Shown piece by piece: positions 1 through 64,000 of a stretch of DNA of 64,000 bases. Source of the stretch: Bisporella sp. PMI_857 (lineage: Eukaryota > Ascomycota > Leotiomycetes > Helotiales > Helotiaceae); NCBI GenBank assembly GCA_021307315.1, contig JAJSPD010000052.1:279509-343508 (forward strand), given 5' to 3'. Position 1 is the stretch's first letter, and the number at the start of each line of letters is the position of its first letter. The notes under the pieces are model-generated. The model saw only the letters and a program-made list of their open reading frames with translations, did no database searches and had not been told where the DNA came from. Both the position numbers and the translations under genes were made by a program.

Positions 1-1031
1 TTACCACTGTATTTCTTAATGATATGCACAAAGCGTTGTTCGAGGGTCCTGGATTCCTCAGATTCTGTCAAAGGCGGTGATGACGGTGGTGAGGTGCGAT
101 TGGGTAAGGACTTGGTGTTGGGGTCTTCGTCCCAGGACTCGTTCTTCAGGTCAGAGAATGACATCTCAATTAGAGAATCGTCGTTGTGATACGGCGAAAG
201 ATCAGGCTCTTGAGAGATGGGAGGCTCTTGGACTGGTTGGGCATCGTCACTTGCGCTTTCAATGTCGCTTCCGTCATCGTCGCTGGGAAAGCTGGCTTCC
301 TCTTGTTTGTGTTGTGGTTGAGGAAAATGTTCGGCGTGAGAGGGCATACTCCGCTTCCTTGACATGACCTCGAGTTGTGCATTAGTAGGCTCTGTATGAG
401 GGCGGTGTTCGAGGGTCATGGGCTGTTGCTGGATGCGCTTTGCGTTTTGAAAACGTCCACTAATTCCAGTTTTCCCGTGCGTATTGCCGGGTTTAGCTTC
501 TGTTGAAATGGCAGGTGAGAGTTTACGGGACGGACCCTGACGAGCAAGATCTGGATTCGTCATTGATGTCACCTTTATTTGCCGAGAGTTTTGACCGCCA
601 ATGTTAGCCTCCTGTTGATAATTATTGTACCCATTGCGGCCATGTGTGGGCACATCATCCTGACGGTATTCCTCTTCTGCCTCATACGCCGTGTTTCCAT
701 ATGTTCGAGAATCATTTAGAGCTTGAATGTCAACATTCCCTTCTGTAGACTCAAGCTCCGTAGATGTCAATGTGTTGTCTTGATCGAAGACTCCTCCGCC
801 TTGCCCATTTCGATCATTCACGGCTGGTTTATGGGGGAGATATTGAGGACTCGGAAGCGTATTTCGTGCGCCGCCATGATTCGATGTATATTCAGGTGCT
901 GGCTGGCTGCTGGTAGCCGCGACCTTTCCGACCTTCAATGAGTTTGCAAATTGTCTTGAACGTGAAATTTGAGCATCACCCCCGTCTTTTTGGTTGATGA
1001 AGGCATTGACCCCTTTTCCATAGGCTGCCAT
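1..1031 (-). CDS. Probable ECM11-domain protein, C-terminus cut by window edge
   Basis: An uninterrupted frame of 343 codons starts at the ATG at 1031 (MAAYGKGVNAFINQKD) and runs off the left edge without a stop. Most of it is a low-complexity, polar and probably disordered region rich in S, P, N, Q and acidic residues. Near the edge it becomes more ordered: FSDLKNESWDEDP around residues 288-300 and TLEQRFVHIIKKY at the very end. This pairing of a short hydrophobic/acidic motif with a following basic helix resembles the start of the fungal Extracellular Mutant 11 domain, found in yeast Ecm11, a meiotic synaptonemal-complex factor. The domain core lies outside the window, so the family call is recalled similarity, not proof. 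No introns are needed. The gene reads away from the RKM5-type gene's 3' end. Confidence 0.5.
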   Translation of the reverse strand, partial: MAAYGKGVNAFINQKDGGDAQISRSRQFANSLKVGKVAATSSQPAPEYTSNHGGARNTLPSPQYLPHKPAVNDRNGQGGGVFDQDNTLTSTELESTEGNVDIQALNDSRTYGNTAYEAEEEYRQDDVPTHGRNGYNNYQQEANIGGQNSRQIKVTSMTNPDLARQGPSRKLSPAISTEAKPGNTHGKTGISGRFQNAKRIQQQPMTLEHRPHTEPTNAQLEVMSRKRSMPSHAEHFPQPQHKQEEASFPSDDDGSDIESASDDAQPVQEPPISQEPDLSPYHNDDSLIEMSFSDLKNESWDEDPNTKSLPNRTSPPSSPPLTESEESRTLEQRFVHIIKKYSG

Positions 1032-1690
1032 TACTTTCGTGGCTCGGCCCTACTGTTGCCAATAGTAGGGGTGAGATTGCTGTGGTGAGGTGGTGGTGGA
1101 GGTAGATGTCTTCCCCACCAGACGTGAGATTCGTGGTCGCGCGGGCACGTGACAGCGCATATTTCGTGGGGCTACATTTTATCTTTTGATGTGCTTTCAA
1201 CAACTACTGTATATTTCTATCAGATTTTTAACGTTTAAATATATTTCACACCCCTACGCGCAACATGTCCAAGATAAAAATATTGAAGGTGTTTTCGCTA
1301 AGAACCGAATGCCTTGTATGTAGTGGATGTGAGTAGGTAGTAGGTCTTCAAGCTAGCCCAGTCGCACTTTCGTACTTGCATTGTATACAATACAGACTTC
1401 CACATGAGAGTGTCCACAAGAAGGCATTTTGTGATATATAATCCTCTCATACAGGAATGGGGTTACCTTCGGTGTATTAGAATTCTAATGGAGCATTACA
1501 CGGAATCTCCACTATTAAAACGGGAAGCCATCAAGGGTTCGGCATTCGTTGCGGCAATAGATTGGGCTTTTTGTTAGAGGAATGCCGCATCATCATTGCA
1601 GCTCAACACAGCCAGAACAGGGGTTCTTGCTTTAATGACATGGGTTGGTATGCTTTTCACCACTTGTTAAAGAATGGCGGTCTTAATGAA
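1032..1690. other. Intergenic, no gene seen
   Basis: The 5' flank of the ECM11-like gene and the 3' flank of the methyltransferase gene. It is AT-rich with short low-complexity stretches. No coding stretch with family character was found on either strand. Confidence 0.5.
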
Positions 1691-2906
1691 TTATCGCAAG
1701 ACCCCAATATGAACCACAAACCCACTATTCGACTTGAGGCCATCGTTCAATTCCTCATCAGGGACTCTCCAGACACGGAAGTGTCTGTAAAATTCCCTTA
1801 ACCAACTCTCAAATACTTCGGCGGACCGTAATTGCTGTGCAACTACACAGAGAGCAGGTTGCTTCCCAAGAGAATCAGACCTTCGTAATTTGCAAGCACT
1901 CACGCACGTCTGGACTAAAGGGTTGATAAGGGCATCGTTGTAAATGCAATCGCAAGCTAGGACAAGATCAAAGCTTTGCTCGGAATTGGAGCCTGTTAGA
2001 GATGGAGTAATCTCGTCTGTTTCCCAGTCAAGAGGTTGTGCGATGATATTGCTGCTGCCTTTCGTGGAAGATGGCGCAGATTTCTTGGACTTGGCTGCAC
2101 TCTTCCGCCCTTTGCTTGAGGGCTTCTCATGTTGATTCTCTGAGATGTTCTGTTTCAAGAGCTTCATCACATAATCTTGGTCTGTTAAGACATATGTTTT
2201 GATATATGGCGCCACTGCCAGCCCAATGATGCCAGAAATGCCACATCCTAGCTCCAGGATGGTCGAGTCCGAATTCAAAATACCACTCCTGAAAATCAAG
2301 TTTAAGGAAGATGCAAGCCATGCAGCAACGAGAGGAGTGATCTTCCATACAACTGAGAACTTCAGCTGCTGGCGTCAGAATGTGGAACGGGCAAAGAGAC
2401 AGCTTACCAGCTCCAGTAGTTCCACCATCACGATTGGACGCCAAAACAGTTGGCGATTGACGTATCTCCAGATCACGATCTCGAATTGTGAGCTCTAGAA
2501 GAGTAGCAGCGTGATCCACGAAGCCAAGATTCTGAGAAGGAATCGCTTGCGAGAAAAGAAGAAAGGCCTCTGTAAGATACGTTAGCCATGAGCGCAAAAC
2601 TGAGAAATGTGTATGAGGCCCAAAAACGAGCAGTGGCTAACAGTCGCATCAAAATCATGTGGCAGCTTTAACTTGAGAGTTATGGTCTGAGCGTGCCGAG
2701 TGAGAATATGTGAAATTTCATGTGAACTTCCACTGCTTTGGGAATTGAAGGGGGGCCTTGTTACATGCCAAGAGGTTAGAGAATGTGATTGATGAGTGAC
2801 ATTCCTGGGCCACCAAGACTTGTAGTTGGTATATTCATAGGTAGACTTCCTCACCTTCATCAACATCATCGACTTCTGGTCCCAAGGAGTCCCAGATGTT
2901 GGTCAT
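1691..2906 (-). CDS. RKM5: Ribosomal protein lysine methyltransferase, RKM5 type
   Basis: Spliced model: exons 2906-2855, 2569-2408 and 2352-1691, all introns GT-AG (285 and 55 nt), giving 291 aa. The start MTNIWDSLGPEVDDVDEE joins cleanly to AFLLFSQAIPSQNLGFVD. The joined product shows the METTL21/RKM5-type seven-beta-strand methyltransferase order: a substrate-side RQSPTVLASNRDGGTTGAV, then WKITPLVAAWLAS, the SAM-binding motif ILELGCGISGIIGL near residue 110, and FDLVLACDCIYND downstream. A lysine/serine-rich insertion (KPSSKGRKSAAKSKKSAPSS) sits between the SAM motif and the catalytic region, which is common in fungal versions. In yeast Rkm5 methylates ribosomal protein L1. Transfer of that substrate is inference. 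The long first intron is the least certain part. Confidence 0.85.
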
Positions 2907-4102
2907 GCTCGCTTAGTACTGTCTTCTGCATGCAGTTGCCAATGCTTGGTATTGAATGTGGAGATGATTAGTCGCCCTAAAAGTGTCACCCCCTCAATAC
3001 CACAATGAATGCCCAGAGTTGGCGATGCAGTTGTTCGGTTTTGATCAAAGGCTCAGCGTGCTAGAATAGGGTACAATTGATCGGGCGGTTGGGCGAGTGG
3101 TAGGCATATAAGCCCAGGCTGGCTGTGCAAAAGTCTATCCAAGGGAATGGTGGTCTCAGGTGGTACAACTCAAGCGTTTGATTAGGCGTGAAATGGATCT
3201 TGGGTGTGACTGATGGGTATGGGGATTACGAGACAACGGGTCTGAGGGATCCAAGGCTGAGAGAGATAGGTGTCGGAGATAGGTATCTAGTGCTAAATTT
3301 GATCAAGATATGAAAATATAATCTAAAAGGTTGGTTGATGTTGTTGGTATGGATGTTGGTGGCCGGTTAGCCCAGCCTAACGGGCGGGGGAGGGGGGGGG
3401 GAGCTGTTTGATGTTTGATGCAGAAGCACTTGTCCTGTTGCTGTTCGAGGAGAAGAATAAAGGATGAAGATAGACAGCTTACTGTTTCCTGTGGAAAAGC
3501 AGGTGTGAAATACTGTAAATAACCTCAAACAATGTTAAAACTCTGCTCTTATACACCGCATGCAGTCTTAGCTGTCAACTTCGTCCAATCATACATAACA
3601 CAATGTTGCTGGGTGCATCCAGCCGAGCCCAGCCTGTCTTGTCTTTGTCTTGGGGGCCTATAGACCCTAAGACAAAGCCCTGTAGCACAAGAGCATAAGC
3701 CTACAAGGAACCAAGACTGTGGTTAGTGGCACACTACAGGGGTTCAATGCCCAAGTAGGTATAGACAGCGTCATCCACCCACCCCAGGAAGCTCAGGTCG
3801 CAAAGCTCCAAGCTATTGCAACCTTATTACCCTTCCCACCACCATCCATCCATCCATCCATAACCCGAGCTCAAGCCTAAAACTTGACGTACTGCTTCTG
3901 TGACAATTAAACTCTAACAACACCCCATCATCCTTCTTTCTCCTTTTACACTATATCGTAGCTGTTAATTCAACTCGTCATCATCATAGTCACCTTCGCA
4001 GCTGGCTATCTCTCCTTTCTCTTTCTTGCTCTCGTCATTCAATCAACTCAATTCAGAGCATACGTTCACGCCTACTTCTCTGCCTCCGAGCAAGCTGCTA
4101 CC
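2907..4102. other. Divergent intergenic region with simple repeats
   Basis: Shared 5' region of the methyltransferase (minus) and the acyl-CoA synthetase (plus). It contains a G-run near 3384-3402, a short (CATC)n tract near 3843-3862, and a pyrimidine-rich stretch near 3925-4030 typical of strongly expressed fungal promoters. No gene seen. Confidence 0.5.
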
Positions 4103-6294
4103 ATGTCGCTCAAAAATGCCACCGTTCAGGCCAGAATCGTGCGCCCTCCTCCCTTCACCGTCGAGGCGACAGGTTATGAGAAGGTGCAAGGCGAGACCAT
4201 CCCTCGCAGAAACCCCAAGGCGAAAGACGGCCTAATTACACAGCCAGAGGAGAACATCTTCACAGTCTTTGACCTGATCAAATACAGCTCTGAGAAGTTC
4301 GGAAACGCAAAGGCCCTTGGTTCGCGCAAGCTTATCAAGACTCACCAGGAGACAAAGCAGGTAAAGAAGATAGTCGATGGCCAGGAAACCACAGTGGACA
4401 AGAAGTGGACATATTTTGAGCTTGGTTCGTACGAATATATCAGCTTTCACGACTACGAAAAATTGACTTTACAACTTGGTGCTGGTTATCGAAAACTTGG
4501 CCTGGTGAAGGATGATCGAGTACACATCTTTGCTGCAACGAGCCAAAACTGGCTAGCGACTGCGCATGCTGCTGTTTCTCAATCCATGCCAATTGTTACG
4601 GCATACGACACGCTTGGAGAGGAAGGATTGAAGCACTCACTTGTCGCGACGAAGGCAAAGGCCATCTTCCTCGACCCTCACCTCCTACCAACCCTTATCA
4701 ATCCACTCAAGGAAGCTTCCGAAATCAGGATTGTTGTCTACAATAGCCAAAATGAGGTTAAGCAGGAAAACATCGATAGACTCAAGGCCGCACACGACCG
4801 ACTCACCATTCTAAGCTTCGAGGAGCTTCGGAAGCTGGGTGAAGAGAACCCGGTTGACCCAGTGCCGCCGCAACCAGAGGATCTATGCTGTATCATGTAC
4901 ACTTCTGGATCGACTGGGCCACCGAAGGGTGTCCCGCTCAAGCACAAGGCCGTCGTTGCAGCAGGTAAGCTAACCCAAACCTTCCAGGAGAATTTTCGCT
5001 AATCGACGTAGTTGCTGGTGTCAGCACCATTGTCCACCCATATCTTGGTCCTGGTGACTGCCTCCTAACCTACCTACCTCTCGCACATATCCTCGAATTT
5101 GTCTTCGAAAATGCATGCTTATACTGGGGTGGAACCATGGGTTATGGAAATCCGAAGACCCTCTCCGATGCATCGGTCAAGAATTGCAACGGAGATATTC
5201 GTGAATTCAAGCCAACGGTCCTGGTTGGTGTTCCTGCTGTCTGGGAATCTGTTAAGAAGGGCATTGTTGCCAAGGTCAACTCTGGAAGTCCTGTTGTCAA
5301 AAACATGTTCTGGGGTGCAATGAAACTCAAGGGTGCTGCGCTCCACTACGGACTTCCCGTTCTCCCTGGGCTTCTCGATTCGATTGTCTTCAAAAAGGTC
5401 AAGGAAGCAACTGGTGGCAGACTTCGAATCTGCCTGAACGGAGGTGGCCCAGTCTCGAAGGATACCCAACGCTTCATCTCGCTGGCAATTACTCCTATGA
5501 TCAATGGCTACGGATTGACTGAAACAACCGCTATGGGAGCACTTATGGATCCTATGCATTGGACTGATGAGGCTTTGGGAGACCTACCTAGCTGCATCGA
5601 GGTCAAGCTGGTCGATTTCCCCGATGCCGGTTACTTTGTTACGAACAAGCCAAATCCGCAGGGTGAGGTTTGGATCCGTGGTCCTTCCATTACGGAGGGG
5701 TATTACAATGATCCAAAGGAGACTGCGGATGCGATTACCAAGGATGGATGGTTCATGTCGGGCGATATTGGAGAATTTGACAAGAACGGGCATCTCAAGA
5801 TCATCGATCGTAAGAAGAACTTGGTGAAAACCCTGAACGGAGAGTACATTGCACTGGAGAAGCTTGAGTCTATCTATCGCTCTGCAACCATAGTTGCTAA
5901 CATCTGCGTGTATGCCGATCAACAACGAACGAAACCTATAGCAATTATTGTACCTGCAGAGCCAGCGCTAAAGAAGCTAGCAGCGAAGCTTGGAGTTGAG
6001 GGTAATGGAATCGAAGATTTAGTGCACGACAACAAGATTCAAAAGGCTGTTTTGCAGGAATTACAAGCTGCTGGAAGAAGCGGAGGCTTATCTGGTATTG
6101 AGATCATCGAGGGTGTAGCTTTGGCAGATGAAGAATGGACCCCACAAAACGTAAGTTCGAGTATCGCTACATTCCAAGGAACATACACTCACCTGAAGCA
6201 GGGATTCACAACCTCAGCACAAAAGCTCAACCGAAGAAAGATTTTACAACAGTACCAAAAGGAAGTTGACGCAGCCTACGCTGCCTCAAACTAA
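4103..6294 (+). CDS. Long-chain-fatty-acid--CoA ligase (FAA1/FAA4 type)
   Basis: Exons 4103-4964, 5012-6150 and 6202-6294 (introns of 47 and 51 nt) give about 697 aa, the usual length of yeast Faa1/Faa4. The enzyme activates long-chain fatty acids to acyl-CoA through an acyl-AMP for lipid synthesis and beta-oxidation. The ATP/AMP signature YTSGSTGPPKG is near residue 269. Further on are GYGLTETTAMG, a WFMSGDIGEF stretch and the C-terminal FACS motif with DRKKNLVKTLNGEYIALEK. The second intron has no stop and is a multiple of three, so an unspliced reading stays open. It was called because removing it restores EEWTPQN-GFTTSAQKLNRR, as in the family, and because its ends are GTAAGT and AAGCAG. 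Start at MSLKNATVQARIV fits the family. Confidence 0.92.
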
Positions 6295-7527
6295 ACTGTG
6301 AGGATCAAAATTGGGAGGGTAAGCCAGGGGCGCAAATTGTCGTTCTACAAGGAGCGTTTGTAAGGGTTACTTGCTGTATTATAATCCGTGCCACCTATAA
6401 TCGAATGATCTTCTTTCCCTTCGGCCTTGTTGTCTGCTATGCTGTGGGGAAATATGTAACGTAAGCACTTGTGTAGCTTTCCCCAGATCTACGAGCTGTG
6501 GGTCTGTTCACGTAGTGGGCATGGGATCCATGAAGCCGATCTTTTCAGACCGCTATTGTTTCTTTTTGGGAACGTTGCGGTTTTGTTTGTTCTGGCTGCT
6601 GTATCTACGCTGCGGTGAACCCATTGGGTACCCACTCGACCCAATAGGTGACCCAGCCCACAGGGTTGGGTTGACCTCGATTTTGAACCCAGCGGGTTGG
6701 GTCTAAAAGTATATAACCCAACCTACCGAGTTCTAGAGCCTCAACTGGGTTGCCAAAACTAGCTAAAGCCTCAATATAGAGAGAGAGAAATATCACTTTA
6801 TAAGCTCGTTTTAGATCGCTTAAGCTGCTTGTTATAGCTAGAATGGGTCCTCGGCAACTTGTTGAGGCTCTACTAGGTTGGGCTTTATATATATTATAAA
6901 CCTAGCCAACTTGTTAGAGCCTTACTGGGTTGGGTTGGGTTTTTGACCTCTCGACCCAACCCATTCCGTAGTCTAGCTGTATCCCTTTTGAAGTTGGTTC
7001 AAAAACATAACTAACATGCGTAGAGGCTTCTCTGACCTTTCTGCTTTGTGGTCTTTGGTTCTTAAAATTCCTGCGTCGAATAAATTCTGCTTGGGTCAGG
7101 TTATATACCTATTCGATGTTGTTTGAGAAATGTGTATTCTGACACAGCCATCGAATTCTGCAACACGGAATGGGCTTGGGACATCGTGGTGGTTTCCTCA
7201 TATTTAGTCATGTGATCCTCTTTCAGAAAATGAGGCTGAGTTAGCAGCTTTGTTGACATTTTCTGGCCACCGCATCTTGTCTTTATAAATGTATAAATAA
7301 CCAGTGTATTGTTGCCTCGCTGCAGGAAGATTTTGCCGCCGTGCTTCTATGCTACTTGAATCTTCTCTTACATTTTTACAGTAGCCAAAGGCATGCACCA
7401 AGTCAAAGCATCCGGTGAAGAGTCACCGTCGGTGTTTGAGTGAGGCATTTTTAAGATTGATATGCTTTAAATTCCTTCACAGGAGACTTAAATATGCAGA
7501 AGAAATATATAATTTCTCGCAATCATC
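6295..7527. other. Intergenic between convergent genes
   Basis: 3' flanks of the acyl-CoA synthetase and of the HET gene. It contains the GGGTTGGGT-rich repeat listed separately. No gene seen. Confidence 0.5.
6615..6972. repeat. GGGTTGGGT-rich imperfect inverted repeat, possible MITE
   Basis: About 360 bp in which GGGTTGGGT or its complement ACCCAACCC recurs, dense at both ends and sparse inside. The left end has ACCCACTCGACCCAATAGG and the right end has GACCTCTCGACCCAACCC. The middle is AT-rich with TATATA stretches and repeated AGAGCCTCAAC/GAGGCTCTA words. The layout suggests a small non-autonomous element with messy termini, but I could not find a convincing target duplication. Confidence 0.4.
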
Positions 7528-9975
7528 TTATGAAACAATGAACTGCTGTGTAGGGATGTTATCGCTCTCTTGCTTCTCAACCAAAGCCCCATGCATATAC
7601 TTCTCAACATAACACTCCCCAATAAGTTCGTATTCTATATGCGTATTAGGCTGCCTGCTGAGGTTTCCCCTTCCCCGCAATATAAACGGAACAGAGGCCC
7701 CAAACAGTATTACTATAACATCACCAGGTTTTGTCATTGGCGGGCAGAGCCCAAAAGATCCATCAGAACTCTTGAAAAAGCACTCCCCGTGACATGGAAA
7801 CGAGGACTCAATCCAGGATGCCGTCTCCGTTTCTTGCAGCCAATTGTTATCCCTATTATTGATATCGGGTTCTTTGCCCCAATGTGAGATAAAGTGATCC
7901 ACGCATAGGACCTTCTCCTTATGCCTCGTGTCTTCTGCTTTCTCAAGGTCTTGCATCGTGGGGCCATAATTCCAGGTCCCAGCTACCCCCGCAGGATCGA
8001 AAAGCCACTTGTAAGCCTCCTGGAGCTCCCCGCTTTCTATACTGTAGAAGGGATAGGGATGGATCGATGATACCAGACCAATCTGCAGGCCTGCAAGCTT
8101 TAGCTGTGGGCCTGCCACTCCAGAGGGGTCTAGCTCAGCAAGTCTGTTACCAGATGCCTTATATTTCCCTGACATTCCAAGCGTTCTTTTGGCCCATTTC
8201 CCGTCTCCCTCATGCCATATCGCCCAAGTTGGGTGATTTGGAGGCGGTAGCACTGATCGAGAGGCTGAAGAAGCAATACACCCGCGTTCTTGCCACGCTC
8301 TAGGAGATGAGGCATGAACGGCGGATAGAATCGTAAGAGATTTGTGTTCCATAACCCACCAACGTGTAAAGTCAGCAAAGACATTGCTTGCGGTTTTGGT
8401 GTAGTCTGAGCGGAGGGCCAAAGTGTTAGACCCGCCTGTTTGCATTTCCTTGCACATGCCTAGTAAGGCATATACCTTATCTCTGGCATCTGTCGCATTG
8501 AGGCTGATAGCTTCAAGAATCAATTCCAGAAGTTCTAGAAATGGGACTTCTCCTGCCGAGCCTCGGGCGAAATCCGAGCTTCCTTGATCGACTCTCGTGT
8601 TCCGAATCGCAGCGAGCTGGGTCCAAATCGAGGGCAGAGTATAGAGACGAAATCCTGGAAACCCCCCTCCATGCGGTTCCATCATCCATGCATTTGCTTG
8701 GATCACGCATTCCCAAGGCACTGAGTCCCTTCCACAAGAAACAATCGCCTTTTGGGATTTCCAAACTTCTTGCACCACCCAAACACGACCAAACCATGGA
8801 AAGCTGTATAATCGTGATAAGTCCTCTGCCACACGAAAATACACTTCTCCGAAAACCTTCCCGCCGTATTGCGCCTGCCATGGAAATTCATTTCCAGAGA
8901 CGCCGCGAACTAGTGCCATCGCTCTTTGAGACGAATCGTCGCTATTCCCTAGCCATACATGTGCCAGTTCTGCGAATGCATAGATCTCTCCCATCATGTC
9001 TACTTGATTTCCCCGCTCTTGGAGGTCACTCTGGTTAATGCAGATTAAATCTACCCATAAAGTTCGGCTTTGTTTTTCATATCTCAGATGCTTCAATGCG
9101 TCATAGAGATTGCTTGTTATTGTGAAAGCTTGTGTACGATCAGGTCCCTTAACACGAGAAAAAGCTTCTGCACGTTTATGTATAAGATTGATGCTTCTAG
9201 AGTCGGTCATGTCTCCCCAACAATAGGACAAAGCTTCAAATTTTGGTGGGCTTCCTTTGAGTGATGATTGAATCAGTTCACAGCAGACGGGATCTTCCCA
9301 AGAACCCGGCTGAAGGATCAGCAGCCGGATGTCTTGACTTTCTCTGTCCAGCTTTCCGTAATAGAGATAATCATTCTGGATAGCCCTGAACGTTTGTGCA
9401 TCACCATGCCCAAGAATTGCAAGGGATCGAGAGTCGCCTCCCAAAGAACTCGCACTCTGGACCACTTTGCAATAGATTTCAATGTGAGCAGACTCAATGA
9501 AGTTGACCCAAGCTGGGAATTGAGCCCTCGGGAGCAATTGAATAGTGTCCCTGGCTCGAATTCGTCTCATCCACTGCAGCGAAGCCTCATCAGCGGTGCA
9601 AATATCCCAGGTCACGATATGCTCTTTGAACTCGAAGCTAGCAGTTACGTTACATTGTATCAGCTTATTTGGAATGTGGTCCCGCCCTGCGAGTGTAGAT
9701 ACACCTGCTTCGAACCAGGTGAACGAGCCTTGATACGTCCCTGCAGAATCGGGCTGGCCGCAAAAACCTACAACGGTAAGCCCGGTCTCGTAGAAATATG
9801 AACATGTATCATGGGGCTTAACTAGCCTTGATCATGTGACACGGTTGTGAATTTTATGCGGTGTATCTCTTCTAGGCCTTCTGGAGCCTGGAGCTCGATA
9901 TACGGCCGTGCTGGGCAGTACCTGGAGAACTGGATCGGCTCACCGCAACTGGCGCTGTATACCTGGAGTTGAGAT
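7528..9975 (-). CDS. HET-domain (heterokaryon incompatibility) protein
   Basis: The main exon, 9767-7528, has 746 codons with no stop. HET family motifs are FEALSYCWGD, a helix with LYDALKHLR, then LWVDLICINQSDLQERGNQV and FGRVWVVQEVW. Further down, LELILEAISLNATDARDKVYALLGM is the usual post-HET stretch. HET domains trigger cell death in fungal non-self recognition. No methionine lies at the head of the main exon. A coding stretch upstream (about 9975-9827, containing CPARPYIELQAPEGLEEIH and ending SHDQG) fits the N-terminal domain often seen in this class. It joins in frame to FCGQPDSAG if a 59-nt GC-AG intron (9826-9768) is accepted. The first methionine must lie in a further upstream exon that I could not place, so the 5' end is open. 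Confidence 0.82.
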
Positions 9976-10426
9976 CTGCGAGAGGGTTAGATCCGTGGCT
10001 TGGGGAGAGCGAAAAACATACTCCAACTCAACAGGACAGGCACTAGATGGCCTCAGTAAGTGGTTGGTATTGGGGGGGTTGAGTTAGTACCCTCGGTGTC
10101 AGAAAGATTTGATGAGGCATTGTCGACAGGAGATCCTACATTGGGACCCTCAATCTGCATGGTGCTAGACGCAGAGTGGTTTTAAAACATGTACCTTATA
10201 TCTCAGGTATCAGTGCAAGATAGATGCAATCTATGAATTTCTTGAAAATCTACAGGAACCGAGAAACATATGCGAAGGGTGTGATTGCAGGTCGATGGAG
10301 TGGCGGTTAGCTAAAATGTAAGCGCTAAGAGGCTTTGTCATTCGCCTAAGCTCAGGGGAAGGATATGAAATGTAATATGGTAGTTTTATTAAATGCAAAC
10401 CCTTCCGCCAAATTCTATGTACATTT
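9976..10426. other. Intergenic, may hold the first exon of the HET gene
   Basis: No clear gene. The missing first exon of the HET gene on the minus strand should lie here. The remainder is the 3' flank of the transporter gene. Confidence 0.4.
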
Positions 10427-12113
10427 CTAGTACACAAATCTCCATCCCTTCTCATTGCCGTCGTGCTCAGCCCAGTTTTCCTGCTCGTCAAGCTTCTTAT
10501 TTAACATTTTTGCCCTCCATTTGACGCCCCAACACAGCAGGACGGTGCACACACATCCAAAAATGATCAGCCCGCCTCCGAGACGATAGAATGGCTCTTG
10601 GCTCCTTGGGAAGAAGTGAGGACTGAACCAATGGCTGCACTGACTGACACAGTTTGCAATAGCGATCAGTGCTGCCTTCTTGCTGCGTGGTGCGGGCACA
10701 AGGTTTGTTTCCCAGGAAAGTTGCAAATTCAGACCGTTGTAAGTACCACTAACTAGGAGAATAACACCGATGTATCGTGCAGCTACGTTGAGAGTAGAGA
10801 TCAGGATTGAGCACCCGACCGCAGAAACAATGATAGGCCCAATTATATGGTAGCAGGACTCGCCAAAGCGACCCGATGAGTAGGCGAAAAGACAGGCAGT
10901 AGCGTAAGCAATAGCGTAAGGTGGAGCTTGAACAAGGTAGGTGGTGAGTTCGTCGAAACCAAATGTCTTGAGGATCTGTGAAAGATATTGGAATTGAGTT
11001 TTGTTATTCCGAAAGGAAAAACTTACGGATGGAAAGAAATCTTTGAACGACTGGGCGTTGATCAAGGAGAAATGCATGCCACAGAATAGCCAGGTGAATG
11101 GATCCTTGACAGCTTCCTTAAGGCCATCCCAGGTACCCCCAACGCCCTCATCTTTACCTCCGCTAGACAGAAGAACACGATACTGAGCCATCTCACTTTC
11201 CTGGGGTGAAAGCCATCTGGTGTTTGTTGGCCAGTTGGGCAAGAGGAAGAATGCAGCGATAGCCATAAGAATGGATGCAGCACCTTCGATCAAGAAAAAC
11301 CATTGCCAAGCATATAGGCCTGCAATTCCTTCCATGTTATGTAAGATCCCAGCAGCGAGGAAGCCAGAAATAATGTTGGAGATGGTGTTACCCGCATGCC
11401 AGATCGCCATACGCATAGGATTCTCCTCTTTGGTGTACCAAGACGACGTCATAAGCGTGATACCGGGGAAGAAAGGTGCTTCCGTGAGACCAATAAAAAA
11501 TCGACAGATACAGAAACCAGCTCCACTACTCCAATGTTAGCTTATAGTTTTATGTGTGATATGAAACGAGGAAGTCTGACTTGGTCATAGCAGGCATGCA
11601 AATTGTCGCTATGCTCCAGGCTAGCATCATACAAGGGAGAAACCAACTAGGGTTCGATTTCGCTAGCCACAAGTTTCCAGGAAGTTGGCCGACGAGGTAA
11701 CCAATATAAAATGTGGAGATACCCGCGTTCCACACGGTATCAGACATATGAAGATCCTTTTGCAGGCCAGCTAATCTGGCATTCGAGACGTTAATACGGT
11801 CCAAGTAACTAAAATCTGTTAGGCTAGTTTCTCATTATATGTGATTAGCAAGAGTTAACACTTGCTTTAGTAAAAACATCAAAGTAATCGTAGGCATCAA
11901 GCGGTAATCCACCTTGCGCAACACCTTCTTGTTGAGAGCGGCCATTTGCTCCGTGTCAAGGCCACGAAGCAATTCAAACCTCCCTTGGATTTCCTGGGGG
12001 GTACAGCCACCATTCTGGTTGGTGGCGCGCTCATACTGCTGGACACTGCCTTTTTGACCGGCCTCGATCTCGCCCTCCTTCTGGCTGTGCATCAATGACT
12101 CGGCGAGGGCCAT
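10427..12113 (-). CDS. MFS anion:cation symporter (ACS family, Dal5/allantoate-permease type)
   Basis: Exons 12113-11860, 11808-11581, 11525-11027 and 10975-10427, with three GT-AG introns of 51-55 nt, give 509 aa, normal for this family. Recognisable features are VLRKVDYRLMPTITLMFLL followed by YLDRINVSNARLAGL (TM1 and its loop), STFYIGYLVGQLPGNL (TM2), FCICRFFIGLTEAPFFPG (TM4 signature) and WFFLIEGAASILMAI. About 12 hydrophobic segments are present, with a hydrophilic N-terminus of roughly 60 residues. ACS-family carriers in fungi move organic anions such as allantoate, nicotinate, biotin precursors and carboxylates across the plasma membrane with protons. The substrate here is unknown. The gene lies in the same orientation as, and just downstream of, a PrpF-family gene and a Zn2Cys6 regulator, which suggests a carboxylate. 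Confidence 0.9.
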
Positions 12114-12979
12114 TTTTATTTTAATGTCTAGTCAGAAAGAAACGCCCCACAGAATCCTTATGTTAAAAAGTTCGTAGATCTCTAAGGTTGAGAGACTAGA
12201 GGATGGTCTGAAGGAAATGAAGATATGATCCAAAGTGCCGTGTGTCATTACTTTATACTTGGGACGCGGCTCATGGTCTGTCGACATCGCATGTCCAAGG
12301 CTTAGAAGCACACCCTAATGCTGAAGCTAACCTAGCACAAGCCATTATCTAGCTTGAAAGCAAGCAGCAGGAGCTTTCAATCGGTCAAGACTGGGGAAAG
12401 GGGGGGTAAATGGCGGGGTTTGGCTTTTTCCAAGTCGAGTGCCAAGTTAGTCTCAGCCTGGATTTAGGATTGGGAAAAAACGAATGAGAATTCGTAGTAA
12501 ACCTAGGTTCCCTGGGCGGTAGGGGTTTGCTTCCGCGGGTTCTTTTCCTTCCGCGGGAACCAAATCGTAATGTAGCGCGATGGAGGTTTAATTAAATAGT
12601 GTATCGCCGTTATGCTCAAGCTGTGTGCGATCACTTCCGACTCTGGTCACATTGTGCTTATCTATTTGGTCAAAAGTCTATAGGTCTCCGGATTCCCTTG
12701 TATTTCCGCGACAACAGTTCGGGAAGCTCATCGCGCTGAGGCGGGTTCTCACAGCTAAAATGGTAACGGCAGTGAATCCTATATTTGTAAACCAAGGCCC
12801 GCATAATTAAGCAATTATCAGATTATCGAATACTCTGTAGCCCAATGTCCTGACTGTGCTTTTATCATAAGAATTTTCACGAGCTTAAGGGGCGCGAACA
12901 CTCCAGTCGCGTATCGTTGATGGTTATGCTGGCGATGATGTTGATATGAATTCTGTTATAATTTATCTGGGTATAGAAT
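12114..12979. other. Intergenic between transporter and PrpF-family gene
   Basis: Promoter region of the MFS gene and 3' flank of the PrpF gene. A GC-rich patch with two CCGCGGG words lies near 12530-12560. No gene seen. Confidence 0.5.
12251..12257 (-). promoter_or_regulatory. Candidate TATA box of the MFS gene
   Basis: TATAAAG on the minus strand, about 138 bp upstream of the start codon at 12113, a plausible distance for a fungal promoter with a short 5' leader. Confidence 0.4.
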
Positions 12980-14395
12980 CTAAACGCTTAACAAAACATT
13001 CCCTTCGAACAGCCGTCTTGCAGTTCTTGACACTGTTACACCCTCCACCACCACTTGTCCATTTGCCTCCTCCCTTAATGTAACATCTGCCTCAATATCT
13101 CCACTCGCATGTTCAATCTTGACTTTCTTCTCCCTTCTGCCCCACCCAATATCCTGCCCTACTAACGTCTGAGGAGGCGTGCTGGGGGGAGTATTGAATA
13201 ATTGTCGCCTGGTGATGTCAGAAGCGATGGTACCTGGTATACTCACAGCGGCACCCAAACAAACCGCTCCCGTGAGCTGGAAACTTGGGTGCGTTTTGCC
13301 CATGCTGTAAGAAGTGACGTGTATATTGGGTTGTTTCTGGCCGCTACTCAAAGTTCCGCTGTGCAAGGTAACAGGCGAAAGGACAGCGATTTTTGGTGTG
13401 CCTCGAACAAGACTAGCAGAAGCTTCGTCACTTGTAAGTCCCATTTTTACCGCTGCTGCACGGCGGATAGCCTCAATGAGTTCGAGGGCTGCGAGATCAT
13501 TACAGTCGAGGGATTGCCATGAAAGGGGCATGGATGCTGAGTCCACGAAGACGAATGGATTGGCAACATCAATCATCGATACGCTGACGGTGAAGGCACC
13601 TAAGGTTGAGGTGATGCTGACTTTTTCTTGTCTCTGGCCGGAAGGGAATAACACATTCGTCATGCTACCGGCGGGGTCTACAAAGGTAACTTTTATCTGG
13701 GAAGCAGTTCCCTTCACTCCTCCAATATAGTAGTCGCCGTCTTCACGGAATCGCCCGTCCGGGCCGACCTTGATTCTTTGGGTTATTTTTTGAGAGGTGT
13801 TGGTGTTAAATATGCTCACATCCATCTGCAAACGATCAGAAAATATCCCTAAATATAGAAGACCAAAGATTGATATACTTACTTCGGTCTGCCCGGGTTT
13901 TGGAATCACTAGCCCTTCATCTAGAGCAAACGGGCCAACGCCTGCGCAAATATTCCCACAGTTGCCAGAGAAGTCCACCTGATTTGACCCGACCCCAATT
14001 TGAACAAAAGTGTATTCAACATCGAACCCAGGCCTCCTCGACTTTGAGATAACCGCAACTTTAGAGGTGGTAGAGGTTGCTCCTCCAACCCCATCAAGTT
14101 GTCTCTGATCTCCATCACGTGAGCCCATTGCCGACAATAATATACTACCCCATTGCGACCTTTCCTTTGGTAGATGTTTTTGGTGTAGGAACAGGCCCTT
14201 CGAGGTCCCCGATCTCATCATGACTGAAGGGAGCACAACGCGGGTTCTTGTTTGTTGCTCCATTGGAACGGTGGTTTGCTGAAAGTTGTAGCAGATGGGG
14301 ACCGAACTTGAGTTGGATGGTGTGTTGTGACAGAGAATGGGAATTGACAGAGAAGGATATACGTGTGATGCAGATCTTATTGTTTTCAGAGACAT
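12980..14395 (-). CDS. PrpF-family isomerase (methylaconitate/aconitate isomerase-like)
   Basis: Exons 14395-13883 and 13825-12980, with one GT-AG intron of 57 nt, give up to 452 aa. The second methionine (MEQQTRTRVVLPSVM) would give about 408 aa, closer to bacterial PrpF. If used, the extra 44 residues could be a targeting peptide. Family signs are VMMRSGTSKGLFL at the N-terminus, SRDGDQRQLDGVGGATSTTSK, and VDFSGNCGNICAGVGPFAL with the conserved cysteine region. Late motifs are FVFVDSASM and GTPKIAVLSP. PrpF folds like diaminopimelate epimerase and moves the C=C double bond of tricarboxylates: 2-methylaconitate in bacteria, 4-oxalomesaconate (GalD), and cis- to trans-aconitate in the Ustilago itaconate cluster (Adi1). 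Neighbouring carrier and regulator genes favour a tricarboxylate role. The exact substrate is inference. Confidence 0.88.
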   Translation of the reverse strand: MSLKTIRSASHVYPSLSIPILCHNTPSNSSSVPICYNFQQTTVPMEQQTRTRVVLPSVMMRSGTSKGLFLHQKHLPKERSQWGSILLSAMGSRDGDQRQLDGVGGATSTTSKVAVISKSRRPGFDVEYTFVQIGVGSNQVDFSGNCGNICAGVGPFALDEGLVIPKPGQTEVSISIFGLLYLGIFSDRLQMDVSIFNTNTSQKITQRIKVGPDGRFREDGDYYIGGVKGTASQIKVTFVDPAGSMTNVLFPSGQRQEKVSITSTLGAFTVSVSMIDVANPFVFVDSASMPLSWQSLDCNDLAALELIEAIRRAAAVKMGLTSDEASASLVRGTPKIAVLSPVTLHSGTLSSGQKQPNIHVTSYSMGKTHPSFQLTGAVCLGAAVSIPGTIASDITRRQLFNTPPSTPPQTLVGQDIGWGRREKKVKIEHASGDIEADVTLREEANGQVVVEGVTVSRTARRLFEGNVLLSV

Positions 14396-14878
14396 GGGAT
14401 CATGATATAAGAGAAACGCCGGTATACTTGAGAGATAAAATGATGGCTATGTACTGAATCGATTGATATTCATTCTAGTTGTATTTAATTTGATGCTTCG
14501 CAAGGGTGACGACAAGGCTATAGCTCAGTAACTACCACAAGCTGTCACAAGTAACCTATGCCATGGAACAACTGCATGGAATATCCCGAGAATAGAACAG
14601 TACTTGTGCAGTGGGGTGGTCTAAGGATTACCTGAGAAGCTGAATTCTTCATAGGGCGATGAAATTGCCGCGGAACCCAACTTCCCGTGGAGTGAAGGTG
14701 GCGAAAAATGCTTAGGGTAGATTTGTTGACACAGGTACTGAAATTGAATTGCCGTTGCATTATAACCTGTAGTAAAATTATACACATGAAATTCCATGAA
14801 TGGCTTCAAATCAGAACGAAACTCTTGGCTATACTTCTTGCGGCCCTTGCCGCTGAGATCGTGATTATGTGTTTGTGT
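14396..14878. other. Intergenic
   Basis: Promoter of the PrpF-family gene and 3' flank of the Zn2Cys6 regulator. No gene seen. Confidence 0.5.
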
Positions 14879-17412
14879 TTAGTTTATACTCTTCCAACCT
14901 ACGAGAATTTGGCAGAATCCAATCAAAGCTCCGTTACTGCCATATGCCATCCGATGCTGCGCTGTTGAATCCTTTGCATAGTTAGTGGCCATGTTCACGC
15001 AATACAGGATTCCAAACTCGCCAAAAAGTGTATCATCAAAAGATTCATCACCAGCCAAATCAAGGGTATTCCAACCTTGCGCAAGCCCAGCGAACTGTTG
15101 CTGGACATTTGGCAGCACACCAGGATGGTACATGCGCGGGAAACTTTGTGGCAGCGTATTGTTTAAATATGGAGCCTGTTGTTCATTGAGGAAGCTGTGG
15201 ATAATAGCATCCATATCGAGGTCAACAACAGAGTCTTGATATGAAGGAACAACATATATAGATCCTGCGTTCTGTGTATCTCTTGAATTCGGTTCCATTG
15301 AAATTTGGTCGCGCCTTTGACCGTTGGGTGGGGCTTCGGCATAAACATTGGTGTCGGGTGTTGGCTCCTTGTCAACCACAAGCTCAATGTTCAATTTTTT
15401 CATCAGATTTAATATAACTGTCTGGGCTCGTCTGGCTGCCTGGTAAATAAAGGAGTCAGTGACCTATTAGCATGTCACAATCCGCTTTTTTGCAAATCTT
15501 CAAAACGAACGGGGCCTGACATGATGCTTAAAGATGTTTCTGTAACATACTGAGTTTGTGTCCTGATTCTTTGCAAATACAGAGCAGCATGTGCGTAGCG
15601 AGTTGTAAGCCTCGGATCCAGGACCAAGCTGTGCAGCTATTCTAACATGTATCGTCGCTGCAACATACGTTGCATAAGCAATAAGGTAAGGTGCATGTCT
15701 AATAGAAAAAGTCTTTTCGTAGTTTCGAAGCAATTGGACAGTTCTAGATGCGGCTTGAGCACACACAGAGAACGAGTTGGATGCAATCGACGGTGATATT
15801 GAATGAAGATGACCTTCTGAAACAAACGGACGGTGGAGGAGAATTAACAAAACATTATACATTGCACTATTGAGGTTAGTATTGGGGTGAAGGTATTGGA
15901 TCAACGATTTTTATCATTAGGGGCATACTGTAAAGATAGGACGTGAGGCGGTGGAACTGTTTTGTTTAACCCAGAAAGGTCAAATGTAAGGTGCTCTGGC
16001 AATGCAGCCTTCCAGCCTTCCAGATCCATTTGCATTCTTTCAAGGTCCTTAGTCAATGTTGTTGGCGCTCGCTTGGAACTCTTTACTCCATAAACGTTGT
16101 TTAGGATTGCGTTCATAATGACACTAAGCTTGCAAAGCTCGGTGAATGTTGAAACACTGTAAGCAGGAGAACCTGGATAGCTAGCGGTATCTGGATATGC
16201 AAAAGGTGTCCAGTGTTCCAACTCCTCATATCGATCTTGAAACAAGATAGGGACCTTGATATCAGCTTCTTGAATGCTAACTGGTCTTCCTTGGTATAAG
16301 GATTGGATCTTGTCCACCACTGGAGATAATTAGCTCAAACTTACATTTCGATTAGGAATTAAAACACACCAAATGCACCCCAAAAGACTCGTCGCCTAAT
16401 TTCCAAATCTTCTTCGCTTACTTTTGCGTTTAGGCCATCGACATGTGCTCCAAGGTCGATCAGCATGCGGAACGCGATTCCAGCATAGATCCAAGCGGCA
16501 CTACGCTCATCCCCAAGAGCGAAGAGAGAATTGGTCATGACCAGCAAAGCTTGTATTGTTACGATCTCACTCCTGTCCAAAGCACCCCCTAGCAATTCAC
16601 GTACCCTCTTCCTGAATCGAGTATGAATTCCCTTAAGTTCTGCTTGAGGAGAAAACTTGCAAGAACCAAAGTAAATTGCATTCAGGAGTAACTTCGAAAA
16701 GTAAGGACCCTGGCAAGCCATATCTCTCATGAACGCTGGTCGGTATGTGATTAGATGTGAGTGGTGTTGACGATTCCAATGCAGGGATAAGAGATGCATT
16801 CCTACTTCAGGATCTACGCCATCAAAATCCAGTCTTCCGGCATTGTAGTTGAGAGTCTCCAGTTGTCCTGAAGTTGTAAGAGGTAAATTTCGAGGATCTT
16901 GAACAATGATAGCTTACGCTGATGCGCTGCCTCGCCCATAAGTTGCCGTCTTGTATACTCGGCTGCTTGATGACTTGTCCTCGGCACTCTGCTATCTGAT
17001 GGCTCGTCATCAAAGAGAGCGCTCGTACGTCCATAGTAGCCTGATTGACTGATTGATCCTATCACTGACGGGCCTGCAGATGCTGGAGTTTGACTTTCCG
17101 GAAGCAATATGGCTCTGTGTTGTGCAAGATTTGTCGTGGTTGAAATGGTAGGAGACGCGGTTCCAGCATTGCCAGCAACTCGGCTAGGGGCAGAGCCTGG
17201 ATGTTCTATACTATCTGAACTAGCTGCTGCATCAGGAGGCGTGTTACCTAGGCGGGCTTGAAGTTGACGATTTTCTTCCTCTAGGCAGGCAAGGCGGTTA
17301 CGTAAGGGCCTGAAGATAGGACATCAACCAATGTTCCTCGGCAGACAATAAACCTATACCCAAAACACAAAAAGTAAAAACATGCTCCAAAGAAAAAGAC
17401 AAAAGAAAAGAA

Positions 17413-17464
<52 letters not shown>

Positions 17465-18070
17465 AAAATGTTGATTTCGCAAGAGTCGATAAATCTGGGG
17501 TGGTATCTATGCGGTGTAAACGCAATACAGTCCGACCTGGATATTTCGGAGCTCCTTATATCGGAAACCTCTATATATCGGAACAAATCTCTGGATCTGC
17601 AAAGCCTTAAGTGGCTATAACAGACCTCTTTACATCGGAAACCTCTATATATCGGAATATAGGCATAGAACCGAGAGTTCCGAAATATCCAGTTCGGACT
17701 GTACAAAATTCTAAAGTAGAGAAGAGCTGTACTTAGGTTTCTTCGGTAACGGAGGATACTGGCAGTTCTTGCTGTAAAGCCTAGAAGTTGTGATGTCAGT
17801 AACTGGCGACTGAAAAAAGCTGGGACACCACGGCTTGGGAGACGATAAGACCCCTTGAGCGGAGTTTATGGAGAATCTGGTGAATCTGGTGAATCGCCCG
17901 CTCACTTGCAGTTTTGACATTGCGGCTGCTCATCACATTTCATCTAACAGCCCTAATTTCAGCTGCTTGCCTCCCATAACCGAAACAATCCAACCAACCT
18001 TCCGTTTGCGACAGAACTCGCAGGCCTTTGTTGCACGCCTCCGTTTTGCTTGTTGAGACTCATCCGCCAT
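14879..18070 (-). CDS. Zn2Cys6 transcription factor with fungal-specific TF domain
   Basis: Eight exons: 18070-17999, 17943-17906, 17780-17733, 17309-16918, 16867-16370, 16319-15929, 15866-15551 and a last exon ending at 14879. The first three exons build the DNA-binding domain ACEFCRKRK-MKCDEQPQCQNCK-LYSKNCQYPP, which matches CX2CX6CX5CX2CX6C when the acceptor at 17781 is used. Next come a basic linker and a coiled-coil dimerisation stretch LACLEEENRQLQARL. The middle-homology (fungal_trans) region includes VGMHLLSLHWNRQHHSHLI, LIDLGAHVDGL and EIRRRVFWGAF. Late helices include NVLLILLHRPF. The last junction is uncertain: an acceptor at 15434 keeps the frame and gives about 769 aa. The frame that reads AARRAQ, more family-like, is two bases out. 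The third intron (17732-17310) carries a MITE and a GAAA microsatellite. The start lies 330 bp from the divergent tricarboxylate carrier gene, suggesting local regulation. Confidence 0.85.
17400..17466. repeat. (GAAA)n microsatellite in an intron
   Basis: About 16 near-perfect GAAA units on the plus strand. On the transcribed strand this is a TTTC polypyrimidine tract about 90 nt upstream of the intron's acceptor at 17310. Confidence 0.9.
17526..17703. mobile_element. 174-bp MITE (Tc1/mariner-type ends) inside a regulator intron
   Basis: The element 17528-17701 is flanked by TA on both sides. Its ends are inverted repeats of about 23 bp with one mismatch: the left begins CAGTCCGACCTGGATATTTC and the right ends with the complement of CAGTCCGAACTGGATATTTC. 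Inside are two near-identical copies of ATCGGAAACCTCTATATATC about 75 bp apart. It has no coding capacity. TA duplication and CAGT-type ends point to mobilisation by a Tc1/mariner (pogo/Fot-like) transposase. It lies wholly within intron 3 of the Zn2Cys6 gene. Confidence 0.85.
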
Positions 18071-18399
18071 GTTTTCAGAGCCGCGGAAACTGCAATTATG
18101 GGTTGCCGGTAGAGAGAAGATAGACACGGATGTGTTGTTGCGCATTGGAGGTTTTCAACGTATGGAAAAAGGAATCTCATTATGTCCGGAACAACCGCAG
18201 AGATAGCCGCGGCAATTCCATTTCCGTGGGAACTCCCTTTCCGTGGACAATCCGCTGTGCCTTAGGCATCCATACCATTACAAGTATGCACGTGATGATT
18301 TTGTGCTGGATATTAATATTCGTTTTAAGAAAAATGAAGCTCCATGTTCTGATGTCTTTTAGTAAATGATTTTAATCCAAAGTCTAGAGATATGAGCCA
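18071..18399. promoter_or_regulatory. Bidirectional promoter region: regulator and tricarboxylate carrier
   Basis: 329 bp between two divergent start codons (18070 minus, 18400 plus). It contains an inverted pair of related words near 18208-18250 (GCGGCAATTCCATTTCCGTGG, then a second TTTCCGTGG), which could serve a dimeric regulator. No strict CGG-N-CCG site was confirmed. Confidence 0.4.
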
Positions 18400-19606
18400 A
18401 TGGTCAGTTCATCATCCCCAATGGTTGCAGGAACAGAGACACCATCGAAAGTTGTAAGGGTATGATATCTCTAGTCCTTATATCAAAAATCCTATCACGG
18501 AAGTGAGGATCCATTTGGTTTTGTTAGATCAAATATATTTTCGAGAAACTATCACCTAATACAAAAGTCTGAAATAAGAAGAAGGTCACTAATAGAACTA
18601 GGGGAACCAACAAATATCCCCTTTTTTATCGCTGGCGGCTGGAGGAATAGCTGGTGGGGTTGAGGCTACCATCACAGTGCGATCAACGTGTTGTTTAAAT
18701 ATAAGAGAAAACTCACAACTGAACAGTATCCGACAGAATACCTGAAAACTAGGTCACAACTCAGATCCGATGGTGTAGCTCAAGGCATCTTTCGCACACT
18801 TCAAACAATCGTAAAAGGAGAGGGACTGGGAGCTCTATATACTGGGTGCTCAACACTGGTTATTGCATGTTCACCTGATTTGCTATCTGATGCGTTTTAG
18901 TTTCCGGCATTGCTGACATATGTATTTAGGGTACAGCTTTTAAAGCAAGCGTAAGGTTTTTGACATTTGATTCAATTAAGGCAGCGCTGGCAGATTCCAA
19001 TGGGAAACTTTCAGCTGGGAATGGAATCTTAGCCGGAATGGCAGCAGGCTGCATTGAGAGTGTTGTGGCTGTGACCCCTACTGAGAGACTGAAAACTGCT
19101 CTGTAACTCACTTGTTGCCTATTACCTCTTTACCTACTTATACAATTTGCAGTATTGATGACACAAAGAAGGCAAAACGGTTCCACAGTAGCACGCACGC
19201 TATAAAAATGATCATCCAGGAGCAAGGTTTCAGAGGATTATACAAGGGACTGGCCTCAACAACAATGAAACAGTCAGCAACCTCTGGTGTGAGAATGGGC
19301 TCTTACAACTTCCTGAAAGAGATCGCCAAATCAGGACAGCTTCCCCAGAACTCAGCAATGACTTTTAGCATGGGCGCTGTTGCAGGCACAATCACTGTGT
19401 ACGCAACGCAACCATTCGACACAATTAAGACAAGAACTCAGAGCGCAAAAGGAGCGAAGACTATAGACGCTTTAAGAAGTATTATACAGGAGTATGGCGT
19501 TCAAGGATTTTGGAAAGGGAGCACTATGAGGCTATTGCGGCTTGTGGTTTCTGGAGGTATTGTTTTTAGTGTTTATGAGCAAATTATATTGCTTGTTAAA
19601 AGATAG
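18400..19606 (+). CDS. Mitochondrial tricarboxylate (citrate) carrier, CTP1 type
   Basis: Exons 18400-18453, 18602-18676, 18727-18864, 18930-19102 and 19153-19606 give 297 aa, the usual length of CTP1 carriers. All three mitochondrial-carrier signatures are present: PTEYLKTRSQLRSDG, PTERLKTAL and PFDTIKTRTQSAKG. Each is followed by a typical matrix-helix stretch (GALYTGCSTLVI, GFRGLYKGLASTTMKQ, GFWKGSTMRLLRLV). The N-terminus SPFLSLAAGGIAGGVEATIT is the usual carrier start. The carrier exchanges citrate or isocitrate for another tricarboxylate, malate or phosphoenolpyruvate across the inner membrane. Intron 3 (18865-18929) has a GC rather than GT donor, followed by ATGT. The reading frame requires it. 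The first exon is short, and its 148-nt intron is the least certain. Divergent from the Zn2Cys6 gene. Confidence 0.86.
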
Positions 19607-20024
19607 ATTTTAGAACACAGATTATCCAGGGAGTTTTGGTCTGAGGCTTTATAACCGCTTCTTCTTTTTACAGTTCAAAATTCAAGAGGAAGACACACAA
19701 TTTAAATTCACCTCTCTAATTCTAGTGCCCTATGCGAAATTGTTATAGCTGTCACATAAAAAACATCTGGTTACCTTGGTTACTATTCCTATTTAGGACT
19801 AAAAGTCACATGAACAGCTTTTATTTAGTAGGTAATGCTTTTAAGCCTAAGCTTTTTTTCAATTTAAATTTTTGGAAATAAATTTATTAATTAGTTAATG
19901 TTAAATACAAGATTGCAGCTTTTTAGATTATACACTATGTTGTTACCTAGTGGGTCATTTTCCCTTTTTTCAATGCCGCGTAGAGTTTTAACAGCGTCAA
20001 TGGCAGGGGTTTGGTTCCTTTTTC
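19607..20024. other. AT-rich intergenic
   Basis: 3' flanks of two convergent genes, with long A/T tracts. No gene seen. Confidence 0.5.
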
Positions 20025-20330
20025 CTATGATCTAACTTCTTTCTTACTCCATTCTGGAGTGCTGCCATCAAATTGGCGATCCGCCTTCTTATTCAAATAT
20101 TCAGAACCTCCTCTCTTAACCCAGTCGACGGTGTTGTCTAGGCCATCATTCCTTTTCAGTCTGTTGGCTCTTTGCATCTCATTCGGATTGAGAGTTTTTG
20201 ACTCTTGGACAACATCACTACGGCTCTTAAAAGAAGTATCAGCTACGCTTCTCTGGTTAAGTGGTGGATTTGCTATTGGGATGGCGAAAGTGAACCCTGC
20301 AGTGAGTATAAGGCTGAAGAGACGCATCAT
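20025..20330 (-). CDS. Small secreted protein with dibasic processing sites
   Basis: A 101-aa frame starting MMRLFSLILTAGFTFAIPIA, a good signal peptide with likely cleavage near residue 16-20. The mature part has no cysteine and is highly charged. It contains KR or KK pairs after which Kex2-like processing could occur: LKR, WVKR, NKK and SKK. Peptides between these would be NDGLDNTVDWV, GGSEYLN and ADRQFDGSTPEWS. I recognise no family. It could be a kexin-processed peptide precursor or a small effector-like protein. It could also be a chance frame, but the clean signal peptide argues against that. No RiPP-modifying gene (UstYa-type) was seen nearby. Confidence 0.5.
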   Translation of the reverse strand: MMRLFSLILTAGFTFAIPIANPPLNQRSVADTSFKSRSDVVQESKTLNPNEMQRANRLKRNDGLDNTVDWVKRGGSEYLNKKADRQFDGSTPEWSKKEVRS

Positions 20331-22522
20331 GCGGAATCGAAGTCAAAATGACGGCGTTAGCTTATTATCTCTAGGAGACTTGAATCTCGGACGAGTTCGA
20401 GAAGCTGTCAAAACTGTGAAGCAGAGGCGCAAGGTCGCCTAAATATAAGCTTATGCTACATTTGCCTTTGACTTGGCCTGTCACTAAGCTTGGCTTCGGA
20501 CGAACTTTCCTCCATATCTTATGTTTACAATTTCAGCTAGAAAATCTGTCACTGTCATACGATTAGCTCTTTAATTATCGATATTTAATATCAAAAATAC
20601 TAGCTATAGCAGAGAGATTTGTATGTCAGGTAACAGGATGTCACACGTCAAGGGACAATAAGGGGGTTCGGTAGAAGCTCTAGGTTTTGGCACGTAAGGG
20701 CCGCCAGAGGTTTGGAGGCATAAGTAGAAGGCTCAGGACGTAGTAGGAAGGGTAGAAGTTAGTCTTTGTATCAATGAGAGCTGATTTGTGCCACACTACT
20801 CCAGCGCCTTATATTGTAGCACTTAAAAACATTGTGATAATTCTTGTTATTGAAGTAAAATTGAAGTTGACAACACTCTGACTTGTCTTAGTTTGTCCAG
20901 ATCGATTTTTGGTGGAACTACTCCAGGACAAAAGTGATATAGTGCGGAGCAGCTTTGAGATAAAAGAAAATCAGATCGATTCTGTTTACTACAGTTAAAA
21001 CTCAAAAAGTCGGTTACATAAACAAGGCTGACAGTTTGAGCCTTTGCCGCAGTGATCGTGTTACCAAGCTTAAGTAGTGTTATAACGCCAGCGAAAATAG
21101 TCAGAAAGGCAAAGCCAATATTAAGGTACGCTACAACAAATACACTTTTCGCAACATTTTTTACACTAACAAAGTCGGTGTAAGGAAATAATGGCTAAGC
21201 TAAGGATCGAAGCTAACGTGCAATGACAGACTTATACAACTTTCAGATATTGGTTAACTAAAAGGTATTTTTTTACTTACTATGTTGTAGCAGACCATGA
21301 GCATTATCATTATGCAGTAAAGTAACAGAAGGGGTGATGTAAATGCAACTAGAATACATCATTGGTGTTATTGTTGTTCTTTTCATTTTGTGAAAATGTT
21401 TCAAATAAAATGCCATTTACTGATTGCGGTACCAAGATCAATTAAACCGGAGACCTGACCTATGATCAGGGAAGCGAAACTTAGGTGTGTTGTCAGCTAT
21501 CCTCGCTTAGCCGTTGACGGAACGGATGGCCAATCAGATTGCGATCTATAAATAAACGATATTTACAAACGATTCGCTATCAATTCATCAACAATACGGC
21601 CATGAAAAAAAGCTTGGAAGATGCTGGGAATAGATATGGTTGTTACTGTCACCAGCTTTGTATAGCTTTCATCTCCTCATTTGACTGTAGTCAGCTGAGA
21701 CCGGACAGAACAAGACAGGCTGTGCAATGGCCTATTGCTGCTTCATGGCATGTTATACGAGATCTTCATTTAAGCCCAATGGATTGGGTCAGGACTTGTA
21801 AAGCATCAACCATTCTAAGCCTTGCGGTTCACGTAGTTTTATGTCTTGAGGCTATATTGGTGCATTTTTATGTTATACAACCTCTCAGCATTTGTACGTA
21901 TTGTCAAGGCCCTTTTAAGATTTGATTGTGTTATATTTTAGGTATTTTGTATGTCGGACGAGTTGCTGTATAGTGGTCTGGGATATTGACGAGTTTCTTG
22001 AATTGTGTTGAGAGGGGATATATAATATATCCCGTATATCATTAGCGCAATAATATTCTGAGCACTACTAACACTTCTATAACTGTACAACCTCCTATCG
22101 ACGCGACGTTGCGTCTTGCTGTACACAAGAACCTACTTCCATAACATTACAAAGAGTCTGGAATAAATTATAGTTAAGGTTATAGGCTGCTGAGTGTTAC
22201 GTACATTACAATGATGGAATTTTGCCTGTGCTCGGATGACTGTATGTTCTGGACCCTCAGACGCGAGAGGCTGAGTTCTTCAAGATAATGCCTACATCAA
22301 AGATGTGATCTTTCAGGGGTTACTCGCTAACCACAAGAGTCATTTTGAGATACAAGGATAGCTGCCGCTGGTCAGCCGGCGGAAATTCCAAGTATAAAGA
22401 GGATGCTATGTTTTCTCTCTGGATACTTCATTTTATAACTCAAACTCATTCTTATAACTCTCACCAAACCTCATTACATTTTGTTTCAAGTACTCATAGT
22501 AATTATTCGCTGCTCTTTCAAA
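20331..22522. other. Long intergenic stretch, nothing recognised
   Basis: About 2.2 kb of mostly AT-rich sequence. Open frames here (for example near 21.5-21.9 kb) have no family character, and no RNA gene was recognised. The last 130 bp is the promoter of the GH16 gene. Confidence 0.5.
22393..22399 (+). promoter_or_regulatory. Candidate TATA box of the GH16 gene
   Basis: TATAAAG about 124 bp upstream of the ATG at 22523. Confidence 0.45.
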
Positions 22523-23356
22523 ATGCATCCTATCATTAAAATATCTTTCCTGGCTCTGTTCACCACAACCATGGCAGAAATTCCCAACAAGGGCGGGCAT
22601 AGAGTAATCTGGTCCGACGATTTTAACGGACCTAGTGGAAAGGTTGACACAAGTCAATGGAACTACGAAACGCAACCCGGGGGAAATAGCAACAATGAAA
22701 TTCAAGTATACCAGGAGTCGGCACAGTACGCTGGTCAAAATGGCGAAGGCTCTCTCTATATATCAGTGCGAAAATCGATGGCCGGGAATTGGTTTTCCGC
22801 CCGCATCGCCACTTGGCCAACATTTACTTGCGCCAAGGGCCACAAAATGACGATCGAAGCCGAGATCAAGCTTGGTGATGCTCCTGCAGATAGACAGCAA
22901 GGTATATGGCCTGCCTTCTGGGCCCTCGGTAGCGCCATTTATAAGGGGACGCCTTGGCCAGGCTGCGGCGAATGGGACATTATGGAGGTTAAGAATGGAG
23001 AGGATCGTAGCCTTGCAAGCCTTCATTATGGGGCTGATAAAGGCAGCAAGGACGGGATCACCTTCGATCGCTCACAGTTCCATAAATGGTCCATTGAGAT
23101 TGATCGCACATCAGATAACTGGCAAGAACAGGCAATCAACTGGTATCTGGACGGAAACAGGTACCAAACTGTTACTGGGTCAGATGTTGGAAATTTTGAC
23201 AGCTGGGTTACCCTTGCGCACTCACCCTATTACGTCCTCTTGAATATTGCTGTTGGGGGTGATTATCCTGGTATGCCAAATGATAACACAAAATCCGGAG
23301 GGGACGTTGGGATGTTGGTGAATTATGTTGCTGTTTATGGGACTGATGGTGCCTAA
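22523..23356 (+). CDS. Secreted GH16 family beta-glucanase
   Basis: A single exon of 277 aa. The start is MHPIIKISFLALFTTTMA, a short signal peptide. The mature protein has the GH16 beta-jelly-roll order: VIWSDDFNGPSGKVDTSQWN, GGNSNNEIQVY, the substrate strand GIWPAFWALG, and the catalytic motif GEWDIMEV with the expected E-x-D-x-x-E residues (E150, D152, E155). Later come LASLHYG, INWYLDGNRY and YVLLNIAVGGDYPG. This is the laminarinase-like (endo-1,3(4)-beta-glucanase) subgroup, acting on cell-wall or plant beta-glucans outside the cell. The absence of introns and of a GPI-type tail fits a soluble enzyme. All catalytic residues are intact. Confidence 0.9.
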   Translation: MHPIIKISFLALFTTTMAEIPNKGGHRVIWSDDFNGPSGKVDTSQWNYETQPGGNSNNEIQVYQESAQYAGQNGEGSLYISVRKSMAGNWFSARIATWPTFTCAKGHKMTIEAEIKLGDAPADRQQGIWPAFWALGSAIYKGTPWPGCGEWDIMEVKNGEDRSLASLHYGADKGSKDGITFDRSQFHKWSIEIDRTSDNWQEQAINWYLDGNRYQTVTGSDVGNFDSWVTLAHSPYYVLLNIAVGGDYPGMPNDNTKSGGDVGMLVNYVAVYGTDGA

Positions 23357-24282
23357 ATTTGAGAAGATGGGTCGTCAAAGATTGTTTTTCCAGAGTGCCT
23401 GATATTTATGTTTTTATGGATGCATATACAGCGGGAGTCCTTCCTTAATACCCTTTCCCTTTACTTAGCTTTAGATACTCTTATATTACCACCGTTGACC
23501 TCTGTATCTGTTGATAGACAGCGCGTGACGTGGGAAAAATCACAGCTTCCTGGCCGCTGAAAGCCACCACATTCTCATTGGTTCAACACCTAAGGCTCTG
23601 AAAACTTGGGTGCTTTAGGGACTCTCACACGTAAGTACTTCTTGAGCAGCTACCCAGCACATACCTTGTGGCACTGGTTATCCCAGTACAGCTGGGTGTC
23701 ATAGCGTATGCTGCTCGATGTTTAATAGGCGACTAGTTTATTACGCCAGCATATATTGGCTAGTATAGTGTCGCTAGCCATCTACAACTATTTTTGGAAC
23801 ATAATAACCGCTAGTGGTAAAAGAGCCAGTCAAGACGGACGTACTACTACCTTTTAACCTGTAAACCGGTAGTAGTGGGAACCAAATCAGGCTAGCTAAT
23901 TACTCCAAATATTTAGGATGTTTGTTTCGTGATGTATATAAGCCTCTGATTTTGTACTCTTTTAGATAGAACAAGAAGAAACAATTTATTAGTGCAGCAA
24001 TTGTATACACAGCCTTATATTTATGATTCAGCGAGTCTTTCCAACGGCTCAACAACATTTCCCATAAACCGCCGAAGCGTAATATTCCCGTTGGGCTGTT
24101 GTGTTACTACCTCGCCCGACTTGTATAAACCTGGATCATATACATAGTAGTGCTACATCTCTGTGTGTTGCACCCATTTGTGCACCAAGTTTAGTTTGAC
24201 AAATTTTTATCAACACTAGTTGTATTTGGGCTATCCCTTTATTCTGGTACTTTGCGACCTCTAGTATATTTTCAAGCAATCG
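23357..24282. other. Intergenic, nothing recognised
   Basis: Flank between the GH16 gene and a decayed gene. AT-rich, no supported feature. Confidence 0.5.
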
Positions 24283-25500
24283 CTAAAGCCTAATCCTAAT
24301 AAGGATAATCCCTAAGCTGTAGTAGTCAGATTCACGACAATACTGTGTTGTAATGCTGTAGCTGGGATGTTGGTCATCTTGAAGGTTATCTTCTGTGATA
24401 GGTCCATCTATTTGCCAGAGATCTCCATCCAGTCTACTCATGTGTAGTCCTACTACATATGGCAGTTGTATGTCGCTGTTTCCAATATATTTAATAAACT
24501 TTCCAGCATCCGGTGACTGAAATAACATAGTGTTGTGCAAGTTGAAATTCTTGTGTAGCCACCTGATAGTGTGAAACTCTTTTAGAAAATTTACTAGGGA
24601 AAATGCTAGCTTGAACTTGTTGCTGAGAAGCGGGTAGTGTTTTGAACTCTCCTGTCTTCTCTTAAGGCACCGGAGGAGCGTAATCGGGTCGGATAAACCT
24701 TCTGGGTAATAAAAGGCAAACCTGTGTCCAAACTAGTCGCTGATATTCTGAAATGCCCCAATACAATGCAAAGATCCTAAGACTATTTGGTTTAGGGTGT
24801 ACACTTAAACTTTTCACTTTCAAGTCTACAACAATGTTGTGGATGCCTCTGCTCCGGATTCATATTTCTGGATGTGGTGTGAATCGTATCCGCTCCACCA
24901 GAACTGTTATATGACCGTAGTACTGACCGAGCTGACCACGGTACTGGCCTAGTTCGTGTCCATTTTAGGTGGTTGTGATTTATATCGCTTATCTCGATCT
25001 TACATGCTTCTGTAACTCTTTCAAGGCTATCCAGCCGCAGCATATTAAGTCGAAACTTCCTTATCAAAGCCATAGCACCTGCAATATTGTAAACAGTATA
25101 TTTTTGCTTGCACTTGTGATGAAAGTCACTTAAAGTATTCTTATCATCGGTACTTAAGGTGGTCTGATGCCAATAATCTCGAGCTCGCTCATGTATGCTG
25201 GCTGGCAGCAGGTCCCATTGGCTCTCAATAAGTTGATCGATTCGGGCTTCGCAGCCGGGTCGGGTGTCCAAATAATTTATGGTTAGAGAGTTGTTGGCTC
25301 CATTCTTAAGCTCATGAAAACAAACAACCGTAACTGCCATAGAACCGTTATAGAGCTTGCCCAGGAGTGCTAAAAGGTCAGCTTGTGGATCGCTTTTCTC
25401 CAGCCCCAGGTGCATGGCTCCACATACAAAACTGTTCCTGCAGAAACCAGAAATCATTGGCAATCTATCCATTGCAAACGCTAAAAGGAGGATATACTCG
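24283..25500 (-). pseudogene. Decayed kinase-like gene of the fungal HeLo/incompatibility type
   Basis: The C-terminal part reads FAFYYPEGLSDPITLLRC, then FKLAFSLVNFLKEFHTIRWL, HKNFNLHNTMLF, YVVGLHMSR and YSLGIILIRIRL. This is the order of the degenerate protein-kinase-like domain found at the C-terminus of fungal HeLo-type (prion-inhibition and propagation) proteins, in which the canonical catalytic residues are often absent. Upstream an in-frame TAG falls right after FQNISD (near 24735), and the frame shifts near 24.8 kb. Further upstream, 25472-24792 is a 226-codon frame with helix-rich sequence (LESQWDLLPASIHERARDYW-like) that could be the N-terminal part. The first exon and a methionine are not identifiable. 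With a stop and a frame change I call it a pseudogene. An intron could rescue one but not easily both. Confidence 0.55.
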
Positions 25501-26230
25501 TCCTGCTCTTACAGAAAATTGGCCCTTTATTGTGAGAGAATGAGCTTGCATGTTTAAAAATAAAAGCTTTTCGCAAAGGCTGGCAGTCTTAGGTCGACTA
25601 TTTGGGTCTCCTGTCAAAACCGAGAGTCCAAGACACACAACTTAACAATTGACAAATCAAATTCCCACTTGATTTATCATGAGGCAGTGCTTCTAGCCAC
25701 TTGTTAACCTTGTCCTTTATTTGTCCTGCTTTGTCCTTCCGCTTAGTAGAATCTACTTTTACTCCAGGCAGACTGTGTTAGTTGTTTATTACTGGAGTTA
25801 AACACTTGCAACAGGTTATAAAAAACCCGCAAAAAGAAAAAGACATCACAAAATGCAAAACAATTTTTTATTATTAAAATTGTGTATCAATAACTATATT
25901 TCGAAGCTTTATTCTTGGCTAATAGAAAAGCCTAAGTTTGTCCAGTGCGGCATAAGCGTTATAGCATTTATATAACTTTAAGTGACTGTTGAAGCAGGTG
26001 CTGATCCGGTTGAAAAAAAATGACATTCATGAATCGTGACGGTTAGCCAACTCTGGCTACAATTGTATCCGCAAATGCAATGCTATGCGAATCTAGTCTA
26101 TTCCTCCATGTGCTAGTGCATACCCGGTTCCCAATTTCCGCCTCCAACGCCACCATCTCATTTGTCTCGTGAATCCATAACCATCAGTCTCGATAACCCT
26201 TTCCCAATACTTGGATGACCAGCCCAACTC
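25501..26230. other. AT-rich intergenic, nothing recognised
   Basis: Promoter side of the decayed gene and 3' flank of the CoA-binding protein gene. No supported feature. Confidence 0.5.
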
Positions 26231-26793
26231 TCACAGCTTCAAACCCGCCCCCCTAGCAGCACTGACTCCATCGACGAGCACACACCATCCTTCTCCACCC
26301 CGTCCCCCATCTCCCCCCACCGCAGCAGGGAAATCCTTCAGCGCCTGCGCCAAAATCTCATCGTCAAATGTGCCTGGCTGCAGCCATACCCCCTTTATAC
26401 CCAGCTTCTTGGCTTCTTCCAGCACCTTGACAGTGACCTTTGGGGGCGTGATGATGGACACGCTGGTTTCGGCAGGGTTGGGCAAAGCGGAGAGGGAAGC
26501 AACAGTTGGGTGCGAGCCCGGTGGTGTGGTGGTGGTGATGGTTGGCGAGGAGGGGTTGATGGGTGTGGCAGGAAGAGAGTGTGCGGTGTACCACTGGAAG
26601 ACTGCAGTATGTTGTTAGCTTATGTAAAAGCAACTGAATCAATCCGATAGTACAGAGAAGTGAAAGAAAGGATGCAGAATAAGAGGGAGAGATACTTACT
26701 CTTGTGGCCAAACTTGGCGGGGTCGTTGGAAGCGCCGACGACTGCGAAGTGAGGGGCAGAGAAGAAAGCACGAGCCGCTGCTTCAGTGGCCAT
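26231..26793 (-). CDS. CoA-binding domain (YccU-like Rossmann) protein
   Basis: Exons 26793-26700 and 26601-26231, with one 98-nt GT-AG intron, give 154 aa. The fold begins with FFSAPHFAVVGASNDPAKFG, the nucleotide/CoA-binding loop of succinyl-CoA-synthetase-alpha-like proteins. It continues over the splice into IFQWYTAHSLPATPINP and then TVASLSALPNPAETSVSIIT, followed by LGIKGVWLQPGTFDDEILAQ. This matches small stand-alone CoA-binding proteins such as bacterial YccU, whose biological role is not well defined. Start MATEAAARAFFSAP fits other fungal members. The gene is compact and intact. Confidence 0.85.
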
Positions 26794-27324
26794 ACCTGCG
26801 ATTATACGTGTATGTATATGTAGGGGAAGATGCGGTATAATCTATGTGGTAGAGCCTGTCTCGAGAGAAAGGAGTCGTCGTGGTTTGCGGAAAAGGGACG
26901 AAAGGAAGTTAAGGGTTAAATTACGATGCGATGTGGTGGGATGCGTCGGTGTGCTTTCGCGACTCAATGACGAAATCCGAGGAACATGCGAAGCCCGCCG
27001 CGACATGCGACACCGGAGAAAACAGCGTTGGACGGTGACGGTCACTGAACTTGTCCCTGCATGTAAAGGTTGAATTGTTTCATCAATTGATTACTGGGGC
27101 CAGGATATAAGAAGAGATTGATTCCTTCTACTGCCCCAGAAATTACTTGTCCGTAGAACAGCTGCTCTTGCTATCCCAGACTTCTATTCTTTCCACTAAC
27201 TCCAACGGACTGATCAACAAACAGCACAGCACAGCACAGCATAGCATAGCAGACTACGCTCGAATTGCTTTCTCATCTTGTGAATTGAAATCACCAAACC
27301 TCTACCGCTGTCCTTTCTGAAGCA
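26794..27324. promoter_or_regulatory. Divergent promoter region
   Basis: Between the CoA-binding gene (minus) and the methyltransferase gene (plus). A short CAGCA/TAGCA tandem run lies near 27222-27250 just upstream of the methyltransferase start. No gene is seen. Confidence 0.4.
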
Positions 27325-28246
27325 ATGGCGACCTTCGCGTACGCTCGTGCCCAGCGATACTGAGTTCACATGCTAACAACTTGGTGTTGGTAGCAAAGCA
27401 ACCTTCAACGCCTCCTCTTATGCCGCATTCCGCCCTTCCTACCCACCAAAGCTCTTCAACACCGTCTTAGCATATCATCACGGCCCCAAAAAGGCACTCC
27501 TCGACCTAGGATGCGGTCATGGGCTGATCTCGCGAGCTCTTGCACCATCCTTCAATTCCATCCTTGCGACTGACCCTTCCTCTGGCATGATCTCCCAAGC
27601 ATCCGCCTCCTCGGCTTCGTTTCCAAACATCACCTTCAAGACTGGATCTGCTGAAGACTTGTCAGACATAAAAGATGGGACATTGGATATGGTGGTGGCT
27701 GGGCAGGCAGCGCATTGGTTCAACTTCTCCAAAGTCTGGCCGGAGATCGCACGGAAGGTACGGAGGGGAGGCACAGTCGCTTTCTGGGGATACAAGGATA
27801 ATTACTTTGTGGACTATCCTTCCGCCACTGTTGTTCTAGACCATTATTGCTACGGGGACAGGACAATGGGCCCATATTGGGAACAGCCTGGGAGAGAGAT
27901 CCTGCGGAATTTATACCGAGCAATTGTGCCTCCGGCGGAAGATTGGGAGGATGTCAAAAGGGTGGAGTACCAGCCGAAAACGGACGGGCCGCAGAGCGGA
28001 GAGGGAGAGGTATTGATGCACAGCAGGATGAAGCTGGGAGAGATGGAGGGGTATGGGAGGACGTTTAGCGCGTATCATAATTGGAAAGCTGCAAAGGAGA
28101 ATGAGGGGAAGCCGGATATTGTGGATGAGATGTTTGGGAGGATGCTGGAGGAGGAGGAAAGCTGGGGGAAACGTGGGGAGAGGTGGAGAGAGCTTGAGGT
28201 AGAGAATGAATGGGGAAGCATCATCTTGACAGCAAGGAGAAAGTAA
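27325..28246 (+). CDS. SAM-dependent methyltransferase, TMT1/CRG1-like
   Basis: Exon 1 is only 14 nt (27325-27338, MATFA). After a 55-nt GT-AG intron, exon 2 runs 27394-28246, giving 288 aa. The start FNASSYAAFRPSYPPKLFN and the stretch VVAGQAAHWFNFSKVWPEI are typical of the yeast Tmt1/Crg1 group. SAM motif I is LLDLGCGHGLISRAL, followed by ILATDPSSGMI. Yeast Tmt1 methylates trans-aconitate and related acids. Crg1 methylates the drug cantharidin. Which small molecule is used here cannot be read from the sequence. The tricarboxylate-themed block 8 kb to the left makes aconitate worth testing, though that link is inference. Confidence 0.85.
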
Positions 28247-29349
28247 AAGTTTTCACCTGTTGAAAGTAATTGAATTATGATAGCGGGATTTATCCTGCAC
28301 AAGCAGTCTCCGTGTTTGAATACGGTTTAATGTTGCATGGGGCTCATACTCTGCGCTGATTAAAGACGTGCGAATGCCCCCATGGTAAGTATCAATTTGA
28401 ACACTTGGGCTTCTTGTCTATGATAAATCTTGCCACAAACACTCCTGTCCAAGTTATGGTGCCGGATTATGGGGAACACGGAGCAAAAAGGAGTGTATTG
28501 TCATGGAATAGTGGACAGAGAACGCGACATTTCCTCCATGAATAACGATCAAGATATCACAGCTGGATTGGAAACGGTCATGGGCAATCCTCCACAGTCC
28601 GTATATTGAGAAGTTAATAGCATCATTCCATCTGAACGTAGCCCTATAGTAATCTAGCCAAGACAAGTAAACAAACGCGTAAATAAACCCCTATCAAAAT
28701 CTCACAGCGGCTGGTTGCCCTGCCCACCACCACAACACATCTCCCCCCACAAAAATATACACAGCAGCTCAACCCTTCACCGTTACTTCACCAAGACTGT
28801 TTCACTTGTCCAATTCTACATTATCCTGTTACCTGCCACCTCTATACACCTACTCCCTCTTGAATCATCATCATCATCATCAAAAATAAAGAATCATGGT
28901 AAGTTAGCTTTCCCATTTACAGGATATCTCTTCCCCCAAAAGGTCGAACATGCAGGCGCGAGGCCCGAATGGCGAGGGGTGGCCGTAAAAAAAAAAAAGG
29001 GAACCCGGCCAAAGAGAGTTTCTCGACGAAAAAGGTGCGGCGGGCATATGATCTATGATTGTTGATTTGCAGGCACGAACCGGGCTGCTGCTGGTCGAAA
29101 CAGCTCTTACTGATGTTGCGCTACAACACACGTAAAAAGTATTGACAATACTCCCTACACCACCCATGAGCTTATGATAAGCAAACAATTCATACTGCAT
29201 TCTTGGATAGCATCTGATCCCGCTTTGCACATTTTACGCCAACGATCACGATACAATTATTGCAGCCGCCCGCCCGCCCGAGCTTTCTTTGCGGTACCTT
29301 CTTTGAGCAGCAGAAATTTTGATATTTGAGGCATCATTTAAGGAAAATA
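28247..29349. other. Intergenic; possible 5' leader intron of the light-chain gene
   Basis: Pyrimidine-rich stretch, then CATCAT repeats and an ATG at 28896 followed directly by GTAAGT. That could be a leader intron or a one-codon first exon, but no acceptor gave an open frame from that ATG. A run of 12 A's lies near 28987. No other gene seen. Confidence 0.4.
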
Positions 29350-29985
29350 ATGGCATCTTCTAACAATTACGACGCGCAGGCAAGCACCAACTACAAGGAA
29401 GCATTCGCTCTCTTTGATAAGCGCGGAAGCGGACGTGTGGCCCTTGAGTCGCTAGGTGATCTCCTGCGAGCATGCGGACAGAACCCAACCTTGGCTGAGA
29501 TCCGTGATTTGGAAAAGGGTGTCGGTGGTGACTGTACGTATTCCCTCCTCTTCCGCCCCAGATCACTACAGTGGGGAGCGGAAATAATTGCACGAATCTA
29601 ACACGCTACCTAGTTGACTTCGAGACCTTTTCCAAGATCCTCAACCGCCCCGGCGGCTTTCGCGATCCGGGCGAGCCAGAAGAATACTGCCGGGGATTCC
29701 AGGTTTTCGATAAGGATATGACGGGCTTCATTGGCGTTGGACAGCTGCGATATATCTTGACGAATTTAGGGGAGAAGATGAGTGATGAGGAAGTGGATGA
29801 GTTATTGAAGGCGGTGGAGACAGGCAGTAACGGAGAGGTGAACTATACTGGTATGTCTTTCTATTATTCCTAGAGCTGTTGCCTGGCAAGAGATGCAAGT
29901 GGGCCGTCAATGAAGTGGAAGAAGGAAAGGATGAAACAAGCTGACAAGTCTTTTAGATCTCGTCCGTACAATCCTTGCGAACTAG
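29350..29985 (+). CDS. EF-hand myosin light chain (Cdc4/Mlc1 type)
   Basis: Exons 29350-29533, 29614-29850 and 29957-29985, with GT-AG introns of 80 and 106 nt, give 149 aa. It is a calmodulin-like four-lobed protein: NYKEAFALFDKRGSGRVALE, then LGDLLRACGQNPTLAEI, FDFETFSKILNRPGGF, CRGFQVFDKDMTGFIGVG and LRYILTNLGEKMSDEEV, ending NYTDLVRTILAN. Only one loop (DKDMTGFIG) is close to a calcium-binding EF hand. The others lack ligands, as in essential light chains. Fungal Cdc4/Mlc1 bind myosin IQ motifs at the cytokinetic ring. The final exon is only 29 nt. Confidence 0.88.
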
Positions 29986-30856
29986 ACTCCCATTCCTACG
30001 CTTTCACGATACGGCTACGGAAAGGGAGGAACTAAGGGCATACATGTAGCAATACAATCGCATTATCCACGGCATGGATAGGGAAGCTGGGGTGGTGTTC
30101 ATATGATATAAGGGGCGGGCTGGGGCGTTATTTTGTGTATTTTTGCCTAGCATGCTGTTCGATCAGACCATGAGGATGAGAGAAGCCCCCAACTGGGAAT
30201 TATAGCAGACCTGCTTCGTAGCATAGTGCTAAGACTACGAATTGCTTCCTCAAATATTTCTGAGTGATACTTTTGCCGGTGCTCTAGGAAATGAATCATG
30301 ATGCAACGTGAGAAGCGACTGGCTAGCGATGCTACTTTTCCCCTTCCCCTCTCTGTTATGCTTCTGTTTTATAGCCGCATGCTGGTAGATGCGCTTCCTT
30401 TTCGGTGACCACTTTCGGAATTTGGGGCCTCGCATGCTCTGCTTCGATGCTACGTCAATCCAGTCCTCTGTACTGAAAAAATCAGCGGGTGGTTAGAGCA
30501 TTGAGGAATCATGATTTATCCCAAGTTCAGCACCAGATCACTGGCTTATTTTGGCGAGTGTCGCATCATCATGATTTGGCGAGTGTCGCATCATCATGAT
30601 TTGGCGAGTGTCGCATCATCATGATTTGGTGAGGCGTAGGCAGACTGGACGATAATGAAGCAGTTCTCGATTCTGAATGGAGTTTCCATCATCCCTGATC
30701 TTGACTATTAGGCTACTATGGAATTTGGCACAAAGTCTTTATGACAGCTTGATATCTATTTATTCTGAGCTCCCTGCGGTTTTCTTTTTTAGCTGATTCT
30801 CCGGTAAAATCAACCTCACGAAGAGCAGAAAGCGAGTAGAGTTAATTCTGAGCTCA
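29986..30856. other. Intergenic with a short tandem repeat
   Basis: 3' flank of the light-chain gene and left flank of the transposon. Apart from the 25-bp tandem repeat, nothing was recognised. Confidence 0.5.
30551..30628. repeat. 25-bp unit repeated three times
   Basis: Three perfect head-to-tail copies of a 25-bp unit containing GGCGAGTGTCGCATCATC, each ending ATGAT, followed by a partial copy. The unit contains an ATCATGAT palindrome. Confidence 0.95.
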
Positions 30857-30980
30857 TACGAAGGTCACGGCAAAAAGTTATCAGAACGCCAAGACATTGC
30901 GACAGGGGTGATATGAGGGGTCAAAGCTACGATCTGTACAATAGTTTTTACAAATTATCTACTCTAATTAAGCATTTACA

Positions 30981-31454
30981 ATGGCAGAAGCTACTGTTTC
31001 TACTCGACAGTCGCGTCACGATGTTGGTACTCGTTTGCAAGCTCTCTGTCTACTCGAAAACCAGGTTCCTGTGCCGCAAATCAAGGAAGTTACCGGTATT
31101 GCAGTCTTTCAGATATATGCTATTCGCAAAACAGCATACAGTCGTAAATACAATCCTACAGTCAGTAGAAAGCTTTTTCTTGCGTATGTCGAAAACGCTC
31201 CACGATCTGGACGACTTTTTAAAGTTACAGAAAAAATTAAGCAACAAGTTGTAAAAGTACTTACTAAAAACTCAACAACTCGGCAAATAACAACTCAAGC
31301 TATTGCTAACAAAATCAATAGCATAGCAGCAGCTGGCTTTAAGATTTCTGCACGTACAGTTTGGAATATTCTTTATTTTTTAGGCTATTTTCTTTACAAA
31401 CCGACTTACAAACCTAGACTTACAAACGAAGCAAAAGCTGTACGATTACAATAG
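30981..31454 (+). pseudogene. N-terminal part of the Tc1/mariner transposase
   Basis: 157 codons from ATG to a premature TAG. It starts MAEATVSTRQSRHDVGTRLQ and contains helix-turn-helix DNA-binding segments (LCLLENQVPVPQIKEVTGI and QITTQAIANKINSIAAAG), a basic linker APRSGRLFKVTEKIKQQVVK, and SARTVWNILYFLGYF. The DDE catalytic part continues in frame after the stop (KDYKDRTFENWKNVIWSNKT) but is broken repeatedly. The gene cannot make a full transposase. Confidence 0.8.
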
Positions 31455-31807
31455 TGTAAAGATTATAAAGATCGGACTTTTGAAAACTGGAAAAATGTGA
31501 TTTGGTCGAATAAAACATTAGTTACAATAGGAAAGCAAAAAGGTCGAATAAGAGTTTGGAGATTAGTTTCTGAAGCGTACGACAAACACTGTATTCGACG
31601 ACAGTAAAAAAGATTTAAGCAGTTTATGTTTTAAGGAAGCTTTTCGTACGATAAAAAAGGCCTATGCTATATTTGGGAAAATAAAACACTAAAAAAAAGG
31701 AAAGAAGCTAATAAATAGCTTGCAGAACAAAATAAGATTTTAGAGCTTATTTGCAAGCCGAATGAGAGCTTGAAACAGCTATGCGTAAAGTACGAATCAC
31801 TCGACGA

Positions 31808-31980
31808 TGTCACGGCACGCGCTGTGGATCTACAGATACAGAGGGCAACGGTGGTGCAATACGAGAATCTATAGCTAAGGAAGGAAAAGGAGCTCGAGGA
31901 GAGCAGGCTATATATACACGAGGCGCTCTGAGAGCTCGCCTAATATAGGTCACGTGTGCTTGGGAGCACGGGACGTGACA
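31808..31980. mobile_element. 173-bp insertion with TG...CA ends and 5-bp duplication (solo-LTR-like)
   Basis: Flanked by GACGA on both sides (31803-31807 and 31981-31985). It starts TGTCACGGCACGCG and ends CGGGACGTGACA, a perfect 7-bp inverted terminal repeat TGTCACG. TG/CA ends and a 5-bp duplication are the hallmarks of an LTR, so a solo LTR is the simplest reading. A small TIR element is the alternative. It has a TATATATA stretch near the middle and is visibly less AT-rich than the transposon it interrupts. Confidence 0.7.
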
Positions 31981-32569
31981 GACGATTTCCTGGAAAAAAA
32001 CCAGTTTGGAAGTTTACAAAAAAAACAGGAAAGCTTGAAAAAGACTTAAAAGGAATTAATTGGTATCAATATAAAAAATACGTTCTTGAAAAGAAGCTTT
32101 TACTATTTGCAAAAGAGTGTGCAAAAGATCGTCCGAATACTATTGTACAAAAAGATAATGCTGCTTTTCACGCACATCACTATCAACAAAAAGTATATAA
32201 TATATAGAAAGTTCAAAAAATGATCTAGCTAGCTAATTCTCCAGACTTATTTGCTGCTAAACTTTCTTGGATTTAGATGAAAAGAGAAACAACAAAGCAC
32301 GGAGCTGCAATATCAGTAAAGCAGTTAAAGGAAGATTGGATCAATTGTTAAGAGGAATTACTACAAAAAAAGCTTCAGAAATGGATTGAGAGAATACCTG
32401 AACATATCCATGAAGTAATTAAGCTTAAAGGAGGGAATGAATACAAAGAATCAGTCGGCGGAAAGAGGAAGAATGCAAATCGAGTACATTAAACCCTTGA
32501 TATCGAATTTGGCCAAGACTATACCCCTGTTATGTGGCGTTCTGATAACTTTTTGCCGTGACCTTCGTA

Positions 32570-33120
32570 GCGAGACGCACAAAACAAGTTTCATGAATGA
32601 GCGACTAAATCTCTTTGATTGGTTGATGCTTGCTGGCGGTTGTTGCTGTGGCTATGCCTACCGCCATGTATGAGTGAACGAACCCCCCTGTGTGGATCAT
32701 CCAACTTCCAACCTCCCCAATGACGTAGCAGAAACGCCATCACCGCCAACACTCCCTTTACCGCTGCCAAAAAGATTGGATGACATCTCTCCATCCCATA
32801 TATCCAGATTAAGATCATGGATCTCGTTCCAGTACGAGCCCTTTGAGTGGGTACGACAACACGAATCCAGGGACGATGGACCATGTCTTTGTCCTGGTTT
32901 TTGGCGTGGATGCAAGGTCCGACAAAGGATGATGTCGTCGAAGACTCACCCAATCTTCTCGCTATTTAGTATTCACTGTTTTCCCTCAGATCGATTCACT
33001 CACTTCATTTGAGTGGTGCATAGCTTGTTAAATAATCAACAGAGAGGTAGTCCCTCGCTATCCAGACGGTGCAACAACAACAACTCCCACACATTTTAGC
33101 CCAAATAACCAATATCCAAA
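32570..33120. promoter_or_regulatory. Flank and promoter of the SUR7/PalI-type gene
   Basis: No gene seen. The last 100 bp is rich in CAA/ACA words typical of fungal 5' leaders. Confidence 0.4.
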
Positions 33121-34163
33121 ATGCGACCTCTCGCTTTATTGCCCTTAGCCTGCTCGATAGTAGCATTCGTTCTTGGAATTCTCTGTCTCTTTGCTGGCCA
33201 CAAGCCTGGTTTCATGGAAGACTATCATCTTGTCTCCGTAAGTCTACACAGTTTCGTTTTCACGCTACATATCATACTAATTGCTTCCAGCTTAATACTT
33301 CTATGCTTGGCCACGTCCTCGTCGATGTTCCATCCGCAACTACCTCCGGCGCCGCACCCAGCGCAACCTCCATTGGTTCCTGGCTCGAGAATACCGCCAA
33401 GAACCTCACCAATGAAATCAGTGACAAGGTCGAAGAAGAGCTCAACGAGATCATAGGCGACCTAGCCGACAAACTTGCTGAAGAGCTCGGCACCCACCAG
33501 TGGTACAGCCTGCATCTTATGAATATGTGCGAGGGCAATTATCTGCCCAATGCCACTGAGAAGCACACCAAGAAAAATGTCACCCACTGCACCAAGCAGA
33601 CTGCCATGTATCACTTCGACATCACGGACCAGATCGAGGACGAGCTGCATGTTGGAAAGTATAATGTTAGCTTGGAGCAAATTGGCTGGCCAGACGCGAT
33701 TCAAGATGGCATTAATGCCCTGAATGTTGCGATGAACGTTACGTTTGTGCTATACGCGATTGGCATCGCTGCTGCTGGACTTGCCATCTTGACTGCCTTG
33801 GTAGCATTTTTCTTGCACGGCTCACGGCTTGTCTCGTTTGGCAACATCCTGCTCACCTTGTTGGCGTTTGTTGCTCTGCTTATTCCATCCATCATCGTCA
33901 CGGTTGCACAAAAGAAGTTCACCCACATCATCAATAAGTACGGGGATGATATCGGCGTCGTCGCACATAGAGGCACGAAATATCTAAGTATTACGTGGGT
34001 GGCGACAGGAGTCATGTTCTTGGCTAGCTTGGCATGGATGATCGACTTTTGTATTGGCAGGAGGAACGAGAAGAGGGTGTACACAGAGAAGAGGAGCGGT
34101 GGCTTATTCTCTAGGCATGGACGACGCAGTGATGAAGCGGCGCTGAGGAGGTCGGGTGTTTGA
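33121..34163 (+). CDS. SUR7/PalI-family membrane protein
   Basis: Exons 33121-33237 and 33291-34163, with one 53-nt GT-AG intron, give 329 aa. TM1 is at the N-terminus (LLPLACSIVAFVLGILCLFA), followed by a large extracellular loop with predicted N-glycosylation sites and helical acidic stretches, and cysteines in MNMCEGNYLP and THCTKQ. TM2-TM4 follow: FVLYAIGIAAAGLAILTALV, ILLTLLAFVALLIPSIIVTV and YLSITWVATGVMFLASLAW. A basic cytoplasmic tail closes the protein. Four-TM topology with the long first loop and its cysteines is the SUR7/PalI (Rim9) layout. Members sit in cortical eisosomes or act in ambient pH sensing, and the sequence does not decide between these. Confidence 0.82.
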
Positions 34164-36852
34164 AAGGTTGGTGGTGATGAGGATTGCATTACGAGATGAT
34201 GAGCGATGATATTATATTTAGCGGCATATTTTCTTTAGGAGGGCGGCTGTATTGATATGGATGCTTGAGGCTGAGAGTGTATCCAGGCGTTTCCTTGATA
34301 CCCTTCATAACGGAATGTACTTTACCCATCGGCGAACTATTAGGGGAACCAAATCGAGCCATATATCTTAACTTAAATCGTTTTTAAATGCTTTACATCC
34401 CAGCTGTCTCTATCCTGAATATGTCACGGCACGTGATTGACTAATCAAGCTTAGTCCGCCGCGGTGGCCGGGTCAGATTCCTGCCACGTCAAAGCATCAT
34501 CAATAAACCTTAACAAACTTTCTAGCAATCGCAAGTGCATGTATTACGTGAAGTCTCACGCTACTTCTGAAACCGCATATTGATTTTTCATCATGAGATA
34601 TGCCACAACATGTAAAGTTCAGCCTGACGTGGTCTTCCGTTTGAGCAAATGCTTGGTTTCTGCACGCTCTTTCTCTATTGTTTCTTTTGAGAAATGGCTA
34701 TCACGTTATCAAGCCTTCGAACAAGGGCGAGCTCAAGCCAAACAAAGAAGAAAAAGCGAGGTCATGTAGTCCACGGCTCGGAAGTGAGCCCGCTTTGGCA
34801 TGCAAAGTATGTTCCGTGCCATGGCCTCGAACGAAGGCGGGAGAATCCCACGTTACTGTTCTCACAATGCATGCTGCCTAACTTTTGCTGTTCAGCCGAG
34901 TATTGGAATCTTCTACTTTAGTAGCAGAAATCATAGAATCCGTCTAACATTTTCGCTGGCAAAATTTCCACTTCTGGCTACCCGACATGATATTACGAGC
35001 ATATCGAAGAGTAATTTCAGAGAGCAACTCTTCTAGATCAGAATGGCTCATAAGTGGGGGGTATAACAATACCGGTAAGGCAATTCTGAATCGAGAAATT
35101 TATCGTAGCTGAGATTGTATAAGCGGTCATAATACGAGTGCCTAGGCAGTTGCGGCTGACTTGCATGGGATGGTGCCAAATGGGCAAATGTCATGCTGCA
35201 AGCCACTTTTATCATACTGCGACGTGTGCACGTTTTCTACCGAACCGAAGCAGGTACGTGATATTAACAAGGATTTCCGCAGCCGCCCTCACTATTGACC
35301 CCCCAAAGTTACATCACTGTAACTTCTAACTATCCGACTATACGGCAGCAAATCCTGCTTCTTGCTCAAAGAGGATCTGACGCTCAACACAACCATTCGA
35401 ATATCCCTCCATGTCCCTTGATGCATCCTCCAAAATACGGTTCTATCTAAAGTGGCAACCATCGGATAAATTAAGATTCCGGTCAGTGCAGGGTAGTCGG
35501 TGAGTGACTAGGCTCATGCGATGGAGTAGGTTTCATGTTTAAAAAAGAGATGCCTGCTGCAGATTCGGCACAACCATGGCCGAGATCGTTGTATCGCGGG
35601 GCTAAGAGATCTCCCTGCGGAGAATTCCTTGGAGTTGCCACGTTGAGTATGAATACATGAACGCATGGGGAAACTTCGGCATCAAAAAAATTGTTGCTTG
35701 CAGATTGAAGTCTGTTCGGTTCTGGAGTCGATTCCTGAACACGATAATCTGAAGTCCACCTTATTTTCTGATGCTCTTTGAGGTTATTCCAGGAGATATG
35801 CTAAAGATTTTGCTGCTTTCTCGCAACTATTGCCTCCTGTCGCCAACATAAACGGCGTAGCCAAACAGCGAAATAATAGGGGACACTGGCTGTGGCTGCT
35901 TACTTTTTCTTATTCCGTGCCTTTCATGTTACACAACTTGACTCCATGAGCTTAAGAAGGAAAGGATCTTCGGATCGGATCGAAGTGCTGCAATTGGTGA
36001 AGCTAAAGTTAATCGCCATACTTACTCCATAGCCCCTTAATGATCAATTCGTCTCTGATGCTTCTTATTGGACGAAGTCCTCTGCTACAGTTTAGAGCAG
36101 ACCAGTGCTTGGGAATGCCTGTTCCTGCAGAACGCCATCTGTGCCGTGAACCTCTCTCAAGTGGTTGAGTGGTCGTTCTATAATTGATATTGTGGCGGCA
36201 TAGAATGGTTGGGATTGCACAATTTTCGCTGCTCTGTCCTTGATGAACAATGGCTTGATACCTTTTGGGCAAGAATTCATGAATATGTTTTTATCAGCTC
36301 ACGTGCGCTATTTTCACTCATTAGTAGTATTATACCGAGTTTTAAGGTACTAATTTTATTTGCAGCAGCATATGACCTGGAAAAATTCCTTACATGGCCA
36401 CGGCTTTCGGCTACAAGTCAGACCTCTATCTTGAGAACCACCCTCAGCTTTCTCCATCTAACTTTAGAGGCTTATTCCGGTAAGCAATGACACGAAGTTG
36501 AAGTAGAATCCCTAATAGTCATCCATTCGACCCATGATACTGATTGGACCCCCTAAGCACTCTCCTTAACCTCATTACAAACCTCCTCTCCATTGCTACT
36601 GTCAAAATCCCAAAATGGATTCATGGCTGCAACCTTTAACGGAACATTTTTAATATTGATTATGTTTTCCTGAGATCATGCCCTCCGATGCTATCCTGTC
36701 CCTATTGTTGCCGTCTCAAGGAGGCAGGTGAGATTTGCTGCCAGGTTCATGTCTATCTTGTATATATATCCATGTACATATTGTATTGTACCTCAAGTAG
36801 GTACTTCCGGTTTTCATGTATGAGTCTCTTCCTCTATTGATATCTTTTCATA
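34164..36852. other. Long intergenic region, nothing recognised
   Basis: About 2.7 kb with no frame of family character. At 34422 the 12-bp word TGTCACGGCACG repeats the end of the nested element at 31808. The last 100 bp upstream of the laccase has a TATATATATCC stretch near 36760. Confidence 0.5.
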
Positions 36853-39107
36853 ATGTGGCCTACATTGTTCCCCTATCTTATAGCCTTGGTTTTGCTGTTC
36901 TGTGATCTTATCACGGGAGCTCCAACTTGTAACACACCTTCGAATCGTGCCTGCTGGTCTCCAGGTTTCTCGGTCAACACCGACTATGAAGCCAGTACCC
37001 CCTTGACAGGCGTCACTAGAAGAGTATGTCTACATGCTCAGAAATAACACGCCTTAGATTTCTAATCCTTATATAGTATCTCTTAACCATCACAGAAGTA
37101 GACAATTGGGTTGGTGGCGATGGCCGAGTCAAGAAGAAAGCAATGCTAATCAATGGTAAATTGCTCCAAACCAGCTATTCTTGAGATTGAGCTAATCGGA
37201 GATGACAGGTCAATTTCCAGGTGAGTTGAAATGGCATGGTGAGTGGGGCAGATATTGACGAGACCTACAGGACCAGTAATTAAAGCAGGCAATCATACTG
37301 GCGCTTTCCTTTGAAATATGATTCCCATGCTGACTGCTGTAGATTGGGGTGACCGTATCTCTGTTACAGTTGTTAATCAGTTGCGCAACAATGGGTAAGT
37401 GAAGAATCATGCGCTATTGCATAACTCTGCTCAAAGACCAACTCAATATATCATTACCATAACTTAACTCTTAGGTTATTCTAGCAGCCTAGTTCATTAT
37501 TTGCTGACCTACTCAGGACATCTATTCACTGGCATGGTATTCGCATGTTACGCAACTGCATTAATGATGGCGCGAATGGAGTAACTGAGTGCCCCATTCC
37601 TCCCGGCCGTTCAAAGACGTATACTTTCCTTGCAGAGCAATACGGAACATCATGGTATATACCCATGCTTTGCATATTTAATTAAGAATCTTCTAACATT
37701 ACAAAGGTACCACTCTCACTTTAGCTCTCAATACGGTAATGGAGTGGTTGGCTCCATCCAAATAAACGGTCCAGCATCCCTCCCATATGACATCGATCTC
37801 GGTGTCTTTCCAATTTCAGATTGGTACTATGGGGCAGTAGATCAGGTTCAACTTCGCGTGTCTGATCCTAATAACCCAGCTGTACCAGGTATTCCTGGTG
37901 CACCACCACCATCCGATAACGTTCTTTTCAATGGGACAAATATCAACCCCACGGGACCTGGTGGTTCGTACTACAAAGTTAAGCTTACGCCCGGCAAGCG
38001 TCACCTTCTTCGTTTGATCAACCCTTCGGTGGAAAATAACTTTGTTGTCTCGCTTGTCAATCACCAAATGACTGTCATTGCTAATGACTTTGTCCCTATT
38101 AATTCGTTCACCACCAGCTCCTTATTCATGGGGATTGGACAACGTTATGATGTCACCATCGATGCGAGCCAGCCAGTTGGCAATTACTGGTTCAATGTAA
38201 CTTTCTCAAATACAGGAGCTTGTGGGACTTCGGTTAATCCAGCGCCCGCTGCCATCTTCAGCTACAACGGCGCTCCAAATACACTTCCAACAGTAACTGG
38301 CGCGCCACCTACTGAGTCTCGCTGCGCCGATGCTTACGGATTTGTTCCCATCGTCAGTCGGACAGCTCCGCTGACTGAATTTACACCTGCTGCAAATAAC
38401 CTACCCGTTAATCTTGAAATTAACACAGCTATCAGCAAGGTATTATGGAAGGTCAACAGTTCCTCGATGAATGTGATATGGGAAAAGCCGACGCTGCAGT
38501 TTGTCTCGGAAGGAGACGCTAACTATCCTACGACTGAAAATCTGATCAAGTTGCCGAATTCTAATGTAGTAAGTTCTGCTCATTGATTTCATCAGCGTAT
38601 TTGTCGTGCTGATTTCATCTATAGTGGAGCGTTTGGATTATCCAGAACCTTTCTCCAATTCCAGTGAGTATATGCCACACTCAACGCACCAATACATCAG
38701 TTTAGAGGCTAACCCAAATTTAGCATCCCATGCATCTCCACGGCCATGACTTTCTTGTCCTTGGCCAATCGCCCGCCCTCGCAAATCCCTTCGCAGGCGC
38801 CCCTCGTCCTTTCAACCCCGCAACCGACACGCCAGGTCTCCAACTCAAGAACCCTCGACGTCGAGATGTCTCCATGCTACCAGGTTTTGGCTGGCTTGCT
38901 GTAGCCTTTAAGACAGATAACCCGGGGGCCTGGCTGTTCCACTGTCATATTGCTTGGCATGCTTCCCAAGGACTTAGTGTTCAGTTCTTGGAGAGAGTGA
39001 GAGAGATTCCCGGAGCGATGAATCTGAATGATATTAAACCAAATTGTGACGCTTGGAGGGCGTATGTGCCAACTGCAGTTTGGCCGAAGCTTGATTCGGG
39101 GCTGTAA
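36853..39107 (+). CDS. Laccase (multicopper oxidase), secreted
   Basis: Nine exons: 36853-37023, 37077-37155, 37209-37220, 37271-37288, 37343-37394, 37517-37654, 37707-38568, 38625-38663 and 38724-39107, giving 584 aa. Exons 3 and 4 are only 12 and 18 nt; together they encode QFPGPVIKA, which the family demands before DWGD. The intron after exon 4 starts with GC. The signal peptide is MWPTLFPYLIALVLLFC. All four copper motifs are intact: SIHWHGIRM, WYHSHFSSQYGNGVVG, HPMHLHGHDFLVLG and HCHIAWHASQGLSVQFLE. The protein ends WPKLDSGL. In ascomycete laccases DSGL is the site where a C-terminal tail is removed; here the stop codon stands right after it. The enzyme oxidises phenols with oxygen outside the cell, with roles in lignin, melanin or detoxification. 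Confidence 0.92.
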
Positions 39108-40317
39108 GTGGAGTGGGAATTCTTTCCGGGGTCATTGTTTTTGCTGCTTTGAATATATAGTCTACTTCTGATTGAATTGGATATTAACTCGGATAAACAT
39201 GTCATGTTATTCTATGTAATTTACATTGCTCTACGACCTTAGATCTTAAGATTATATAACCCCATCTTCTTAATTAGAACTTATTTATTTAGTCCGAACG
39301 GCCGTTCAGTACCTCAATGCCGACAATGCAGAATATTTTCGCAATCTGAACTTGGATGACAAGTTGGGGATGTGGGATGTCTTCCTGAACCTCTGAACCT
39401 CTGAGTACATCACTCACTGTCTTCAGCAAACATGAAATTATTGTGTGCTTGATCTGGTACTCTCAGACCGGGAACCTCGTTTGTTATTATTTTTTTTATG
39501 ACTTTCTCCGTCAAAGATAGGACTTGGGTTGTGCCGTAGAGAAGATGTAACAATAATATCCTTGTGATTTCGGGGTTCCATGCAACCGAGGACTTCAAGC
39601 ATTAACTAGTGTTTTGAAAGCAATTCGAGTGTAGACGGTGGTCTGCTGGCTATCTCTTATTATAAAACTTCATGGTTGCGTGTTCATATTTAATGTAGAG
39701 GTTACATTCTAATACGCCATACAGTCGCCGCGGTGTTCAGTCTTTGTGCGCTCTGCCGCAAGAACATCTTGTCTGAGATATAAAGAGAACATCTCTGGGC
39801 CATTTGATAGTGCATTCTCTCCCGGCCTCGGTAGCTGGGGCAAGCTAAAGGGGTTTGTGAACTCAATCTACCTGACTCGAGAGCTACAAATGTGCTGATA
39901 CTTTGTCCACCGGCTGATAATACGCGATTATGCATGTTGAGATATGAAATGTAATTTTGAGAAATATATAGCAATACGTGTGTTTTTCTCTAGATTGGCT
40001 TCGCCATGGCATAGAGTGAAGAGCCTTGAAAGCGTAAAGTAGAAGTCTAGCTCAAGAAGGAAAAAAAATTCCATTAACAAGCATTAACTATCATCCGCGT
40101 TTCGGACTTTGTCGTTTTAAGCCAAATCGCGTACTTACCTCGTTCTTGAAATCCGGGATTAAGCATAATGCCAGCCACAAGAAGCTTAGAGGATCTAAAT
40201 AGCAAAAGTAGATTGCTTTTCCCATGAGATAAAGTACGCTAAACTTTGAGCTTCAGGAAACTCCAAAAAAAATAAAAAATGCAGCGCTTTTCACGGTCCT
40301 CCACGATCCATAGCAAG
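39108..40317. other. Intergenic between convergent genes
   Basis: No frame of family character. AT-rich with one A-run near 40265. Confidence 0.5.
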
Positions 40318-41351
40318 TCATTGCACCTTCTTCGGTAATGCATGTAGCCGTTTTGGCTTCCCAGCAGAGCAACTTGCATACTTCCAATATCCCCGGTGAT
40401 ACGAACCGGCAATATTGATTAGCCCCCACTTGATGGGCTTGGGTATGGGCGGCCAGTTAGCCCACGCTCCATCGTCAGCAGTTCCATCTAGGTTCAGCAG
40501 GAAAAATGGCACGACATCTAGAGTTCCCGCTTTCGTCACGGTAGACTTGCCCCAGCTTTCGAAAGTCGCCGCCGCTCGGGCCGCTTCCGGGGATTCTGGT
40601 TTTGGCGTGTTGGGATGGTTGGCCAGCTGAGAAATTGTGGATATCTCTGAGTGGAAGTGTTGACCAAACGGCTCTTGAAAATTTGTCATGACGCGCCGCA
40701 GTTCCGTGCCAGAGAAGTCGGCTGGGGACTTCAGGGAAGTTAAATATTTGTGAAAGTCGGAGAGGCCGCCGAGAAATGCCTCTGGCACATAGGTTAGCTT
40801 TCAGGGGTGTTATAGTCATGTTATCCAGGGAGAATTCACTATGCTCTTTGTGAGTGTTTTCCCAGATTGCGCTATCCTTCAGCAGCTCTGCGACCTTGTG
40901 GAATAGGGTTTCTTCTTCATCGTCGTGATGTGTCTTCACGAATTTGTACCATGTCTGACAATATCCAATAAAATTAGAATTGTCTGATGGTTCAACAAAA
41001 GGGGCTTGCTGGTAGATTGAATTGTACCCTCGAAGTATGGTGTTGTGCAATAGTGCCATGTGTGTTGCTCCCGTATTAAAGATATTGGTCTGCCCAAAAA
41101 ATCATCAGCAGTCGGTCTAAAGCTAGCGCAGCAGAAAGGAAATCCCCATAAATATATCACAGTACCTCCTCGAGCTTAAGTTGCGGTATTTTGATGAGTG
41201 CGATTGGTCCATCTGCCCAAGGCACGGTTTCCGGAGAAGACGTTGCCATACTGTGGAAATATTGCCACCTCGTTGCGACTAATGCGATGATAAGTGGAAC
41301 GACTAGGAAGAAGAGAGTAACCAGATATCGCGCCTTGATATGTGAATCCAT
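40318..41351 (-). CDS. Membrane-anchored hemerythrin-like (HHE) protein
   Basis: Exons 41351-41166, 41089-40840 and 40781-40318, with GT-AG introns of 76 and 58 nt, give 299 aa. The N-terminus has one strong membrane segment (YLVTLFFLVVPLIIALVA) after a short basic start MDSHIKAR. The rest is a four-helix HHE cation-binding domain with metal-ligand candidates: ATHMALLHNTILRGYN, KFVKTHHDDEEETLFHKVAE, THKEHKAFLGGLSDFHKYL (restored by the second intron) and GQHFHSEISTISQL. Fungal HHE proteins bind di-iron or related metals, and functions are poorly known. The membrane anchor suggests an endomembrane or cell-surface location, which is inference. Confidence 0.82.
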
Positions 41352-41509
41352 TGTTGACTTGTCCGAGGAGTGTCCCTACTAATTATATTTCATTTCATTT
41401 CTAATCATCATATGATCACTGGAACACGCCACCTCACGCATGACAGGGTTGCTTGCATGATCATCTCGATCTTGTTGTGCGACCACAAATCTTAGGCCGA
41501 ATTTCGTCA

Positions 41510-42129
41510 TTATAAATTCTTCTCAATTCTATTCATCCTATTCGCATTCCATTGTTGTGCCCGAATAACCCGGAAGAAGAGCAGAGATCCAATAGCACAG
41601 ACTATGGTGGCAGATATCTGCCAGAAATAAATAATTGTCACACCACCGAGACAGACGAATTTGACAAACTCATTCGTTTGATACAAGTCTTCCTGGGAGA
41701 CAATGTAATATTTTCCGTTGTTTGGGTTTGATAAAGGTGTAATTTCGAGGTAAGGTGGACTTTTGACTTATAGAATGGAACAAAGAAAAGAGAAAACACT
41801 TGTTGAATCTCTACATAGAGAATCTGAAGCCTTCCGTCAAAAATTGCGAGTGTGAGGCCGTGTTAGCGATATATATATGCGAGGTTGGAGAGTTGGGCTG
41901 CACCATTGCTTTGAACTTCCAGGACAACTTTCGGAGACAAGATTTTGTACCAGCGATATATCATCCAGATCACCCATCGGGAATCGATGTCTCCCAAAAA
42001 CGGCACATGAGTCCGAGAGAACCTTGGAGTCCGACAAAATGGATGGGTGAAGCTGGCATCTGGAAGGAAGTACCTTTCGAGGGTCTGCTTTTGTTCCACT
42101 GGTGAGCCCTCCGTGAGGCTTTTAATCAC
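41510..42129 (-). pseudogene. Decayed gene of an uncharacterised fungal SnoaL-like membrane family
   Basis: The first block (42129-41863) reads TLERYFLPDASFTHPFCR, then WMIYRWYKILSPKVVLEVQS. A second block reads ILYVEIQQVFSLFFVPFYKS (about 41800), and a third, in another frame, GKYYIVSQEDLYQTNEFVKF with a membrane segment and the end MNRIEKNL. The blocks stand in the order seen in a family of small fungal proteins of unknown role with a SnoaL-like region and C-terminal membrane helix. Between blocks one and two an in-frame TAA occurs, and between two and three the frame shifts without a good intron. I therefore call it disabled. No convincing first exon was found upstream. Confidence 0.5.
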
Positions 42130-42563
42130 ATGTTCTATTGACGTCCTAGATTCCTTGGGTTAGCTACCATCTAGACACGCTCCGGTTCGAAACAAGATAT
42201 AGGGTCTGATGTAGTGAACTTGGCTACGGTATAGCAAACGAGTCAGAGAAAATTCGGAGCATGGCGACGAAATTAAGGGTATGCCTCCTGGAGGTACGTG
42301 TGATTCTGTATTACTTACTTGGGTGATCCATTGTGAGTGCATCGGTAGTGCATTTCAATGTTGAGAGCAGTTCGAGAAAAATGGTGCATTATTCTATATA
42401 TAGATCTAGAGTTGCATTTATGACATGACGTCACTCATAATCACACGTTTGTGAAACTGAAGTGACGTTAATACTTTTCTACGATTCTCATTGAAAATAG
42501 CAATATAAGGACTTGACTCCAATGGGTTAGGCTGATTTGAATCATCAATAAACTTCCTTCGCT
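42130..42563. other. Divergent flank of two pseudogenes
   Basis: No supported feature. A TATATATAG stretch lies near 42395. Confidence 0.4.
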
Positions 42564-43470
42564 ATGCCATCCAACAGTTCGCCATATGATATCTCTGATA
42601 AATCAGGCTTACCGGTAAACGGAGGAGAGTAGGAGATTGTTACTTCGATTCCGAGTGTTCTGGTGACGGCGGAAAGGACACCCTGCTCACAATGGTCAAA
42701 TTGTCACTCAAACTGGTATGTCCTTAGATCCATACTCCCGGTAGAAGCAGATACTTATGTCCGGACCTAAGACCCAAGGGAAGGCTCGAGTTAATGTTGC
42801 AGTTTCTCGATAACATCCCAATGGAACCAACAAAAATGGATAGGCTAATAGCCATAAGCATCAAACTGTAAACCTCGATATCGTTCAGGTCATTAGGTTA
42901 TCATCTGATACATTCCTCAGGTGCTCCAAAATCACTGCAGTTTCTTCAAGTGCGATGGCGATGGTGTAATATGGCCAACTGATACTTTCATTGGTTTCAC
43001 AAACTTGGGTTTGGCATCCTTCTCTCGCTTCTGTCAGTATTTATCATTCACGCCAACTTTTCCTATCCTACACTTCCCGGTTGGATCTCGGATCCTTCCT
43101 TTCGCCTGTATATCAATAATATTCACAAGGCAAAGCATGGTAGTGATAGTAGGGCCTATGATACTGAAGGAAGATTTATGCCTCGAGAGTTCGAAGATAT
43201 GTTTGCTAAGTACTCCGGTGAAAAAGATGACTTAGATCTCTGGGATGTATCGAGGTTGTTCAAAGGTCAGAGGTTGATTGCAGGCCTGGTCGGTTGGGGA
43301 GGTGCATTCTTCAAATGTAGGTTCTCCTCGACGATAATTTTGATGTATCGCTAACGTCTTTAGGGCTGGCTACTTACCCGATGCTATAGCCTGTAGATAG
43401 TAAGACGAAGAAAGAAGATATTCGTGGTTATACAATAGTAGTATATTCTTCACGATCGCTTCCTAGCGAT
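42564..43470 (+). pseudogene. Caleosin pseudogene
   Basis: Blocks in correct caleosin order but broken. MPSNSSPYDISDKSGLPVNG is followed by an in-frame TAG, then EIVTSIPSVLVTAERTP. Next KARVNVAVS...NPNGT and ANSHKHQTV are interrupted by TAA and TAG. Then LQNHCSFFKCDGDGVIWPTD is the EF-hand loop. A one-base deletion follows at about 43013, after which ILLSLLSVFIIHANFSYPTL, the proline-knot-like PGWISDPSFRLYINNIHKAK and RFMPREFEDMFAKYS continue in the next frame to KGQRLIAGLVGWGG. The last block (WLATYPML stop PVDSKTKKEDIRG) holds another TAG. Caleosins are lipid-droplet calcium-binding peroxygenases. With several stops and a frameshift this copy is non-functional. Confidence 0.85.
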
Positions 43471-44705
43471 CGAAGAGCAAGAGCGCTTGAAAATGCACCT
43501 CAACATTCCGATTTTTTTTTAAAAAAATTGTGTGCACTATTTCTGGAAGAAGTTCATTCCCACAAACAGGTCTGCGTTGGCCATTGGTATTCACGGGCTG
43601 TACCTTTTTATATGTCATTTAAAGGTGTGTGTAGAGAGTGCGGGAAAGGGCAATCAACACCAAAAAACGCATTGATTCCACCGTTTCCCCTCCTCCCTCC
43701 CAGATAGACAACTACCCCCGTCTTATTGACTTGTTTCATTGCTTGGATTTAAAAGTACTTATTTTCCCATGCATACGATTGTTGTCTCAGAAATATTACT
43801 AGGTTGTATGAAGAAATCGTGCGAAGCTTCCATAAAATTGTAGTATCAGTTAGGCCCATCTTCAATTGTTCCAACACCGCAATAATGATGAAAAAAAAAG
43901 GGTTTAAAGACGTAGCGCTAGCACTTCTAATCTGGCACAGTAGTCTATCGTCTTTGAGCTCAACCATTCGCTAGAAGCTGGCCTTTGTTTCTACCGTCCT
44001 GGTCCTTCTCTACTTCTCTGGCTTTAGCCTGTGCGACATCAAGGCTGCGTCCTCTAGCACCATCGTTTATCGGGATTTTATCTTCTTTTTCCTGCCAAGC
44101 CAGGCGTGGAATATTACCACGTATGGACCTATCAATTTGTGAAAACAATGAACGATTTTCACGACTTATGCATCGAGATGAGGTATCACTTAGTGGAAGC
44201 AGTAGTTCATCGCCATCATTGAGATATCAACGCAACGCTGGCACAGCAACTGGGGTATCCGAGGGAAGTTCAGATTATACAGCTCCTTCCATATTTCAAC
44301 AGGTATAAGGAATCGAGTTTTTCGGGATTGCGACTGGATTTGAGAGACATACTAAAGATAGAACTGGAAAGCAGTGACAGCGAATATCCCATACTGGAGA
44401 GTTTTGGGACTATCGTAGTGATGATAAACTGGTTCAAGGCCGAAATCCAGGACAAGCTAACCCTTTTCCTGAAGATGCAAGCTTTGATGACGAATATAGA
44501 TCGTTTATGATGCATACTTTGGTAAAGTTATCTTCTAGTTTCTGCACATGGACTGTCTGTTTTGTGCTACACTCTCCGTCCCTCGTCGTGTTACTTTCCC
44601 CTTGGGGTCTGGCGTAGAATGGCGGATAAGGGAATCTCCCACTTATAAAATGATTTGACCAAAAGAAGCCCTCGACAAAATGGCTACTGATTTGCTTATC
44701 TCGGC
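43471..44705. other. Intergenic, one possible coding relic
   Basis: No supported gene. On the plus strand at about 44140-44520 serine-rich and acidic blocks (EVSLSGSSSSSPSLRY and NPFPEDASFDDEYRSFM) occur in changing frames and may be a gene relic, but I cannot assign it. Confidence 0.35.
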
Positions 44706-46619
44706 TTAATCCGAGCAAATCAAAGTTGGGTTTCGAGTGTCCACCAAACAAGTAAAGATGGTCTGGATACTCTTTGACAGGTTGTTGGACGCTTCTGGCA
44801 TCCATTTATGCGTTGTACTTAAAAACTGCACCAAAAACCACTTTTGATCGCGCTTTGGATTTGAAAATCGCAATCCCATCGCATAACACCAAATCAAGGC
44901 GCCCGGAAATAAAGCTATATTGGCGCCATGATATTCTTTCTGGGTTCCTATAATGGTGAGCGTTCTCCGCAATTGTGACGCCACCGCTACTAGAGATTGC
45001 CTCATATTACCGGCGGTTCCGAAAAGCAACCATGAGGATAACAGCAACATGCTCAATTTCAGGGGCATAATCCCCAGATCGCAATCGTTATCATCTCCTA
45101 CCAGTGCGTGAATTCCGCTATCGGTGAGGCTAGCAGCTTCAACTTGCTTGAGCATGTGCCTCCGCTGAGAATCTACATACTCGTACGTGGATTGGTCTAT
45201 TTTGGTATGTCGACAGTTTCTGCCAATAGAACTTAGATGATATATATCTCCAAGAAGGATGTAAGCCAAATGGTTCTCTTCTGCAGACGCTGGTTGTCCA
45301 AACGTGAAGATGGAAACATCAAAAGGAGACGTAAACTGAAAGTTGGGCTGTAATTTCAAAAGGGTGCTAGACTGATATTGACGGGTCATCGGTTTATTTT
45401 CTCCCGCAATGCGAAGGTAATTTGCTTGTGCCACTATGCTGAGACTTAGGAATAGCTGCTCCCAGTGCCTATCATTGGTTTGCGAGACTCCCGTAGTGAG
45501 GGTACAGCAGATGTCTTGGAGTCGAGAGAAGTTTTCATCGTTCCCCATGAGGACCTATCAGGTCATCAGTATCGAAACATTTCCAGTTATCAGGGATCCC
45601 GGAGGCAGAACTTCATGGAACGGATAAAGGAATAACGAACCTCGATGCCAAGAAGCAATTGGAATGTTGATACTGTAGCCTTCATGTCTAGTTTACATTC
45701 GGAGGTCAAGGCATTGTTTAAAAGTCGGATAGTGATTGAGCGCTGATGGACAGTCGACTCACTCATCTCGCCGGAGTTGCAAATGTCATCCCAACCAGAA
45801 GCATAGAGAAGCTTTGCACTGATAAAGTGTGGTGTGGCAACGGCCCACTGGATTACGTTGTTTAGATATCGTTGACGATGCGGGTTTGGACGCATATAAG
45901 AGCTGAAGACTTAAGAGAAGTAAAGCATTATGTTAGCTCTCTTATGCGGAAAGTACCTGAGTGTTTGGGACATTATGAGGACAATAACTTGACCAACAGA
46001 AGCGAAATGTAGCCAAACGTGTACTTCCTGCACCCACGTATAACATGGCAAATATGGAGCTACATAATGTGCTTTTGGTTTGGTTCAAATGGCCGCCTGT
46101 ACGAAGTATGCAGACAGTTGCGAAACTCTTTGTAGGCAATTGCCACATAAGGAAAGTAAGCCGACAGGCAATTCCGGATTGAGACTTACACTGTTCCACA
46201 CGCCGAGACATCTGTAAATCAAGAGATTGCAGGTCAAGTAGAGGATTGCTGGTAAAAGGGATTGGAGCATAGATTTCCTGTGTGATGCGAGGGCTGTTGT
46301 CGTCACTGCGTTGGTGGCTCATCGGTGGACGGTCAGACAGAGAGGGTCCAGCGCTTAGAAGAACATGCCGCGGCCGGCAAGGGCTTGGACGCTTCCGCTT
46401 CTCCAGTTTTTGTTTCTGATAGTGCTTTTTTGTGATATAAGACCGCGCCTGGCTGATGCGAGCTCTTTTGTCCGACTGGGGGTTGCTCCCCGCGATCACG
46501 ATAAATTCTTTCTCTATTATGGGCTCCTCCATAGTGGGAGATGGAACAGCATGCAATACGGCGTGATAATGCGGCAGGTCAGCCTGTAGGACAGGAGCAG
46601 GCTGTGCACATTGCATCAA
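44706..46619 (-). CDS. Fungal-specific transcription factor domain protein (no zinc cluster)
   Basis: Coding blocks run from 46619 to the stop at 44706. The N-terminus (KEFIVIAGSNPQSDKRARIS, then SYITKKHYQKQKLEKRKR) matches the basic, zinc-finger-less start of fungal proteins with a Fungal_trans_2-type regulatory domain, sometimes labelled tachykinin-family in databases. The C-terminal half is clear: exon about 45907-45641 (VIQWAVATPHFISAKLLYAS) joins by an 86-nt GT-AG intron to exon 45553-44706 (VLMGNDENFSRLQDICC, then MLLLSSWLLFGTAGNMRQSL and ALIWCYAMGLRFSNP). Between about 46200 and 45900 the frame is uncertain, and probably two introns are present. I see no clear disruption but cannot close the model. 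It is divergent from the dehydrogenase gene at 47139. Confidence 0.65.
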
Positions 46620-47138
46620 CGTTGGCTTTTGACCGGATAGAGATCATAGAGTAAGATGCGAATAGATTAGGTTTAGCCGGAAAGATTAAGCTTCAAAGGT
46701 GTGCAGCGCAGTTATTGGTCAAACGCAATTACCTTACGTGGTTAGATCCAAATCCATGGCTGATCCCTTCATCCACACGTGATGCGATTGGAGAAACCCA
46801 GTTGACTAATGTGGTTAGCGGATGATCAATATAGCTTCCCCAGAACACAATTCAGGGCACACTTCAATATGCGAATCATTCTTACGCTACAATGGCTGTA
46901 ATTCCGCGTTATGACTCACGCTACATCTTCCACGCTGCAGGATGAACGGGGAAAATTCGTCCCACATGCCTTTGCATTATAGTCCCTCAATGCTACCAAG
47001 AGAGTATATAAAGATCAATCACCATGCGAAGGAGTGAACAACTCATTTCATGTTTACAATCTACATCTACTTTTGGCTGTAGTAGGCGCAAAAACATCCA
47101 TATTGCCTAACAACCAAATTAGCGGCAACTTCATCAAT
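46620..47138. promoter_or_regulatory. Bidirectional promoter, regulator and dehydrogenase
   Basis: 519 bp between divergent starts. A TATA box for the plus-strand gene lies at 47005-47013 (TATATAAAG), 126 bp upstream of its ATG. Confidence 0.5.
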
Positions 47139-48201
47139 ATGAATATCCCAAATACCAAGCCGTATAACCTCCCATCTGACGCGGTCTGGCTAGGTAGTCC
47201 CCTTCTTATCATCCATCTGGCGTATAATTCAACATTAATCACTAACCTACGTTTCGTTCCGTAGTTACTGGATGTTCATCAGGAATTGGTCGTGAGATTG
47301 CCAAGTTGGTCGCCAGCAAACCGAACCAGCGTCTTATTGCTACGGCTCGCGATCCATCCACCCTCTCTTACCTTCCCAGTGCCAATTCAAATATCGTTAA
47401 GCTTGCTTTAGATGTAACTTCGGTTACTTCTATCGATGCAGCTTTCACTGCGGCCGCAAAGCATTTTGGCAAGGACTACTTCCTTGACGTTGTAGTTAAT
47501 AATGCTGGCTACTCTCTCTCGGGAGACACCGAAGCTGCGACAGAGGAACAGGTCCATCAGGAGATTGAGACTCTGTTCTTCGGCACGGCGCGCGTAACAA
47601 TGCGTGCTGTTGAGATTATGCGTCAAGCCGCAGGATATCGTGGTGGATTAATATTCAACATATCCTCACTGGCTGGCCTATGCGCATTCCCTGGTCATGC
47701 TTACTACCACGCAGGGAAATTTGCTGTGGAAGGATTCTCAGAATCTGTGGCCAGGGAGATGCATCCAGATTGGAATAGTAAGTAACTACCTTATGTTCTG
47801 TCCGTGGTCTTTGCCCCACAATATGATCATGGAGCACTCGTAGCTAATTCACACGCCTCTTGTGGCCTGGTATAACAGTTAACATTTGTATCGTCGAGCC
47901 GAGTGGCGTCAAAACCAGTTTTGAAGGCCATAGTAAAGCCCACATTCAGCCGCATCCGGCGTACGCCGCCAAAGACATGCCAGCCAGACAACTTGAGGCA
48001 TATGTGCGTCAAGGTATCAAATCTGCCAAGCTTCTTGAACCTTCTGCTGTGGCGGAGATGTTGTTCAGCGTTACTAGCCGTGGTGAGCGCGTCCCGCTTC
48101 GGCTTCCACTAGGCGAGGTCGCTTGGAACATGGCAAAGGCAAAGTCTGAGGCCTTTTTACGGGAGCTTGAGGAAGTTAAGGAGTTGAGTATTATTAGTTA
48201 A
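47139..48201 (+). CDS. Short-chain dehydrogenase/reductase (classical SDR)
   Basis: Exons 47139-47193, 47265-47777 and 47879-48201, with GT-AG introns of 71 and 101 nt, give 296 aa. Rossmann motif VTGCSSGIGREIAKL (TGxxxGIG) spans the first splice. Then come LDVTS, VVNNAGYSLSG (NNAG), FNISSLAGL (catalytic serine) and HAYYHAGKFAVEGFS with the YxxxK pair. The IVEPSGVKTSF stretch after the second intron fits NADP-using SDRs close to fungal 17-beta-HSD-like and retinol-DH-like oxidoreductases. The substrate is unknown. Its stop codon TAA at 48199-48201 forms the first bases of the 8-bp target duplication of a transposable element that now occupies the 3' flank, so its native 3' UTR is displaced. 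Confidence 0.88.
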
Positions 48202-48258
48202 TATCATCGGTTAATATCTCAAATACCATCTTTTTTTTTGACCTCTATCTGGCCATAT

Positions 48259-49000
48259 ATGGCATGACATAACGACCAACGTGCAACAACGCAAAATAGG
48301 GTAATAAAATATAATAATTGATCAAATTGCAAATCGCAAATCGAAATCGTTCAATTAATAACTTAGTGCTTTTGAGTTTCCTGGCCCTCGACTTTCTTGG
48401 CTCTCGACTTTCCTGACGCTCTCGACTTTCCTGGCCTTCGACGTTCCTGGCTCTCGACATTCCTGACGCTCTCGACGTTCCTGGCTCTCGACGTTTCTAG
48501 CTCTCGACGTTCCTGGCGCTTTCGACTTTCTTGGCTCTCGACATTGCTGGCGCTTTCGATTTTTCTGGCGCTGTCGATTTTTTAAAGCTAGTTTTGTTTG
48601 CATTTAAAAAAACAAAAAAAGTGAAAAAATTTGCTACGCAAGGGACTGTCTTGGCATATTTGCTTTTTTTTAAAAGTATTTACAAGTATTTGTGTTTGAA
48701 TTTTTCTTTCATTTTTACAATAAAAAACGAATACAGTTTTATTTTAAAAGTCGACGGCGCCAGGAACGTCGAGAGCCAGGAATGTCGAGAGCCAGGAACG
48801 TCGAAAGCCAGGAAAGTCGAGAGCGTCAGGAATGTCGAGAGCCAAGAAAGTCGAGGGCGCCAAGAACGTCGAGGGCCAGGAAAGTCAAAAGCACTAAGTT
48901 ATTAATTGAATGATTTCGATTTGCGATTGCAATTTGATCAATTATCATATTTTATTACCCTATTTTGCGTTGTTGCACGTTGGTCGTTATGTCATGCCAT
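48259..49000. repeat. Fold-back palindrome with minisatellite arms
   Basis: Left arm from 48259 (ATGGCATGACATAACGACC) and right arm ending 49000 are reverse complements over at least 120 bp with only scattered mismatches. They then continue into opposed arrays of a roughly 15-bp GC-rich unit (variants of TTCCTGGCTCTCGACG on the left, its complement on the right). An AT-rich spacer of about 150-240 bp lies between. As single strand this would form a long hairpin. Apparent open frames across it are only the repeat read in frame. Confidence 0.9.
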
Positions 49001-49122
49001 ACATACCACTTTTATGGTATATGAGATATCCTCCAAAAAAACAATGGTATATAAGATATCCTTCAAAAAAATTATGGTATATGAGATATGTCCCAACATA
49101 CGCTGTAAATAGAACTTTTTAA

Positions 49123-49232
49123 GGCTCGGCCCCTAAAACTACAAGGCTCGGCTTTTGATACTACAGGGCTCGGCCCCTGACACTACAGGGCTCGGCCCTT
49201 GACACTACAGGGCTCGGCCCCTAACACTACAG
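49123..49232. repeat. Five tandem copies of a 22-bp unit
   Basis: Unit GGCTCGGCCCCTGACACTAC plus two bases, five consecutive copies with 0-6 differences each. The changes are mostly C-to-T or G-to-A types. It lies inside the 1.76-kb element. Confidence 0.9.
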
Positions 49233-49664
49233 AGCTCGTTTACACTGGCTTTTGGCCAGTCTTTTGTATATAAAGCACTGCTTTCTTTCCATTTTTCTGT
49301 CTATAGCGTGCTTTTGACTTAAATACCACTGTTTTTTAGCTAAAACAAAATTGTAGTATTTCAGTTATATTGCAACAGAAAGTATAGTAATTGTTGGAAT
49401 GCATGTATATACCTTTTCGCGTTCTATATCGCGAAGATTGTAAGTCATTTACTATCTATATAACTACTTAGCAATAAGCTATAGCTTAAATGAATTAACG
49501 AATATTAAAACTATACCAGCAAAAGCGTAGTTACAGCTACTACGTTTGTTGCTACATAGTAAGTATTCCGACAGTAATCTAAGTGTTGGTATACAGCCAA
49601 AGTTATGTGAATTACTCCGCGATGTATTATAGTTCTCACAAGTCAATCACTTACAATAAGCATA

Positions 49665-49693
49665 ATAGCACCGCGCTTTCAGCGCGGTGCTAT
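49665..49693. repeat. Perfect 13-bp hairpin
   Basis: ATAGCACCGCGCT, a TTC loop, then AGCGCGGTGCTAT: a perfect stem, GC-rich in AT-rich surroundings, inside the 1.76-kb element. It is not followed by a T-run and is not a bacterial-type terminator. Confidence 0.85.
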
Positions 49694-49971
49694 GTGCCTC
49701 GTAAGTAAACAATTGCAAGTTATCGGAACTAAAAAGTATCACAAAGTAATACAAACAGTTAGTCTTGGCATGAAATGATGGTATTTCAGAAATATCTCAA
49801 ATACCATCATTTTTTTGGTGTCTATCTGAAATACCATCATTTTTTTGGCCTCTATCTGAAATACCATTGTTTTAAAAAGGTGGTATGGCCAGATAGAGGT
49901 AAAAAAAAAAGATGGTATTTCAGAAATATCGGCACTTTTTGATGGTATTTGAGATATTAACCGTAATATCA

Positions 49972-52900
49972 AAGGATTATGTGCTTACACATGAATCACG
50001 AGTTTAAACTGAGAGCATATTTCCCAAATTCCTCGCGCAACATTCTGCGGCCGATGCCAGGTTCAATTAGTGCCAACACTTAAGCACGATATAATACAGG
50101 CTAATTTTAATAGCAGGTTTGGTCAAATTGATCGGGTTCGGCTTAAGATCGTTATTACAAACATTATTGCACTACGTCATTCATGATTTGCCAGTCAAGC
50201 CTTTTCTATCAATATCCCAATGATGAGAATGCCTGTAGTGGCAAGGTTTTTCTAGGTATCTTGCCATTATGTATTCGCTTATGGTTTACACTTGACTATG
50301 TTCCATTGCTTCATTCATATTTACTTAAACGCCAAAATCGAATTTGGATCATCTCATAGAGTCATAGGGAAAGCCTTGTTCGTGTTTAGATAATATGATT
50401 TAAGCTCAGACATTTATAAACAAGTGCCTCATTTCTAAATTTCCATGTCTCGCGGACTGGAATAAGGCGTTTCACTCTCCCTTGGGTTCGTCGACAGCTA
50501 GGCAGGACGAGAGAGGAATTTTCCTACAACTGCATATTTGCTATGATTCAAAGCTTAACAATATCTAAGCATGTCATATCTCTTCATGATCTATGCATCA
50601 GTGGTGAGTGAAGTATGCCGTCTTCGTTGGGAGATTTGCACTTTCGATTATAACCGCAGCTCGGTCTAGATAGTGGGCAAGAAACACTGAGATTACTGAA
50701 CGATTTGCATCAACAATCTAATATATGGCAAGATAGTAAATGCATTTAATAAAGTATTAAAGCGATTACCAAAAGAAGAACAAGCAATTGCATTGCTGTA
50801 GTCAAGCTTAGTCATTAGTAATGTATAACCTAGCCATACCGCGCATTGTGAAGGTGGTATGGCTAGGGAGTAGGTGCGGATAGATGGCCAAGCAGTTAAA
50901 GATCTCGATTGAGTCTCTGAGTGTTAATTACATGGCCTTACTTGATATTATTAACATTGCGGTGTTGGCTACTGTAAACTTCGTTTGGTTAAGGATTATA
51001 CCAACTGTGATGTGATAGGGATTAAGAAGAAAGCGTTAGACGTATACATAATCATTTATCTGTATCACTGTATTAACAGAAAAAAGCACAAGAAGAGTTG
51101 ATGTGAACGCATTGGGCCAAAAAAAAAAAGATATATTGCTCTACGAATTGACTGATCTGCAGCCAAAACTCCCAGAGTTGTCATTGTTCCGCGGAAATCA
51201 ACCAAGACCTTTGCCCGTCTAATGAACCTACGAAGGGGAGCTTGATATTCTGTGGTTTGGGCAAGCTACAAGCCCACCACCTAACCAAATCTATTCATCA
51301 CCCACGATCCGGAATCGCCTAGTTCGCCAAATGGTACCTTTTCTACCATATCGGGGACGACATATGTGAGGTAGCTGGGCGTACCTTTGTGCTTTTCGAT
51401 TTATTCTTCTGCGAGGCCATGTGGAGTTTTATCCTTTTCAGCACTATCAGTTGAACCATCTGAAGTCTCACCTCTTTGGCCCAATAGAGGAGTATTCGGC
51501 GCTCGTGAGCTTGCCCATATGTGACATTGCCACAGAGGTCCAGCCACCTTTGTAGGGGACTGACCCTGTGGTTGGAGGGACCCGAAAGTATGACTTCTAT
51601 CCTTGAGACTGCGATTTGCACCACGGGAGATGTAAAGTTAACCGAGATCCATGTGATGGCCGGAATCAAATTACTGTTAACAAAACTGTTGTTCGGAAGA
51701 AACAAGTGTATTTGGTCACACGATGCTTACAAGGACCCTGAATAGTAAATCTAACAGGAAAAGCTTGCTAATGATTAGCATTATAAGGGCTTGCTTCCAA
51801 ACCAGAATTACGTACCTAGTCATGGTTCTGGCCGCCCAGTCGTATGACAACCTGACACCTACATACTTAGCCTTTGTACGCGGGAATAGCTTTTCCTCCT
51901 TGTTTGATTTTTTAGCTAAAAGAAAGTCTAGAAAAAAGCAAGTGTGGTACATGTAGCTGTAAAGATCTTAATAACAAGTATGTGAATACTTATTTAGTTG
52001 AGCACAAAGCTCCTTTCCTAAGAAGTGCTGTCAACTTATATGAAACCTCTGTAAATACTAGAGTCTAGCCCCTTTCTTAGAGTACTTGACTTTATTGAAG
52101 TTGCCAGACTCCAGCAAACTCTATTACATGCTTTTCTTTGCGGGTTTTTTGTGTAAGCAAGCTTAACGAGCTTCAGACCTGTCACGCGAGCTCTTCGATA
52201 CAGTACAATAGAATAGAATACTCTATTAACAAGAGATCAAGTAAGGAACAAAAGCTATCTACGCGTACGAAGGTGGGCATATCATGGCATCACGTGACTA
52301 GATTTCCATAGTTACAATAGGTCCGTACGTAATACTTGGCGGTTTGACATACCTTATCCCAATAATAGCGTTTCCACCACAATATTTCCAATCAGACAGT
52401 GTTTTATTCGCAAGCAGGTCATAGGGGACGATGTCGTTGTGATAAGCCCTCAATTTGTGATATCATTAACAGATCTTGCAAACCAAACCGACACGGTCTT
52501 TATTGCTGAATATATTCATATCATTACCCATTCTCCTCCAACTTCGAACTCACGACACAAGAGTCAGCTCCCACACGATAATATCACAAACGCTAGTCCA
52601 TACATCAGGCCTTCGTATATACCACTGAACTGAGCCCTGTTATACCGGATGCTAGCTTTTTGCGGCGGGATTTGCTTCAGGTCGACTTGTGTGTAATGTC
52701 ACCGCAACGATCATGTTTACAGGTTAATATGATGTGCGTTCGGTTGGACCGATCGTATTATGGTTCTAGGATAGTTGTCTACCCCTCTCCACTCGCCTGT
52801 TCCCTCACTACTTGTGTAGCTCTCTTGGATCACCTGTAATGCCGCAAGTACCGTGTGATGCGTTCACTCATAAAGTCTAAATCTCAATAATTCACCCTAA

Positions 52901-53515
52901 TAGGCGTTCATATTAGTCGCTATTCCTAGGTATACCCGGTCAACGGTGAATTTATACCCGTAAAGCTCGAGCCCGCTGATAAACAACGGAGGCCATTTCA
53001 TTAGTGTATGCAGAGAGAAACAATTGCAATAACCTTTAAGGCTCGCATGCTGTATTTCTTGTACAGCAGATTTAACACCAGGGCATATTACCTTAAACTA
53101 GCCATTGAAGTGGAGGGTGGTGCCTGCTAACTGCTCTAGGCTCATGAAACCACAGTTCCGAGTTGCAGAATACTGTTGAAGATATATGTGGTACACGTCA
53201 TTTTGCAATAAAAGCACTCGTCTCAGACTGCGGCTTACCAAACTTTACCAAAAATTCAAACGAAACGAAAAGCAAGATGATGCAGATAATTGCTGAAATT
53301 AGATAGTGTCCCGTAGGCAGAAATGCTGGTCAAATATAGTACTTTTTCTAGTGCAGCCTTTGCCAAATTCGTGCCTATGAGTACCAACTCGAGCCCCAAG
53401 CTGAACCACCATATTTCTGTCATAGACTTCCGCTCAATCTATCTACCGTGTAGTAGCTCAGGCTGAAGAATATCGTCTCATATTCCCCTCATGAGCATAT
53501 TCCGAAGAATCTATC
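49972..53515. other. 3.5-kb gene-poor AT-rich region
   Basis: No supported gene. The only stretch with some protein-like character is on the minus strand at about 51345-51905 (PLQRWLDLCGNVTYGQAHER and AKYVGVRLSYDWAARTMTRY), possibly a relic of an uncharacterised fungal membrane protein. It has no start or clear end. Confidence 0.45.
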
Positions 53516-56087
53516 TCACCCGTCGGTCCTTGAGCGCAAAGCAATGTCGGCTTTCTGGAGCGCATTCTTCAATCCATCCAGCCGCTCCTTTAGGTCCCTC
53601 CGTGCAGCCCTGGTCTCATCATTTTCACCAACAAGTTCCCTGAGTTCCTCATCCTTCAATTTGAGAATCCAGTTCCGGTTGAATAGCCTTAGCGGTCCGT
53701 TTTGGCCTAGCAGATGCCTCTCAACAACTTGAATAATGATATTATCTACAAATCTTGGATACGCTACTTTCCAGTATGCAAGCAGCCAGTCATGTACTTC
53801 GTAGACTTTCTTGTTGTTAACGTAAAATTGCTCGCGAGCCGACACCTGGTCCACGGATGTTTCAGGGGAACCTGCCCCTGCTGCTTGGCCCTTTTTCTGT
53901 TGCGCTAGCTGCGCCTTCATTTGTCTTTCTATGCGAGGGCGCTGACACTGTACGATGAAAATCTCAAGTTGGGGATTCCAGCTGTCAATGTAGTCACGAT
54001 CCGCAAGAATATTGTGGAGTTCAGTCTTGGCGTCCTCAAATGCTTTCTTTTCCTGCTCTTCGAGCTTCTCGCGGATCTTTAGACGTAAGGCGTCATCTTT
54101 ACATACAAACGCGAATAGGTCGTCGTTGCAAGCTTTGATGGCGTCTTCGACCTGCTGGATATAGAAATATGTTTTCGTTTCCCAAGATTCGGTTTGCTGC
54201 TTGACGAGTGCCTTTTTGAGACTTTGAGGCGCATCGTGACGAGGTTCTGAGCCCCGGTGTGCGTCCCATGTGTTGTTGATCCAGGTCAGAATTCCCATCT
54301 TGTCAGCCTCGTCATCGTGGTCGTTCACCTGCCAACCATACTTAAGCGCATTGTGCTGGATTTCAGATTCAAACTGGTCGTTGAATGTCTTAATATGATA
54401 TCTGAGACGAGACGGATGTTCCGGGTTGTCCACAAAACGGTAGTCACCATTCAACGACCGTTCGACCTCTGTCTCGTATATCGTTTGGATCGCCGACAAG
54501 TAGACTCTCTGATCCAGTGGCTCATCCCGAGGATCACCCATACTTTGGACCTTCGTATTATATTCAATCTCAAGACTTCTCATCTTGCTTCTTAAGCGTG
54601 GAAAATTTTCTTTTACTCGTTTGTAGAGGTGGCCCTGGAGAGTACGCTTCAAACCCTGAATTCCCAGTACCTTCGGGTCAATCGAATCCCAAGCGGGGAA
54701 CTTCAAAGTGACCTCTTTCCATTTTCTGCTTCCAAAAAACTCATCTTCCTTCTTGTCTCGTTCTTCGAACAATTCCCCATCTTGGATTTCCTGAGAGCTG
54801 CGATTTCTGACAGCAAACCATCCAAGTTTGAGATGATATTCAGAATCGGGGCGATTTCGAAGAAGGTTGAATAACTACAATGTACGATGTTAGAATGAGG
54901 AAAATCAGGATAGCATGTGTAATACGAACAGTTTCATAGTCCGCTTCCTGGGCTCGGTCAGTTTTAGTAATAACACCAATAGTCCGATCGAGTGCGCGTT
55001 CCTCCATGACCAAATTGAGCCACTTTTGGTTCGCCATTGCATCAACTGCAGGCGAAATTGCACTGTAATGAGGACATAAGCTTATGACTACTGCAGGAAA
55101 TTGGGTGGGAGGAAAGCAAGGAAAGGTGCAGGACGTACAGCACAATTGCCTCTTTGTTTTTGGTGTACTGGCGTGCCAATTCTATCGAGAGTTGAATGTC
55201 TTCTGCCGCTCCACCTGCCCTTATGTCAGCTCGCTGCAAGTGAGTGACTCATCGCACCAGGAATGAGTATATGAAAAGTCCAAGTTGCAAAGGAGGCTTA
55301 CTGCTAACGAACCCAGGAATATCGACGATACTGAAGTGAGCTTGGTTGGGTTTTTGTACAGTGATTTGTAATCTATGTTTTAGGAGCTGAGGTATCAGAG
55401 CTGGTCTCTGGTCCGCCGAGCTAATCCCATGCTTTACTTGCACCACCTTAGAAGCTCTAGGTGGAAGTGGGTTGGTCAGTTTCATCTTGTCAAAGGCATC
55501 ATTAATGTCCTCCCTCAATTTCTGATACACATCAACCCACTGATCGGATTCGAAGGTTTTGGGTTGGAAAGGCGCATCCTGAGATATACCGGAGCCATCC
55601 ATCTTCACTTCAATCTTGTATCCAGGAATCTCGGAAGGGCCGCACCGGCGGATCGTGGTCTCTGTAACAAAGCGGGTACAAAGACCATCGGCGACTGGGA
55701 ATGGGAGTCGAGTGAGGGCTTGGAGTACAGAGGACTTCCCAGTGCTTGTGGCGCCAATGACTACAATCTTGAATTTGTGTCAGTGAAAGGAAAAAGCTTT
55801 ATATGCGCAACGAATACCTGGGGAATATAAAGCTCCTCGTTTCGGAGAGAGTCAATTTGACGTATATCATCGACAAGGGCAAGCAGCTTCTCTCCATCGT
55901 CCCCCATCATTTTCCCAAGTTCAGCCTCATCTTTGATATTGCTGAACTCGGGCGATAATAATTTGCTTCTAGTGAACCAACTATTTGTCTTCTGTATACC
56001 TGGAGCTACGAAACTCGAGCCGGAATCCTTTTGGGAATTGCTCAAGTCTTTCAGTTGACTGCGGGTGTCATCCGAATCGCCATTCAT
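53516..56087 (-). CDS. Dynamin-family GTPase (fungal Mx-like)
   Basis: Exons 56087-55818, 55767-55302, 55214-55139, 55062-54930 and 54874-53516, all GT-AG introns, give 767 aa. G1 is GATSTGKSSVLQAL, G3 is DIPGFVSS, and G4 is TKTD within IGVITKTDRAQEADYE. After the G domain comes LGWFAVRNRSSQEI, the usual link to the middle domain, then a long alpha-helical stalk. The C-terminal GED-like region is YPRFVDNIIIQVVERHLLG followed by ELRELVGENDETRAARRDLK. No pleckstrin-homology or transmembrane segment is visible, so this resembles the large group of Mx-like fungal dynamins of unknown function rather than Vps1 or Dnm1. Start MNGDSDDTRSQLK was chosen as the first methionine giving a continuous exon. 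The acceptor AAG at 55768 is slightly weak. Confidence 0.87.
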
Positions 56088-57690
56088 GATTGCTTTGTTG
56101 ACTTGCCCAGCAGTCGCTGTTTGAATAATTCGTAGAAAAGTGAAGAGCAAATCGAAATAAAGAAAACAAAACTAAAGAAAGAACGGGAAGGAGCAAAAGA
56201 TTTTAGGGGTTAAGGTCAAATAACAATTGGAAGAACACATCAGAGCATACACTAGCAAGGACCATGCTGCGCCTAGCTGCATCTAAAAGGGTATGAAACT
56301 CCAACAGACAACCTGGTAGGGAATGGAGGTGACTATCGCTCCGTTTCCAAACTAGAACTTGGCATCTTATATCATACCAAGTACCTCAGGGCATCATTCA
56401 GATGTTAGTATCAAAATTTTCATCATTCTCCACAGTCACAAGTTTAGCCTCTTCCTCTTCCCATTCTTCGAAGCTCACTCAACCTGCTCCTCTCACCGTT
56501 AGTAGAAGGGAAAACTTCTTCAAGAAGATGCAGATAGCATGGCTGAAGAAACCCTATCTGTGATTTTAGTAATTTAACCCAGCGAATCGACAGCCCCTGT
56601 ATGTTGGTGGCACCGACAGCACGGCTCTCTGGTCCCACCTCAATATCCAATCTTCTATACCTGTAGAACTTGAAACTATGAATTTCAAACGGCTTTTGTT
56701 TTGTAGAGTATCTTCAGACAATCCATTTAAAGGATTTAGGATAACTCCTGAGCTTGCGAACACAGCCTCTTGAATTGAGGCAGAACGGCCTCCGGAGTGA
56801 GTGAATAAGAAAAACGGATGCATCTAGCCGCAGGATTGCGGTTGCGTCCGTGCCAAGTGCGCTAGGTAGCGAGTCTTGCGTCTTTTCGTGTCACGCCTCA
56901 TTTTAAGCCAGTCCCAAAACAATCGGTGGCTGGCTACCGGAGACAAAGTGCTTGGTGGCTTTGCATATTCCAAAAGGCGTCTCCTTTGGGATCACGAGGA
57001 GTTTGTCTGGCTCTATGAACATCTCCTCACAGGTGGTGTGCAGATATCGGTCCGTAATAGAAAATAGGATCTATTGGCTAGAGGATTAATTAGAGGATCT
57101 GCGAGAGTATCACCACAATAGAATACGGGCCTATTACAGAGCGTTATAGATGATCTATTCTCTACGGTTATTGGCCCCCTTAACCGCCAGAGCGTTTGTC
57201 AAAAAAGTGGATCTCTCAGCAAGAGAATCAATTGGAGGATCTGCGATGGTATCACAGCGATAGAATACCAGCTTATTAGGAGTGTTACAGATGATAATAT
57301 TATCTACGGCGCAAGGCCGTAAATATATCAGGAAGAGATTTTCCGGCTGCTTGGCCTACATTACGTAAGCCGATTCCTGACACTTCCCCAGGCGTTGTAA
57401 TATTTACAACAGTATAGAAAATACGTAATATACAGCTTGGGTATAATTCTGGGGGTACATCACAGGGAATACTAGTAGTCGGGGCTCGGCCAATTATTCT
57501 TATATAGCTAGAGGGGTTGGCACGCATTGTAGCTGTATGGACTTTGCGCGTTATTTTTATTTTATATTTTATAAGCGTGTATTTTACAACATTATTGTAT
57601 CGCTTCGCTCACCCGATTGACTATTTTACAGCTTTGATTTACTCCGTGACGGTCGGTGTGCTGACAGCTTTGATAATTGATTAATAGACC
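56088..57690. other. Intergenic with a degraded repeat
   Basis: Promoter side of the dynamin gene followed by low-information sequence. The direct repeat at 57062-57305 is listed separately. No gene seen. Confidence 0.45.
57062..57305. repeat. Imperfect direct repeat of about 90 bp
   Basis: Two diverged copies about 155 bp apart sharing words such as GGATCTGCGA, GTATCAC and ATAGAATAC, ending TTACAGATGAT or TTATAGATGAT. Probably part of an old mobile element. No termini found. Confidence 0.5.
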
Positions 57691-58728
57691 TATTTCTTGT
57701 GCGTGTCTGAGTAATCACAGATTCCGCGAATAGCCAGACAGGGGAAGCTGTCCACCAGCCCTACGGCTCTATTTCAAATCACAGAATATCCTTTCCCGCT
57801 ACAAGCTTGTCCCGAATCAAAGCGTTCTTCATCAACTGGTCTGCGGAAGCGATTAGACCATAGTGAATTATGAGCTTGTTTCCCTCAGGCCGTTCGGATC
57901 GTTGTACTAAGTCTGAAGGATCCTTACTACATACTGCCGCACAATTTGAGTCATCGCTGGAATGGAGGACCTTGCTCTTGTACAGCCTATTGGTACTCGG
58001 GTCCGGTCGGCTGTAATCTCCCCGTAAGTTTGAGTACTTGTCGAGAATGTCGTCGACGCTCCTCTCGAGCGGCTGGCCGTGTATGGCATACTCAGTCTTT
58101 AGCCCATTCACGGCAGCTCTCAGTAAAGCTGGCGGCTTGTTTAGATGTTTCATATCCTTGAATTCCCTGCCTTGTATCAATTTTCCAAAGTTATAATGAA
58201 ATACTCCGCCCAACCCGTTGCTCGGAATGCTGACCACGATGTCACCTAAGTGAATGTCATGTTTGTGGCTTGGCGCACCGCCGCCGATGCCGACCGTAAG
58301 ACCGATTTTGATGTTAGGAAAGGCGCTCATCATGTTGGATGCGACATGTGATGCAGTCACTAGATCGTAATCCCCTGCGGGTAAAACGGCGATAACGGCA
58401 TTATGCTCCTTGATCTTGCCTAACGTGTAGGCGTTGCTATCCGTGAGTGGTGTGTGATACGGTCCATCGTCCTTTTCATCAAGAAATACTGATGCAGCAA
58501 CATGCTCGGGGTGTATGGCACTAATCCATCCCACATTGTAATTCCTATTTACATCACTGGATGGGGGGAGAACTTCGTCCTTCTCTCGTACCGTGTTCTT
58601 TTCTGGCCCGTTTTCGCTTGACTCTTATGTGGCTTATCCTCAACTCTTCTTCGCTTTGCAAGGCTGGACTGGGCTCCGTTGTCGTCCTCTACTTCTTGAG
58701 TTCTCTTTGGAGCTTTTTGTCGTGCCAT
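57691..58728 (-). pseudogene. Decayed nucleoside-phosphorylase domain of NLR type
   Basis: The main block, 58534-57779, reads NVGWISAIHPEHVAASVFLD, then YTLGKIKEHNAVIAVLPAGD, IGLTVGIGGGAPSHKHDIHL, GDIVVSIPSN and VFHYNFGKLIQ. This is the PNP_UDP domain typical of the N-terminus of fungal NLR-type STAND proteins. The frame ends at TGA where the family reads CFEMEAAG. Directly after it GLVDSFPCLAIRGICDYSDT can still be read in another frame, showing a stop and a one-base change in the conserved region. Any NACHT or repeat domains are gone. Upstream, MARQKAPKRTQEVEDDNGAQ and a nuclear-signal-like AKRRR (58728-58549) are in a different frame from the domain, so a short intron or a second frameshift is needed. 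Confidence 0.7.
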
Positions 58729-58969
58729 AACTTTCCTGGTGCCTGAGGTTTTAGAAATCAAACAGGATTGAAAGGTTGCGGGAACTCGTTCCGAAGGAGA
58801 TATCGGACTCGGATAATCGCTCGGATTAGTGACCTAGGGATATAAAGATTGTCGCTGAATTTTAACGGTACCGGACTGTCTAGATTACATCAAGAGCCAG
58901 GTATCAGTTAACGTTACTTAAAAGTTGATGAGGAAGTTACTGTCCGTGCATGAGGAAACATCTTACTTG

Positions 58970-59596
58970 TTATTTCATCACGAGGTTAGACGACAGCAAC
59001 TCGTTTGTGATTAGCGATAGAAGATGGACTTGACTTGCAACCGTTATCTCAGTCGATCTAATCGTGCTCGGTACTGGATTTTGATCAATTGCAGTCCTTG
59101 TCCTCGCGAAGCCGTGTAGGTAATTGATGCCTGGTATGCCATAGGATTGCCAAAGCGGGGTTGCGAGCGACTGATGTGTAAAAGGGACGGTGAGGAAACC
59201 AGGGCTAGGAGGAGGCGAGACAACTCTATTGCGGTACGCTCTACTAACGAGACTATATCTTGGAGAATGAAGATTTTCTAAAGTGGGGGAGGGGCAAAGG
59301 CCCTGGCAAGACTGGGCTTTCGCCCCTTTGAGGCTTGAAAGTGTAGCCTCTTGTTGTGTGTACTCACTAGTATTTGGCCTAAAACCTGGGACACAGTTCA
59401 GCCAATCTGCTGCATGCCTTGTATCACCATCATTTAGCAATACCATTAACGAGTCACCCTTGCTTTTATCTCCTATGGTGTGACGTGCCATCCTCAGCAA
59501 GGATCTCTCACAGAATAATTGGCGGGTAGTGTGGCCGTCAAGGCTGGTCCCTGCGCGAACTAGATATGCAAGACACTTTAACCTTTTGTTTCTCAT
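58970..59596 (-). CDS. Hypothetical protein, doubtful
   Basis: An open frame of 208 codons (start MRNKRLKCLAYLVRAGTSLD, end SSNLVMK). I recognise no domain. Composition is mixed, with a proline/serine stretch (RVVSPPPSPGFLTVPF) in the middle. Its length in a non-repetitive part of the window is the only argument for it. It may also be a relic linked to the decayed phosphorylase gene on the same strand. Confidence 0.25.
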   Translation of the reverse strand: MRNKRLKCLAYLVRAGTSLDGHTTRQLFCERSLLRMARHTIGDKSKGDSLMVLLNDGDTRHAADWLNCVPGFRPNTSEYTQQEATLSSLKGAKAQSCQGLCPSPTLENLHSPRYSLVSRAYRNRVVSPPPSPGFLTVPFTHQSLATPLWQSYGIPGINYLHGFARTRTAIDQNPVPSTIRSTEITVASQVHLLSLITNELLSSNLVMK

Positions 59597-59783
59597 GATA
59601 GTGAAAGCAATAAAAGCTATGATTTCCTTATCCTCGAATGAATTGAACTTTGGATCTATGTTTGTGAATGTGAGTTCTCACAAGGCACCGTCTTATAGTT
59701 TCATAAAAAAGAAAGAGATGCCCTTTCCTTCAAACGCCACAATAGCCCGAGCCACCAAAGCTTACTTGCTTCACCAAAATAAA

Positions 59784-60197
59784 TTAGACACTTAGATGCT
59801 CATGCAACATCATCCACCCCATCTCCCGCCGCACAATGATATTGGTACCCCGCCCCTGGCCTGAGCGGAGTTCCCCTCCCACAATCCCAGTCCAGACGAA
59901 CCGGTAACGGCACGTAGCAACTTCGGCCGTTACCACAGGCCACTCGAGGTCCTGAACTTTGTACACTTCGTCTACAATTTTCGCGAACGTCTTTTCAATT
60001 GCGGCTCGAATCTCTGTCGGACCTCGATACGAGCCATCCGAGAACCAGTACGTGGCATCTTCGGCTATAAATGGCATAACCTTGGAGATATCGTGGCTAT
60101 TACTAGCTCGTTCGTATGCTTCCATAAACGAGACAAGTTCCGACTCTAAAAGTGTTCGATTCTCCATGACGCCAAAAATGCAGATATAGTAATTCAT
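59784..60197 (-). CDS. SnoaL-like (NTF2-fold) small protein
   Basis: 137 aa from MNYYICIFGVMENRTLLE, or 127 aa from the second ATG at 60167 (MENRTLLE), which looks more natural. NTF2/SnoaL-fold signs: FMEAYERASNSHDISKVMPF, FIAEDATYWFSDGSYRGPTE, IRAAIEKTFAKI and late strands CRYRFVWTGI and GQGRGTNIIVRREMGWMMLH. DUF4440 or SnoaL-like proteins act as small enzymes or ligand-binding proteins, and no substrate can be read. Single exon, intact. Confidence 0.75.
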   Translation of the reverse strand: MNYYICIFGVMENRTLLESELVSFMEAYERASNSHDISKVMPFIAEDATYWFSDGSYRGPTEIRAAIEKTFAKIVDEVYKVQDLEWPVVTAEVATCRYRFVWTGIVGGELRSGQGRGTNIIVRREMGWMMLHEHLSV

Positions 60198-60918
60198 CTT
60201 TAAAATCCAGTTAGTTTAGTACATGTTATTTAACATTGATCTTACCTGCTAAGCATTCAGAGTGAGTTATCATGGCCTGAGTATGCCTCAAGGAGCGAAA
60301 CAGCGAACCGAACCAACAACCCTCAACGACACAATATCGCCCAATCGCCGGCCGTTTGCTTGAGCACGTACTATCACTTGTGTGTGTTTGTCCTTTCTAG
60401 ACCCCGCGTCTACCAGCACTGAAAATATTTGCGCCGACCCAAGAGGAAGAGGAGACAGGCATGTTATTCAAAAAATGTCAGGCTGGCGGTCGCACTGACC
60501 CAAACCTAAAATGGCTGGGAGCTTGGCGCTGAGACAAATACCGTAATCCACTTAAGTCGTCATTCCAATCTGCACGGATATTGAAATGACCCAGGGAGAG
60601 CCCGAAAGAATCACCGGAAAACTTTGGCAAGTGGAATTAGCCATTACCACAGTAAAGGACAGCGTTATCGTTGTACTGCATTGCGCGCTGAAAGATTAAG
60701 GAATCCCCACCAAAAGGTCACCTGTGAAACGGCAAAAAAGCACATGCTTCTTGCCAAATTATTATTGCGCCTTATATATCGTTCAACATCATCCTACATA
60801 ACGTCATCTTTCCAAGTCCAATTGTATGAGGATGCCAAAGGCTGCGGATAGTAGTGAGGGTGCATATGTTGTAACATTTCGCAAAATGCTGGAGTAGTGT
60901 GGCACATATCAACTCATA
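60198..60918. other. Intergenic, nothing recognised
   Basis: Promoter side of the SnoaL-like gene and left flank of the LINE. No supported feature. Confidence 0.45.
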
Positions 60919-63900
60919 TTGATACGAAGACTAATCTCTACCCTTCCTAATACGTCCCGAGTCCCCCCCTACTTATACCCTACCAACCCCTGGCGACTCC
61001 CTTGGTGCCCATATATGCCAAGTCTCAGAGCCTTTACCGAGCTCCCCCTGACATCCTGGCACCTGACAAATACATGTGACAGGTTGATAGTAACCTATTC
61101 AATTGACTATCACTGCTATATTACAAAAAGAATCAAGAGGAAACGTTCTAGATCTAGCTTTCGCGACTTCCGAGCTGGAAGCTCTCGGGATAGCTACAGA
61201 AATGTCAGAAGACTTAGAAACTAGCTCAGACCACCGTACACTGCTTTCGACAGTATACTGGGACCCCCGGCACCGCGAACCAACTACTTCACTTCGTCTA
61301 GCCACACTTAACAAAGAAAGCTTTTTTAAAACTCTGGAAGCGCACATAAAGCCAGTTCAGCAACTAAGAACCCCTCAAAACCCGGCAGAGCTCGACATAT
61401 ACGCCAGCAAGCTTACTAGCCAAATCCAAAAAGCTTATACAAAGTCAGCCAAACGCTTTTATGCATGCTTTATCGGAAACCCGTAGTGGACTACAGAATG
61501 CTTTAAAGCCGCTAAAAACTTCCGGCAAGCACGCTGTATATCAGACGATTGTTCCGAAGCAAAAAAAGCACTACGGAACACTGTACAGCGAGCTAAAGAC
61601 TTTTACTACCGCGAAATGCTTAATACTGCAACAAGCAAAAACGTGTTTAAAATGGCAAAATAGCATACGTTTACAAGCTCGTTTAAGACTTCTCTGTTAA
61701 AAGACTTTACAAAACCAGGCGCACTTTTAGCTGTTTTACTACAGGAAAAAAAAAATGTTTTAACTCGCAATTTACTAAAGAACGCCGCCGAAGCCGAAAA
61801 TATCTTTTTTTTTGCACCGGCAATTCTTCGTACTTTTTTAGCTTTTTTCGATATTACAAACTACGAAATCGAGACTTTAATTTTATAAACCGGCAATACA
61901 GCTTTTAGCAAAAACGAAATCCCGACGCTAGTTTTACGGCTAACTTGGCTTTTAATCCGCTTACTAGTTGTTACACTATACCGCTAATGTTTCTAGCTTG
62001 GACATTATTTTAAATGTTTCTGTACAGCAGTTTTTGCAATTTTTAGCAAGCCAAAAAAGCCGGACCGTTTTTCTTTTGGCTCGTACAAGCTAATTGCACT
62101 GTTGTCGGTTTTAGGAAAAAGCCTCGAACGACTAATTGCTAAAAGAATAGCATAAATCGCTGTAACTTCAAAAGTTTTAACTAAACAGCAGTTCGGCGCT
62201 TTTTGCTTTGCTTAGCTACGGACTTAACTACCTGCTTTATTTACGACGTCGAAATAGCGCTTTTTTAAAGCAAAGTTGCTTCAATGCTAACGTACGACAT
62301 AAAAGGAGCTTTTGACGCAGTACTTTTTGGTCGGCTGGCTCGCAAGCTTCGAAAGCAAAGCTGGCCAGACTTGCTTGTTCGGTGGATTATTTTTTTTGCA
62401 ACCGGCCGGCGAGTTTATATTCGCTTAGACAGAGAAGTAAGCCCTGAAACTCAAATCGACTGCGGGCTTTTTTAAGGTTCTTTAGTATCTTTAATCTATT
62501 TATGCTATATATCGCTTCGTTGTTTTTTTTCGACAACTTTCGCAAAAACTTTAGATACGCAGACGATAGCGCAAAACTCGAAATTTCGTTTTTACTGACC
62601 GAAAATGCCGAAAAATTATCGGCTCGACTCGAGCAAGTTTCGAATAAAGAAAAGAAAAAGGAATTACGTTCGACCCAGACAAAACAAAGCTTATTTACTT
62701 TTCCCGAAAACGTAACTAATTAATCTTTTTTCCGGTAGTTACAAGCACAATAACAGTCACTTTAAACTTTCAGATTCGATGGCTAAAAGTTATTTTTGAC
62801 CGCAAACTTCAATTCAAAGCTTACGCATTTAACTAAACTTCAAAAGCTCTTAGTATTAGCCAGGCTTTCGCTCGACTTAGAAACACGGCCCGAAGAGTTT
62901 TTCCAGTATTGCTTCGGCGTGCAGTAACAGCATGCGTGCTACTTGTAGCTTTTTATAAAGCTCAAACTTGGTAGCCAGAAATTACAAAACACTTGAATCC
63001 AGGCTTATTAGCAACAGTTAACAAGAGATTTTAAAAGCTTTTTAAAAAGCACTAATCTCAAGTGCCAAAACAATACTGCCAGTTTACCGAACTACTTTTT
63101 TTCCGATTCTACACAAAAAAGCCGGAATTTTTTTCAGAACACTTGCTAAACTTTTTAGCACTCAAAGATTAGCTTGTATTTGCCGCCTCGACCTCGACAT
63201 CCTTTTAAAGCACGTGCAAAAGCATGCCGAACAGCTCGACGCGTCACACGGCTTACGCCGCGACATGTTCACGCTGGCTGGCTTTCTCGCCAACAGAACA
63301 GCTGAATTCGATACAGCTTTCTTTTTGGCATACTTCAGAAAGCAGAATAGCTGCTAAGCTCCGAATCGGGGCATGTACCCGAAAAAAACCGCTACTTATT
63401 CGATAAAAGCCGCGGTTTTTTTCCAAACTTTCTTGGATTTAATTCCGCACAATAACATAATAATTTATTTAAACGGCTTCAAGCTCGCAACAAGTATTGC
63501 AGGCGAAAGCTACATTGCGTTTCAACATAGAAACAAATTCACCGAAGCGTTAATCGCTTACGAGGATCGTGTCAAAGTTTTTGATGCTAAAGCTCGAGCG
63601 CTGTCGCCGGAATTATAAATACTATGTCCTGTAAAGCTGCTTACTACGCTACAAATATCTGGATTTGTTTCGACAACTAAAAAGTCGCTTTACGGCTTTT
63701 TACTTTTTTTCTCGGCTCGTTAGCCGACACTTTTTAAAAAGCTTGCGCTTTACAAGCAGATTGGGAAGCTCGTTTTCCGCAAAAAAACAATCCGGGTCCG
63801 CTGGGTCCTCAGGGCACTTTAAGTGCCGGGCAACGAACTCGCCGACGCTTTGCCCGCCGCGGAGCGCTGCAACCCTTCCGGTGTTTTTACATTCCTGGGC

Positions 63901-64000
63901 GTTTTAAAACGCTATATAGCTACACAACTTTCTCAAAAACACTTTAAATGGTGGCTAGCTAATGCTTTATCGTATTAAACGATTTCAATTTCTACAGTTC
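60919..64000 (+). mobile_element. RIP-mutated LINE (I/Tad-type non-LTR retrotransposon), right end cut
   Basis: Plus-strand fragments in the right order for a fungal LINE ORF2. The endonuclease end is VLDLAFATSELEALGIATEM followed by LETSSDHRTLLSTV. The reverse transcriptase includes MLTYDIKGAFDAVLFGRLAR, FFATGRRVYIRLDREVSPET and a YADDSAKLEIS-like active-site block (at about 62555, NFRYADDSAKLE). The RNase H starts IIIYLNGFKLATSIAGESYI and FDAKARALSPEL; its second half, VPGNELADALPAAER, is at about 63820. TAA and TAG codons are frequent, and many lie in TpA-rich context as RIP produces. The left 300 bp is degraded and the right end lies beyond the window. No autonomous capacity remains. Confidence 0.85.

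Follow-up and report, generated by a model that had tools for sequence, protein, structure and literature searches.

Four neighbouring genes of the fungus Bisporella sp. PMI_857 raise the question of which pathway would bring together an organic-anion transporter, a PrpF-family isomerase, a zinc-cluster regulator and a mitochondrial tricarboxylate carrier. They lie in a stretch of 64,000 nucleotides (the window), and a preliminary description had likened them to an itaconate cluster. Gene models were rebuilt with introns, and all four translate without any internal stop. The MFS organic-anion transporter gene (10427 to 12113, minus strand; 507 aa) has three introns between exons 12113-11866, 11808-11581, 11525-11027 and 10975-10427, the first intron being of the GC-AG type. 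The PrpF-family isomerase gene (12980 to 14395, minus strand) has a single intron (exons 14395-13883 and 13825-12980) and encodes 452 aa from its upstream ATG, or 408 aa from an alternative ATG at 14263 that is used by the public model. The regulator gene (14879 to 18070, minus strand; 778 aa) consists of 8 exons and 7 introns (exons 18070-17999, 17943-17906, 17771-17733, 17309-16918, 16867-16370, 16319-15929, 15866-15521 and 15439-14879). The carrier gene (18421 to 19606, plus strand; 292 aa), transcribed divergently from the other three, has four introns, the third of them GC-AG (exons 18421-18459, 18602-18676, 18727-18864, 18930-19102 and 19153-19606). Pfam profiles recognised MFS_1 (121.9 bits), PrpF (PF04303, 310.9 bits against a cut-off of 27), Fungal_trans (86.6 bits) together with Zn_clus, barely above its cut-off (21.7 against 21), and Mito_carr (196.8 bits over three stretches corresponding to the three repeats of a CTP-type carrier). 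Public records of the same fungus were compared for the MFS (502 aa), PrpF (408 aa) and carrier (299 aa); for each of the three the longest contig given is of 343,508 bp, and their lengths differ slightly from our models. The four adjacent genes announced by the preliminary description are thus intact and of the predicted kinds, and its tricarboxylate/aconitate theme is likewise borne out. Its extent of 10427 to 19606 stands, with two details changed: the MFS gene starts at 12113 and the carrier is divergent.

In the regulator gene, a 423-bp stretch rich in stops follows the zinc cluster, and a broken regulator was considered and rejected, since this stretch is best read as an intron. It separates the zinc cluster from the remaining protein and is swollen by a GAAA run and by a MITE of 178 bp with 29-bp terminal inverted repeats (17526 to 17703, within intron 3). 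In the rebuilt model the zinc-cluster spacing is C-x2-C-x6-C-x5-C-x2-C-x3-C, with the sixth cysteine nearer than usual, so that the intron there could be placed differently.

We then consider what the isomerase may act upon. The predicted structure of the 408-aa form (mean pLDDT of 86) shows the two-domain PrpF fold, and chains of PrpF, Mii, LigU or YbhH fill ranks 1 to 16 of the 50 PDB matches listed, the trans-aconitate-bound 2pw0 being among the best. The isomerase shares fold and catalytic Lys/Cys with Mii, LigU and PrpF (PDB 3g7k, 6p3j, 2pvz/2pw0), but these enzymes belong to different pathways and are 30-33% identical to it over the structural alignments. K68 and C102 (P0001 numbering) align with K73 and C107, the catalytic residues in the Shewanella enzyme PrpF, and the matching residues are invariant in all 22 aligned fungal proteins, taken from the best 120 matches. 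The best NCBIfam model was oxalomesaconate tautomerase (274 bits, cut-off 440), followed by PrpF (227 bits, cut-off 440.6); neither reached its cut-off, and the substrate therefore cannot be read from homology. Shewanella PrpF interconverts cis- and trans-aconitate, as does Ustilago Adi1, whose equilibrium lies at 88% trans (PMC4720413), so that the isomerase alone would favour the direction opposite to assimilation. Adi1 was not among the best 120 matches listed for PrpF. From these likenesses we infer a putative activity on aconitate, as EC 5.3.3.7. Leaders resembling presequences are present in some proteins related to the isomerase, by a rule framed after the leaders had already been viewed, and the reaction may therefore occur in the mitochondrial matrix. 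Close bacterial PrpF relatives (Bacillota, one Treponema and one Synergistaceae) are flanked by LysR regulators and citrate-type transporters, and one of them adjoins aconitase; six alphaproteobacterial PrpF loci had no citrate transporter among the neighbours scanned. Two other PrpF loci of the Bisporella genome were rejected as doing the same job: the one on contig C56 belongs to another subfamily, on a long branch among bacterial sequences, and the copy on C219 looks degraded.

The MFS protein lies closest to the ACS group (2.A.1.14), as the preliminary description had it, although the best model, 2A0114, scored 196 bits, below its cut-off of 395; its matches in the PDB were weak (at most 33 bits). 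Fungal importers of the ACS group include Dal5 and Tna1 and, going by this family habit, the transporter would work as an importer. The window carrier retains the charged Lys/Arg residues of what we take, from yeast Ctp1, to be the citrate site. The possibility that it is simply the genome's sole housekeeping citrate carrier was rejected, as at least five further CTP-like loci were found, on C49, C213, C218, C207 and C22; from its motifs, the C207 carrier reads as the likely Ctp1 ortholog. The C49 carrier, 54% identical to that of the window, adjoins a tricarballylate dehydrogenase, TcuA (497.9 bits against a cut-off of 369), an enzyme whose product is cis-aconitate. An internal stop in the present reading of the C49 carrier weakens the support for trans-aconitate assimilation drawn from this neighbourhood.

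The promoters of the group are crowded with CCGYGG. A CCGCGG pair 18 bp apart lies upstream of the MFS gene (12533 to 12556), one CCGCGG and one CCGTGG at a spacing of 17 bp precede the PrpF gene (14668 to 14690), and four sites (18081, 18207, 18224 and 18241, the last three in 17-bp steps; 18081 to 18246) occupy the common promoter of regulator and carrier. These 8 sites in 1,699 bp compare with 0.52 expected from the remainder of the window. The motif was spotted by eye and counted afterwards; as a check, k-mers common to the three promoters were ranked, and CCGCGG, CCGCGGA and CCGCGGAA came top among 6-, 7- and 8-mers. TTCCGYGGGAAC occurs five times in 55.6 Mb, twice at the cluster; the three other sites lie inside long reading frames with no visible relation, and a wider regulon was thus not found. 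Paired CCGYGG was not above its reversed control genome-wide (14 and again 14 matches, against 18 and 36 in the controls), and the genome scan listed none on C49, C218 or C22. The unusual feature is the crowding at the cluster only, and these sites are probably targets of the regulator.

Chance does not explain this neighbourhood. Of the 23 named species present in both match lists, Bisporella included, 18 have PrpF linked to the carrier, one is an exception and four are not comparable, and the MFS gene is often linked to them too. Counting contigs as shared where they were equal in size between lists, the best 120 matches of PrpF, carrier and MFS had 33 contigs in common (Bisporella included), 7 of them three-way, where random placement in a 40-Mb genome predicts 2.25; by pairs, PrpF and carrier shared 18, carrier and MFS 17, PrpF and MFS 12. 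Locus tags read by eye place two or three of the genes 1-3 tags apart in 8 species, for instance FE257_004618/4619/4621 in A. nanangensis and MCOR25_007935/7936/7938 in Pyricularia grisea. Talaromyces stipitatus is a further species with the cluster. PrpF and carrier are on separate contigs in A. floccosus. The linked PrpF sequences do not form a single clade (12 changes on the tree), and with the best 120 matches listed per gene, "not linked" mostly means "not visible". The synteny check proposed at the outset thus showed a conserved neighbourhood of MFS, PrpF and carrier.

From the gene content, the intact frames, the linkage of MFS, PrpF and carrier, the crowded promoter sites, the catalytic residues and the predicted fold, all shown by the analysis, we infer that the four genes probably form a co-regulated trans-aconitate assimilation cluster, in which the substrate, the direction, the localisation and the binding of the regulator to its sites are the conjectural parts. 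The MFS protein would take up trans-aconitate, or a close tricarboxylate, over the plasma membrane, probably with protons. PrpF would shift the double bond, turning trans- into cis-aconitate, and the CTP-type carrier would bring cytosolic cis-aconitate into the matrix, or else trans-aconitate that is isomerised there. The imported acid would then enter the TCA cycle through aconitase. The Zn2Cys6 protein is probably an acid sensor that would turn on all four genes via the CCGYGG sites. Trans-aconitate is an acid occurring in plants. Over 10 days A. niger brought the trans-aconitic acid of distillery waste down from 5.71 to 1.59 g/L, and the species has a PrpF of the same clade as the Bisporella isomerase (P0077 on the tree), which suggests assimilation, although this removal is not tied to its PrpF gene. 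A 2019 review describes mttA as lacking from A. niger in one place and gives apparent orthologs in another. No fungal gene set for trans-aconitate use was found among the open-licence papers that the literature searches listed.

The same proteins could also work the other way round. The carrier would then export cis-aconitate (or isomerisation would come first, in the matrix), PrpF would form trans-aconitate and the MFS protein would secrete this acid to serve as a toxin or antifeedant; the tbr system of Bacillus thuringiensis is one parallel, and the Ustilago route in its first half is another. We hold this production cluster to be unlikely: the MFS protein is nearest to the group of the importers Dal5 and Tna1, where Itp1 is EmrD-like, A. 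niger consumes trans-aconitate, and the 60 g/L yield in A. terreus came with the bacterial tbrA gene. It draws its strength from Ustilago, which runs the same reaction reversed with the same kinds of protein, from the aconitate equilibrium on the trans side (PMC4720413), and from bacterial TbrA/TbrB, which synthesise and export trans-aconitate (PMC11495376). Assimilation of another unsaturated acid, such as oxalomesaconate (from gallate or protocatechuate), methylitaconate/dimethylmaleate or 2-methylaconitate, is also improbable, even if PrpF-family members are known to act on these substrates, oxalomesaconate tautomerase is the best NCBIfam match, and other carrier clusters of this genome, with amidohydrolase, RraA-type and aconitase genes, look like such pathways. 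Neither a ring-cleavage, aldolase, hydratase nor CoA gene was seen by eye among ORFs of at least 100 aa between 8 and 23 kb (the two flanking genes, at 7528-9615 and 22481-23356, were the ones scanned), a tricarboxylate carrier would be of no obvious use for the products, and a standard prpD gene on C219 serves propionate use.

An itaconate pathway might have its decarboxylase elsewhere, which we regard as very improbable. In lower-bound searches, C219 and C236 were the only contigs to yield MmgE/PrpD-family (cadA type) genes, and C35, C112 and C250 the only ones to yield Lyase_1-family (Tad1 type) genes; none turned up on C233, the contig of the window, so that the decarboxylase noted as missing in the preliminary description was not found anywhere on the contig by these searches. 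The C250 lyase has Ustilago Tad1 as its second-best PDB match (280.6 bits, against 233 and 216 for CMLE) and, as read by eye, regulator and MFS ORFs beside it, but a bacterial fumarate lyase matches it far better (372.8 bits). The C236 protein has IRG1/cis-aconitate decarboxylases as its best, weak PDB match (65 bits). Neither gene is linked to the four-gene group, and paired CCGYGG sites were absent from C250 and C236 in the genome scan. The four genes do not make up an itaconate cluster: these searches gave no decarboxylase-family gene on their contig, the regulator is Zn2Cys6 and not bHLH, and the MFS is nearest to another group.

For the assimilation cluster that we prefer, several uses follow. 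The conserved genes are direct knock-out targets and, if assimilation is true, strains producing itaconate or trans-aconitate would lose product through the cluster, which could be deleted or made to run in reverse. The module is also a possible source of the itaconate-cluster carriers MttA and Mtt1; the 2019 review does not settle where MttA came from and finds its best relatives spread among other classes of fungi. A much bolder scenario, which we would not expect to hold in full, is that trans-aconitate assimilation extends across filamentous ascomycetes, with a matrix isomerase and a carrier importing trans-aconitate, and that an old catabolic module of regulator, carrier, MFS and PrpF was the stock for the carriers of both kinds of itaconate cluster and for the Ustilago isomerase, by an added decarboxylase and a reversed flow.

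Compared with known systems, the likeness to the Ustilago maydis cluster (Adi1 or UMAG_11778, Mtt1, Itp1, Ria1 and Tad1; PMC4720413) first put forward for this locus holds in the roles of a PrpF-family isomerase, a CTP-like carrier, an MFS and a regulator, and fails in the decarboxylase, the regulator class and the MFS group. Ria1 is bHLH and Itp1 EmrD-like (PMC4720413), whereas the Bisporella regulator combines Zn_clus and Fungal_trans and the Bisporella MFS is nearest ACS; no Tad1-family member was found on C233. Adi1 is reported to be cytosolic (PMC4720413), and no Cyp3 or Rdo1 homolog was noticed on reading the Bisporella locus by eye. The regulator/mttA/cadA/mfsA cluster of Aspergillus terreus (PMC6447509) shares a Zn2Cys6 regulator, a mitochondrial tricarboxylate carrier and an MFS, MttA and MfsA being likened by role, but has cadA where Bisporella has prpF. 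Closer in role would be the tar system of Bacillus velezensis (TarA/TarB/TarR), in which trans-aconitate is imported and the same trans- to cis-aconitate reaction is proposed, with a PrpF-superfamily isomerase, an MFS (TarB, likened to ours by role) and an adjacent regulator (PMC11495376). It is bacterial, without a mitochondrial carrier, and its regulator is LysR-type instead of Zn2Cys6. The Bisporella roles thus appear to fit bacterial trans-aconitate assimilation better than the Ustilago itaconate cluster, and the four-gene group may best be read as a fungal counterpart of the tar system to which a mitochondrial carrier has been added.

The window spans positions 279509-343508 of contig C233 in the 55.6-Mb assembly of Bisporella sp. 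PMI_857. Once introns were placed, all four cluster genes proved intact and Pfam confirmed their family assignments, bearing out the identities proposed in the preliminary description. Along the forward coordinates, the minus strand carries the MFS gene (12113-10427), then PrpF (14395-12980), then the Zn2Cys6 regulator (18070-14879), from which the tricarboxylate carrier (18421-19606, plus strand) diverges across a common 350-bp promoter. The gene models contain one GC-AG intron in the MFS gene and one in the carrier. The cluster is adjoined by a HET-domain (heterokaryon incompatibility) gene (7528-9615, minus strand) and flanked on the other side by a glycosyl hydrolase family 16-like gene (22481-23356, plus strand). 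Intron 3 of the regulator holds a 178-bp MITE (17526-17703) with 29-bp inverted repeats and TA ends; with 40 of 136 candidates scored, 42 long genome matches were listed, including itself and some overlapping, and the best other copy was 96% identical. A GAAA run adjoins this element.

PrpF, carrier and MFS were each searched against a large protein collection, 120 matches listed per protein were compared, and a longest contig of identical size in bp served as proxy for linkage. Among these matches, 33 contig sizes (Bisporella's own included) were common to at least two lists and 7 to all three, joining PrpF and carrier in 18, carrier and MFS in 17 and PrpF and MFS in 12. Random placement in a 40-Mb genome predicts 2.25 such matches, 0.94 of these from one 37-Mb sequence; the synteny comparison proposed earlier thus shows a conserved MFS/PrpF/carrier neighbourhood. 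The clearest cases are short contigs of 4,689 bp (carrier and MFS), 9,234 bp (PrpF and carrier) and, in Colletotrichum musicola, 36,413 bp (PrpF and carrier). By eye, 23 named species were common to the listed PrpF and carrier matches: both genes lay on the same contig in 17, Bisporella included, their locus tags were two apart in Pyricularia grisea, they were on different contigs in Aspergillus floccosus, and four species (P. sporulosa, A. turcosus, Exserohilum turcicum and C. incanum) were not comparable, owing to different assemblies or merged clusters. Locus tags agreed within 1-3 of each other in eight species: P. angulare (N7478_000518/520), A. nanangensis (FE257_004618/619/621), P. grisea (MCOR25_007935/936/938), Paraphaeosphaeria minitans (PMIN02_006727/730), Exophiala bonariae (LTR84_010941/942), Verticillium albo-atrum (ACHAQA_000748/749), Paraphaeosphaeria sporulosa (DPSP01_008587/588, carrier and MFS) and Clonostachys chloroleuca (V2G26_004116/117). 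The PrpF and MFS genes of Didymella heteroderae shared a contig but lay 33 tags apart. We take the linked species to belong to the Leotio-, Eurotio-, Sordario- and Dothideomycetes. Of the 120 listed fungal PrpF matches, 43 were placed in a tree, where fungal proteins formed one group separate from 19 bacterial ones, with linked members scattered over several subgroups. We conclude that the cluster is real and, as regards MFS, PrpF and carrier, conserved.

Of the 27 CCGYGG sites in the window, 8 fall in the three promoter-holding intergenic stretches (12114-12979, 14396-14878 and 18071-18420; 1,699 bp together), where the rest of the window predicts 0.52. When k-mers common to all three were ranked with no motif preset, CCGCGG, CCGCGGA and CCGCGGAA came top at 6, 7 and 8 nucleotides. 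Seven of the eight sites follow one another in runs with 17- or 18-bp steps. TTCCGYGGGAAC occurs five times in the genome, twice in the cluster and three times within long reading frames. Genome-wide, CCGYGG pairs at 17- and 18-bp spacing (14 and 14) were not above the reversed-pattern control (18 and 36); 3 and 2 of them, at four places, fall within the cluster's 1.7 kb. Zn2Cys6 proteins commonly target CCG/CGG words, so these sites are likely bound by the regulator that the cluster itself encodes. The cluster is probably co-regulated.

The best PDB relatives of PrpF were Mii (179.5 bits), PrpF, YbhH and LigU, and its predicted structure (mean pLDDT 86) best matched PrpF, Mii and LigU chains. 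Equivalents of Shewanella PrpF K73 and C107, whose catalytic roles are described in PMC5690661, are present; in the alignment to 5k87, a K73E variant, the Lys column alone is different. Cis- and trans-aconitate are interconverted by Shewanella PrpF (PMC5690661) and by Ustilago Adi1 (PMC4720413). The NCBIfam models for oxalomesaconate tautomerase (274 bits) and PrpF (227 bits) both scored below their cut-offs of about 440, so homology alone leaves the substrate unsettled. A degraded-looking PrpF copy (C219:1174650-1175307) reads as closer to a gene on contig C56 than to the window PrpF.

The public PrpF model starts at 14263; a start at the in-frame ATG at 14395, which is itself preceded by an in-frame stop, would add 44 residues, none acidic. 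A start motif could be recognised in 118 of the 120 listed fungal relatives, and 23 of these had leaders of at least 45 residues, or 22 with P0081 set aside as odd. Of these 22, 9 passed a rough criterion for presequences (net charge of 2 or more, no more than one acidic residue, helical moment of 0.40 or more); the same criterion was passed by 2/35 leaders of 25-44 residues, 3/440 internal pieces, 3/120 carrier N-termini and 0/120 MFS N-termini. The linked Rhynchosporium PrpF and that of the 9,234-bp contig passed; the Bisporella leader narrowly failed (net +2, no acids, moment 0.36). Several leaders contain, by eye, presequence-end-like stretches (QRAGLAT, QRSFLST, SRNLATA). These features suggest that PrpF may act in the mitochondrial matrix, and if that form is real the carrier would import trans-aconitate itself. 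Adi1 is described as cytosolic (PMC4720413).

The carrier is not the fungus's only citrate-type carrier, a concern raised in the preliminary description: CTP-like loci lie on C49 (54% identity to it), C213 (51%), C207 (44%), C218 (40%) and C22 (35%), and more distant carriers also exist. The C207 protein reads by eye as Ctp1-like. On C49 (29001-49000), the carrier, with an internal stop in its translation as read, adjoins a TcuA-type tricarballylate dehydrogenase gene (497.9 bits, cut-off 369); the one other ORF scanned there had no Pfam match. On C218 (393001-413000), Pfam placed aconitase, RraA-like and amidohydrolase genes around the carrier, with ACS MFS-like and regulator-like ORFs seen by eye; the combination resembles a pathway for breaking down aromatics or tricarboxylates. 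The C22 carrier adjoins an amidohydrolase gene (Pfam). Because several genomic carriers thus pair with catabolic-looking genes, these loci speak for inward flow in the window cluster. In Candida parapsilosis, mitochondrial carriers are described as induced while aromatics are catabolised (PMC5144973), and A. niger is described as taking up trans-aconitic acid chiefly once sugars are exhausted (PMC5771024). The aconitate equilibrium, unfavourable to assimilation, counts against this direction. The substrate is probably an unsaturated tricarboxylate, most likely trans-aconitate, flowing most likely inward.

The likeness to itaconate clusters first noted holds in part. The Ustilago cluster (PMC4720413) likewise combines an isomerase of this family, a carrier of this type and an MFS, but the window cluster lacks Tad1, its regulator is of a different class and its MFS resembles another family. 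In A. terreus, the cluster likewise has a mitochondrial carrier, an MFS and a Zn2Cys6 regulator, and cadA stands in place of prpF (PMC6447509). No MmgE/PrpD or Lyase_1 gene (the CadA and Tad1 families) was found on C233, in line with the cluster's description as lacking a decarboxylase. Elsewhere, a CMLE-family lyase (C250:147897-149409) best matched a bacterial fumarate lyase in the PDB (372.8 bits), ahead of Ustilago Tad1 (280.6); by eye it neighbours regulator-like ORFs and a short ORF resembling an MFS start, which had no Pfam match. An MmgE/PrpD-family gene (C236:270501-280500) lies near an UNC-93-like transporter, with Zn2Cys6 regulator ORFs nearby by eye. Because no decarboxylase-family gene was found on C233, the regulator and MFS differ from those of Ustilago and both these genes are unlinked to the cluster, we do not class it as an itaconate cluster. 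The origin of MttA is left open in a review (PMC6447509), and the PrpF-linked carriers are a candidate source.

The preliminary description placed the MFS in the ACS family; its nearest model is 2A0114 of that group, at 196 bits, below the cut-off of 395, and its PDB matches (D-galactonate transporter, sialin) are weak. Around bacterial PrpF relatives, selected ORFs were scanned at six Bacillota/Treponema/Synergistaceae and six alphaproteobacterial loci. The former carried LysR (5/5) and a CitMHS/MatC transporter (4/4) wherever a candidate ORF was scanned, and aconitase at one locus; among 10 ORFs scanned, the latter had different neighbours, including one PEP-mutase/isocitrate-lyase-like and one MmgE/PrpD gene. 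The bacterial trans-aconitate assimilation system tar (Bacillus velezensis TarA/TarB/TarR) comprises an MFS importer, a PrpF aconitate isomerase and a regulator (PMC11495376), and the window cluster has proteins of these kinds. It is probably a fungal variant of the bacterial tar-type system.
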